A stretch of 64,000 bases of DNA from assembly GCA_000310025.1 (NCBI GenBank), contig FN648619.1, forward strand, positions 344,069 through 408,068. Direction: 5' to 3'. Origin of the DNA: Ectocarpus siliculosus (taxonomy: Eukaryota > Sar > Phaeophyceae > Ectocarpales > Ectocarpaceae). The position numbers and the translations under genes are program-made. Positions 1-64,000 of this stretch are shown one piece after another (position 1 is the first letter of the stretch; every line of letters begins with the position of its first letter). The notes under the pieces are model-generated. The model did no database searches and had not been told where the DNA came from. It worked only from the letters and a program-made list of their open reading frames with translations.

Positions 1-486
1 ACGCGGGCGGGGTTGGAGGCGGCAGCGCCACCGACGCCTCCTCCCGGACCGGAAGCTCCACCGCCGCCGCTCTCCTTGCTGTTGCTGCTGCCGCTGTTGT
101 TGTTGTTATTGTTGTTTCCCCCGGAAGAAGAGGAGGAGAAGGCACCGCCTCCGCTTCCGCCACCTCCGCCGGAAGCGTTGGTTCCGCCGCCGCCACCGCC
201 GCCACCGCCGCCGCCGCCGTTGTTGTCCACGGAGTCCGGCGCGATCTCGCCGCGGCTGATGGCCAGCTGCCGCTCGTGCTCGCGGTTCATTTCCTGTGGC
301 GCCGCGTGGCGAAGAACACGGCGCGGCAACCAAGGGCGGGGATAGGGGTGTGAGAAAACGGATTGATTCCGCCTAGCGCGCGACTCTTTAAATCTTAATA
401 AGCACTGTTCAATAACAACCACCCCGACGGTTCACCCTCCGGTGGAAAGCTTGAAAAACATTGAATGTATCTAGTTCGTTCATTTG

Positions 487-525
<39 letters not shown>

Positions 526-3500
526 AGAGAGAAAAGAGAGAGAAAAGAGAGACCGAGCCTTTCCGCTTGCGTTGCAGCTGCTGCCCGCAGCACAGCTGCA
601 AGCCGGTGTCAGGCGGGATGCAATTCAATCTTGCAACACTTCTACCCCTTAGTAGGCCCACACTAAGAAGCCCCCCAAGAAATATCGCAAAGTATCTGGG
701 GCGCGTACTCTCTCGACCGACTCAACACCAGCACCTCGTTTTAGCCGTGTAACCGCCCCATCCCTCGCCCCGAAAATCTCAACCCTCCAAGACAAAAAAG
801 AAACATGTTCGCGAATCCTGTATGCGCCAAAAAAAAAAAAGGTCCGATTCCGCGTCCGCGGTTCACCTCAATACCGGAGAGCAATCTATGATATCAATCT
901 TATCCTTGCAAGATAAACAAAAAAAGCTCCTTGATGGTATTTTTCTATGTGCGATAAAAAACTCACAACTTTCTGCTCCCGAGGTGCACCTCTATGTCGG
1001 AGAGCAATCTTACTCTTCCAGGATAAAAAAATAGATAACGGATGTGGTTCCTAAGCGCAAAACAATTAACAAGCTTTCTCCCTCGGTTCACCTCAATGTC
1101 GGACCGCAGCCTCAAGCTTCCAAGACAAGGAAAAACAACGTCTTGCTTGTGCCAAAAAATAAATAAATCAGATTCTGCTCCCGCTGTTCACCTCAATATC
1201 CGAGAGCAATCTTCACCCTTCCAGGAAAAAAAAAAAAATCACGGGCTTCGTTTCTAAGCGCAAAACAAATATTTTGCTGCTCCCTCGGGTTCACCTCAAT
1301 GTCCGAAAGCTCGATCTTGTAACCGTCGGGCAGGAAGGTGTTGAACCCGAGAATGAGTTTGTTGTAACCGCGGAACAGGCTGGAAACCCGTCGAATCACC
1401 CCGGGGGTGTCGATGGCCATGGCCTGCGGTACGGTACGTAGCGGTATCGACATTACGTGGGTCGGGCGGTAGCGCGAAGTGTGAGTGAATACTGATTTCT
1501 TTTTGCTAACAGCGTCGATCGACCGCGCTTACCGGCTGACCACGGAAAGACGACAGTCCCATTCGTGCGTGTGTGTACATGAGGGCGGGGAAGGAAAAGG
1601 GTGAGGGAGAAGAAGGAGCGCCATCATGACGAAAACTTTCGACATCCCAGCACGAAAAGACCGCTCTACAAACAAAGAACACGGGAAACCATTGCGCCGC
1701 GGAGAAGAGCACCTTGTGTTTCCCATTTTCCCACCACCTGTTTGATTCACCACCAGCAGCAGCAGCAGCAGCAGCAGCTGCTGCTGCTGCCTACATCTCC
1801 CGCACACGTTTTTGTCGTTTCGTATGGCGAGCAATTTCATCTCATCTGCTAATACTTGCTCTAGCCGAGTTGCCCATCAGTGTTGAGTCAAAACCATTGG
1901 TAGTGAGTCAGGCCGAGCCTCAGGTCCGATATGTTTGCCGAGAAAGGGCCAGGTGTGCTTGCGTACAAGACCATGTTGCGGTCTACCGACAACCGTCCCG
2001 ACTTCATCCTACCCAAAAATTTACCGTATGTGTCTTTTTCGCGCTGGCTGCATAACCGACGAGACGAGAGACAGTCATCTTTGACGGTGCACCAAGCAGC
2101 TAGGTATATATTTCAGCTTCTTGTCCATGGGCAGAAAAACACAAAAGGAGCAAAACGTGGTATCATTCACAGTAGTAGCAGCAGCAGCAGCAGCAGCATA
2201 CCTTGAAGTTCTTCATGATGTCGAGGAATTCATTGTAGATCTCCGGCTTGTCTCCGAACTCGATCTTGACCTGAAAAGCCGGGTCGGCAAGGCGGGGGGG
2301 TGCAAGGAAGGAGGAAGCACGACTTAAACTCCAAAGGAACGCGGCCACTTTGGAGGAAATCGGATGTTCAGATTATTCAGGGTGCCAACATCACGAAACA
2401 CCAATAACCCGGAGCCCTTCCCGCACTAACACCTAGATAGCCCGTTCCCAAAGCAAGACCTAGATACCTCTTCGTGCACGTAAAAAACCTAAATACGCCA
2501 TGTTGTTTTTCCCGTTTGATCAACTCAGGGGCGAGTGCTGCGCGCGATGAGAGTTTCTCCAAAAGTGGCGGCGCGGTTCTATCAAAATACGATCATTACC
2601 ACTCGCGTGCACCGATGTTTCGCGGGGGCATTTCGCAAACAAACTATCGACTGACGTTTACCAGTAGGGCGAAGCAAAGCGGCAAGAAACCCGGTGACGT
2701 GCTAGGGTTGACAAGGCAAGACATGCGCCGCCATCGTCAGCGTCCATTCTGACGACAAGTCTGCGAACGTACCCGTCCAGCACCTCTCTCGAACTGCTAC
2801 TACAGCGAGGGATTCGCAACCAGCAACACACGTCTTCTTGTCGAAAAGAGATCCCCACCGCGCCTACACAAAATAGTCGGTGCTACGTTGCTATTATTGG
2901 CACTTGACTCTCATAGAAAACATTCAACTCCAGCGAGAAAATCTTGCTCTGGTGACCTTAGAAGACCAAGAATAATGGTTTTCGTGAGGGTACGGGCCAA
3001 TCAAAAACAAAGCGGAGACGTAGACAGCACAAGACAATAGAATCACGAGGGACGGCTGAATCCTGCTCTCGACAACAAAGGTTGAGGCAAGCACAGCAGA
3101 ACAGAAGACAACAACAGCAAGTAAGACTTTTTTTGCTGCGTGACGCCCCCGCCTCGACGTCTCAAAGATTTGCCAAAATGCGTCGACCGTCGCCCAGAAT
3201 AGAGGGGACGCAAAAAGAAAATACATGGCATGCTATAGCAAGTGAAAAATAGTGCTGAAGGGGGGACAAATTTTGCACCTGAGTACCTTTTCTTCTTCGG
3301 CTTTTTGCGGACGACACTACCACCATATATGGAAATGAAGAGACCAATGAGATGTTCGAAAGCTCCTTATTGTTTAAAGTCAAGAGTGTGACACGCGTGC
3401 GGGAACACAACACAACACAACACAACATAACACATTGCAGCACCGACATACTGCTGTAAACAATACCTGGTCGAGATATAGGAGAGCATCCTCTACACGT

Positions 3501-3555
3501 AGCTCCCGCATCCTAGCTCCTCCTGGGGGGACTGAGTCCCGTTCTCCCGTTCGAT
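1..3555 (-). CDS. SIN3: SIN3 co-repressor, N-terminal part with PAH1 (partial)
   Basis: SIN3 is the scaffold of a nuclear histone deacetylase co-repressor complex; its PAH domains bind repressor peptides. Four exons can be joined on the minus strand: 3555-3467, 2270-2202, 1423-1295 and 293 to beyond the left edge. Splice sites are GT-AG and phases agree. The joined protein reads [11 protein letters not shown], then [23 protein letters not shown] split across exon 2, then [15 protein letters not shown] and [17 protein letters not shown]. This is the PAH1 four-helix domain, including the near-invariant FNTFLP-GY loop. Exon 4 begins [16 protein letters not shown] and becomes a Gly/Asn/Ser low-complexity linker, as expected between PAH1 and PAH2. 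The start is uncertain: a Met lies at 3511-3509, but the exon is open to its acceptor at 3556, so a further 5' exon is possible. PAH2, PAH3 and the HDAC-interaction domain would lie outside the window. The SIN3 identification is secure; the exact N terminus is not. Confidence 0.86.
495..520. repeat. (AG)n microsatellite
   Basis: A dinucleotide AG run followed by imperfect AAAAGAGAG units to about 550, inside the SIN3 intron between 294 and 1294. Confidence 0.9.
845..1300 (-). repeat. Intronic tandem repeat of the SIN3 exon 3 end and donor site
   Basis: Five units spaced about 100-124 bp each repeat the last bases of exon 3 plus the donor, reading GACATTGAG|GTGAAC on the minus strand. On the plus strand the cores (ttcacctcaat or a close variant) lie near 1290, 1187, 1087, 985 and 861. 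The first, 1295/1294, is the junction that keeps the SIN3 frame. Each unit also carries a T-rich run and a CTTGGAAG-like box. Confidence 0.8.
1752..1790. repeat. (CAG)n-(CTG)n mirrored trinucleotide tract
   Basis: Seven to eight CAG units run directly into four CTG units, so the tract is self-complementary across its centre. It lies in SIN3 intron 2. Another CAG run sits at 2175-2199, immediately inside the donor of the exon ending at 2202. Confidence 0.85.
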
Positions 3556-4857
3556 CTGCGCAGGAACAGGAACAGGAGTGGAGAAAGAAGGGACGACACA
3601 GCAGACGGATCAAAAAAGGCAAACACAAAACACATAAGGAAGGGTATCAACCGTAAGGACACTTCCCCGGCTTAAGGATACTTTTTTCTAAGAAAAAACC
3701 ACGTGTGTCCTTAACCGAGGTTCGACTGTACCTGACGTTTTAGCCTGGGTCACACAAGAGGACCGCCACACAGGAGCTTTTCTCATTGTATTATACATTT
3801 TTTTATTGCCCCACTTTTCCCCCTGCGGTGCTTACCCTACATACAGGTGTATTTCGAAAAAGTATGGCCGAAACAAATGTAGCGCTGCCATAAAAGCAAC
3901 TACTGCTGTATGCACATGTACAAAAATTAACAACAGGGACCCCTGTTGCATTGCCTTGTGTATCAAAGCGACCCCTTGCGATCGGTCCAATGGCGAAATT
4001 GGTAGACTACGCCGAGCGCCTCCCAAACTAGGCACATTGTAGGCGACTGATTTCGGCGACTCGATCTTCTTCTCGTGTTAATTGATGGCAAATCTAAAAC
4101 CAACTTGCTCACAGTATGTCACCAATCGCCTACTACCTAGGCGCAAGACTATCTAGAATTGAAAAAACTCTCGTTCGCTGTTGTTAGCTTTTTTGACGTT
4201 CCATTTCGCCCTCAAAGCGATCCTGGAACCAACGTTGTGGGCATCAAGAGATACTCGCTGCGCGGCCGAACTTCTGTCTTCTCGCGCTGGCGACGTCGCG
4301 CCGTCGTGTAGCCGACCGCGCGTTGTCAACCCAAAAAATCACGCCATTTTCCCTCGACTCCCAGAGGAGGTCTGCGACCACACCAGGTCGAACGAACGAA
4401 TGAAGAATGACCCTCGACGGTGTACGGGCAAAATCCGTGCAATGCTTTGTGCGTACCAATTGATGCATGCAGCCGTTGCGGCCTGCAAGTAGATAAGTAG
4501 ATGAGAAAAACGTAAAAATATGAAAATAGGGCTGGCAGGGCCTTTCGCGAAAAATAAGGAAAATCGACGCAGAACACACACCTGAGCCATGGATTGTACA
4601 CTAAACTCTATATAATCACATGATCACCTATCCTCGACGACGGTGACGAAATCTAAGAAATAATTGAGCCTCGACCCCAAGTTGCCGTTTCTTGTATTCA
4701 CGGGCTGCAACTGCTGTAATCTAGAAACCAGATTTGGAGACTTTGGTGGCCTTGGCCGAACAGCATTCCGCGACAGGCAGCCAATTCAAGGGGGGAAGGC
4801 CTCTCGTCTGATGGTTGATCTACATTATTTCTCCATATGGCGTAGGAGACATGCGGA

Positions 4858-5038
4858 AGATACCACACCCCCCCGGATCGATTTTCACAGCTCGATAACA
4901 ATACTCCACGACGAGAGAGCTTGCATGCACAAAACGTTCGGAACATTCGGAAGGTCTCTCGACGAGACCGTTCCAACGCCGCCCTTTTCACCGCCTATGT
5001 TGAACATCAGTCCAGGGTGCGCGGTATCTTGTGTCATC
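4858..5038. mobile_element. MITE-like element, copy 1
   Basis: It opens with AGATACCACACCCCC and closes with GGGTGCGCGGTATCTTGTG, whose reverse complement matches the opening, so it has terminal inverted repeats. The interior holds GAGACCGTTCCAACGCCGCC, shared with copies at 14.2, 16.1 and 19.7 kb. No coding capacity is seen, so it is a non-autonomous element. Confidence 0.7.
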
Positions 5039-6211
5039 ACCGACATAAGAACGGTGGTTATCTTTTGCTCTTCAAGAGGACCCAGAGGGACAGACCGCGT
5101 CAACCGCGGCCTTATTGCTCTTTCTACTACAACGGACGTATATATGCATGCGCGCGACTTATGCGTACACCCTGATGCGTGTAACTGGTGTGCAGCGGGG
5201 CATTATTAGTTGCCTTCGCGCGCCTAAGTCTGTGTCTACATATCTCTGGAAGTGCACCGGATGCCGTTGCCCCCGGCGCAAGGAGAGGCCACACTCCTCT
5301 ATCACATGAGGACAGCGCCCTCAGGACAAAAAGACGGCCAGTGCGTAACACCTTTAGTGACACGAAGGCGGGGCAACTCTGCTGCTCATGGTTCGAAACA
5401 ACCATTCTGTTATGTGTAGTATGGGTTTGTCGTGAAACAACCACAGCAGCAGAGAGGAGCTGGCCAACAGCTGCCGGTGGCGTTAAAATTACGCGAACAT
5501 GGTCGTCATTGCATGCACCACAGCAGCGGTGGGAGTGCAGACACCGAGCACACGTGCATAGCCGTTCATGGTTGACAATGTGCGTTGGTACGAGCATCGG
5601 GAGCGTCATCACTGGCGGCATGAGCTGCAAAAAAGCGTGCGCGCGGCACACAGCGAGGCAACGAGGGAGGGATGGGGGGAGAGAAAGCAGAACACACTCC
5701 GGCGGTCCGACTTGTCTCCAGAGAGTACGCTACACTCGTACTTAGAAGCTTGATTGGAGAGGGGGGCAGAGTACGAGCAGCGCCGCCTTCACAGAGCCGA
5801 GTGATCTTTTCCAACAGGCCCTGGGCTTGCCCAAAGTGAGAGGTACACAGTCAGTCTGCCGCGATAAAAAGTGAGCCTGCACATCATCATGTCTTACTGG
5901 CGGTGGTTGCTCTCGGTGAAAAGAGGCGACTGGGGGCGCATGCGGTGCCAAATTGCCCGCACACAAAAATGAGGTACAGATAGAGAGGGAGAGAGGGTCG
6001 GATACTGCGGATTCAACGACGCACACTTTGGTACCGGTGGTCAACAGCTCCCCTCCTGGACTGTGGAAAGGACCTCCGCTTGCACACCAGCGTGGTCAAT
6101 CATTGCGGGGGTGAGTTGCTCTGCCCTGCCGCGTCTGCTGCAAGCGTTTGTGTCAATAATCTACTTCAAAAAAACGTTTTTTTTCCCGCCGCGCCCGGCT
6201 CCCCACACACC

Positions 6212-6258
<47 letters not shown>
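6212..6258. repeat. (CAG)n trinucleotide repeat
   Basis: About fifteen CAG units. Flanking frames give poly-Q or poly-A with no recognisable domain, so coding use is not supported. Confidence 0.9.
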
Positions 6259-6609
6259 TACGAGATGTGAAGCAGGAGGGGAAAGAGCAGTAGCACACGC
6301 TCAAGAGCTTGCTCTAGCCTTCCAGACACACGATAGATCCAGGACACCGCTGCTACTGAGGGCTTGGCTCGCAAGCTCTCCTGCGAGGCAGCACGCGCGC
6401 GCACATTGCGCACAAAACAACACCGGGGTGTCTGGTGCCCCCTCCCTAAAAAAACGAGGCAAGCACCGACAGACACGCGGAGACACACACCACACAGCAG
6501 ATCGCACATGAACCCAGAGAGCGACAAACCAAAGACACAAATGAATCAGGCGGCGGCTCCTCGCGTGCACTCGGACGGCATTGCTGCGTGGCTGCCCGTT
6601 GTGCTTTGC

Positions 6610-6645
<36 letters not shown>

Positions 6646-6647
6646 CT
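6610..6647. repeat. (CTG)n trinucleotide repeat
   Basis: About a dozen CTG units with one GTT interruption. On the minus strand this encodes a Q-run in a 127-codon frame with no other recognisable feature. Confidence 0.9.
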
Positions 6648-8484
6648 CTGGGCGCGAGGCTAAAAGGCAGACCGACAAGTTCACGCGAATCAGTTTTCTC
6701 TCTCACCCCCAATCCTGGCCTCCGTTGGTCCTGCCCGAGTTAACGAGAGGATCTCTATCAATGATGCCTTTCCTTGGGAAGTCGGTGGCGTGCACGCTCT
6801 CCCTTGCTGATCTGCCGCCCCGTGTGCTGCTTGGTGCTGCCTGTGCCGTGGGTCTCTGATGGTCGCGTCCCCCTCTCTCTGTCTCTGTCCCCCGCTCTCT
6901 CGCTTCATAAAACTTTTTTTTTTCACAACCTAGAATTCACAACGATATTTTTTGGGGGGAGGGGATAGGGAGTAATCATCCCCGATCCCCTATTAGTTGA
7001 ATACTGTGGCTATTGAAATCTGCCGGCTCCGAACCTTGCCTTGCCGAACCTGCTTTTTGAAGCATTCAAAGACCTGCGCCCCGGGGCAAAAAACGCGCCA
7101 ACTTGAAGGTGAGCTGGCCGTAGCTTCACATAACCTGTGCTAGGCAAGACCTGTGTTCTCTTCGAAGCGCGGCGGTAGGCCATACTGCTGCAGCTGCTGT
7201 TGTTGTTGACCCTGGTGTGGCGGTTGTCTTGTTGATGCTGTTCCTTGGTTTGGCCCTCTCTGTCTTCGTAGGTTACAGGAGGGAGTAACTGCTGGAATAG
7301 AGCAGTTATGTCGTCAACCTTTGTGCACTTCAAGAACCAACCTATACACCCGGGGCGCTCTCTCCTCTACGTGTTCTCTCGTCAGCTGCGACCACCACTG
7401 CCGGTGCTGGCCTAGTCTCCTCTTGAGAGACGGAGACGAAGTAGCACTTGGCCGATCACGCAGGGAACTTGCCCATGTCTTCAGACACATGTCTCCCCGC
7501 ACCCACTTACACCAGTGCAAATACCAGCAATTTAACCGCTGCTGCATGTGCGGCTGCTTCTCGATGGTTGGCAACAACCGAACGGGGTTGCTCTAATCGC
7601 GTGCGACAAAACGCATGTTCTTGTTCTGACCAGTCGTCTGTCGACTACTACTGTTAGCGGCAAATCACCGAGCGGGGATGACGTGGTACGTAGGGGCGGT
7701 GCGGGGAAACCCCCCCCCCCACTAGGAAAGTTCAGCCACAACGAGTTTACAGCGTCCATCCAGCACTCCGTCCGCGCTTGGGTAGACTACTTTATACGTT
7801 CGCCATATTCTCTTTGCATTTGACACACTAGTCGTCGCCAACGTGGGCGGACAACCACGGGTTGGTCGCCACCTTCCATCCCGCCAACGGCAATTTTACT
7901 GCCCATCAAGATGTCAAAAATAGAGTCGGCGACGTGTTCCTGCTGTGCCACAGAAAAAAAACAAGAAGTTTCCTTGCACACACCTACAGCAACAGTGTAA
8001 GAGAGCCCCCCCCCCTCAGGGCATGTGCCCTACAAGTATCTATGCTTAGCCGGTGGGAGTTAGTTCAATGAAATTGCTTCCACTGCTGTTGTAGGCGATG
8101 TTGTTCCGGCGAGCGTCACGGCTTTCTTTGTCTTCAATGCATAAACCAGACCAATAAATATGCACCTGCAAGCAAGTTTTTTTTGCTTGTATGCTTTCAC
8201 AGAGTATCTCCGACGATTAGCCGCTACTATTCATGTTGTTTCAGAACGTCCCCCCCCGTTGAGAAGAACGTCGAATCGGGCCAATGCTCAATTCCTGATT
8301 TGGCGTCGAAGGAGATATCGTCGTTAGATCTCTTGTACTTCGTATGAAATAGGTTCTTGTTACTGTGGGCTGTCGCATCCTGCTTCGCTACTCCGTTCTC
8401 CGTATGCATAGGTATACCAAGTTACGTACATTTTTCTGTTTCTTGCCTTGCTGAGAAAAATGGCCGAAGAAAATACAACCGGGG

Positions 8485-8660
8485 AGTACGGTGTGGCGAA
8501 CACCGATTGGCGAAGCAATTGAACCGAAAGTCTGGTGTGGCGAACACTGATTGGGTGGGATCATTCAACACCGAAAAGTGTGGTACGGCGAGCACTGGTG
8601 CATACGGGAGTCAATGGCCCGAAAGTTTGGTGTGGCCAACACTGATTGGGGGAGGATGTC
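8485..8660. repeat. Imperfect tandem repeat
   Basis: Units of roughly 45-70 bp share GTGTGGCGAACACYGATTGG and CCGAAAGT. Cores lie near 8491, 8535, 8580 and 8628. It is not coding by inspection. Confidence 0.6.
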
Positions 8661-10516
8661 GTCCCCCTGGAGCTCCTGACTCCCTCCTCGTGGCGGACCC
8701 ATGCCCCAACCACCCCAGCTTCATCCGCGCTGGGTGCGACTCCAACGGAAGCTTAGCTCATATCATGTGATAGGCAGCACTTGCGGAGGATTGGTAATGT
8801 TGCTTTCGACACACTCCCGCAGCTACCGGGGTGTCGGTCGCTCCTGGCACGTTTCTTCTGCTTTGGCTATCCCAGACTGAGCTGCGTGTCTGTATTACAG
8901 CCCTGTTTTCTTGTTATTCGTGTAACGTTTGAGCCTCGTTTTTTCTGAACGTGTTTTTTTCTTGACCTGCGGGCCCGCACTGGATGTTGTCGTTGATGTT
9001 GTTGTTGTTATTGTCGTTGTTGTTGTCGTTGTTGTCCTCACATTGAAAACCGTTCCGATCTTTCTATCGTACGTCCAAAAAGTCAAACGAAAGACTCTAT
9101 ATGCATACCACCAGTGATTTTTTTAGGGCACAAGTGGCAAGACTTTGGGAGGTTTACCCATGTAGAAAATGCCTCAAGACCCCGACCAAGACTCGCTTGG
9201 TGAGTGTTACAATCTCTTCGGCGGGCTGGACAAACGGGGCGGCACATCCTGCAGGGAGGGTCCGTTTAGACCCACCGTCCAGTGGAAAAGTTATATCCCA
9301 TGGAATTGTGGGCTCCCTCCACAACGTACGACTACCGTTCGGATCCCTGCCGCTCAAGTCCCGAAACATTTGCTTAAAACACCAAGATTGAAGTTTACGG
9401 ACCGATGGCGTGGTCGGTGACTCCTTGCCTGTTGGCTGCGAGTGCGAACAACTTTTTTTTTTGGGGGGGGGGCGTGTTGACATCACCAACGAAAGCAGCG
9501 CGCAGCAGGTGTCGCAAGCCAGAGATGTGCTGGTTTTCCGCGCAAATCGCTTCGTTCAAGGCTGTAGCGCTGATTGGCTCGCGCTACCCCGCTCTTTTTG
9601 ACGCCGACCGCGAGGCTGGAGAGAAAGCCGTGCCTATGCTGAGCGCGCTGTGTCCACTCGACGAGGTCTATTTACCGTCTGTTAGTTACTCTTTGGTCGA
9701 TCCGGACGTCTGACCTACATGGGTTCCCCACATGGGAGTGTCACACACCGTGGCCGATCCAACCCAACCCTACCCAACCCAACCCCAACCCTCACCCACG
9801 GCCAACGCACGGCCTAGCGACCGAGAACTGGGCTCAAACGCGGCTGCGCCGCGTTGTCGGTATGCGGAATGGGGAGAGGGCGCTGGAGAGGAATCAACCG
9901 CCCGAACCAACGCTCGACCAATCGGAGGGCGTAAAAAGCCCATAGATGGGCCTAACCCTAGCAGACCAGTCAATAACTGATTTCAATGCACCATCGGGGG
10001 GGGGCGTTCTGGCGTTCTTTGGCGGCATAAAATCGCCAATCCCATACCCTCCCTGCCCCCATGAATTTGCTCCACGGCACCCCTCACCAGCTTGAAACGC
10101 GTGAGCTCCCCCTTCCCTTCCCTCATTTCTTGACCCTTTGTAGTCCAGACGCTTCCACCTGTTGGGCTTACGTTTTCGAGTGAGCAATGCTTCCAAGCCC
10201 ACGGGGTTGCTCGATGTTTTTCACGGCGCGAATGTTGTTGCGGATCTCGCCCACACGCAGCCGCGGTGCGACCTATTGCAGCCGATTTCGAACCATTTGG
10301 TCAAGTTTTGATATCGGCGTGTAATAAAGCTTGTTCGCGGGTTCGTTCGAGACCCATGTTGTGACGCTCGGGGTGTGTTTTTTTTTTTTTCTTCTCTGAG
10401 AGCCCTTTTTCAATTGTCGACGACGCTGAGCTTGCGTCCCCCGCTCGCATCACGCGACGCAGGTATTTTTTTTACTCCTCAGATACCGCCAAGCGAGAGG
10501 GGAGAGGAAGGCGACG

Positions 10517-13249
10517 ATGGCGAAACACGTCAACGAGGACTCCGTGGCTATCAGAGGGCTGTCAGAAGAAGACGTCGCCGACCTTAAGGAAGCTTTCGAC
10601 AACTTCGATCGGAATGGGGTGCGTGCGGACGCGCGTAGGTACCTGTCCGTCTGCCTGTCCTTCTTCCTCTCGTTGCAATCTGCTGTGACCCCCCCCCCCC
10701 CCCTCCCCCGCAGGTGATGTGAGAGCCTGGTCCGGTGAGAACCCGGCGTGCTCCGTCCCGACTTTGTAGGGATGCGAGGTCAATGGTCTAACGACGACGG
10801 CATGCACGGCTATGAGTACAACCCCCCCTCGCCCGCAGTTCGAACTGATGTGGAAAAGCAGATTATGCTCCGAGTGTGATCACCCACGAAGCGATGCGTG
10901 GCGAGCCTGTTGTGTGCAAGCGCCCAAAGATCAAATTCTCCTTGTAGCACTTGAGCCATCGTCGTGCCTGCCCACCGTGAAACGTTTGGTTAGCCGGGAT
11001 GCACGATTAACCCATGGCATATCTGGTTGGCAGAGCAAACACGAGGATGATGACACTGTCAGCTTCTGGTTCATCGTTTACAAACGTAGCCTTGGCAGGC
11101 GAAAACCTGGCACACCGCTCCGTCCCGGCATTGTATAGAGGAGGTCCATGGTCCAACGACCACGGCAAGCATTAGCATTTACATTAATTAGTACACCACC
11201 ACACCCCCCGCAGCTTCCGTCAAATTCGGGACGATTGGACGGAACGGGATATGCTTTGGAAATGTGTTTGGATTGTTTCTTGTGTTGGGGTAGCGGTAAA
11301 CGACAACAGCAGTATCAACAACAACAACAGCAACAACAACAACAACGACTCGCAACAACAACGACAGCAGCAGCAACAACAGCAACAATGATAACAACAA
11401 CAACGACAGCAGCAGCAACAACAGCAACAATGATAACAAGAACAACGACAGCAGCAACAACAACATAACGACAGGGCCAAGCGTTCCTCGGACGGTACAA
11501 ATTGCAAAATACAGGCTCTGCTGTTGTTTCCTGTGATAGTACGGCCATCGCGGAGCGTGCCGTGCCGTGCGTGCTCTCATGGCCACGGAACTGAAGGAGC
11601 ATGGCTGACAACCCTTGCACCCCCCCCTTCCGCAATTTTTCCGTGGAATTGGAAAATGACCCCTGGAAAAATGTTTTTCGACAGGACGGAACCATTGACT
11701 CGGTTGAGCTGGCGACGGTGCTACGTTCTCTAGGCTACTCGCCGACAAAGGATCAGCTGAAGAAGCTCATGGACAAGGTACCAATTTCGTGTGGCGCTTG
11801 ACAGAAAATATGTCCCAGAGTGTGAGGGAGGGTGAAAGGTATTCCATGTCCATAAGCACGGCAGTTTTTTTGCATGGTGTTGCGGATTCGTATTGCATGT
11901 ACGTATGAAGAGAGTGGAAATTGTTTTTTGGGAAGGATGCCCCTGTCAGGAGTCTTCCCCCCGTACACGAGAACGGCAACTCGACGAGGCTCCACACGAC
12001 AGGGTATGTTTTCCGGAGCTAAGAACGGTCCACCCAGGTTTTTCTAGACAAGCAAACATGCCGGATACAGTATGGTATTGGCTAAGATGGGGCTAGTTTT
12101 AGGGTTCGCGTGCCCCTCCCGGGTCTGGTTTGTTTGTTTGTCCTGAAGGTGGATTTGGGCAGCACAAATTGTTCATTCAAGTTTTCTTCCTTTTCGTTTT
12201 CGTGCGTGCAGGGCGTAAATATGTACCAACCGCTTCCGGATTTGTTTTTTTTTCGTTCAAGGTAGATTTGGACGGCACAAATTGTTCATTCAGTTTTTAG
12301 CTTTTTGCTTTTCGTGCATGCAGGGCGTAAATATGCACCAACCGCTTCCGGATTTGTTTGTTTGGTTCGAGGTGGATTTGGACGGTACAAATTGTTCGTT
12401 CAATTTTTAGTTTTTTAGTTTTCGTGCGTGCAGGGCGTAAATAATATGCACCGACCGCTTCCAGATTTGTTTGTTGTGTTCCAAAAGGTGGATCTGGACG
12501 GCACTGGAGACATTTCATTCGAGGAGTTCGTGGTGCTGATGAGAGTGGGGGGCATGGAGACGGACTACGAGAAGGAGATCAACGGAGCTTTCTCCTTCTT
12601 CGACAAGAACGGCGACGGGCAGGTATTGGTTACAACGTATGCAGGGAGAGGGTTTACCGCGGTTTGCGCGTACCAACACAACGCAAGCGCAAGGTAGATT
12701 CGAATCCGGTTCGCGACCGCCAGGTGGCGATTGCGGTACAACACAGTACGACTGCAATGTGTGTGTTGTTTTCTGTTTTGGCTAGTTTTTAGTTCCTGTT
12801 TTTGGGACGCGATAGTGCAAGTTCAACACGGTTTTCCTGCCAGGCTGTTCGTTCTCTCCTCCGTGTTTTGACGCCCGCCACCGAGTTTCCTACGCCGACC
12901 ATTCCTCACCGACCATGGTCACATGGGGCGATGCATTCGCTGAAGACTTCATCCAGAACGCGCTTTGAGAACCCACAGTTGGGGGATAAGTTCGGTGCGC
13001 GCATATGCGTAGCAGCAACAGCAAGATTCTCGATCGTGCCCATGAAGGTTTGGGCCATTAGTCGGCGTTGTCCGTGAAAATACATTCTCGAACTCGACCT
13101 GGTACTGTACCTCTTGGTTCTTTCCTACGCTTTTTAAGGCAACGAGACCTTTGTTTCTGTCTCTCTTGTCTCTATCTCTGTCTCTGTCTCTCCTCTGCTT
13201 TTCTGTCTTTCGGCCTCTCTCGAATTATCCCCCTCTCTCCTTCTCTCTC

Positions 13250-13317
<68 letters not shown>

Positions 13318-15190
13318 CGTTCTCCCTCCCTCCCTCTCTTCCTCTCTTCCTCTTGTTCTCTCTATCTCTTGTCTGTTTGCCCGCCTTTTTTTTTTTTCTC
13401 CAGGTAGATCGACAAGAACTGGCGGAGATCGCGCGCGCGCTCGGGGACTCGCTGACCGACGCAGAGATCTACCTCCTCATCAACGCCGCCCACAAGGACA
13501 GAGACGCCACAATCTCCATGAAAGAGTGAGTCCCCGCGGATTGGACACAAGGGGGGCCCGCGAAACCGCCCTCCNNNNNNNNNNNNNNNNNNNNNNNNNN
13601 NNNNNNNNNNNNNNNNNNNNNNNNNNNNNNNNNNNNNNNNNNNNNNNNNNNNNNNNNNNNNNNNNNNNNNNNNNNNNNNNNNNNNNNNNNNNNNNNNNNN
13701 NNNNNNNNNNNNNNNNNNNNNNNNNNNNNNNNNNNNNNNNNNNNNNNNNNNNNNNNNNNNNNNNNNNNNNNNNNNNNNNNNNNNNNNNNNNNNNNNNNNN
13801 NNNNNNNNNNNNNNNNNNNNNNNNNNNNNNNNNNNNNNNNNNNNNNNNNNNNNNNNNNNNNNNNNNNNNNNNNNNNNNNNNNNNNNNNNNNNNNNNNNNN
13901 NNNNNNNNNNNNNNNGGGAAGGGGGGGGGAGGGGGGGGGGCGTATCATGTCCCCGGAGTCCCCGCAGATGATTATCTGGTGCCGAGTACCCCAAACGAAG
14001 ATCGCGTCTCTCGCGAAAGATAGAGCGGGGGATGAATCGAAGCGCCGGCAATATAGCCCTCACGGTCGCACCACCCTGCGCTCATACCTTTTCAACAGCA
14101 ACAAACGGACACACCTACCCCTTTGTGACGTACTGCAGCGGTGGCATTAACTTCACACTAAGCTACTGTCTCGGTGATGTGTGTTGTGTAGCAGGAAAGG
14201 GTTCGGGCTCGACGTCTCGCAGTTGACATGACGTACCACACCCCCTATTTAGACCGATTTTTCAAAGCTCGATTTCTCCACAGCAGAAAGAGTGGCGGTG
14301 ACGAAAAAGGCGGCGTTGGGACGCGTCTCGTCGAGAGAGAGCTTTTCCGAGACGCAACGTTTCATTTCATTTGTGCATCTTCTTCGCCGTGGAGGTACAA
14401 TAGTAGTCCGGCTTTGAAAGTCGGCCCAGGTTGTGTGGCATCTTGTGCCACCTGCGTTCGAAGACTGGTTTCCAAATTGGTAAAGTAGATGTTTCTTTTT
14501 GGTTCGTTTGAGGTTAGCCGGGCTGTCCGAGTCAAAACATGGCCAGCTGTGTGAGCTGAGCTGTGTGAGAAACGTCACAGCGAAGCTGTGAGTCGGTCCT
14601 GCTGCCTGCTTTTCGTTTTCATCTTGCACCGCCCCTCGACGACATTACCCCGAGCTCTCATGAGCCAGCCTGCTCGGGAGGGATCACCACTTTTATGGAG
14701 AGAAGTTCGGCCAGCCAGCACGTTCACCTGCTACCGGGGAGTGCGCGGGGCAGCAAAATTTTTCAACGCTCGCCGTCCCCGGGTTTTCCCCCTCTCCAGG
14801 GGTTGCGCGGAGCACGTAGACTCTCTCGAACCGGCATTCCAGATAGAAATAGGTCGGGTCTGAGTGATAGTTTGTAATGTACCGCCGTATTTTTTTTTAC
14901 CGGAATGGGGGTTGTCCTGGTTTGTGTGGTAAGCCGGATTCTTGGCGGAGGCGTACAAGGAAAAAGGCTGGCCGTCGCCCTTGCGCGAAAAATGTGGCCC
15001 TACAAATAGTCGTGCAACGGGACCAAAAAACGAGAGTCAACGCTGACTGACGTCGCTTCCGCGTAGATTGGTTTCTTCTCCTCACCCACCCCCCTTTTGC
15101 GGTGTGTTTTTTTGCAATTTTTTTTCGCCCCTTCCGCCTTCCGCCAGGTTTGTCACCTTCATGTTCGACGAAAAAGCAGTCCAGAAGTGA
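10517..15190 (+). CDS. Centrin/calmodulin-like EF-hand protein, complete, 5 exons
   Basis: This is a 164-aa calcium-binding protein of centrin-like length. Exons are 10517-10618, 11685-11777, 12488-12622, 13404-13525 and 15148-15190, all GT-AG and in phase. The four EF-hand loops read DRNGDGTIDSVE (spliced across intron 1), DLDGTGDISFEE, DKNGDGQVDRQE (spliced across intron 3) and HKDRDATISMKE. The first three have canonical D at position 1 and E at 12. The fourth starts with His and probably does not bind calcium. The last exon completes EFVTFMFDEKAVQK and a TGA at 15188. Exon 4 could instead be read to a TGA at 13527, but that overlaps a consensus GTGAGT donor and would cut EF4 before its closing Phe. 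Such proteins act as calcium sensors at centrosomes, basal bodies or the cytoskeleton. A 341-bp N gap lies in intron 4. Whether it is a true centrin or a calmodulin-like relative is unresolved. Confidence 0.88.
11296..11466. repeat. CAA/CAG trinucleotide minisatellite
   Basis: CAA and CAG runs are organised in a higher-order unit of about 39-42 bp (GACAGCAGCAGCAACAACAG followed by CAATGATAACAA), inside intron 1 of the EF-hand gene. Confidence 0.8.
12140..12500 (+). repeat. Intronic tandem repeat of the EF-hand exon 3 acceptor and start
   Basis: Four units about 109-117 bp apart carry AAGGTGGATYTGGACGGYAC, which is the acceptor AG plus the start of exon 3. Copies lie near 12147, 12260, 12369 and 12486. 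Only the last opens into the EF2 coding sequence; the others run into CAAATTGTTCATTCA. Each unit also contains GCAGGGCGTAAATATG and ACCGCTTCC. Confidence 0.85.
13252..13312. repeat. (CT)n microsatellite
   Basis: About thirty CT units, part of a longer pyrimidine tract leading into the acceptor at 13403. It may act as an extended polypyrimidine tract. Confidence 0.95.
13575..13915. other. Assembly gap of 341 N
   Basis: Unsequenced bases within intron 4 of the EF-hand gene, followed by a G-rich run. The flanking exons splice in phase, so no coding exon need be missing. Confidence 0.99.
14226..14452. mobile_element. MITE-like element, copy 2
   Basis: It starts near GTACCACACCCCC and ends with GGCATCTTGTGCCAC. 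The internal GGCGGCGTTGGGACG and TCTCGTCGAGAG are the reverse complement of the core of copies 1 and 4, so it is inserted in the opposite orientation. It lies in intron 4 of the EF-hand gene. Confidence 0.7.
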
Positions 15191-16100
15191 TTCTGGTGAA
15201 GGCAGCGTCAGCGCGAAAAGAATGAACCCGGAAAGGGCGAGAGTGTTCGGTCGGGGTATCTCGATCTTCCCGCGACCATGCATGGCAAGGGGGGAACCAA
15301 AGCAAGCCTGCAGAGCCGACCGTTTTCTGCATCGATTTTTTTTTGTGTCTTTCTGCATAAGTAGTCAATTGAGGGGAGGGGGGAGTGCGGTGCTTCTGCG
15401 GCGGTAGTGTCTTGACTGTGATCGCTGAGGACACCGCTGCTGGGTGTCGCTCTTGTTGTAGATAAACTTTTTACAGTACCATCACGACTTGACTTATACG
15501 GCGCTGCTGTTGTTGATTTGCACGTTGGGGCGTCAGTCTACGCATGGCAACCTGCAGCCGTAGTAGACACAGGGCAACCAAGGAGCCCGTGTGCCATCCG
15601 TAGCAATAGTACATATTTTGTCGTGCCCCGGGAATTGTAGCAAGGCGGAAGTTGGGAGACGGATGCTTTCCGATGGAACCGCTGAGGGTATGTTGTAATG
15701 CTGCAAGGATTTCGACATTTTTACGGGGCACGGTTTCGAGTCTTGTCGATCTGTCGGCACAGCAGACACAGTTCGTGTGGACGGAACAGCGCTAGCAGTT
15801 TGTAGATCGATAGATTGCGGGCCAAGCTCTCCTCGCGCATGTCTTGTGTCTTCCTTCCTTTTAATGTGGGTCTTGTAGACGTTGGCGGCCTACTTTGCTT
15901 TCTAGCACCTACTTTGCTTTCTAACACATTCGCTCGCGGCACTGGGTGTGAGCGAGGGGAGCATGGATGGGTACGCCAGGGCACCATTTTTCCTGAGGTA
16001 CAGTAGCGCTTTAATGTGTACACGCGCGTTTCGTTTGTTTTCGGTGGAGGCCAAGAGACCAATATATATATTTTCCAAGGTTATTGTAGATTAAGTGACG

Positions 16101-16306
16101 TTAGATACCACCCCCCCCGGACCGTTTTGCTAAGCCTGGTTACTCCAAAGCAGGCGTTGCCGAAAATGGCGGTTTTGGAACCGTCTCGCGGAGAGTATTT
16201 TCGTATTTTCCAAAAACGTGCCACACGATGATTTTGTGCATCCTCTTCGTCGTGGAGTATCGGAGCTTTGAAAGTCGATCCAGGGTGTGTGGTATCTTGT
16301 GTCACA
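16101..16306. mobile_element. MITE-like element, copy 3
   Basis: It opens with AGATACCACCCCCCCC and closes with GGGTGTGTGGTATCTTGTG, giving good terminal inverted repeats. The core reads GGCGGTTTTGGAACCGTCTC, in the same orientation as copy 2. Confidence 0.72.
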
Positions 16307-17417
16307 AACGGTATGCTTGCTTGCCGGCACCGCACGGGTTTCGTTTCCCTTGCTTGGTACAGTACAGTCACCGTGACGGTGCTTTTGTGGCCGTTGAAAG
16401 GTTGACGTGATGTGCAGACTTATAGATGCTGGGGCGGTAAGGAAAGTAAGGTTTAGTTAACCCGCGGAGGCATGTCGCATTGCCTTCGTTCTGCACGGGA
16501 ATACGTCAAGGGCGAGAGAGAGCGTGGGTACTCTGACGTTTTGGTGGAGCATTGGCTTTTGAGATTTGTGCGCGGCGTGCGTGCGCCCAATGTGGGGGGA
16601 AGGTGCCGAGGGGAAGACAAAAAAACAAGCGTAGAGGTCGTTTCTCTTCGCACGGTAATATAATTTTATTGTTTTGGGATGTGGAGCGAGGTGTCTGATT
16701 TTGGGAGAGGCAGGGGTAAACCGGGAAGTTTTGGATTTTTCCATGTGCTGGAATGATACGTAGCGCTCTACAATATTGCGGTGTCATGTACGAAACACTA
16801 TTTTAGGTGATCATGAGCTTGAGCACGCCGGGAAAGTTTTTTTGGGTGTGTTTGCGGTTCAGACGCTGCTGGAGCACCACTTCCGGCAAGAACATTCGGT
16901 GTGCGTGCGTGCTTGATGCACAAAGATGTGTGTGGTGGGGGCGCGATGTACAAGCCTGTGAGGCTCGAGATGCTCGTCTCTCGGACGTACAGCAGTCGTG
17001 TGTCGAACAAGCAATAAGTGTGGCCGTCTCCAATAAATTCCGCCGCCTTTCGTACGATTCGCAGCAACGCGGCAGGGTGGAAAGGACAGGTCCGTCGAAG
17101 GAAGTGGACGAAAATATGTACCTTTAATTTTTGAAAGTACCTACGAGTGCCATGGCGTTGCCAACGTAGGGCACGGTGTAGAAAAGCTGATTTACCGGAC
17201 ACCTTGCTTCGCATCGCCACTTTCATTTTTTGCCTGTTTTTGTTGTCGCTTTAAATCGGGGTTGCGTGGAGGCGGCGGCTACAGAGCTCCGCTCGCAGAC
17301 AAACGCGCCGACTGATCCCGCAAGACGAAGGGCAAAACGCTACCTGCGTTGTATTTTACGACTAATCTGGTCCCCTTCTTGGCTACGGGGTCCATGCGTG
17401 CTTCTCGACTCCATCAG

Positions 17418-17750
17418 CAGATCCGTGCTTTACACCCACAGGCATGCCGTCCTGCACAGAACTTGCCATCTACTTGTAGCAAAACGATAACCTCATCATT
17501 GACAGATCCGTGATGTACACCCACAGGCATGCCGTCCTGCACAAGACTGGCCATCTACTCGTACCCACTCTATGACCTAATCATTGACAGATCCGTGATT
17601 TACACCCACAGGCATGCCGTCCTCCACAGGACTGGCCATCTGCTCGTACCAACACGATGACCTAATCATTAATGTATCCGTGCTTTACACCCACACGCAT
17701 GCCGGCCTGCACAGGACTTGCCATATACTTTTAGCAAAACGATAGCCTCA
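17418..17750. repeat. Four-copy 85-bp tandem repeat
   Basis: Units start at about 17418, 17503, 17588 and 17672. Each carries ATCCGTG followed by TTACACCCACAGGCATGCCG and then GGCCATCTACT. The copies differ by scattered substitutions, so the array is not freshly made. Confidence 0.88.
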
Positions 17751-18528
17751 CCCGTCTCCACCCATTTGTGGGAGACATTCGAAAAGGAGAGGCGCTTGCT
17801 GAGCCACGCGAGCAGGGTGTTTAGGTGTCATGGTGCGGAGCCTGGAGCAAAAAAATGAAGGAGCCCTCTATAGACTAGGACCTAGGTTTCGGATGGCACG
17901 TGACTGCGGCGCTCCGCTTCTATATGGTTGCACACGACGCCACGGAAAATGACATGACGGCGGCCGGGTCGTAGAGCTCGTCATGCGATCTCAACGGCGT
18001 AAACCGAGCACCTCCACGGCGACCAGTCCTCGTGGCGCCTACATTGTGATTCAACAAATCTCACCTCCCTAGTAGTTCGTATCGACAAAATCAAAGTCAT
18101 TCTGTGGCCCAAACAAGAGTAAGAAATACCCTCTACCCCGCCTGGCTTCGGAGGGGTGCAGAGGGACGTCTGCCCAAGGGGGGTCAACCCTCCGAAGGAA
18201 CTCCGGTTCCCTCACGCGTAACAGTTGCTCCTCGTACAGAACCGGCCCTCACTTAAGAAACGCGGTAGTTGAGGACGTGAGCCTCAAAATTCCCAAGAGA
18301 GGAGAACTTGGCCTAAAAGAACATGTACTCAGCCAAGAAGCCTACACAAACACCAATATCGTCAGTCCAACCAAGGCCAACATAGTCGCCGTGGGGGTAC
18401 AGTCCACCCCGTAGACAAAGTAAGAAACGAGCCTCGGCAAAAATCAGAGGTTCGTGAGCGCGGGCCCTACGCAATCAATCGTCGTGTGTCACGGCAACGG
18501 TGAGGTGTAGGCACCAACGTTGGGGGTG

Positions 18529-20476
18529 CTAGAGGGCTTCTTCCAAAGCCTTGAAGAGGGGCTCGACGTAGTAGTCCGGTCGCGGGATGTACGTTGGGTC
18601 CTAGTGGTGCCGGGAAATCGAGTGAGTGAAGAGGGGGGGGGGGAGCGAGAGACAGACAGGCAGAGGGACAGAGAGACAGGCAGACAGAGAGGGCGAGAAC
18701 ATTCAGAAGGTACAGAGGCGGAGAGAGAGAGAGACCGAGAGAGAGTGAGAGAGAGAGAGAGAGAGGGAAAGAGAGAGTGTGGACAGACGCAACCGCGCGT
18801 GGTTCTAGGTGATCGGGAACGACGGTTCACAGTATTGGGACGGCAAGTTCGCCGTCGTCACTGGTCCGATCATGGCCTCTACCATCGCCTGTGAAAAAAA
18901 AAATGGCGTCAAAGACCGCTGCGAAACATTAACATTTGGCTTGGGACTTTGATAGACAGACCAACCTGGGCCTCGTAAGCTTCCTTGAGCGCCTGCATCG
19001 GCACGAGCTTGACGTCTTCGACCTCGCTGGGCGAAAACTTTAGGTCTTGCACTGGTCCGTCGTGCCGAAGCAGGTAGATGTCCTGCAAGGGCACAAAAGA
19101 GAAAGGGGGAGAGAGAGATAGATGAAGAGAGGGGGAAGGACACAGAGGGAGGAAAGGAGAGAGGACGAGAGAGAGGGAGAGAGAGAGAGGGGGGGAGGGA
19201 GGGAGGGAGGGCGAGAGAGAGAAATATCAACTAATTCAGCAACAACAGATCCAAGTGGACCGTGGCGACGTGCTAGGCCGCGCCCCACACCCCTGGAAAC
19301 CACAACCCTGACTCTTACAGAGCATTCTCCCGCACTCCTGTCGATCAGTCTGTAATAATATCACCGCGCGTTGTCGTTGTAGTCCACAAGCAGCCTTAAC
19401 CTTGACGGGGAAACCTTGACTACAACCTGAGACGGGGAAACCTTGACGAGGAAACCTTGCCATAACACATCAACGTCTCCATGCACCAGGCGCCGCCCTC
19501 TTGCGAGATTGGTGGACGGGGGGTCACTGCCGCGGCCAAGAAAAAAGCTTAGAACACTCCACGCTTACGGAACGCCACAATGTCGGAAAGTAACCTCCAC
19601 CCCTGCTGTCGACACCAGCAACGAGCACGGTACGCGAAGGAATCTACTACATACTACCGTCGGCGACAACAGCTACCACATCCCCTGGACTGACTTTCAG
19701 TCACGCCACCACGAAGAGGATAATGTACGACATCAAACGATACGTTAAACGGAAAGCTCTCAACGAGACGGTTCCAACGCCGCCATTTTCGGCACCGCCA
19801 TCCTCTGGAGAAAAACCGAGCTCCGAAAATCGGTACGGGGGGTGTGATATGTCTTGTGTCACCTATGGCACTACTGGACGCGTGCAGCACGCGGCGTGTT
19901 TCTTAAGCCCGCGGATCCGCAAGTACCGACTCGTGCAGCACGCGGTAAATGTTTCTACGCCGGCGGATCCGCAAGTACTGACTCGTGCAGCATGCGGCAT
20001 GTTTCTTCAGCCGGCAGGCACACAAGGAACAACCACTTCGGGGGCATGATTCCCTCACGGCGGCCTCTGGCTCGCCCGAGCGCGCACCTTGTACTCGTTG
20101 CAGACGAAGTCGCCGTGCATGTCGGTGCTCCCCTTGGCTGTGGTGGCCACCGTGCACACGAAGCGCAGGCTGCTCTCGTCGCAGCTCAAGCCCAGCTCCT
20201 CGTCGGTCTCCTTGATGGCCGTCTCCAGGCTCTCTTCCCCTGCCGTGAAGTGCCCGCCCACGCTAACGTCCCACATCCCCGGAAACGTATCTATTGTAGA
20301 GTTTGTTTCGATCGAAGAAAGAACGTGTCGGGCTGAGTAAGGTGAGCATCGGTAGGGGATTGGATTGCAGCAAGCTTCCAGGCATGATTGGAAAACGAGT
20401 TGGATATGCAACGGAGAGAGAGAGGGAGAGAAGGAGAGAGGGAGAGAGGGAGAGAGAGACTAAGAGAGACAGAGAG

Positions 20477-20567
<91 letters not shown>

Positions 20568-22270
20568 CAGGTGTGGGTACATATTAAGGCCACACCGGGG
20601 GTCAACGGCGAGGATAAAACAATAGTACTAACGGCAGGCTGTGGTCCAGCACCACACGGATCACGCCTACGGTGAAACCCGGGGACGCTGTGCCAGGAGT
20701 GTGCACAAGGGTGACAAGACATGAAAAAAAAAACGTGCTCACCACAAAAGATAAACACAAGACAAGCAACGTGTGACAGTCGGCACGAACTCACGACGTC
20801 CATGTCATCTTGCATGAAGTATAGAGCTTTAGTGTTCCAACAACAACTCCACACAGCCTCGTACTCTGTTTCAAGGTGCAGGTTGCGCCACTTTCGCAAC
20901 GCGTCGATTGGGGCAACGGCCAGTCAGGTCATCTGCGTGACTGCAGAGGTGCGTGATTAACTACCCATGTGTCGTCAGGATGGATATACTTGCAATTGGT
21001 CTGCTACAAATGGCATGACCCCGCCCTTTGGGAATAGGGCCACAGGTGCTCCTCGCCCCTGCAGTCTACCACTGTTATAACCGTACCTTTCGAGGACGAC
21101 CGCTTCTGCAGCACCAGCTCGCCCTGCGTTCGAACACACAGCAACGATCGTGGCGGGGCTGCGTGAGTAGCCGCGCTTGGGAGCGAGGGAAGGGGCAAGG
21201 GCGCCAAAGCGGTTTCGACCATTTCATGAGCTGTGCTCTCGACGGAATAAAACGCTCTGCTCCCGGAGCCGTCCGTTGCCCGACGGCGTTTGTGTCGTCT
21301 GGGGAAGGCATCAAATTCAGCGTGCCAGAGAGATGACGCATCAAAACTGGTGCCGATTGAGGAAAATCAACGAGCGAGTCAGTCTCCAAAGTATTCTCGT
21401 GTAGCGTGATGCCAAGTCACAGGTATCTCTTTACACATTTCTTCAGTGAATATCCTTCTCTGGTCGACCGCTGGTTGACGTGTGTACCGATACGCCTGGT
21501 ACTTGGTCCGAAGCGGATATCCCAACAGGAGTAATGTGGAGTAGTTTGCTCCCATGCAGCGTACTGCACGTAGTACGCACCAGCTGGACAACAAACAGTA
21601 CAATATAGATTGTAGCAAGCTTACGACCCAATCGCTTTCATTTATCATTCAACGTTGCCAACTTCACACTGCACTGGTGATGTGTAGATGTGAGATTAGC
21701 AATGATGTGTCATGTCGCCGTCCCTGTTCATGTCTCTCTCCTCTACAGCAGGTGCCCTACGCTGTTTTCCGGTGTAACAGCAAAGGGTGGGAACAAACAT
21801 GTGTCGCATGTAAAGACGTCTGTCCCCGCCTGTGCCCTCTTCAAGTCAACGCCCTCAGCGCAAGCAAGGCACTCCACCATCACCTTGGAGTTATGCAGCC
21901 ATATGTGCACGCTCCTGTGCCAGTCACCGTCAGCGTGCACGAGACCCCTGGCCTTGCGGAAGCCCGCCGGCCGCGGGGGCTCGCTGAGCACCGAGAGGGA
22001 TCCACCCTCCGGCGGCAAGAAGACGTCAAACATCTCCCCAGAATCCTGCCCAACCTCCACTTCGTCCTCCACGGCAGAAGACAGCAGAGACCCCACCCCG
22101 CTCTCTTTCCCTCTTCGCGCCGCCGCATGACGGTAGGCCCGAGCTTGGTGATTGGCCGCGGCACCCGGGAGTCTCATAATTGGGCCGCATCGAGGGAAAG
22201 CAAAGGCGGAGGAGGTGCGCACGCCGTACGCACAGCCAGAGAGACAGGCGCCCACAATCCGAGACCGCAT
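18529..22270 (-). CDS. Nudix hydrolase with putative plastid-targeting presequence
   Basis: Nudix enzymes hydrolyse nucleoside-diphosphate-linked or other diphosphate substrates. Exons on the minus strand are 22270-21884, 21123-21087, 20290-20088, 19082-18966 and 18600-18529, in phase, giving about 271 aa. Residues 1-60 look like a bipartite presequence: MRSRIVGACLSGCAYGV, then SSAFAFP, close to the ASAFAP motif. FDVFLPPEGG and VHADGDWHRSVHIWL follow, as in Nudix proteins related to IPP isomerase-like or plant NUDT3-type enzymes. The Nudix box at about 154-176 reads GHFTAGEESLETAIKETDEE then LGL. It keeps the catalytic glutamates, with Lys in place of the usual Arg. The C terminus DPTYIPRPDYYVEPLFKALE ends at TAG. 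An extra 27-nt exon at 18888-18862 could be included in frame, but the direct join fits the family better. Substrate is unknown. The gene is divergent from the ABCF gene. Confidence 0.85.
19672..19862. mobile_element. MITE-like element, copy 4
   Basis: It starts with GCTACCACATCCCCTGGACTG and ends with GGTGTGATATGTCTTGTGTC. The core CGAGACGGTTCCAACGCCGCC matches copy 1 in the same orientation. It lies in the Nudix intron between 19083 and 20087. Confidence 0.7.
19883..20020. repeat. Three-copy ~49-bp tandem repeat in a Nudix intron
   Basis: Units share CGTGCAGCACGCGG, then TGTTTCT, then CGGATCCGCAAGTACYGACT. The third copy is incomplete, ending in CAGCCGG. Confidence 0.85.
20480..20566. repeat. 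(AG)n microsatellite, ~43 units
   Basis: A long uninterrupted AG run in the Nudix intron. On the sense strand of that gene it is a CT tract. Confidence 0.95.
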
Positions 22271-22616
22271 GATGCTTTGATGTGAAGACAAAGTCCTTAG
22301 ACAATGAAACCACAACAACGCTGTTTGACAACGCACGGGGTTGCACTGGCACGGGGGGGTGGGGGGGGGGCACTGGCAGGAAACGAGAATCACAAAAACG
22401 ACCGAGGCGTGCATACAAAATGAGTTTAACAGTCCAGCGACAAGAGGCTGGAGGCTGGACCCAAGAGAACCGTTCCCAGAAACGGTCTGGTCCTCGTCGG
22501 CAGTCAGCCGCCCGAATCGACCGCAGGTTCACCGCTCTTTTCGCCTGCGACCTGCTCCCCACCCCCTGTCACACAAACACCACACACAGCAAGACAAGCT
22601 CCGCCCCAGCAACACC
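22271..22616. promoter_or_regulatory. Shared divergent promoter region, Nudix / ABCF
   Basis: The 346 bp between the Nudix ATG (22270, minus) and the ABCF ATG (22617, plus) must hold both promoters and both 5' leaders, if the start codons are right. It has a G-run near 22355-22370. I see no convincing TATA box. Confidence 0.55.
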
Positions 22617-25600
22617 ATGCCGTCAGGTATTCTTGTCCGAGAGCAACGCCGCGAGCGTCGCCTCAAGAAGAAGCAGGAGAAGGAAGAGCAGAAGCTTCAC
22701 AGCAGGTAATGGTACAGGAGTATAGTACTGCACATTCTCGTGTTACAACATTACATGTGACAGCAGTATCGGCCCCCAAGAACAAACGTGCAGGTTCAGG
22801 CCGGGGTTCAGCTTCGTCGACGCCGAGCACACCATACAGTATGTATGGTGTACGGCCCACCGCTGAGCTGTGTCTAGACTACACCTGATGCAGTCCTTGT
22901 TCTCTGTGGCATAATCTACGAAGTACTGTACAAAAATGCAGTAGAAAATGCAGTGCAATACCCCAGTAGACCCAAAGAGACTGCAACGGGCCGTTACGGA
23001 ACAGCAATGATCAGTGTGCAGGGTAAGCCTTGCAAGAGGCTCCTGTAAACAGTAAAGAGGAGGCTCTCTGCAGATCTAAGTGTATGCACGGGGGGTCACA
23101 CAGACAGAGGTTCTAGGCGTATTGCTCTACAGTACACACGCCCGCACACCTCCATGTACTGCAGCACATGTGCCGCTGTTAGCTGTGTCCATGTTGTGTC
23201 GGGATTTTGCATTCCGCCGCATTGTCAGAATCGTCGCCGATGTCTATCTGCGTTACAGGGAATGTGTGTATGTTGTGCTGCAGCTGCTGTACCGCAGAGC
23301 TGCTGGCACCAGAGAGCCGCAGATGTCGGGAAATCCCGACGGGGTGCCTGCTGAGTAGAAAGGACCGTAGGACTAAAGTAGGCCGCGGTGGAATATCCAG
23401 AAATTTATCGCATTTTTCCTCAAGAGACCGGATGCGGTCTCGGAGAGGTTCCATCGATCCTTGAAAACAAGATCTGCCTGTCTGTCTGATGCCGTTCCTC
23501 TGAACGGCGCACTTTTTTTTGTCAAAGCTCGAGGCGCGACAATTTTTGTTCCATCGGCCGCCTTTACCATATGGCGTGAACTTGCACGCCCTCAGCAAGT
23601 TTATGCTTGATTAGTGCCTCCTAAGTTAGCGCTTGGCTGTGTCGATGCTCGACCGACTAGGCCTCGAAAGACGCGGGTGCTCCCGACACCAAATAGCTCC
23701 GATCTTGACCAATTTGTAACTTAAATTTTTCCTATCTGCGATGGATTTGAAGCTCTGTCCAAGCTGCAATACTCCAGTGGACAACCGTTCGAAACTACAC
23801 TGACTGTGTGCCTGCTGAACTAGCCTGCCAAAAGAGTGATGCGGGGCACACCGCTGCTACCTTCCCCGCGAAATACTAATCCGCCGCGTTTCGACCGTTA
23901 CATTTACGGCAACTGATCTCTTCCTCGTTTGTTTTACATGCTCGGCAGTGGCGCTGGAGAGACCGATAGCAACAACGACACCAACAATACCGCGAAAGCT
24001 ACAAGTACCTCCGATCAGCGCCAGCAGCAGCAACAGAACCCAGGCGGGTTTCAAGGCATCGCGGAACTCGCGGACATGGACGACTGGGGTTCTGCTTGGC
24101 AGGACGCAAAGGCGAACGGAGGCAGCTGGGGTGGCCGCGGGAAAGGGGGCCGCGGCATCCAGCGGAACACATGGCAGCCGAAGGACGTGTACGTCGAGGG
24201 TGAGTGAGTGAGGCGCGTTTAAAAGAGGGCCAGCCTCCCCTCGGATGACTCCCTGGTCCCTCTATTGAAATAATACCCGGCCCCTTTAGTCGAAACGTGG
24301 CGTGGTCATTCCATGGCCAACCACCATCGGATATCTCACTGGTATATGAGGCTAGCCCTGATACACAGCCCCAAGGCCGTCTCTGAACCCAACCCTCCAT
24401 TTAACCATAGTCTGACCCGTGCCCCCATATGCCAGGCGTAACGCTTGCGTACCAGGGGACGGAGCTGCTGGAGAGGACTACCCTCAGGCTCGGGAACGGC
24501 CGCCGGTACGGCTTGGTCGGTGCCAACGGCGTGGGTAAGACCACGCTGTTGAGGCGCATCGCGGCGGGAGCGGTCCCCGGATGGCCGCTCCACATGCGGA
24601 CCTACCTGGTGCAGCAGGAAGAGTTGGTGCGTTTGGGCCGCCTCTGTTCCTGCTCTTTGAAATCACTTTACTACCGCTATGCGTACCCCCCCCCTCCACA
24701 AGCTTGGAAAGAGAGGCGGTGGTGCGTGCAGCTTTGAATTGGCAAGCAGACAAGTGATCCTCCCCTACTTCCACCTCTAATCCTCAACATGCTACACGCC
24801 GACATCAACATGAACAGCAAGCACTCCACCCCGGGAGGGCTTCCCTCCATCGCGCAATGCAATGCGCTGGACACCATCGATGCGAAACAGCGTGGTCTCT
24901 AGGACAAGTACTAGTGTTTTCGAGCACTTTTTCGAGCACGTAGGACTCGTCCTCGAGTCCCCGCTGTTTTGTATCAATGCTACCGAGCGCATGGTGTAGC
25001 CTGATGGAGGGAATCAGCGTTCAGGATGAAGCGCTTGTTGTTCACGCTGGCGTTGTCTTGTAGGGTGTTGAGGAGGAGACGGTTCAGAGGTGTTATGTGA
25101 ACACCTCTGGCGGCAGATACAGAGACGTGATTGGCTTGGCGCATTTCCTTGCTAAATTGAGTTTACACAAGTCACGTCTGATAGGCTTAACCACGTGACA
25201 TGGCGAGAGAACGAGTACCTGGCGCCGACTCTCATCCGCCCCTCTCCGCCGTTTCTTGTCCCGCCTGACAGGAAGGAAGCCCTTCCGTGAGCGCCCTGCA
25301 GACAGTGGTCGCCTCCGATGCAAGGATCACCGTTCTTCAGCGGGAGGCGGAGTTGCTCGAGGCCGACGCGGAAGGAGCTAGCGCAGCTCCACCCCTCCCG
25401 GGGGGTGGAACAAAGGCATCCCCCCCGCCCCCGCATCCGCCGGCGCCGCGCGGAGGTGGGGAGTCGTTCGTGGTGTCGCAGCTGCAGAACGAGATTGCCA
25501 AGCTTACGCTGGAGGAAAAGGCCACCCGCTTGGCGGAAGTGTACGAGGACCTCGACGTTCTGGCAAGTTCAACACTGTTACCACATGTTCCTCTCTCCAA

Positions 25601-25624
25601 TAGTTGTTGATACGCCGGAGAGAG

Positions 25625-25699
<75 letters not shown>

Positions 25700-28600
25700 G
25701 CGGCTTGCTGAAAGGGTTTGTTTGTTAGAGTCTTCGTGTCATTCCAAGAGGACGACTCCTTCTCTCTCTCGTTCTCTTGCTCCTCACTCTCGACACAGGA
25801 TGCGCACGAAGCGGAGGGTCGCGCCACGAGCATTCTCAAGGGGCTGGGGTTCAGCGAGAGCCGCATGTCTTGCCCCACTGCCGAGCTTAGCGGGGGTTGG
25901 ATGACCAGGGTGTCTCTGGCCTGCGCCTTGTTCTGCCGACCAGGTGAGAGCCGCTCTCTTCCACTGTGGTGAGCTTGAGAAAACGATGTGGCGCAACTGC
26001 TTTAGTACTGCTTCTGGAGGTGCGTGTGCTTATGTTTGCCACATGCCAGCGTGCACAAGCCTCTGATTTGAATCCGCCCCTCGCCCCTTTCCCAGCGTTG
26101 GCTGGAAACCGCTCATGCTCGGCCTCTCCTCCACGTGATCACGGCTCTTGTTTGGTAGCTATTATTTTCTTCCTTTCCGTGGTGATCCTCTCAAGAATGC
26201 ACCCAGTCGTTTGCGTTACGTGTCTGGCCAATACCTCCGCCTTCAACCCTGAGCAGTTGTAAATGTTTTGTTCACACGAACCTTCGTTCGTATGTGGTAA
26301 CCGTCGACAACGCCTTCCGACTTGGCTGTTGACAAAACACGCCAGGCTCAGCGCCGTGTTGGTCCTATGTTTATGCAATCCCCTTAACTATGGGCGTCCA
26401 CCGCCCCATCCATCTGACTCTTGTGTGTGCGAAACGCTCTGTGCTTGTGTTCGCCGGGCAGACCTTCTCCTCCTCGACGAGCCAACCAACCACTTAGACC
26501 TCGAGGGAGTGCTGTGGCTTTCGAAGCAGCTCACGGAGGGGATAGGGGAAACGATGGTGCTCATGGTATCCCACGACGCCGCCTTCCTCGACGCGGTTAC
26601 CACCGACATCATCCACTTCCGTCTCAAGCAGCTCACCTACTACGCTGGCAACTACTCGGCATACATGAAGGTAACACGGCTACGCTGCCAGTTTTTGCTT
26701 CCTCTTTGCTGTCGCTTGCTGTCGCTTTGCTGTCGCTTTGCTGTCGCTTTGCTGTCGCTTTGCTTTCGATTTGCTTTCGCTTTGCTTTCGCCATTCGCTT
26801 TTCTTTCGCTTTGCTTCGCTTTGCTTTCGCTTTGCTTTCGCTTTGCTTTCGCTTTGCTTTCGCTTTGCTTTCGCTTTGCTTTCCTCTTTGGTGCACCTCG
26901 CTTTCGCAGTGCTTCGCGGTGAATTTTGCGGAGCCTTCGCGTTGATTTTGGCTCACAAAGCGCAGTGTCGCACGTACAGCCACCTTATCGTGTATCTTGT
27001 TGCGTTTATTGCATCAGACGAAGTCAGACCACGACGTTGCGGCGAACCGGCTCCAAGACAACCTCGACAAGCAGCGGAAGCACATCGAGGATTCCGTCAA
27101 GAAAATGACCAAGGCAGCCAGCGGGAAGGGCGGCGACCAGAAAAAGTCCAGCCAGGTGAGCACTTGCTGCGGGGGCCCTTGAAGCGTTGATTGGTTGTCG
27201 TGTTCGCGAAGTATTTTGGCGCAGCTTGGAGTCAGGTGTAGCTAGCGGCGTCTTGAATGAGATTTCATGTGTTTCGTGTTGTTTGGCACCATCAATAGTC
27301 GGAAGAGTGCTGACCTGCCGCAACAGAAAACACCAACAACCAACAACATCACAACAACGACAACATCAACACCGTGAACTTGACAGCTAGGACAGAGACT
27401 TCACTTTAGACTTTGGTAGGTTCGGCTAAACAGCTGCTGTTGTTCGAAAATGCTTGTTTCCCCGCGAAGTTGGTTGCGCCGCCTCTGCTAAATGGACTGG
27501 CAGAACCCCCGACTTGTATAGCGAGCAAACTGTTCGTCGCAAAGGCTTTTGTTTTTTCCCACTTCAGCCCGGGTCTGCATTCCATCTTACTCCTAGCTCT
27601 CACCCGCGCGTACAAATCAGGTGGCGTCTCGCAACAAGAAGCTAGGGCGACACGGCCTAGAGAGGGATGTGAACGGGCACAGGTGATTACTAACCCTTAC
27701 CACGTGTTGTAGCAAGGCGACTGTTCTGTCGCTAGTGGTTCACTAGAATGGGAATCGCTCAGTGTAACCACGGCTGGCTGGTACACCCCGCGTATAGGAA
27801 GAGGGGGTATTCCCAGACGTCTAGAAGAGGCAGTATGAGAAAGAAGAATGGAATTTGTCGAAAATAACGAACATGCTCTCTCTCAAGAAACCACACGATC
27901 GACCACGTTTTCATATTGTTTTCCTAGCTGAAAGGCACAGTTGGTTGTCCCAAAACAGTACCCAGAGAATAGTCAAGCAGCGTTGCGGACCCCATCCCAT
28001 CGTCACCTGTGCCTACCACTCTTTTTCGACGGGGTTTTCGCCTTGGTTTATGATAAAGGCGGCGTTTTTCGCTGGGTCATCTGCCTCCCATCTGTGTGTT
28101 AACCCTCCAAGCACAATCGGGGGGAGGGGGGGGGGTTGCGTATTTTGAGAATGAAGCACAATATTTACCACGACCGACGTTATTTTGCCAGAAGCTAACC
28201 AATGTCACGATGTGGTGATACACCACGTCGACCCTTCATCGCTTGGATCGTACAGGTGGAAAGCACAGACTGTGGCCAACACCGGCAGCTCCATTCGAGC
28301 CGGCTGCGCCAACGAGCTCACCAACAGGGGCAGCAAAACGGCGAGGAGAAGGTACAATTGTGGTGCCAAAGATAGAGAGAGAGATAAGATACCAGCGTGG
28401 GTCTAGCCCGACCACGTGACGTACTTGAATAGGCACTTTAATAGCACTCTGCTACCGTCGGGCGGCAATGCCAGTGGGAGGAGGTGCTACGTACAAGAGG
28501 TCCTACCACTAGAAGCGTACAAAGGGCTGCAAACAACCTCCGGCGCACCACAGTCCATGTGTACCCCCCACTCCTCTTCCCCACCTATCTTCCTTCGTCT

Positions 28601-30452
28601 TGTGGTCATTTGTTTGACAGTTTGGCTGCGCACGTGGACAAAGAGACGGTCTTCAAGTTTCCCGACGTGGCTCCCCTCTCGTGCGCGATGGACGCCCCCA
28701 TCGTGCAGTGCCGTGGAGTGACCTTCTCCTTCCCCGCGTCGACCTCCTCTACTTCGTCGGCGTCTGGCAAGAACCAACCGCTTTTGGAGGACGTCACGAT
28801 GGACTTCACGCGCAGGAGCAGGTGCGTGTGGTGTGCGCGGCTGTGTGTGGTGAGATTTGTCTGTATGGATCGCCCAGGATCGATTGCCATAGCCACTTCG
28901 ACAGAAAAGCTTGAGCATGAGTTGTCACGGGAGGATCGGCACTTTTTACGATTGCTGAGGTCTGAAGCCCTCAGAGATGTTGATAAGTGTTGCTGAAAAT
29001 CAGTCACAACAATCACGTGCGGATGGACAGCACGCAAGAGCGAGCCTCAGGCGGTGTAAGTGCGTCAAGCCTTCTGCACTCGCTTGTTTGTGGAGAATTA
29101 TTTCCGAAGTGCTCGATAACAAATTTTCCAACTTCGTAGCCTATCATATCATGCGAAGTGCTTGAAAACAAATTTACAGATTATGGCCTGACGTTATTAC
29201 AATGCGCTTGAAGAAAACAAGCTTGCAACGTATTTACGAAGTGCATGAAAGCAAGCTTACACCATCTTGCCTAACTAACAAATGGTATGCAGGGTCGTAC
29301 TGGTGGGTCGAAACGGGTCCGGCAAGAGCACTCTCCTGAAGCTTATTGCGGCCGCTACCGAGGCCGGAAGCGGCGCCCCCGGGGTTGCGACCGGGGGCGG
29401 CGACAACCTTGCTCCGACACGAGGGAGCATCGTCCGAAATTTCAACGCGCGCGTCGGACTGTTTACGCAGGTCAGGCGGGGGGACGCATGAGAATCACCT
29501 CGAGATATCTGTAGTCATTCTAGAACAGTATTTAGAGCCAACGCCGTAATTTACTTGTCCGAACACACTACCGCTTTTTATGCTGTCGCGACAACTACAG
29601 CATGTCAATTTGTACACTACATTCTGCTGTAACGGAATGATATGTGGCGATTTTTTCTCTTCCGCCGTTTCGACCCTCCGCGTTCAGCACCACGCGGAGA
29701 GGCTTCTCATGTCCGACAGCCCGCTGCAGCACATGCGGAGGGTCTTCGGCAGCGTGGAGGGCATCAACGAGGCTGAATTGCGTCGTCAGCTTGGTGAGTT
29801 AGTTTGCTGTGCGGGCGTCGTTTCTTTGTGGCCCACTGGGATTGCGAGTGAAATCACGCCCTGCGGCACATCAGTGCAAAACCGGCCAGATCGGTTTTCA
29901 TCTCGTCGGCGTTGGTGGATATTGTTCTTGTGAGTGGTCACGAAGCCGGCACAACAGCAGGGTAACAGAGTGGAATACCCCGCCACCTTGAAATGAAAAG
30001 AGAGCAAGTGCGCCAAGTCAGTTGTAAGAGTAGGGCGAATTCCATTTTCCAAGTTGACCCCTAGAACATACCATCAGTCACCCCTTTATTTGTTCAAGGC
30101 ATCTATGGTTTTGCAACAGAGAAGCGTGATGCATTTCAACCTGTTGGTGGCCGATCAACCCCTCTAATTCTCACCGTCGCCGTGGTTGGCTCCTCCGCCC
30201 CGCGCGCCCCACAGGCTGCTGCGGTATCACCGGCCGTCTGGCCCTGCAAGAGATGCGGAGCCTGTCGGGAGGGCAGAAGAGCAGGGTAGTGCTGGCTGAG
30301 CTTATGACACATCGTCCTCACTTGCTTCTGCTTGATGAGGTCGGTGGTTGCTGTTCGATGTGTTTCGCCTTGTGCACCAGCTTGTTTGTGTGTTTTTGCG
30401 GCTTTTGGGGAGGGTGAGACAGAGAGAAAGAGGGGGGGAAGGAGAGAGAAAT

Positions 30453-30517
<65 letters not shown>

Positions 30518-31197
30518 GAGCTGGTCACCATGACGGTACCAAACGGGTTAAACCTGAGTGCTCCATCATATCATCGCACTTTCTGATCCTCGGCTAGCCA
30601 CCACTAGCCGGGCCGACATGCTATCCCGAACGAAAGAGACTCTCCACCCTCGGACATGCCTACCACCCCCTGCAAACATTTGTGCATATTCACGAACAGC
30701 TCACACGCTACGAATCGCCGCAGTTGGTGTCTGCGAACGATGCTGGCGGCCAGCTCGAATCGAGGCTGTTACTTCTTTTTTCGTGCACAGCGTGTTGTTT
30801 GAGTGATGAAACTGTTGGGCGAGAGACCATGCACACTTTCCAAGGCCGAAACACCATCTCACGACACCACGCCCTTTCCCTCCCCGTCGCCTCGCAAAAG
30901 CCAACCAACCACTTCGACCTGGCCAGCATCGACGCCCTCAAGACGGCCCTCGAGGGCTACAGAGGGGGAGTAGTCCTCGCCTCCCACGACCAAGCCCTCA
31001 TCTCCGATATGCTCGACCACGACGACGACGACGCGGATGGCGAGGACGGGGGCTCGGGACCGGCCCGGGGAGAACTGTGGGAAGTCAAAGGCCACCGCGT
31101 CCGGAGGCGAGAGGAGGGGGGGATCTCCCTCTATCTGGAGGAGTTGGCGGAGCTTGCGGAGAGGCGCGATGCCAGGAGGAGAGCGGCGGCGCGGTGA
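22617..31197 (+). CDS. ABCF-type (GCN20/EF3-like) twin-ATPase, complete, 14 exons
   Basis: ABCF proteins are soluble twin ABC ATPases that act on ribosomes and translation control, without membrane segments. Exons: 22617-22705, 23949-24199, 24436-24626, 25272-25562, 25799-25943, 26462-26670, 27018-27155, 27621-27682, 28256-28351, 28621-28821, 29293-29470, 29688-29793, 30215-30339 and 30901-31197. Phases agree throughout, giving 792 aa. The N-terminus MPSGILVREQRRERRLKKK is lysine-rich. A Q/G-rich linker follows. ABC1 has Walker A GANGVGKTT (about 142), signature LSGGW (304), Walker B LLLLDEPTNHLD and H-loop SHD (His about 360). The inter-domain linker contains KLGRHGLERDVNGHRWK, as in ABCF proteins. 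ABC2 has GRNGSGKST (about 563), LSGGQKSRVVLA (669), LLLLDE spliced to PTNHFD, and SHDQ (about 723). An Asp-rich insert lies near the C terminus. Intron 4 uses a GC donor (CTG|GCAAGT). First-exon choice is supported by phase and the family's basic N terminus; a small extra 5' exon cannot be excluded. Confidence 0.92.
23690..23905. repeat. Dispersed repeat family R1, copy 1
   Basis: It shares AGCTCCGATCT.GACCAATTTGT, GGGGCACACCGCTGC and CGTTTCGACCGTTACAT with copies at 34868 and 35210. It lies in ABCF intron 1. No coding frame is seen. Confidence 0.6.
25633..25696. repeat. (AG)n microsatellite in ABCF intron 4
   Basis: About 32 AG units lying within the GC-AG intron. Confidence 0.95.
26700..26885. 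repeat. 11-bp minisatellite (TTTGCTTTCGC)n in ABCF intron 6
   Basis: About fifteen units, beginning as GCTTTGCTGTC and changing to GCTTTGCTTTC. It starts some 30 bp after the exon 6 donor. It stays open as a Phe/Ala/Leu/Ser/Cys-rich frame, which is an artefact of the repeat. Confidence 0.9.
29100..29265. repeat. Imperfect ~55-bp repeats in ABCF intron 10
   Basis: Units share CGAAGTGCWTGAAARCAARYTTACA, with cores near 29105, 29152, 29202 and 29237. They lie just upstream of exon 11. Confidence 0.6.
30456..30510. repeat. (AG)n microsatellite in ABCF intron 13
   Basis: An AG run flanked by AGATAGAGAG. Confidence 0.95.
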
Positions 31198-32908
31198 ACG
31201 GAAAGCACCATGTACCGGAGAGCCCCCGCTCTTCTGTGCGTCGAACCAGTGTAGCCCCGCCCTAGAGGCATCTGGCGGGAAACGTGGTAACAGTAGGCTG
31301 TGAATTGCCCCTCCGGGCCGGTGAAAGTGTCTGGGGTTACTTGGACGAATGGGCTCGCGCTACTCTACCCAGAAGAATACGGTGATTGATCGGTATGGCG
31401 GGTACTTGTGCGAATGGGCTCGCGCCACTCTACCCAGAATCATATGCTGATTGGGTGTTATTGTGAGGCGTCTGGGACTACTTGCGCGAATCGGCATGCA
31501 CCATCGTGCAAAATCATTCCGCTGATTCTAATTGGTCTTTGGTGGATTCGACTCGTTCGGCGCTAGCTCGAGTAGCGTGTCCCCATGCTCGAAGGTTGCG
31601 AGCTTTGCTCTGGTCTGCGGCGGTGCTTTCGTACGCGTTTCCTCGAAAATAAACTCGGCCGGTTGAAATTATCCCAGAATTTGTATGCCAAGTGTCTTTT
31701 CGTACTGATTATTAACGCGAAGATAGAGACACGCGAAGAAGATCTAGACTGAGATACCACAATGCGGTATGGGAATGCCACAGGAATGGATAGCGAGGAA
31801 TCTCGACGCAAACCAATGGCCAAACTCTCAAGCGCATTTGTTTGTTCCCCAGCGACCAGGGTAGAACTGTTGTATTCCCGCAATCCAGCATATCTGCCTA
31901 CATCATTGTGCATGGCCTACGACATTCGGTTCCGTACTACTATCCACACCAAAAAGCACACCAAGGTTCGGCCATTGGGACAACAACGTCACCGCCTCAG
32001 TCAGACGATGTGCGAACTTCTACTCAACCAACAAGGAAGTACTCCTATTCTATCCTCCCGGCAGAGAAACCAACCGAAGCCGGGAGGGCATGCACACAAC
32101 ATGCAACGTTTAACCCTCGCCTGTATGTAGAATCGCTTCCATACGTTGTAATCAGCACGCAGACAGCGATTGGCGGCACCCGTCACTTCGCACATGCTCT
32201 TCGCGTAGACCAAGCCAAACCTGCCATGCGTTGCCCTGTCGCTCTCCTATCTTCTGTGCCCGCAATGCTCCGAAACGTTACGAAGAATCAATCCTAGAGA
32301 CACGTCCAAAACATCGAACAAAAACAATATATTTACATACGTAGAGACAAACAGTAACATATTGATTCCAGGGTGAGACCACCTACACTCCTTCACCACC
32401 ACTAGTCACTTTAGTGTGACACAAGGGTCTTTGGTGCATCCTGTGGCCACCTGTCTATGTTGGCCAATGCCTCAATCCTCGTGCTCGCGTACTCCGTGGT
32501 CTTTTCTCGCGCTCACGAGTGCAACGGCCGACAACATCGGCGCACGCGTGCTCTCTCCGCTGGGGTCCAGAGGTTCGGGGGGCACGCGAAATGTGCTCTA
32601 CATGTAGCCCCGGATTTCCAACAATAATGCGTTACAGTTTCAACAAAATTCAGTACATTCGGTCTCCGACAACAAACTTAGCCTTTTAATCTAAACAAAA
32701 CACTTGCCAATAGACTGCACAGAAACCCGTCTCAAAACAAAACATGGGCGGAGGTAGCACTGGACATCTCCCGTACGTGAGTAGGTAGACGACCCCAGGA
32801 AATGCCGTCTAGGCGTTTCGCTAACGCTGATGAGACTATGCATTGACGAACCGCTTGGGAACCAACCCCGAGCAGAAGTGACGTCATGCTGCCCGCCACC
32901 TGCGGCAC
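31198..32908. other. Intergenic region downstream of ABCF
   Basis: It holds the ABCF 3' untranslated region and an imperfect repeat at 31325-31530. The FNIP array's 3' end faces it, so both units converge here. No gene is recognised. Confidence 0.6.
31325..31530. repeat. Three imperfect ~70-bp tandem repeats
   Basis: Each unit carries ACTTGYGCGAATGGGCTCGCGC, then ACTCTACCCAGAAT and TGATTGG. The third copy is diverged. Confidence 0.7.
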
Positions 32909-34612
32909 TCACTCCACGGTCGATTGGTCTCCTCGCGCGATATGTTGGGCACGCCCCCCGGTCGTAAGTGATTCAAGAGACTCTGGCCACGCAACTCCAT
33001 CCGCAGACTGGTAAATGAGTACCCCAACGACAGCTGCCGCAAGGAGGCCGGCCACATGACATCCGCGATGGGCTGGTTGAAGCTCGTGTTGAAGCTTGAG
33101 CCAAATACAGAAGTTCAAGGGACACCTGCCACGTGACATCCGCGATGGGTTGGTTGAACATGCCCCGGAAGGACAGTTGCTGCAGGGAGACCGGCCAAGC
33201 GACTCCAACGATGGGCTGGTTGAATTTCGTCCCGAACGATAGCTGTTGCAGGGAGGCAGGCCACACGACCTCGGCGATGGGCTGGTTAAATTCAGACCCA
33301 CCTTGCGGCGCAAATGATAGCTGCTGCAGCGAGGCCGGCCAAACAACCCCGGCGATGGGTTGATTGAATGTGCCCCCGAAGGACAGTTGCTGCAGGGAGA
33401 CCGGCCAAGCGACTCCAACAATGGGCTGGTTGAGAATCGTCCCGAACGATAGCTGTTGCAGGGAGGCAGGCCACACGACCTCGGCGATGGGCTGGTTGAA
33501 TTCAGACCCACGCGAACCAAGCGATAGCTGCTGCAGCGAGGCCGGCCAGACGACCTCGGCGATGGGTTGATTGAATTGGGGCCCGAACCATAGCAGCTTC
33601 AAGGAGACCGGCCACACGACTTCTTCGATGGGTTTGTTGAAGATTCCCACCAAATACTATGCTTCAAGCGAGGACGGCCAAACGGCTCCAACAATGGGCT
33701 GGTCGAATTTCCAGTCCAACGATAGCTGTTGCAGTGAGGCTGGCCATACGACCTCGGCGATGGGCTGATTAAAACTGCGGCCAAACCTTAGCTTCTGGAG
33801 GGATGCCGGCCACACAACTTCGGCGATCGGTTGGTTGAACTTCGCTGCGAACGATAGCTGTTGCAGGGAGACAGGCCACACGACCTCGTCGATGGGCTGG
33901 TTATACTGTAGTACCACCCAAACCATAGCCCCTGCAGTGAGGCTGGCCAAACGACACCAGCGATGGGTTGGTTGAATTTTCACCCGAACGATAGCTGCTG
34001 CAGCGAGGCTGGCCAAACGACGTCGGCGATAGGCTGGTTGAATTCCTTCCCGAACGATAGCTGTGGCAGGGAGGCCGGCCATACGACCTCGGCGATGGGC
34101 TGGTTGAATTTTCACCCGAACGATAGCTGCTGCAACGAGGTCGGCCACACTGCTCCAACGATGGGCTGGTTGAATTGCATCCCGAATGAAAGCTGTTGCA
34201 CGGAAGCCGGCCACACGACTTCTTCGATGGGCTGCTTAAAGGAGTACCCGAACGACAGCTGCCGTAGGGAGGCCGGCCACGTGACATCCGCGATGGGTTG
34301 GTTGAAGGTTGGGCCAAAGACCAGAATTTCGAGGGAGGCAGGCCACGTGACACCAGCGATGGGCTGGTTGAAACCACCTTCAGTCCCAGAGGTGTAATGT
34401 TCGATTTCGTCGAACCGTATCTCTTTCAGGGACTTGGGCCATAAGATGCCGTCCGTGGGTTGATTGAAGTACTTGCCAAAAGTCAGCTTTTGCAGGGACT
34501 CCGGCAGCTTGACTTCGGAGATGGGTTGTTCAACCTCACCCGGATAGCTGGCACCCAGGGTCATATCTGGAACAGAGCCTGTTGCGCGGGACGAAGAAGA
34601 CAAGCGATGCAA
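32909..34612 (-). pseudogene. FNIP-type repeat protein, about 23 repeats, disrupted
   Basis: The minus strand encodes 22-24-residue repeats of the form FNQPIAEVVWPASLQQLSFG, matching FNIP repeats, which are leucine-rich-repeat-like solenoids known from Dictyostelium and some protists and giant viruses. The first in-frame Met is at 34612 (MHRLSSSSRATG). The array cannot be read in one frame. TGA codons sit after LSFG in two repeats (about 34112 and 33981). A frameshift lies near 33905, a TAG after SLEA near 33655, and further frame changes near 33090 and 33010. Between lesions every repeat is well preserved, which suggests either recent loss or rapid repeat turnover. Some repeats carry longer loops (SRGSE, APQGGSE, DEIEHYTSGTEGG). 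Function is unknown; such solenoids usually bind proteins. Confidence 0.7.
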
Positions 34613-34867
34613 ACCTCGCGCTTTCAGTCAGCAGTAACGTACTGGATCATGTATCCACGTGAGTGCTCGAGCGGTGGTTACCGCTTTTCCTCTAGGAAAC
34701 CGTCAAAGTTTGGCTGCCAACGAGAGGTTCGGGCCCCGCTGCAACCTCCCGACGCGGAAGCATGTTCCGCCGCATTTCGCACGCACGCCAACAACTTGAC
34801 AAACTTGATGATTGGTGGCTCAAACCTTTTTTTTCTTCGTCGGAGCACATCCATCCATGCATCCATT

Positions 34868-35015
34868 GTACAATAGCTCCGATCTCAACCAATTTGTGCG
34901 TGCGCATAGTTTTTTCCTTCCTACCCGGTATTAGCCTGTTAACGACAGGGTCGGGGCACACCTCTGTCACGTGCCCCACGGAGGCTGATTTCCCGCCGGG
35001 TTTCGATCGTTACAT
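34868..35015. repeat. Dispersed repeat family R1, copy 2
   Basis: It carries AGCTCCGATCTCAACCAATT, then CGGGGCACACC and CGGGTTTCGATCGTTACATT, in the same order and orientation as copy 1. Confidence 0.6.
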
Positions 35016-35209
35016 TATTTGTTCTTACGCGCGCATATATTTTTGTTGTCGGCTCATTTGACCATATCTTGACCTTCCATGTGATGAATGACGGGGAATG
35101 TATCGATGCGCTATGTACTACTGTTGTACGTCTTTGACACATGCATTTTTTGCGCGCGCGTGCATAATTGTTCTTGGCTTCTTGTCGGAACACATCAATC
35201 CATCGTACG

Positions 35210-35415
35210 GTAGTTTACCTCCGATCTCGACATGTTTGCGCGAATAGTTGCTTACCTGAAATGGAAGCGAAGCCCCGCTGTCCATCCTACATTGATACTA
35301 CATCGTGGTTCCCGCTTCGAGGCCAGGGCATGCCAACCAAGGAGAGGTTCGGGGCACACCGCTGCCACGTGCTCCGCGATAGAGTATTTCGCCGTGTTTG
35401 GACGGAAACATAATT
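35210..35415. repeat. Dispersed repeat family R1, copy 3
   Basis: It carries CTCCGATCTCGACATGTTTG, then GGGGCACACCGCTGCCACGT and CGTGTTTGGACGGAAACAT, about 195 bp downstream of copy 2 in direct orientation. Confidence 0.55.
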
Positions 35416-37744
35416 GATATTCGCGCGTGCATGTATATGTTTGTCGACGGCCCCTTTGACAAAAAAGTTGCATCATGTTTGAAATCGGCATTGCTATTCT
35501 GTACTGCTCTCGGTGTACCAGCACACGAGTGGGTACCCTCTTCGCTTTTTGCTAGGATGGTGAGTGATCGTGCCCGTGGTTTGAACTGGGATGAGCGGTC
35601 GTGTCGTGCCCGTGGTGCTCTGTACAGCAGCTGCTGTGTAGTGTAGCTCCTGACGCGATGACTGCTGGATGTTGGGAGTATACGATTATACGATAATCAA
35701 TTTTGGAGATGCAACATACCAGGATATCCTGGCTTGGCTGGGCTTGAAATGCCCGTTTGACTGCCCTCCGCTCGTTGCATTCAGTGTCTTCATAGATTTG
35801 GGCGAGGGCATGTATGTATGTGGAGCTATGATGTGTGTCTCTGTGAAAGGATATTTACATTGTTAGAGAGATTCACTGTGGCATTCGCATTTAGCGTATG
35901 CGTTTTCCGAATTTGGTCCCATGCCAGGGACCTTGATTTTACCCGCTGGCACGGACGGCTTTTCGTTGGTCGCCGGTGAGCTCGGTCGATGCTACAACAA
36001 CACATACCTATGGACTTGCCAACACCTGGCGTGGAGGGATTCAGGGTGGCAACTCCATGGCATGGCAACACACCAGCATATGCGAATGATCTATCAATGA
36101 TCTATCAGAACGCGTGAAGACCCAAAAGGGTTAAGTTCAACTGAAATTCCGCGTTTGCAACGTCTATTGGAAACGAGATACTAAATAACGAAGCTCGTAG
36201 AGGACACCAGCACAGTTGCCCGAGGCAAGCTACGATACCATTTGCTTTATTCTGTAGAGAGAGAGAATCGAACTGCTGCCAGAAGAATGTTTATGCCTAC
36301 GTGGTTACCCACTACGGGGCGACGTGTAGTCTAGTGAGCCAGAACCAGTCCGCCATTACTTTGCCTACGTCTTCCGTTGAAAGGCCCACGTCTCCCGAAT
36401 ATCACTCCATCACCGAAAGATAGAGACGTGGGCAGCTTTGGCAAGTGTGTGTGGGAGGGTGCCCGATGGTGTGGAGGGCGTATGGGCGGATATTTAGTAA
36501 AAAGTTAGTTGGTGGCTTCGGTCCACCGAGCAAGCAAAAACGCACCTGTGATCTGTTTTCTTCAGCAAGCGTGTTTCGGCTTGTTACGCCCCCTCTCCGC
36601 TCAGCCTAGCAGCAAGTACATACAGCAATTGGTTTTATTTCTTTCGTTGCCGGAATCTGTCTATGAAGATAACCCGCTCTGTACGATGCGTTGGTATCCA
36701 AGTATTCACTTGCACCCATCCTGCTCCTAGACACGTGTAACAGACAACCTCTTCCAGAGGCAACGGGGTAGTAGGTAATGAAGGATTGTCGGTCAGGATG
36801 TGGGTGCGGCAGTATACCAGCGTGTGTTGCTGGACCACGCCCCGCTGTCCACAATCTCACCGCCGAAGCATTTTCTGATGAATATTCTTTGGACGGGAGG
36901 TACACGGTTCAAGAACATGACCTACTCAGCTAACGTTGATCAACGCCGCGCCAGAGCTGAGGGTTGGGCTGGAGCAATCCTGGGGGAGAATGGATGGCAT
37001 GGCCGTACACATGGTGTCTGCTTCAGGTGGGCGTGCTATTGGTTTCCCTGGTCAGGAAGACATATGTGTAGACGAACGAGCGCCCACATTCATCAGGTTC
37101 AATTAAACCCTTGTGGCAGATCCAAAATGACAATACCCTTTGCCGGCAGTAGCTGTGTGTGGCTCTCTCTATCCAAGAACACAATGCCAAACAAGAGGTT
37201 TCGACTGTCGCCTCATTGAAGGACCTGCATGAATACGCGCACACTCGCATATCGTAAGGCAGTCTTTGTCGTGGAGAAAAGGTCACCGACGGAAAAAAAA
37301 AAACGCGTGTCAGCTCTGTCTTGCTCACCTTCGGCTCCAGCACCCATGCCCTCGACCAAGAGGAAGAGCGGTGAAAGCCACACTTAGGAAATCATGTTCA
37401 TGGTAGGCTCGTTGCAGCGTGTTCGGAGAGAAATGTTGCAAGGAGCAGGAGGATAGGCAGGAGGGAGGCGTGGATTCAACGAAAAGAAACGACGTGCGTG
37501 CATGCATGCGTGGATGGGCAAGCTGTGCAACGGTGCACACGTGCACACAGCACACAGCACACAGCACACAGCACAAAGAACGGAAATGGAACCGGTTCTC
37601 AGGTTCTTGGATCGCTGAACCGGCACAACGGCCGAGATCTGCTGTCATGATGTCATGATTGTTGTTGTTGTTGCTCTTGTTGTCATCGCCGATTCGGTCT
37701 CTGCTCAGTACCAGGTATCCGCCTACGGCTACGGCTAGTTCATA

Positions 37745-37935
37745 AGATCATGAATCGGTCAGGGCGGATCATAAACCAACCAGTAGATGGGGTCATGACG
37801 GCGTCATGACCCGCGGTCAGGACCCAGTTTGTTTTTCTCACTTTCGCAGGAATACGGCCAAACAAAGTGGTGGATCATGACCCGGTCGTATTCCAGCCAT
37901 GATCTGTCATGTCCGAGTCGTGATTGTGCCACCGG
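37745..37935. repeat. TCATGACC-rich palindromic array, upstream of copy A
   Basis: Many TCATGA, GGTCATGAC and GATCATGACC words occur in both orientations. The same word set recurs at 47935-48035, 62365-62575 and 62810-62945. Confidence 0.75.
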
Positions 37936-39090
37936 GTCACGATGAGTAGACAGAGATTTAGATTTTCGCGGCAAAGGTTGCACTGAATGAAGTATGAAAG
38001 AAGAGTCAAATCGAGAAGCAAAACTTTGACCCAAGATATGGCACGAACAACGTTGTTAGCTCGGGAAAACTTTAGACTATTGCGCGAAAATAGCAAAAGC
38101 ATCTGACTTCGCCGAAAATACATCAAATCTGTGCATAGAGAAGGGTGTTCTGAGGTTCACATGCGTATGCAGCACTCCCTGAAGATCCTGATGATGATGA
38201 CTCACTTGAAGATGTGTCTTGTTCTCATATCGGCAGCACACTTGCCGACTCCTTGCTTCGGATAGACTGAACAGAAAGAGGCACGGACCGCTCCTTGCAG
38301 GGAGGGGCCGTTATGGCAATGCAACAATCCTAAGGAGTTGCAGTTCCCGCCAGATCAAATATCTTGCCTACAACTACTGTTCAGATCCTTGTACTCAAGT
38401 CCCATAACACTAGCCCACCCGGGAGCTTCGTAGATTATGCAGATAATACACGGAAACCCCAGGATATGACCAAGTCAAATCTAGGATTCGAGAATGAATC
38501 AAAGATGAAAATCTCCACCACGCAACAATTCACCCTCCCACACCTCTACATCAGATGGACAAAGACCATCGTCGTGGAACACGAACGCGAAAGTACGGTC
38601 CAAAGGACAAGACCAGAACAGAATTCGAAATCCAAACGGAAATAAACGAAATACCATATAGCCTAACGAAAGGCGGCACATGCGCCCAGACTCAACAGTC
38701 GAAAAGAATATCCAATCGTCGGAACGACCAAAAGCAAAGAAGCAGAAAATCGAATAGCACAACCACGTACCAAGCGGTGAGAAACCGAACGTCACAGAGA
38801 CGACACAACAGGGGTCGTAGTATCAACCAACTGCCCTAAGTCGCGGTAATAGAAAAGAAAAACAACTTGCTAGAACGAAACAACATACTGAACAACGGCA
38901 ACAAGTCGATCGTCCAAAGGGCTGAAAAGGGGTCGTCACAAAACGAAATGCAACACTTCTGCAACCGACAACAAAAGCCCAAACACGGACGACAATGACA
39001 AAACAGACGGAGTCGGGAAGAGAAGCCAACACAACCAACCCTAAGACTTCTACACGAGTAGTTTGCACCACAACGAACCAGACGTACGAA

Positions 39091-39109
39091 GGGTTAGGGA
39101 TAGGGTTAG
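39091..39109. repeat. Short interstitial telomere-like motif (copy A)
   Basis: GGGTTAGGGATAGGGTTAG holds three TTAGGG-like units. The same motif is at 53678-53696 in copy B. Confidence 0.6.
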
Positions 39110-41816
39110 CTCAAATCCTGTAACAAAGGCTTCCCAGAAACTATATTATAGTACATGTCCCTTATTCCAGGCTAGTCTTACCTTCAGTCGGCAAACCAAG
39201 TGATTTACAACTTGCACTGGTACATAAGGTTCTCTGCTTTCGCCGGGTATGAAGGTGGCTGAAAACTTAACCCTATCCCTAAAACCCCCAAACCACACAC
39301 TGGGTGCTGTGGCTTGGCGCTTGGCGGGTAAGTTGAGGTTTAGTGTGCCAGCGGTCATGATCACACGATCACGAGCTAACCCAATACTGTCCCAATCGGT
39401 TTCATAAACCTACCTACAGACTTGCTTCCGTTTGCCTGACGCTTCAACGCTCCTTGCGTTTCCGAGCTCCCAGGGATGGGCGCCCGTCTATTTCTAGTAT
39501 AGAAAAAGGTTCTCTCACCACATGCACCAAGAATGCGAAAATCGCAACAAAATATCGCAAACAAGAAATTCTCCATTGTACACAGCGCTTGTGCCATGCA
39601 TGATGCTGAGCGTGCGACTTCATTTAGCCAATGCGACTCCCATGCTCGAGATTGAACATCACGCGAGGGCCCATTTCTGTCAACACCAGAACCAGGCCTT
39701 ATTGCTGGTAATATCTCTGACCAATCGAAGTCTGCACGAGCCCGCGCAGCCGCATTCGAATCCAACTACAGAGAAGAAACATCAGTGCGAACGACTGAGC
39801 GCCACTATCACTCAAAACCGTGGTTCTTGGACCCCCTGTAACGGTGATTTTCGCCATGACAAGCAACACTTAACAGACAACCTACAGCTGGAAACAATTT
39901 GTTCATCCTAGGAACTTCACGATTGAGACTGAAAAACCCGCCTGTCTCATGGGCTTCAAAAACCGTCTTGCAAGAAGACCTCTGCGTACGTGTGCGGATT
40001 CTTCCCACAAAAACTCGAGTTCTACCTGTCATCTCCGGCAGGAGAGACACATGCCGGCAACGACGGCAGCAGAACGTCATTCATGTATCTCCCGAAACAG
40101 CGGGTACAGTAGCCCCCCCCATCTCAACAGGCCTGGCACGTAGGACCCTACAGTGACTGCCAGAATAATCCTCAGGGTCTTTAGGCGAATTCCCCTTGGC
40201 TGAAGTGGGGGCGTCGGGTGCTTCGGCGGAGGCGGAAGCGGTTGGGGTTGGAGGCTTGGCACCGGGGATCGGGACCTGATGGGTTCGGTATTGATCCTGT
40301 CAAGCGTACAGCGACCACAGGTCGAGACAAGAATTTTCAGCGAATTCGGTACGTCTGTGCCATGTGCATTAGCCTAGAAACCACACGGTTAGGTTAGGGC
40401 CACGCGAAACACCATTACCTGTGCCAGAGGGTGTCAGAAAAGGGTGATGGAGGCGTCGTCGAGTCAGAGGACGGACGCCCGACGAGAGAGAATGTGTCAC
40501 AAAAGGTGTAGGAACAAGCTCCTGTGCTTGAGAGATATACAACCAATACGAAAATCTGACGACCAAGAACAAGGAGACACACGAGCAACACCAACAACAA
40601 ACCTACGGAGGCCACGACCCCAGAAGCCTAATATGCGGGGAGCCATGGTGATGTCACCACCCCCACGAAGGAGGCACTGGTCACGACCGTCGTTGGCGCT
40701 CCCGCCCCGTAGCCCCGTTCCGCTACACATTCCGAGAACTGAGCCAACAACAAGGACCTCGCCCACTCAACCACAAAAGGTTTTCGCGCCCCCTATCGGT
40801 ATTGTGAAGGCATGCCAAATAGTCACCTTTGGCGTTATTCTTGTCCGATCTCGACACCGTCCATGTTCTTGTGCTCGAATTCGCCGCTAGTACAAATCTT
40901 GCCGGCCTGCGGAGATCCCACACAAGAATGGATGGAGGACCATTTGTGCAAGATGAAGCCAGATCGTTGATGGGGGGCGCTCAGCCGGGCAGCGTAGCAC
41001 GCGTACAGTAGTGTTGCTGCCGTTTCCTGGTGATGATGTTTTCCTCTCAAGAAGTGGATCACCTTGATAAGGCCTAAAAAAATGCGTCGCCAGCGGCTCG
41101 GTACCCGTTTCGGTCGCAACTCTCGGGAACATAGCAGGAAATCGCGTGCTGCGCTACAGTTGCCGGTCGGTGTCTACGTTGAGCGGGCAAACAGTACATG
41201 AATGGCAATAAAATAACGCCACTCATTGCTATTGCAACTGGTTGATGTTGTTCTTGGACTTCCTCTTGTTCCACTTTGTTTCGGAGAGGCATATTTGCTG
41301 CGGATACATGCAGCACGATCCTGATTTTTGGTCTGCCTCCGACTTGGACGATCGACTCTGCTCTTCTATTTGGGCTCTATGTCCCACCCTACACAATTGT
41401 CTCTCATGTGTAATACTCTTTCAATGTTCGCGAAACGTAGCGCTCCCTCTAGATCTGTTTCTACCGCATGGCAATATTTTGATAGAATCGACCTTTTGCG
41501 GCAGAGTCCTTCCTTTACCGGATACGTAAGCATGGCGAAAAGGTATGCACTGGATATCACGTTATGCTAGTGAGACAACAACTTCAAACGGCAACAACAA
41601 CAACAACAACAACAATGAGATGAGCGAGTGCTCAGTGCGAATATCTACACGACGTATGATTTCTCTCCCATTCAATGTACGTAACGCTCGAGGTCACCGC
41701 TGAAATTTCTGGCGGGTCTTGAGAGTGGGTGGGCCGCTCCATCACGAAGGAGGTACTCACGTCGAACATGGTTGTGTTTTTCTGGACAAGCGACATGAAA
41801 ACCTGAAAAAAAACTG

Positions 41817-44800
41817 CTATTGTTGGAACTCGCAACACCACACTGCCGCGCAAGACTGAAACATATCAATACTCATGCTGACCTCCTCGTGACAACCCGT
41901 TGCTCCCCAGTGTTTCAGCCCCTCTTTGCCCACCCCCTGCTTCCGCAAGCCTCCAACGATGTTGATCCGGGGAAGAATGACAAGAAACAGGAGGGACAAA
42001 GCAGGGAGAGCGGCGGTGGCTAGAAAACACCGCCTCGGGCCGAGATTTGAGTACGAGACTCCCCCGACGATGGCCCCTAAGCCGTACCCCAACCCGCGCT
42101 TGAGGCCCCCGACCGAAGCTTGCATCGTCGTGCGCAAATGTGCTGGGCGGCTCGATCGGACCAGGACGCGTACAATTGACGTGGCAGGCGGGAATGCAGT
42201 CGGAGTTGGCCGTAAACAAGGGCGGGGAGGCGCGCGTTGTTGTTCCGTTGATCAGTACAACCGTTGCAATGGTAGGCGCGGGGATCTTTCCGCGCGTCGG
42301 TCGTTGTCCACCAGACATGGAGGTCCTCGAGTGTCACGGTGACGACCCCATTGTTGCAGTTGGTTGTGTCTTCACATTGAAAGTCGTTCCGGTCTTTACT
42401 CAGTACCTCCAAATACCCGTGCTGGTCTACCTGAATTCGGGCGGCTTCCGTGTTCATGCGCGCGGAAAATTCGATGAACCGTATGAGTAGCCGATGAGCT
42501 CATGCATGGAGGGCACAGATCGAGGCGTAGAACCTATCGCGTTCGGCCCGTCTCCGCTGTTCTACTGGAATCGGGGGCGCCGGAACAGTCATCCCGATTG
42601 CAACCCGCCTCCTTCCTGAGAAACCTTGGTGGATATAGCCCTCGTGGCTCTCACTCGAAACCGGAGACCACGGCCGGTACTACAAGAAAACTACGCTGAC
42701 CTCAGTGCTACAATATGCCTTGTGACTAGCCAGTCCTCCACTATTGTCCTGTAGTAGCGTTAGCTTGTGAGAAGGAAACGCACAAGCTGGAGGGTCATTC
42801 CATCATCATCAGTCCGAGCAAAGCGAACGGTGATGGGTTGGAGTTGTTGTGGGCATCTAGGAAAAGTCCTGTTACACGAGCAGGGACGAATATCCTCCCT
42901 AGCCCATACCTGGCGCAATCCCGTGGGCATAGTCGGTCGTGGCTGCCCACATAGCAGCAAACGTTAGGCCATGCAAAAGTTCCGCCGGAAGCACCCACCA
43001 TGGGTCCGACAGAACCTGAGGGTGAGGAAGACAAGCCAAAGGGTTAGTCACTGACGATGTCTTCTGAATGGAGAGAAGGCGGGGGAATGGTCCCCTTTTG
43101 ACCCAGTATACCAAAACATGTTTTGGGGGGTTACGCATACCTAGCCGGATTCAGATCATGGAGGAGGGTAGCGCCGGACTTGAACAGTCTTGGTGACATT
43201 CGCGTTGTTTTTCTATCCTCAACACCAACCCTTGCGGACGTCGGTGTGTAGACACGACGTGTTGTGAAGAAGTACAAACAATAATCACGCTGGCGACTCC
43301 CCTGCAACATCGCCAAGTCACCCTCTTCACTAGGCGGGGGTACGCACCGAGTAGTAGACTAACCGCACGATGTATCCGATCTGGGACAGGGCCACTACGT
43401 TTCTCGGTCCAATTTTCCGGATCAAAGGTCCCGAAACGTAGAAGAACGGCACTTCGGACAAGCACATCGTAAGTCCAGCAAGGCCGAGGAGAGCGTGAGA
43501 GCCCCCTAGCTCATGCAACCTTGATGGCCACGCGAAATTCGTCCAAGCGTGAAGGGGGAATCGAGGTGGGGCTGTTAGGTTTCAACATCGTGCATCCCAC
43601 CCTGCCCCCAAAGGAGTATCTATTCCGTATAAACTCAACCAAGAACGTGAATGTTACATCACCCAGAACGATCCAGCCTGCACGGACAGGAAATAAACTA
43701 AGTCAGGCTGCTGCATGTAGCCCTACGGCTCAGCGATTGGGAGCTCTGAAACAAGCATTAACGCGAGGCTGACGGAGGATTATCGAACGACGTGGTGAGG
43801 AGCGAGTCTTGGCAATACCCAGCAAGCCACGGCCCGGCGGGCGTCGAACGAACCATTGTTTTACACACGCGGAAAGTCGCACCACTATGCTGCAAGAACC
43901 ATTGCTGTACACCCACAAAGCAAGCCCCCACGGCGTTTCCCCCTCACTACGATAGACAATAAAAAACATCCTATACGGCCTTCCTCTTGTATGACCCTGG
44001 CCGATACGTCAGATATATACACCGAAAGGCGTGCAGACTTGGCGCCAGAATAGTTGCGACAAGCACACACACACGACGATATTGTTCCACTGACATCTGG
44101 TCTTCGTCGTACGTCAACGCAGCAACAAGGCGAGGCGAAGAACATTTCGAGGAGGGGGGCACAATCTACATGTACGGGCTTCGTGCCTTGGATTGGGGTC
44201 CTCAACGGGGCACCCACAACTGCAACATTCAACTTTCATAGCTGATACTCCGCCGGTCTAACGTAGCTTCGTGTGTGAAGAGCAAAAACAGATGGAACTG
44301 AGGTTCAGGTGCGTATCGAGGCATAAACGATGTACACCATTCTATTCGTTTGTTCTGCTGGAGGCCGTGAGCGAAAAGAGCAAAATCAACCTCGAACGTG
44401 CGCGGTGGTACTTGTGTCGATATGCAGTGCACTGACCAGATGAAAAGGAAGGTGTCGATCACGCCCTTCGTCATGCCGCTTAGGAGGATCGCTGAAAAAA
44501 ACGAGAAGTTCTGCAACGTACCGAACATAATCCAGAGGGCGGAAGCCACACCATGCTCCTCTTGCTCCAAGTCTTGTAGTGGCTTGCTCAACTCCTCGTT
44601 CCCCAATTCTTCGAATTTGATTCGGATGTCTGAGCGGGTGTCGGTAGCCTCGTCTTCGCTTGCGCATCCGTTTTCGGCAAGCTCTGTTTCTCCATGAACG
44701 GAAACGGTGGGACTGGTCCCTGATCGATTGCTGCCGAACACATGCACAGAATGGCGGGACTTTACTATTTAGGTGAATACGCCACCTAGCTCAAAGAGGC

Positions 44801-47800
44801 ACTTGATGACGATACTGCGAATACTAGCTGTTAAGGCGTCTCACGTGTATGGCAAGGCCCAGATGGCGTTACTCGGGAGGTCCATCCGTTTAGCTTCGGG
44901 ACCAACGAGACTGATATACCACAGGATTGCAATCCAGACCGCTTGTTCCTTAAAGCAGTTGAAAGCACCCCGTGAGTGCCCTCGTCCTAGCCATGCGCCA
45001 TGACACACCGGACACAATAGCATCACATGTGTGCGTGTGTTCTATTGCATCACACGCCAAATGAGCTAACGGCGGTAGTAATAAGAAAGGTAAGAAACCA
45101 ATGGATACATTTTTGCCCATAGACCAGCGGCCGTTTGTCAGGAATGATCGTATTCTGTTCCTTCAGATCGCAAACGTTTGGGGTACCATCGTGGCATTTG
45201 TTAGCTGCTCGAGGCGGACCTACGCTCCATTCGCGTGGATGCAATACGTGCATGGCCACCACCACTACGATCGCTCGGAATTACACACAGACAAGAACGT
45301 ACCGCCACGGGTTTTCATCTTCTTGGCCACCGGCTGGTTCAGCGGTCGGTCCAACCGGAACACCGAGGGCCGCTACCAATGCCATCGCCAAGACTGTCAC
45401 GTATACAGACACCACGCCGCCGTCGTAGTTACCCCCGGCAATGCCATACAAAAGGCCACTGATGACTGTCGAGAATCCGTAGCCTGCTGCACCCCACGAT
45501 CTCCGTGTCCCATACCTGCGAAACGTGGAAGGAGGACGACACAATGTCGAGGCAAGGTTAACGACACCGGTAGGATAACCTCGGAGATTTCAGGTGTGTA
45601 GAGGACCGAGAGGTTGGTCGTTGCGTACAAGAGCAGAGATGAAAGCGTGATGCACCACGGAACAGCGAAGCACACGCGGAAAGAGGAATCGTAGAGCAGG
45701 GCAAGGGGCGGTAGCCTAAGTCGTGTCCGTATGGTCCAATCATAAACACTGAAAGAATAGTGCACCTGTGGTTGTTCGGCCGAGAACAATCGGCATAGAG
45801 CTCGACGCGTAGCAGGGAAGCGAGTCATCCGAATGTATTCAGATAAGAGATAGCTTCTACGGTAGCTTGACATGTCCGGCGAAACCACGACGATTGGCGT
45901 CCGTCGTCAGCCGTTGTCGAGGGAATCTGAGGATATACGCTAAGAGTTTCTCTGGGCATTTCCCAGAAGTCGTGCTTAACGTCACAGACTTCGCCTTTGA
46001 GCCTTCGAAATGTGCTAGACCTTCCGTTCCACTCACGGCCATACCATTTGTCTTCGTTCGCGTCGGGTGACTTCTTTTCGCGTGTGGCACTCTTTATCTG
46101 GCACCAATTTGGCTTGATTTGTGTGTGTGCTAAGGACCAGTGGACAAACACACTGCCTCGGATGCATGGGAAGTGCTGGCCATGGTTCCACACCTTTGGT
46201 TACAAATATCGATCCCAACAACAGCTAGTGTACATAGCAGCAGGTGGCAATCAAGACCCATCTTGCAAGAATAACTATCTTGCTGCTCCCAGATCCATGC
46301 GAAGCACACCAAGCAGCCCCCGACTCACCCGCCCGATCCAAAGGCGTTCCTCACGGCTGCATCGATGAGGCTCACAATTGGACTTCGAGAAACGGAAGAC
46401 GATATCTCCACCGCAGCCAGAGCAAAAAAGCTCCCCGCAAACAGAACGGTTGAGCCGGTGATGGCGAACAGAAGTAGCAACACGTAAAGCGCCTAGACAA
46501 ATCCCCTCAGCACAAGGTGGGGGTGGCGGAGCATTGATGTCAAGCAGATATGTCAGACGACAAGGAACATTAGAGTGGTGAGATTCTGCGGAAGGATCAA
46601 CACCTGTGGAGGAAGTGGTTGCCATACTTGACTTTCTGGATGTTGCTTGCTGCCCCCATACAATAGTATTATTCTAGTCCTCAAGTGACATTCAAGACTT
46701 TCGAGTTGTACATGGCGCGGCCGCATCCTGTTCCAGGGTCAGACAGAAACACGCAGCATCTACGACCAATCTTGCAGCCGGCGGATATCTGTCGATGGTG
46801 AAGGACGAGAACATCTCGACGTGTCCGATACTTCTCTCACCGTCTGTTGAACGCCGTGTTTATCTGTGAACGCGCAGATGGTTGGCCCCGCTAGAATAAC
46901 CGCAATGGGCCGAACAGCTGCCAGCAAACCGACCTCGGTGGCTGCGTCGTTACATGGGGGAAAAACGAAACATGTGACGATGGTGTCGCCGTAGTTACGC
47001 GACTTGGAGGTATCCTGGAGGCAACATAGGCGGACACTGTACGACACGGCGGATATGTTCAAAACTACATAAAAGTGACAACTCCGGGTTCACGCGCTCA
47101 CCAGCGAGCCCCTTGCTTCGCCAAATAAGCGGAAGAAATGGCGTCAGGCTCCCGAACGATGCGAAAAGGAAGAAGTACAGGGCGCAACCCGCCAGACAGG
47201 ACCCCGCCCACGGTACGGCCATTTTCACGAACAGGCCGTTCTTTTGTGATGCTGAACTACTGGTGGTTGGCCATGTGGAGACGGGAAGACGCGGGGCAAC
47301 GTTCGAGATAATAAAAGTGATTGTCTACCAAAACCACAAAACAGTATTTAGTTTGAATATCATCGCCCTTTTCAGTAATCTCGGATTTGAGACGAATCCG
47401 GATTTCGGAACGAAATCGGGAAGAGTCAGATATCCCATGAAGCATGTTGGAAAATGACTCTTCCTTGTTCAGTCCCCTTTCTCTCTCCCGAAATACGCCG
47501 GAGCTATCGAGAAAGAAGAAATATTTGAGACCATCCCACCCGCCCTACGAATACTGTTTTTATTCATGAACTTGCTGATCATTCAAACGCTTCGGGTCTG
47601 GGCATATTGCGATCTGTATGCCCAGCCCGAAGAGTTACTTCACGGCGAGGCCCTCCTGTCGGTGCAGGAGGCCTTACCCTACCCAATCCAATACTTACAT
47701 TGAATGATCTAGGTAAGGGACAAGAATACAACAGTATTCGTTGATTGCTGGGAAAACGGGCGAGACTTGGTAAAACTACTGTCGGCATTCCAGCAGAGCG

Positions 47801-48978
47801 ATGGGTGGATCATTGGCGGCAGAGCGACGGATGAGAGAGGACAAGACACACATAGAAACATGCAGCTTGATATTGAGCTTACCTGGTGGAGAATGAGACG
47901 AACTGGGGAAGTAGAAATTTGACATTCTTTTCGATCATGACCTCGGTCATGACCATCATGAACTGATCATGACTGCGTGTCGATGACCTAGTTCATGACC
48001 AGGTGCCATGACTCGCTCGTGACAAAATCATAAATCGGTATCGAATTCTCTGCTTTGGAAGGGACACCGGCTGAAAACCCTACCGTACCCTCAAACCCAA
48101 ACCCACCCGACAGGTGCTAGTTTGGAGCTCGCGAAATTCTAGGTTGGTGTGCAAGCATTGGCGCTACAGGTTCATGTTGATGTTGATGGGATAATCTCTA
48201 GGATGGTATTGCTTGGATGGAGGTGCTACATAGATAGGTTGGCGGTCGTTGGAGTACGTCTAGGTCGCTCGCACTTGGTGTTCGTTCAGGTCTGCATTGA
48301 TAGGCGGGACTGCCAAGTTATCTGGGTGCGTGCATGGTGAATAGCATAACAGGTATGTGCATGCCTTTGGCATATACCCCTGGCTGGGTGTATTGCATTC
48401 TATCACGTTGAGATTGTTCCATGATCTTCCACTTGACCCGAACTATTGGCACGGATACCATGGGAAATTCAACGGAGTCCATGGACCTCCATGGAATATT
48501 CCACGACAGACCATGGAGTTCTGACAATATGATTCAAACGATTTGGAAACTGTTGTACACTGGAAAAACATTTATTAACGAGAAGACCGACCTTGCGCGC
48601 CCAGATATTTACTGCCCCACCCGCCTCTCGTAGATATTATGCGTGCAAACGTCGTTATCACCTGTTCCTGTGGCGGTCAATCCATATCTGCAGCGTCTCC
48701 ACGAGGCGATCCCTTGCTCTCACAATCGCGTTCGCCGTCCTCGCCCCGAGCCCATCCCCCAGGAAAGGGTCGAGCTTCTTCAGGGTGGGGAGGGAGGGGC
48801 TTCGTTCCTGCGGGTCTCGTTCTCCGGACAAGAGCGGGGCCTGGTCGTCGTGGTCGTCATGATCGTCTTCTTTCCGGTATTTGCTGAAGAGCAGGGGCGT
48901 GCGCTCGTCATTTTCTGCTGCTCTTCGGCCGCTGCCGCCGCTCCTCAAGCCCGTCTCGACCGAAGGTCTTCGTGACAT
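41817..48978 (-). CDS. MFSD6-like major facilitator transporter, copy A, 9 exons
   Basis: This is a polytopic membrane transporter of the MFS_1-like/MFSD6 group. Exons on the minus strand: 48978-48662, 47259-47102, 46941-46841, 46492-46329, 45515-45303, 44730-44437, 43519-43348, 43015-42910 and 42142-41817. All are GT-AG and in phase, giving 616 aa. The first 105 residues are cytosolic and polar, with two acidic dileucine motifs, ERTPLL and DQAPLL. TM1 is CALYFFLFASFGSLTPFLPL. EVGLLAAVRPIAVILAGP and VSLIDAAVRNAFG with RSWGAAGYG follow, all diagnostic of the group. A long acidic loop (residues about 318-385) splits the two halves. The C half has FIWLHELGGSHALLGLAGL, LSEVPFFYVSGPLIRKIG, DPWWVLPAELLHGLTFAAMW and LRTTMQASVGGLKRGLGYGL. 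Substrate is unknown. The dileucines suggest endosomal or vacuolar sorting (inference). The C-terminal tail is uncertain: an exon beginning near 41802 could replace the last residues. Confidence 0.88.
47935..48035. repeat. TCATGACC-rich array in copy A intron 1
   Basis: A short version of the palindromic word array, lying between exons 1 and 2 of the copy A transporter. The corresponding array in copy B (62365-62575) is about twice as long. Confidence 0.7.
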
Positions 48979-50799
48979 CCTCTAGGATATGTGTGGGTTT
49001 CACGAACGCTCAAGAGTCACCCACGGCAAGTCACTCGCGGCAACTCCGTTGTGGCAGGCGGGGCCAGCCTGCTTCCAATCAATTAACCCTGCCGCCAGCG
49101 GGGGGCCGACCGCAGGGCGCCGTCGTCGTGCGTAGACGGTCGGTTACTGCCTACTGTAGTCATGTATCGCAATAGCGTGCGGGCAGATAAGGAGAATGGA
49201 AGGATCAATAGTGCGCGATGATCGGATTGAGAGGCCAGCAGCTGAGACATCAGACGTCAGCCATAGGTCATGGTAAGATAGACACACCTCCAAATCTAAC
49301 ATCTCCGCGTTTTTTGCGGCGCAACTCAATCAACGAGGGCGGTTGCAGTACAGGCGAAGCACCCCGTGATTTGCACCTATGGCCAGCGGATCTGAAAGGC
49401 GGTACAGCGCTCCTCTGCAGCACAGGCGTGTGGATATCAACCGCGGCGAACGTGACACATGTAGAAGGTATCGATGGCCTGAGTACCCACCCACTTTGTA
49501 GGAGGGGGATCGGAGACATTCGGAGTGCGGGTGGTTGTGTATACGATGTTGTGATCGGCCTCCACTTGCTGTTACGCCATCGCACCCCTTCCGACGGTAG
49601 ATTACTTCTGCCAAAACCCGGGAGCGAGAGCACCGAGGGTGGGGTGCTTGACTTGTTGAGCGTGCTCTCGATCAACAATAGCGAAGATACCTATATAGGA
49701 GTGATGCACAATGTGCTGTACCTCTTACCGAGTGCCGTGGAGACAGAAGTGGTTGCCCACACTATGTGCGAGAGAAACAAACGTACATTGTAACGATGCT
49801 TCTCGTAGTGGCTTGCCCTCTCGCTATTCCCTTCTCAGGTGGAACCACCGCCACGGGGAATGCCACGTCAGCTGTGGAGGCAACGCAGCAGCTATGTAGC
49901 GCAAGAGGGAACAAACCGACTACGCTGCAGGATGCAGAGATGCCGAGACACCCATTCCCAAGCAGCAGCGTTTTTGTGCGACTACTCTGGTCGTGTCATT
50001 TCCCCCTCTGGCTCTCTCACCTCTCGCCTTGAGAACGTCTCGACACCGGTCTTGGCCGAAAAAACAGCTAGCAACCGATCCTCTCCGGTTTGAGTCTGCA
50101 CAGGATGTTCGCGGATATCCAGACGGAGCCGGGTGTGTTGGTGCGCACACATGCCAACACATGGGATCTCGTCGTCAGAAATCCGTGCAGTGTACAGCGG
50201 TACACGTCAACACTCGTGCTGCGTGGTTTGTAGTGCCGTGCGTGTAGTGGAAGAAGAGAACTGTTCACTTTCACAAAAAAGAAGAGAAGCGTGACGAAGA
50301 GTGAAGAATTTGACACACACGAAGAATTTGCAACATGGCATCAGAACAATAACGCGAAGAAATTGAAATGGCATCATCACCAAATGACAACTACCTTCAC
50401 GCCGGGTTGCATGGCAGATTGACCTATCTATGGCCGTATTGAAGGATATCATTCATGTCTGCCGCCACTGCTGATCATATGCGTTGTGTCGGCGCAGTGT
50501 TGCAGTGTTGTTGCGTGCGTTCCTCCGGGTTCCTCCGCCGTTGGTGTTTTTTTTTTTTTTGTCTTCACTTCAAATCAGCGCTAACAGCACTACGTAGTGC
50601 CGTTTACTCCAACCCATGGTCACACCAGTGAAGAGCCCCTCTCTACCTTCCCCTCCTGCGGTACTTTGCCTTCGATTTTTAATGCGAGAAGAGTGCAGCA
50701 CTCTCTTCCCTCTGTGTACACAAGAACTATATAGCGCTATCCACTAGGCCAGAAGCGGCAGCGAGAGAAAAACTCACTTGGCAAGAAAAGCTCGCTTAC

Positions 50800-50866
50800 G
50801 CCGGGATTCGAACCCCTGACCTGACCTCTAGAAGGTTTCGAGGATACCAACTAGACGACCGGGGCG
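50800..50866 (-). other. tRNA-like sequence (degenerate)
   Basis: The minus strand shows GCCCCGGTCGTCTAGTTGGT, like a D-arm/A-box, and GGGGTTCGAATCCC, a good T-arm/B-box, at tRNA spacing. The acceptor stem does not pair and the T-stem has only three pairs, so it is not a working tRNA. A second A-box-like GGCCTAGTGGATAGCGC lies at about 50757-50741. A tRNA-derived repeat or tRNA pseudogene is the best reading. Confidence 0.4.
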
Positions 50867-51919
50867 TGTGTAGCATGTTGGACCGAGTGCAACAGTCGTC
50901 AAGATCCGCTGCACAAATCCAGAAAAGAGCTGGCTCTGTTTGAACTGCTGCTCTTGTCACTTCCACACCTCGCTGCTCGATGGCCCCTACGCTACCTAAT
51001 GCATTTGTGTCTGCTACCACTACTGTTCGTTCATACCGGTGGCAGGGCTGTTAGGTGCCGATTGTGTGGCGGTACTGCTCGAGCACGGCAAGCGTGTGTA
51101 TAAATGCGTGTTCCTCCGCGGTTGTTGTGTCGCGTATGTGTACTGCCGTACACTCCAGCGGGGAGCAGGTGCACCAGTCTGAAGATCCGCTCAAAATTCT
51201 TTGTGAAAGGTTGCCTTGAATGGGGACACTTTGGGGACACAGCAGCACTCAAATGCCTAGGTATGTACCGCCGTTGTTCACGCTACTTTAGGTTCCGCTG
51301 TGTGAACGCACGTGAAAACCCTGGTCTATCTGTCTGCTTGGCAGAGGTGATGCGCTGTTTGACATGCTATGCGATGCCCCTCCTGGGCCTCTGACTTGTT
51401 GTACACCATCCCCAAGCCTTGTGTCCCCTAGAGTACTGTATGCATATGTAGGTCGTAAAACTACTGTACATGGATCGACTGGCACTGGATAACTGCTGAC
51501 TTGACTTCAGTATGAAAAATATCCGCGTGTTTTGGGGACACTTTTCATACTGAGCCAAGCCACCGTTTGTCTGGCAACTGGCAACGAGCTCAGATTTTTG
51601 GAGGGACTGTACTGCTTGGTACAGTAGGCAGTCGAATAACAATGACTGACACATTTATGCGATACTATTTTTTCGCCGAGGGACTTTTGGTACGGGGAGG
51701 GTTAATATACGTTGGATATCCGCGGCCTCAGCGGCCTCAGAAGGGCGCGGGCTGTAGTGTAGCAGTTGTGCTTGACAAGTGACGAGGAGATCAAGGTCGT
51801 CACCGGGTACTGTAGACTGGAACCCCCCCACACGCATGAGAGGCCGACTTCCAAACATCCGACATAATGGACCCGTGAAGATTGTGGGTGCGCGGTACAC
51901 TGACATGGGCACGAAGTTC

Positions 51920-51992
51920 CCAGAGGACACGGTTACCCATGTCCGACCACATGTCCGCCCAGTGGAAGGACATGGGTAACCGTATCCTCTGG
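51920..51992. ncRNA. Foldback with 25-bp near-perfect stem; possible small-RNA precursor
   Basis: Arms 51920-51944 and 51968-51992 are inverted complements with a single mismatch, around a 23-nt loop. Weaker complementarity extends outward to about 51890 and 52020. Size and shape resemble a miRNA precursor, but a short MITE would look similar. No expression evidence exists here. Confidence 0.4.
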
Positions 51993-52071
51993 ACCCGCGT
52001 TGCTGTGACATTGGTACATAAATCGCCTGGCGAGATCCAGAGCCTTCTGGCGACGGTGTACAAGTTACTCC

Positions 52072-52617
52072 GTGCTTCGGCTGACTGCGAGTCACTTCGT
52101 TATGTCATCAGCCGTAATTGAATTCTCTAGTTTCCGTGCGCGAGGGGGTTCTATATGTAAGATTACATACTTACCCCGGTACGAACCCAACTTCAGACCT
52201 CTTCACCTCTCAAGCGCACACTGGTACACGGTAGTACGGGCTTCACCCTCCTTTTCACGAGACCAACTCCCAGCTCGGGCGCACGTTCTGCAGCGCCACG
52301 GCCTTGTCCCGGACCAGGGCTGGCGTGATGATGAGCTCACGACGGTTCTCGGAAACGACTTGGCACAACTCGTCAGGTACGTTCGCAAGTGGGTTGACTC
52401 ATCTTCATACGAACACATGCCGCCCGCCACCTTCGACGCGATTCACAAGGCGCCAGCCCCGGAATTCAACGGAATCCAAACGCTCGTGGACAACATGCTG
52501 CATATGTATGTGCCATCTAGCGAATCTAGGGCGTCCAGAGGCGGGGATGCAGCCCTCGATCGCGGCAGCGTAAAGCGCAGAGCATCGTTGTCGGCGGCGG
52601 TGCCTTCGAAGCGCTAG
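52072..52617 (+). CDS. Hypothetical protein, 181 codons
   Basis: I do not recognise this frame. The part from about residue 85 looks protein-like: LGNDLAQLVRYVRKWVDSSS, FDAIHKAPAPEFNGIQ and LVDNMLHMYV, then a basic Ser-rich tail ending VPSKR at TAG. It could be a terminal exon rather than a whole gene, because the N-terminal third looks random. It ends about 175 bp before duplication copy B. Confidence 0.3.
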   Translation: MLRLTASHFVMSSAVIEFSSFRARGGSICKITYLPRYEPNFRPLHLSSAHWYTVVRASPSFSRDQLPARAHVLQRHGLVPDQGWRDDELTTVLGNDLAQLVRYVRKWVDSSSYEHMPPATFDAIHKAPAPEFNGIQTLVDNMLHMYVPSSESRASRGGDAALDRGSVKRRASLSAAVPSKR

Positions 52618-53677
52618 AAATACCCGTTCGGGACCTGGTGGAGCGGAGCTGGATCAAGGACATTTTGTAAAACTGCCGGCGGAGATGTACGGTTTCAAGC
52701 ACTCCATGCCGCTGTCGGCGTCCCAGCGTGCCGACAGCTACGGATACGCCTCGCGGGTATTGAGAGTCTGCCTCCAAACGTGTCACTTGTAGATGTTTTT
52801 TCTCATATCGGCAGCGCACTTGCCGACTCCTTGCTTCAGATAGACTGAACAGACAGGGGCACGGATCGCTCTTTGCCGGGAGGGACCGTTTCGTCAATAT
52901 CCCCTGTTGGACAGCAATCGTAGGGGGTTGCAGTTCCCGCCAGATCTAAACATCTTGTAGAACTACCGTTCAGATCCTTGTACTCAAGTCCCATAACACT
53001 AGCCCACCCGGGAGCTTCGTATATGATGCAGATACATAGAAACCCCAGGATACATATGACCAAGTCAAATCTAGGATTCGAGAATGAATCGAAGATGAAA
53101 ATCTCCACCACGCAACAATTCACCCTCACCACACCTCTACATCAGATGGACAAAGACCATTGTCGTAGAACACGAACGCGAAAGCACGGTCCAAAGGACA
53201 AAGAGAATAGAACTGGAAACCAAACGAAACCAAACGAGTAGACCATAACCTAACGAAAGGCGGCACATTCGCCCAGACTCAACCGTCGAAAAGAAAATCC
53301 AATCGTCGGAACGACCAAAAGCAAAGAAGCACAAAGTCGAACATAGCATAATGACGTACCAAGCGGTGAGAAACCGAACGTCACAGAGACGAAACAAAAG
53401 GGGTCGTAGTATCAACCAACTGCCCTAAGTCGCGGCAATAGAAAAGAAAAATAAGTCGCACATAGACCGAAACGACATACCAAACGACAACAAGCCGATC
53501 GTCCAAAGGGCGGAAAAGGAGTCGTAACAAAACGAAGTGCAACACTTATGCAACCGGCAACAAAAGCCCAAACACGGACGACAATGACAAACAGACGAAG
53601 TCGGGAAGAAAAGCCAACACAACCGACCCAAAACTTCTAAACGAGTAGTTTACACCACAACGAACCAGACGCACGAA

Positions 53678-53696
53678 GGGTTAGGGATAGGGTTAG
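53678..53696. repeat. Short interstitial telomere-like motif (copy B)
   Basis: Identical to the copy A motif, at the corresponding position in the duplicated block. Confidence 0.6.
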
Positions 53697-56410
53697 CTCA
53701 AATCCTGTAACAAAGGCCTCCTAGAAACTACGTACCTTGTTCCATGCTAGTCTATACCTTTGACCGATTGATTTACACCTTGCAATCTGGTACATAAGGC
53801 TCTCTGCTTTCGGCGGGCATGGAGCTGGCTGAAACCATTAACGTTAGCCCTAACCCTGAAATCCCAAACCCACACACTGGGTGCTGTAGATTGGCGCTAG
53901 GTGGGCAAGTTTAGGTTTAGTGTGCCAGCGGTCATGATCACACGATTACGAGCTAACCCAATACTGTCCCAATCGGTTTCATAAACCTATCTGCAGACTT
54001 GCTTAGGGGAACCTGACGCTTCAACGCTCCTTGCGTTTCCAAGCTCCCAGCGATGGACGCCCCCTCTATTTCAAGCATAGAAAAAGGTTCTCTCACCACA
54101 GGCACCAAAAATACGAAAAACTCAACCAATATCGCAAATAAGAAATTCTCCATTGTACACAGCGCTCGTGCCATGCATGATGCTGTGCGTGCGACTTCAT
54201 TTGGCCAATGCGACTCCATTGCTTTTGAATGAACATCACGCGAGGGCCCATTTCTGTCAACACCAGAACCAGGCCTTATTGCTGGTAAAACCTCTGACCA
54301 ATCGAAGTCTGTGCGAGTCCGCGCGGCCGCATTCGAATCCAACTACAGAGAAGAAACATCAATGGGAACGACAGCGCCACTATCACTCAAAACCGTGGTT
54401 CTTGGACGCCCAATCACGGTGATTTTCGCCATGACCAAAGGCACCACTTAACAGACAACCTTCAGCTGGAAACAATGTGTTCATCCTAAACTTCTTCAAG
54501 ATTGAGACTGAAAAACCCGCCTGTCTAATGGGCGTCACAATCAACCACACACTCACTCTAATACCCGTCTTGCGAGAAGACCCCTGTGTACGTGTGCGGT
54601 TTCTTCCCTCAAACTCGAGTTCTACTTGTGATTTCCGTCAGGAGAGACACATGCCGGCAACGACGGCAGAAAAACTTGATTCATTTATCTCCCGAAACAG
54701 CGGGTAGCCGCCGCCATCTCAGCAGCCTTGGCGGGTGGGACCCTATCTGGCAGCATAATCCTCAAGGTCTTTAGGCGGACCTCCCTTGGCTGAAGTAGGG
54801 GCGTCGGGTGTTTCGGCAGAGGCGGAAGCGGTTGTGGTTGGAGGCTTGGCACCGGGGATCGAGAACTGACGGGTTAGGAATAGATCCTGTCAAAGGTTTA
54901 GCGACCGCGGGTTGAGATAAAAAGTTTTCGGCGAATTCGGCATCTCTATTTCATGTGCATTAGCCTAGAAACTACACGGTTAGGTTTGGGCCGCGCAAAC
55001 CATTATGCGTGCCAGGGGGCAGCATCATTGTATCACCCAGAACATCGGGGTGGAGGACGAAGGCGTCGTCGAGTCAGAGGACGGACGCCCGACGAGAGAG
55101 AATGTGTCGCAAAAGGTGTAGGAACAAGCTCCTGTGCTTGAGAGATATACAACCGATACGCAAATATGACGACCAAGAACAACGAGACACACGAGCAACA
55201 CCAACGACAATCCTACGGAGGCAACGACACCGGAAGCCTAATTTGCGGGGAGCCATGGTGATGTCACCACCCCCACAAAGGAGGCACTGGTCGCGACCGT
55301 TGCCGGCGCTCCCGCCCCGCTACACATTCCGAGAACTGAGCCAATAACAAGGACCTCGCCAACTCAACCACAAAGGGTTTTCGCGCCCCCGATCGGTATT
55401 GTGAAGGCATGCCAATAGCCACCTTTGGCGTTATTCTTGTCTGATCTCGACACCGTCCATGTTCTTGTGCTCGAATTCGCCGCTGGCACAAATCTTGCCG
55501 GCCTGCGGAGATCCCACACAAGAACGGATCAAGGACCATTTGTGCAAGATGAAGTCAGATCGTTGATGGGGGGCGCTCAGCCGGGCAGCGTAGCACGCGT
55601 ACAGTAGTGTTGCTGCCGTTTCCTGGTGATGATGTTTTCCTCTCAAGAAGTGGATCACCTTGATAAGGCCTAAAAAAATGCGTCGCCAGCGGCTCGGTAC
55701 CCGTTTCGGTCGCAACTCTCGGGAACATAGCAGGAAATCGCATGCTGCGCTACAGTTGCCGGTCGGTGTCTACGTTGAGCGGGCAAACAGTACATGAGTG
55801 GCAATAAAATAACGCCACTCAATGCTATTGCAACTGGTTGATGTTGTTCTTGGACTTCCTCTTGTCCACTTTGTTTCGGAGAGGCATATTTGCTGCGGAT
55901 GCATGCAGCACGATCTTGATTTTTGGTCTGCCTCCGACTTGGACGATCGACTCTGCTCTTCTATTTGGGCTCTATGCCCCACCCTACACAATCGTCTCTC
56001 ATGTGTAATACTCTTTCAATGTTTGCGAAACGTAGCGCTCCCTCTGGATCTGTTTCTACCGCATGGCAATATTTTGATAGAATCGACCTTTTGCGGCAGA
56101 GTACTTCCTTTACCGGATACGTAAGCATGGCGAAAAGGTATGCACTGGATATCACGTTATGCTAGTGAGACAACAACTTCAAACGGCAACAGCAACAACA
56201 ACAACAACAATGAGATGAGCGAGTGCTCAGTGCGAATATCTACACGACGTATGATTTATCTCGCACTCAATGTACGTAACGCTCGAGTTCACCGCTGAAA
56301 TTTCTGGCGGGTCTGAGAGTGGGTGGGCCGCTCCATCACCAAGGAGGTACTCACCTCGACCATGGTTGTGGTTTTTTCGGCGACAAAAACGCAAATGCTA
56401 TTTCTGGAAC

Positions 56411-59400
56411 TCACAACACCATACCTGCCCCGCAAGACTGAAACATATCAATACTCATGCTGACCTCGTGACAATCTGTTGCTTCCCAGTGTTCCAGCCC
56501 CTCTTTGCCCGCCCCCTGCTTCCGCAAGCCTCCAACGATGTTGATCCGGGGAAGAATGACAAGAAACAGGAGGGACAAAGCGGGCAGAGCGGCGGTGGCT
56601 AGAAAACACCGCCTCGGGCCGAGATTGGCGTACGAGACTCCACCGACGATGGCCCCTAAGCCGTACCCCAACCCGCGCTTGAGGCCCCCGACCGAAGCTT
56701 GCATCGTCGTGCGCAAATGTGCTGGGCGGCTCGATCGGACCAGGACGCGTACAATTGACGTGGCACGCGGGAATGCAGTCGGAGTTGGCCGTAAACAAGG
56801 GCGGGGAGGCGCGCATTGTTGTTCCGTTGATCAGCACAACCGTTGCAATGGTAGGCGCGGGGATCTTCCCGCGCGTCGGTCGTGGTCCACCAGACATGGG
56901 GGCCCTCGAGTGTCACGGGGACGGCCCTGTTGTTGTAGTTGGTTGTGTCTTCACATTGAGAGTCGGCCCGATCTCTACGCAGTACTTTCTAATACCCGTA
57001 TTGGTCCACCTGAATTCGGGCGGCTTCCGTGTTCATGCGCGCGGAAATTCGATGAACCGTATGAATAGCCGATGGGCTCATGCGTGGAGGGCACAGATCG
57101 ACGCGATAGGTGCGTCTCCGCTGTTCTACTGGAATCGGGGGCGCCGGAACAGTCATCCCGATTGCAACCCGCCTCCTTCCTGAGAAACCCAGGTGGATAT
57201 AGCTCTCGTGGCATTCACTCGAAACCGGAGACCACGGCCGGTGCTATACGAAAAAAAACACTGACTCAGCGCTACAATACGCCTTGTGGCTGGCCAGTCC
57301 TCTACTATTGTCCTGTACTTGTAGCGTTAGCTTGTGAGAAGGAAACCTTTGGAGCCTGAAGGATACAAGGAAGGAATGTTGGCCAGTAATCAAATACACA
57401 AGCTGGAGGGTCATTCCATCATCACCAGTCCGAGCAAAGCGAACCCGGGATGGTCGCCAGGTGATACGTTAGGGTTCTTGTGGGCATCATGGAAAAGTCC
57501 TGCTACGCACGCAGGGACGAATCGTCTCCCTCGTTCATACCTGGCGCAATCCCGTGGGCATAGTCGGTCGTGGCTGACCACATAGCAGCAAACGTTAGGC
57601 CATGAAAAAGTTCCGCCGGAAGTACCCACCATGGGTCCGACAGAACCTGAAGGTGGCGAAGACCGGTCAAAGGGTTAGTCACTGACGACGTCTTCTGAAT
57701 GGGGCTAAGGCGGTGGGAAAAATACGGGCGTCAAGGGTCCAATGGTTGGCTTCCCACAGAAGCTGAGGATGACGAAGAACCAGCGAAAAGATTAGTCGCG
57801 GACATCTTCTGAATGGAGTTAAGGCGGGGGGGGAAGGACGGACGGAAGGTGGGTCCCCTTTTGACTCAACAATACCAAACATGTTTTTGGGGTTTCGCGT
57901 ACATAGCGGGCTTCAGGCCATGGAGGAGGGCAACGCTGGACTTGGGCAGTCTTGGTAGTACTCGCGTTGTATGGCTATCCTCAATGCCAACCCTTGCGGA
58001 CGTCAGTTTGTATCGGACGTGTCATGAAAACCACAAATAAGTTCACAATGATCACGCTGGCAACTCTCTTCCAACATCACCAAATGACCCTCTTCACTAG
58101 GCGGGGGTACGCACCGAGTAGTAGATTAACCGCACGATGTATCCAATCTGGGACAGGGCCACTACGTTTCTCGGTCCAATTGTCCGGATCAAAGGTCCCG
58201 AAACGTAGAAGAACGGCACTTCGGAAAAACTCATTGCAAGTCCAGCAAGGCCGAGGAGAGAGTGAGAGCTCCCTAGCTCATCCAACCTTGATGGCCCAGC
58301 GAAAATCGTCCAAGCGTAAAGGGGGGATCGAGGTGGGGCTGTTAGGTTTCAACATCGTGCATCCCACCCTGCCCTTAAGGAGTATCGATTCCGAATACTC
58401 AACCAAGAACGTGAATGTTACATCACCCAGAACGATCCAGCCAGCACCGACAGAAAATAAACCGTTTTCAGGCTACTGCGGGTAAACCTCTGGTTCAGCG
58501 TGTAAGTCCTTCGCTCCTAGACTTAGGACGGAGGGTTATCGAACGACGCCGTTACGGGCGAGTCTTGGCAATACCAAGCCACGGCCCAGCGGCCGTCGAA
58601 CAAATCAATAATTTCGCGTGTGTCGCACCACTATGCTGCAAGAATCTTTGCTATACACCCACAAAGCAAGCCCCTACGGCATTTCCCCCTCACTACGATA
58701 GACAATGACATGAACAATAAAAACGTTCCTGTGCGACCTTCCTCTTGTATGACCACGGCTGATACGTCGGATATATACCCCGAAAGGCGTGTAGACGTGG
58801 CGCCAAAATAGTTGGAACGAACACACACACACACACACGACGATATTGTTCCACTGAAAGCTGGTCTTCGGCGTACGTCAACGCAGCAACAAGGCGCGGC
58901 GAAGGAGGTGATTTCGAGGCGGGGAGCACAATCTGCAAGTACGGCTTCGGGCCTTGGACTCGGGTACCCCCCACAACAGCCACATTCAACCTACATAGCT
59001 GATACCCCACCGGTCTAACGTAGCTTTGTGTGAGAAGAGCAAAAGCAGATGCAACTAAGGCTCAGGTGCGTATCGAGGAAGAAACGATGTACACCATGCT
59101 ACTCGTTTGTTCAGCTGGAGGCCGTGAGCGAAAAAAACAAATCAACCTTGAAATGGCGGCGATGGTACTTGTGTCGATGTGCAGTGCACTGACCAGATGA
59201 AAAGGAAGGTGTCGATCACGCCCTTCGTCATGCCGCTGAGGAAGACCGCTGAAAAAAACGAAATGTTCTGCGGCGTACTGAACATAATCCAGAGGGCGGA
59301 AGCCACACCATGCTCCTCTTGCTCCAAGTCTTGCAGTGGATAGCTCAAATCCTCGTTCCCCAGATCTTCAGCATTGATTCCGATGTCAGCGCGGGTGTCG

Positions 59401-62070
59401 GTAGCCTCGTCGTCGCTCGCGCATCCGTTTTCGGCAAGCTCTGTTTCTCTATGGATGGAAACGTTGTGACTGGTTCCTGATCGATTGCTGCCGAACACAT
59501 GCACAGAATGGTGAGACTTTACTATTTAGGTGAATACGCCACCTAGCTCCAAGCAAAGAATGCTCGAACGCGAATTTCGATGAGGCCGAGCTCAAACAGA
59601 CACCTGATGACGTTTGCTGCGTAGGCTTCTTTACCATTAGACTACGGTAGAAAGACGTTTGAACAAAACAAGTTCTTGAACAACATCCCGATACTTTCGA
59701 AACCCAACAGACCTTTGTAGTGTCAAAACCTAGTTGTGTATGGTGTCTCACGTGTATGGCAAGGCCCAGATGGCGTTACTCGGGAGGTCCATCCGTTTAG
59801 TCGTAGGACCAACGAGACTATGTACAACAGGATTACAATCCAGACCGCTTGGGCCTCAAACCAATTGAAAACACCGCTTGAGTGTGCCCTCGTCCTAGCC
59901 ATGCGCCATGATACACCGGACACAAGGCATCACATGTGTGTATGTGTTCTACTGCATCACACACCGATTGAGCTAGCGGAGGCAGTTTCACCGAAGATAA
60001 GAAACGGAGAGAATATTTTTGCCCATAGCCCAAGTGTTCGTTTGTCAGGAAAAAACGTTTTATATTTCTTCAGATCGCGAACGTTTGTGGTACCATCATG
60101 GCATTTTGTTGGCTGCTTGAGGCGGACCTACGCTCCATTCGCGTGGATGCAATACGTGCCTGGCCACCACCACTACGATCGCTCGGAATCACACACAGAC
60201 AAGAACGTACCGCCACGGGTTTTCATCTTCTTGGCCACCGGCTGGTTCAGCGGTCGGTCCAACCGGAACACCGAGGGCCGCTACCAATGCCATCGCCAAG
60301 ACTGTCACGTATACAGACACCACGCCGGCGTAGCTACCCCGGGCAATGCCATACACAATGCCACTGATGAGTGTCGAAAGTCCGTAGCCTGCTGCACCCC
60401 ACGATCTCTGTGTCCCGTACCTTCGGAACATGGAAGGAGGACGACGCAATGTGGAGGCAAGGTTAACGACACCTGTAGGATAACCTCGGAGATTTCAGGT
60501 GTGTAGAGGACCGAGAGGTTGGTCGTTGCGTACAAGAGCAGAGATGAAAGCGTGTTGCACAACGGTACAGCGAAGCACACGCGGAGAGAGTAATCGTGGA
60601 GCAGGACAAGGGGCGGTAGCCTAAGTCGTGTCCGTATGGTCCAACCACAAACACTGCAAGAATAGTGCACCTGTGGTTGTTCGGTCGGGAACAACCAGCA
60701 TGGAGCTCGACGCGTAGCAGGGAAACGAGTTATCCGAACGGTGTCAGATAAGATAATATATGGTTGTAACTGCTTAACGCCGAAGACTTCATCTTTGAGC
60801 CTTCGAAATGTGCTAGACCTTCCGTTCCACTCACGGCCATACCATTTGTCTTCGTTCGCGTTGGGTGACTTCTTTTCGCGTGTGGCACTCTTTTTCTGAC
60901 AACCATTTGGCTTGATTTGTGTGTGTTAAAGGACCAGTGGATTAAAGCCACTGCTTCGGATGCATGGGATGGGTGCTGGCCATGGTTCCACACCATTGGT
61001 TACAAATATCGATCCCAACATCAGCTAGTGTACATAGCAGCAGGTGGCAATCAAGATCTCCATCTTGCAAGAATAACTATCTTGCTGCTCCCAGATCCAT
61101 GCGAAGCTCACCAAGCGGCCCCCGACTCACCCGCCCGATCCAAAGGCGTTCCTCACGGCTGCGTCAATGAGGCTCACAATTGGACTTCGAGAAACGGAAG
61201 ACGATAGCTCCACCGCAGCCAGAGCAGAAAAGCTCCCCGCAAACAGAACGGTTGAGCCGGTGATGGCGAACAGAAGTAGCAACACGTACAGCGCCTAGAC
61301 AAATCCCCTCAGCACACGGTGGGGGTGGCGGAGCATCGGTATCAAACGAAATGCCAGACAATGAGGAACATGAGAGAGGTGGGGATCTACGGGTGGATCA
61401 AAACCTGTGGCGGAAGTGGTTTCTATACTTGACTTTCTGGATGTTGCTTGCTCCCCCCATACAATAGTATCGTTCTAGTGCTCGAGTGACATTCAAGACT
61501 TTCGAGTTGCACATGGCGCGACCGCATCCTGTTCCAGGGTCAGACAGAACCGCGCAAACGACCAATCTTGCAGTCGGCGCATATCCGGTGAGAGTAAAGG
61601 ACGAGAGCAGCTCGATGTATCCAATACTTGTCTCACCGCCTGTTGAACGCCGTGTTTGTCTGTGAACGCGCAGATGATTGGCCCCGCTAGAATAACCGAA
61701 ATAGGCCGAACAGCTGCCAGTAAACCGACCTCAGTTTCTGCGCCGTTCGACAGAACGACACATGGGGGGGGGGGGAAGAAACACGTGACGATGGTGCAGC
61801 CGTATCCATGCGACTTGGAGGTATCCTGGAGGCAACATGGCACGGATACTCTGCGCACAGCGGAGGTGTTCAAAACCAGACAATGGTGAAAATTCCGGGT
61901 TCACGCGCTCACCAGCGAGCCCCTTGCTTCGCCAAATAAGCGGAAGAAATGGCGTCAGGCTCCCGAACGATGCGAAAAGGAAGAAGTACAGGGCGCAACC
62001 CGCCAGACGGGACCCCACCCACGGTACGGCCATTTTCACGAACAGGCCGTTCTTGTGCGATGCGGAACTA
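56411..62070 (-). CDS. MFSD6-like transporter, copy B, first exon missing
   Basis: Paralogue of copy A. Exons: 62070-61913, 61737-61637, 61294-61131, 60420-60211, 59487-59194, 58286-58115, 57646-57541 and 56721-56411. All are in phase with GT-AG sites and no internal stop. Exon sizes equal copy A except exon 4 (one codon shorter) and the last (a codon lost, then a different tail, CGAGMVL). The exon 2 equivalent begins SSASHKNGLFVKMAVPW, so without a first exon translation could begin at the Met at 62033-62031, giving about 480 residues. The N-terminal dileucine region found in copy A has no counterpart between 62705 and the window end. The exon 4 acceptor is CGAAG rather than CGCAG. It may be functional with a new promoter, or be starting to decay; the intact frames favour recent selection or a very recent duplication. 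Confidence 0.78.
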
Positions 62071-62364
62071 CTGGTGGTTGGCCATGTGAGACGGGAAGAC
62101 GCGGGGCAACGTTCGAGATAAGAATAGTGGTGCAAGCATCATGAATAATTGTCTTCCAAAAACACGAAAGTAACTAGGTAGGTACTTGATATCTTTGATT
62201 GCTGGGGAGACGGGCGAAAAATTCTTCGAACTACTGTATTGTAGGAATTCCAGCAGAGCGACAGATGTGAAAGGACAAGACACACATAGAAACAACATGC
62301 AGCTTGATATTGAGGTTACCTGGTGGAGGATGAGACGAACTGGGGGACTAGAAATTTGACATTC

Positions 62365-62575
62365 TTCTCGATCATGACTCGGTCATGACCTATGAACTGA
62401 TAATGACTGGTGTCATGACATAGTCATGGTCACGAGCTGGTCATGAACCAGTCGTCGAGATGGAGTCATGACCTCTGTCATGATCTCGATCATGACCGAG
62501 TCATGCCTCGGTCATGACTTGGTCATGACCGGGTCATGAACTGGCCATGACTCGGTCGTGACAAAATCATGAATC
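62365..62575. repeat. TCATGACC-rich array at the right end of copy B
   Basis: Dense GGTCATGACC-type words, a self-complementary decamer, with spacing of roughly 10-25 bp. It is longer than the equivalent in copy A. Confidence 0.8.
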
Positions 62576-62809
62576 GGTATTGAATTGTCTGCTTTGGAAG
62601 GGACACCGGCTGAAAACGTAACCTCAAACCCAAACCCACACGATAGGTCCTAGGTTGGCGCCGGGTGAACAAGTTCTACCTGGTAGGTGGGGGTGCCGAC
62701 ATTGGCGTACGTGTTCGGCATATTCCGTCTAGGTGGGTGTCCCGGCACACGTGCTAGGCTGGCGTTGATGTAATAAATCTAATGCAGACCATCGGGTCGT
62801 GGTTAGGTC

Positions 62810-62945
62810 ACGATGGGGGTAATGACATGATCATGTCTCGTTCGCATGGTCTACTGTACTCATCGTGACCCGGTCATGCACGATCACGACTCGGTAATCA
62901 CACAGTTATGGCTAGATAATGACCGGGTCATGATCCAGCAGCCTG
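62810..62945. repeat. TCATGACC-rich array beyond copy B
   Basis: Looser array of ATCATG, GTCATG and GGTCATGATCC words just outside the duplicated block. With the array at 37745-37935 it means such arrays lie at both outer edges of the duplicated region. Confidence 0.65.
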
Positions 62946-64000
62946 GCCGAATATTTTTTTTGCGAAAGTGAAAATAAACAACAAACTTTCAAGGCAAGAT
63001 ATAGATTTGTAGGGGTGTCATTGTCGGGCGCACTAACTAGAAATTAAACTGAAATTAGGGAAGGATTTATTCTTCACATTTTTTAAATGACTATAGTCTG
63101 GACTGTGCGTACACGAGACAAGAGTTCCGCCTTGCCCCTGAAACGATTTATACACAAAGAACACCGCATCCCGCAGATGTACAGAAGCAGTCTGCCGCCC
63201 TCTCACCGGTATGTCGTTGCAGGTAGCGGCCTAATTATACGGAGCAAAGTACGTACAATGCTGACGTATGATATGCGCCACAATCGTCACAATGGCATCA
63301 GCTTTGAAATAAACCAAAGAGGTAGGGGTGCACGAATCCCTTCTAAGTCTCAAAAGTGAGAAGCTCCATATCTCAGCCTGAAAAGGATATTGACACGATA
63401 TGAAAATATGACGTGATAGGTAGTCCAATGGGCTGGATGAAACACGATTGAAACTTGAAATCGGAGTTGATACTCGAAAATTATTGGTTGGTTACTCATC
63501 TGAAGAAGAGGCCAGCAGACAACGAGCGCCCAAACGAGACCACAAGCCAACAACCGATGGGGCGGGCGGGAGGGGGGCAGCAGACGGACGACACGTCGAG
63601 GGAAGAAAGCAAACGAGAAGACGGACCCAGTGGCGCGATACGTGCCGGATTGATTTTCTTTGAGCCGACCCCCCCCCCCCCCCCCCCCCACCACTCCATC
63701 ATTGTACCAACCCCCNNNNNNNNNNNNNNNNNNNNNNNNNNNNNNNNNNNNNNNNNNNNNNNNNNNNNNNNNNNNNNNNNNNNNNNNNNNNNNNNNNNNN
63801 NNNNNNNNNNNNNNNCCCCCCCCCCCCCCCCCCCCCAACGCTGCACCATTGCACCAACCCCCCACGAGTGATGACGTACCATTACAATGTATCGCTGGCT
63901 GGTGGCCATGTGTGCGCGTTTGCTTTTCGTTTGTGGTCTCTCCATCGTGTGCCTTTTTCTGTCTCATATTTCGTGTTATTTTCGTCCTGGTCCTTTCTTG
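62946..64000. other. Right-edge spacer
   Basis: No gene is recognised. Reading the minus strand specifically for a counterpart of the copy A transporter first exon found none. Confidence 0.55.
63716..63815. other. Assembly gap of 100 N, flanked by C-runs
   Basis: The gap lies between C-runs (63670-63689 and 63816-63836) and the flanking text CACCACTCCATCATTGTACC versus CACCATTGCACCAACCCCC is similar on both sides. The 100-N size looks like a placeholder. Confidence 0.97.

Follow-up and report, generated by a model that had tools for sequence, protein, structure and literature searches.

Tandem copies of an intron–exon boundary upstream of exon 3 in a calmodulin-like gene of Ectocarpus siliculosus

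The second intron of a calmodulin-like EF-hand gene of Ectocarpus siliculosus ends in a tandem array of its own 3′ boundary. Each repeat unit of the array carries a pyrimidine tract, an AG/GT junction, and a copy of the first 17 nt of exon 3, followed by unrelated sequence. We consider it highly probable (roughly 0.88) that the array originated by tandem duplication over the 3′ intron–exon boundary, expanded in a minisatellite-like manner, and decayed, and that splicing skips the copies. The array in itself is most likely a neutral leftover.

The gene is located on the forward strand at positions 10517–15190 of the window, the whole 64,000-nucleotide stretch of DNA that was analysed. It is composed of five putative exons (10517–10618, 11685–11777, 12488–12622, 13404–13525, and 15148–15190), which join into an open frame of 164 amino acids. 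The exon limits were inferred from the frame and GT/AG signals alone. The predicted protein contains EF-hand pairs (Pfam EF-hand_7, E 5.6e-30), and its best relatives of known structure are calmodulins, namely a calmodulin fusion (E 4.7e-42) and a calmodulin (E 1.5e-34). The gene product is predicted to be a calmodulin-like calcium sensor. Intron 2 (11778–12487, 710 nt) is in phase 0 and separates the residues LMDK and VDLDG. The first 17 nt of exon 3 encode VDLDGT, which aligns without a gap to VDADGN of calmodulin.

The neighboring introns contain repeats of other kinds. Intron 1 carries a dispersed repeat, about 100 bp long, at 10735–10850. Forty of its 514 candidate places in the assembly were scored, and the 39 others are 91–97% alike. 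A diverged second copy at about 11100–11216 and a relative inside the intron of the C481 paralogue were both judged by eye. Intron 3 contains a long CT-rich repeat (13156–13374), which ends about 30 nt upstream of the exon 4 acceptor. Neither an Rfam search over 9400–15500 nor a tRNA search of the whole window gave a match.

Tandem Repeats Finder (TRF) places the array at 12146–12504, with a period of 110, 3.2 copies, and a score of 469. Unit 1 (12149–12261, 113 bp) starts with a copy of the exon head at 12149–12165 that matches the first 17 nt of exon 3 at 14 of 17 positions. The corresponding copies at the start of unit 2 (12262–12371, 110 bp; copy at 12262–12278) and unit 3 (12372–12487, 116 bp; copy at 12372–12388) match at 15 of 17 positions each. 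Unit 3 ends at the true acceptor. The 17 nt that open exon 3 (12488–12504) are both the coding original and the last, partial copy of the repeat. The units are identical to each other at 98/109, 97/109, and 97/110 aligned positions, gaps excluded, or 86–87% by BLAST. The AG/GT dinucleotides are present in all three copies and at the true junction, with the last intron base at 12148, 12261, 12371, and 12487. Inside every unit, GCAG/GGC is followed by GTAA, with the AG at 12211, 12323, and 12433.

A sequence-only reading of the same DNA had proposed decayed copies of the exon 3 acceptor and exon start upstream of the true exon, spaced by about 113 bp, and both the copies and the spacing are borne out (113, 110, and 116 bp as measured). 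Two of its three AG sites, at 12148 and 12261, are correct, and the third, given as 12370, lies one base further on. The copied exon stretch is real, although it spans 17 nt rather than about 18. It escaped that reading that entire stretches of 110–116 bp repeat, and not just a 20-nt motif. Its suggestion that the array marks how intron 2 grew agrees with the share of the intron that the units occupy, 339 of 710 nt.

The likeness of the copies to exon 3 exceeds what shuffling produces. The next best site for the exon head in intron 2 matches at 11 of 17 positions, and the best match in each of 500 dinucleotide-shuffled versions of intron 2 ranges from 9 to 13. Since the copies reach 14 and 15 matches and no shuffle exceeds 13, a chance origin of the head copies is excluded. 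The exon head codes for a conserved EF-hand loop, which marks exon 3 as the source of the copies.

Beyond nucleotide 17, the likeness of the units to exon 3 is weak. A TTCATTC that both have in common is 3 nt out of register, and 239 of 20,000 shuffles do equally well. We also tried to derive the remaining spacer of the units from exon 3, and rejected this candidate: in units 1, 2, and 3, respectively, 45, 111, and 293 of 1000 shuffles do as well as the gapped local alignments.

The left edge of the array lacks a full first unit, and the sequence does not fix the left breakpoint. A possible partial copy of the unit tail on the forward strand (12111–12148) ends in the first AG. It is equaled in 2 of 300 shuffles when only 12040–12145 is considered, and in 17 of 300 once the test extends over all of the upstream intron. 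A full upstream unit at 12036–12148 was rejected. It matches the three units at 68/98, 69/99, and 72/95 positions, no better than unrelated exon sequence does (69/99, 67/100, and 65/95).

Comparison with paralogues bears on the age of the array. The assembly that was searched comprises 189 Mb in 492 contigs. Neither the array nor a single unit has a match beyond its own locus at E up to 10 in this search, which skips very common words. The nearest paralogue, located on contig C481, contains an intron of 863 nt at the same junction, also in phase 0 (MAK/VDTD). This intron contains no copy of the exon head, as its best match of 11/17 lies within the 9–13 obtained from 500 shuffles. The sole detector match in the C481 stretch is a repeat with a lag of 108 in coding EF-hand sequence. 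Another paralogue, C16, is uninterrupted across residues 14–93. Since the C481 intron at the same junction has no array, intron 2 is older than the array. The array appears to have lengthened intron 2 by about 339 nt, and not to have created it. It may also be that the array predates the split of the two paralogues and was then lost in C481, but the array would then have to be much older than expected from its divergence of 10%.

We propose a tandem duplication of a stretch of about 112 bp that covers the 3′ end of intron 2, including its pyrimidine tract and AG, and the start of exon 3. On the exon side, the duplicated stretch would have taken in 17 nt, perhaps about 33. It would then have expanded to three extra units in the manner of a minisatellite. 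Selection would continue to act on the coding original, the 3′-most copy, while the upstream intronic copies would decay. The spliceosome most likely takes the last acceptor, because it alone keeps the protein open, and the array would leave with the remainder of the intron. The succession of duplication and expansion is what we infer, as is the skipping of the copies in splicing.

The copies could instead be working alternative acceptors. They would either give truncated or unproductive messages that tune the level of the calcium sensor, or allow unit 1 to add a small in-frame exon. The retention of AG/GT in all three copies is in line with this, as is the strength of their pyrimidine tracts, which does not fall below that of the true site. 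By acceptor strength measured as the pyrimidine count in 20 nt, the true acceptor (AAAAG) has 13 and the copies 14, 16, and 13, and the true acceptor is therefore not visibly stronger than the copies. Unit 1 is also in frame and open for 66 nt (12149–12214), from the AG to GGC/GTAAAT; units 2 and 3 differ, with stops and cassettes of 65 nt, which speaks against such a role. Splicing from a copy to the true donor would extend exon 3 by 339, 226, or 116 nt. From copy 1 the frame is kept and a stop follows after 38 codons, whereas from copies 2 and 3 the frame is shifted and a stop follows after 12. The idea of alternative acceptors, raised in the sequence-only reading, is thus not supported for productive use, as every copy joined to the true donor runs into a stop. 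The copied heads show no extra conservation: 4 of their 17 columns vary, compared with 24 of 93 in the rest of the unit (Fisher p = 1, with little power in 17 columns). Because the heads vary as much as the remainder, there is no sign of constraint on the copies. The array is also absent from the C481 paralogue. Working acceptors are therefore improbable.

In a bolder form, unit 1 would serve as a rare in-frame cassette exon of 22 codons, with an inherited acceptor and a GTAAAT donor, or the units would form a ladder of acceptors that tunes calcium-sensor output, and the array would be an intermediate of exon or intron gain. We regard this speculation as a long shot. If it were true, boundary arrays of both polarities, in the EF-hand gene and in the SIN3 gene described below, would be a source of novel exons and introns for brown algae.

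The AG/GT at every unit boundary is what would be expected if the intron had been born by duplication of an AGGT-bearing exon stretch, as in the Rogers model. That model supposes that no intron was present beforehand, whereas the C481 paralogue has an intron without an array at the same junction and in the same phase. The units moreover contain intron-like sequence that is unmatched in exon 3, and we consider such a birth of the intron very unlikely. A dispersed or introner-like element that resembles exon 3 by chance, was inserted into intron 2, and multiplied there is similarly hard to credit. Such elements do enter the EF-hand gene, as intron 1 carries a dispersed repeat. However, the unit matches only its own locus, in a search that skipped very common words, and not copies in many introns, and the last copy continues in register into the exon. 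An assembly artefact is the least likely account: the array comes from a single assembly with a run of N at 13575–13915, 1.1 kb downstream of the array, but the units differ in length and at about one in ten positions, and stacking of one sequence would not yield differing units.

Duplication over the boundary, which we favor, has a counterpart in the same window. The SIN3 gene contains a PAH exon on the minus strand (1331–1417), and its donor follows position 1295. The exon end (1295–1312) and a donor-side array together span 778–1312 on the minus strand. Copies of the last 18 exon nt plus GT end at 1192, 1092, 990, and 867, and match at 14, 13, 13, and 12 of 18 positions, with 10 at the next best site. 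Single copies are within the reach of chance, because simple shuffles get up to 14 of 18: the best matches in 500 shuffles range from 9 to 14, with at least 13 in 8 shuffles and at least 12 in 66. Four copies spaced by 100–123 bp, each followed by GT and lying within longer repeats, are not plausibly due to chance. The SIN3 array has no match beyond itself in the assembly at E up to 1. The parallel with a SIN3 donor array, which the sequence-only reading had drawn, is real: with its four decayed copies, the SIN3 array mirrors the EF-hand acceptor array on the donor side.

To gauge how frequent boundary arrays are, we surveyed 30 stretches from genes for kinases and kinesins with a total length of 37,384 nt. 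The stretches were hand-picked where matches lay close and are not a random sample; 20 are from kinase genes and 10 are from the 39 kinesin stretches listed. The ends of the matches represent domain limits rather than exact splice sites. Among 42 gaps between matches, 36 contain a stop codon or a change of frame and were taken as introns, and six open gaps were dropped. No boundary array was found in the 36 surveyed introns by the detector, which does recover both known arrays (EF-hand and SIN3). Under the rule of three, this sets an upper limit near 8%, for a small hand-picked sample. Two repeats with a 29-bp lag lie within surveyed introns (L100, 266–300, and L103, 323–359).

By simple arithmetic, a random duplication of about 112 bp in a gene with eight boundaries and a length of 4,674 bp overlaps a boundary in about 1 of 5 cases. 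Since random overlap is this frequent, the overlap needs no special mechanism, provided that selection tolerates it. A scan of the window identified nine diverged tandem clusters, two of which overlap known exon ends. Further diverged tandem arrays are located at 8480–8657 (spacing of about 47 bp), 17410–17756 (about 85 bp), 19874–20018 (about 52 bp), and 33022–34375 (66/198 bp). EsV_1_7_cys repeats, a family linked with brown algae, are very numerous in the assembly (150 scored of 880 candidate matches), as fits a brown algal source. Many of them are spaced by 114 bp within long open frames, for example in contigs C30, C45, and C191.

Arrays of this kind have been described as amphioxus "mirages". 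The genes BflGb6, BflGb9, and Adh3 have minisatellite-like tandem copies of an intron–exon boundary on the acceptor and donor sides, BflGb6 has units of 150–160 bp that are 81–100% alike, and AG/GT is retained in many copies (PMC3087553). The EF-hand units share the anatomy of the mirages, as each contains intron sequence, a splice junction, and adjoining exon sequence, and AG/GT is kept in all three copies and at the true junction. The amphioxus mirages differ in being cephalochordate, in copy-number differences between haplotypes, and in RT-PCR for some of them, whereas the brown algal array is known from the sequence of one assembly. A second report on amphioxus describes repeats of 60 and 108 bp at the splice sites of PGBD5 and names troponin C as a further case (PMC3902484).

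Related events are described in potato and humans. The potato RdRp gene gained an intron through a tandem duplication across the boundary of intron 1 and exon 2, and, as in the EF-hand array, the copy inherits the acceptor signals (PMC4974935). The potato duplication gave a new spliced intron with RNA-seq support, whereas the EF-hand gene has three decayed extra copies and no sign of a new intron (PMC4974935). Human variable internal tandem repeats at exon–intron boundaries can offer splice sites and form new introns (PMC2812944). They share their position with the EF-hand array, but differ in their mean unit length of 30 bp, in their location in recent segmental duplications, and in transcript support (PMC2812944). 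Among the matches listed in our literature search, which covered openly accessible papers, no title concerned boundary arrays of brown algae. Boundary duplication is already known as a kind from lancelets, potato, and humans; to judge from these searches, its occurrence in this lineage is new.

The two arrays indicate that tandem duplication over splice boundaries, known as "mirages" in lancelets, also occurs in a stramenopile alga, where it affects an acceptor in the EF-hand gene and a donor in the neighboring SIN3 gene. Such arrays are natural tests of how the spliceosome chooses among near-identical acceptors, and a substrate for the gain of exons and introns by duplication.
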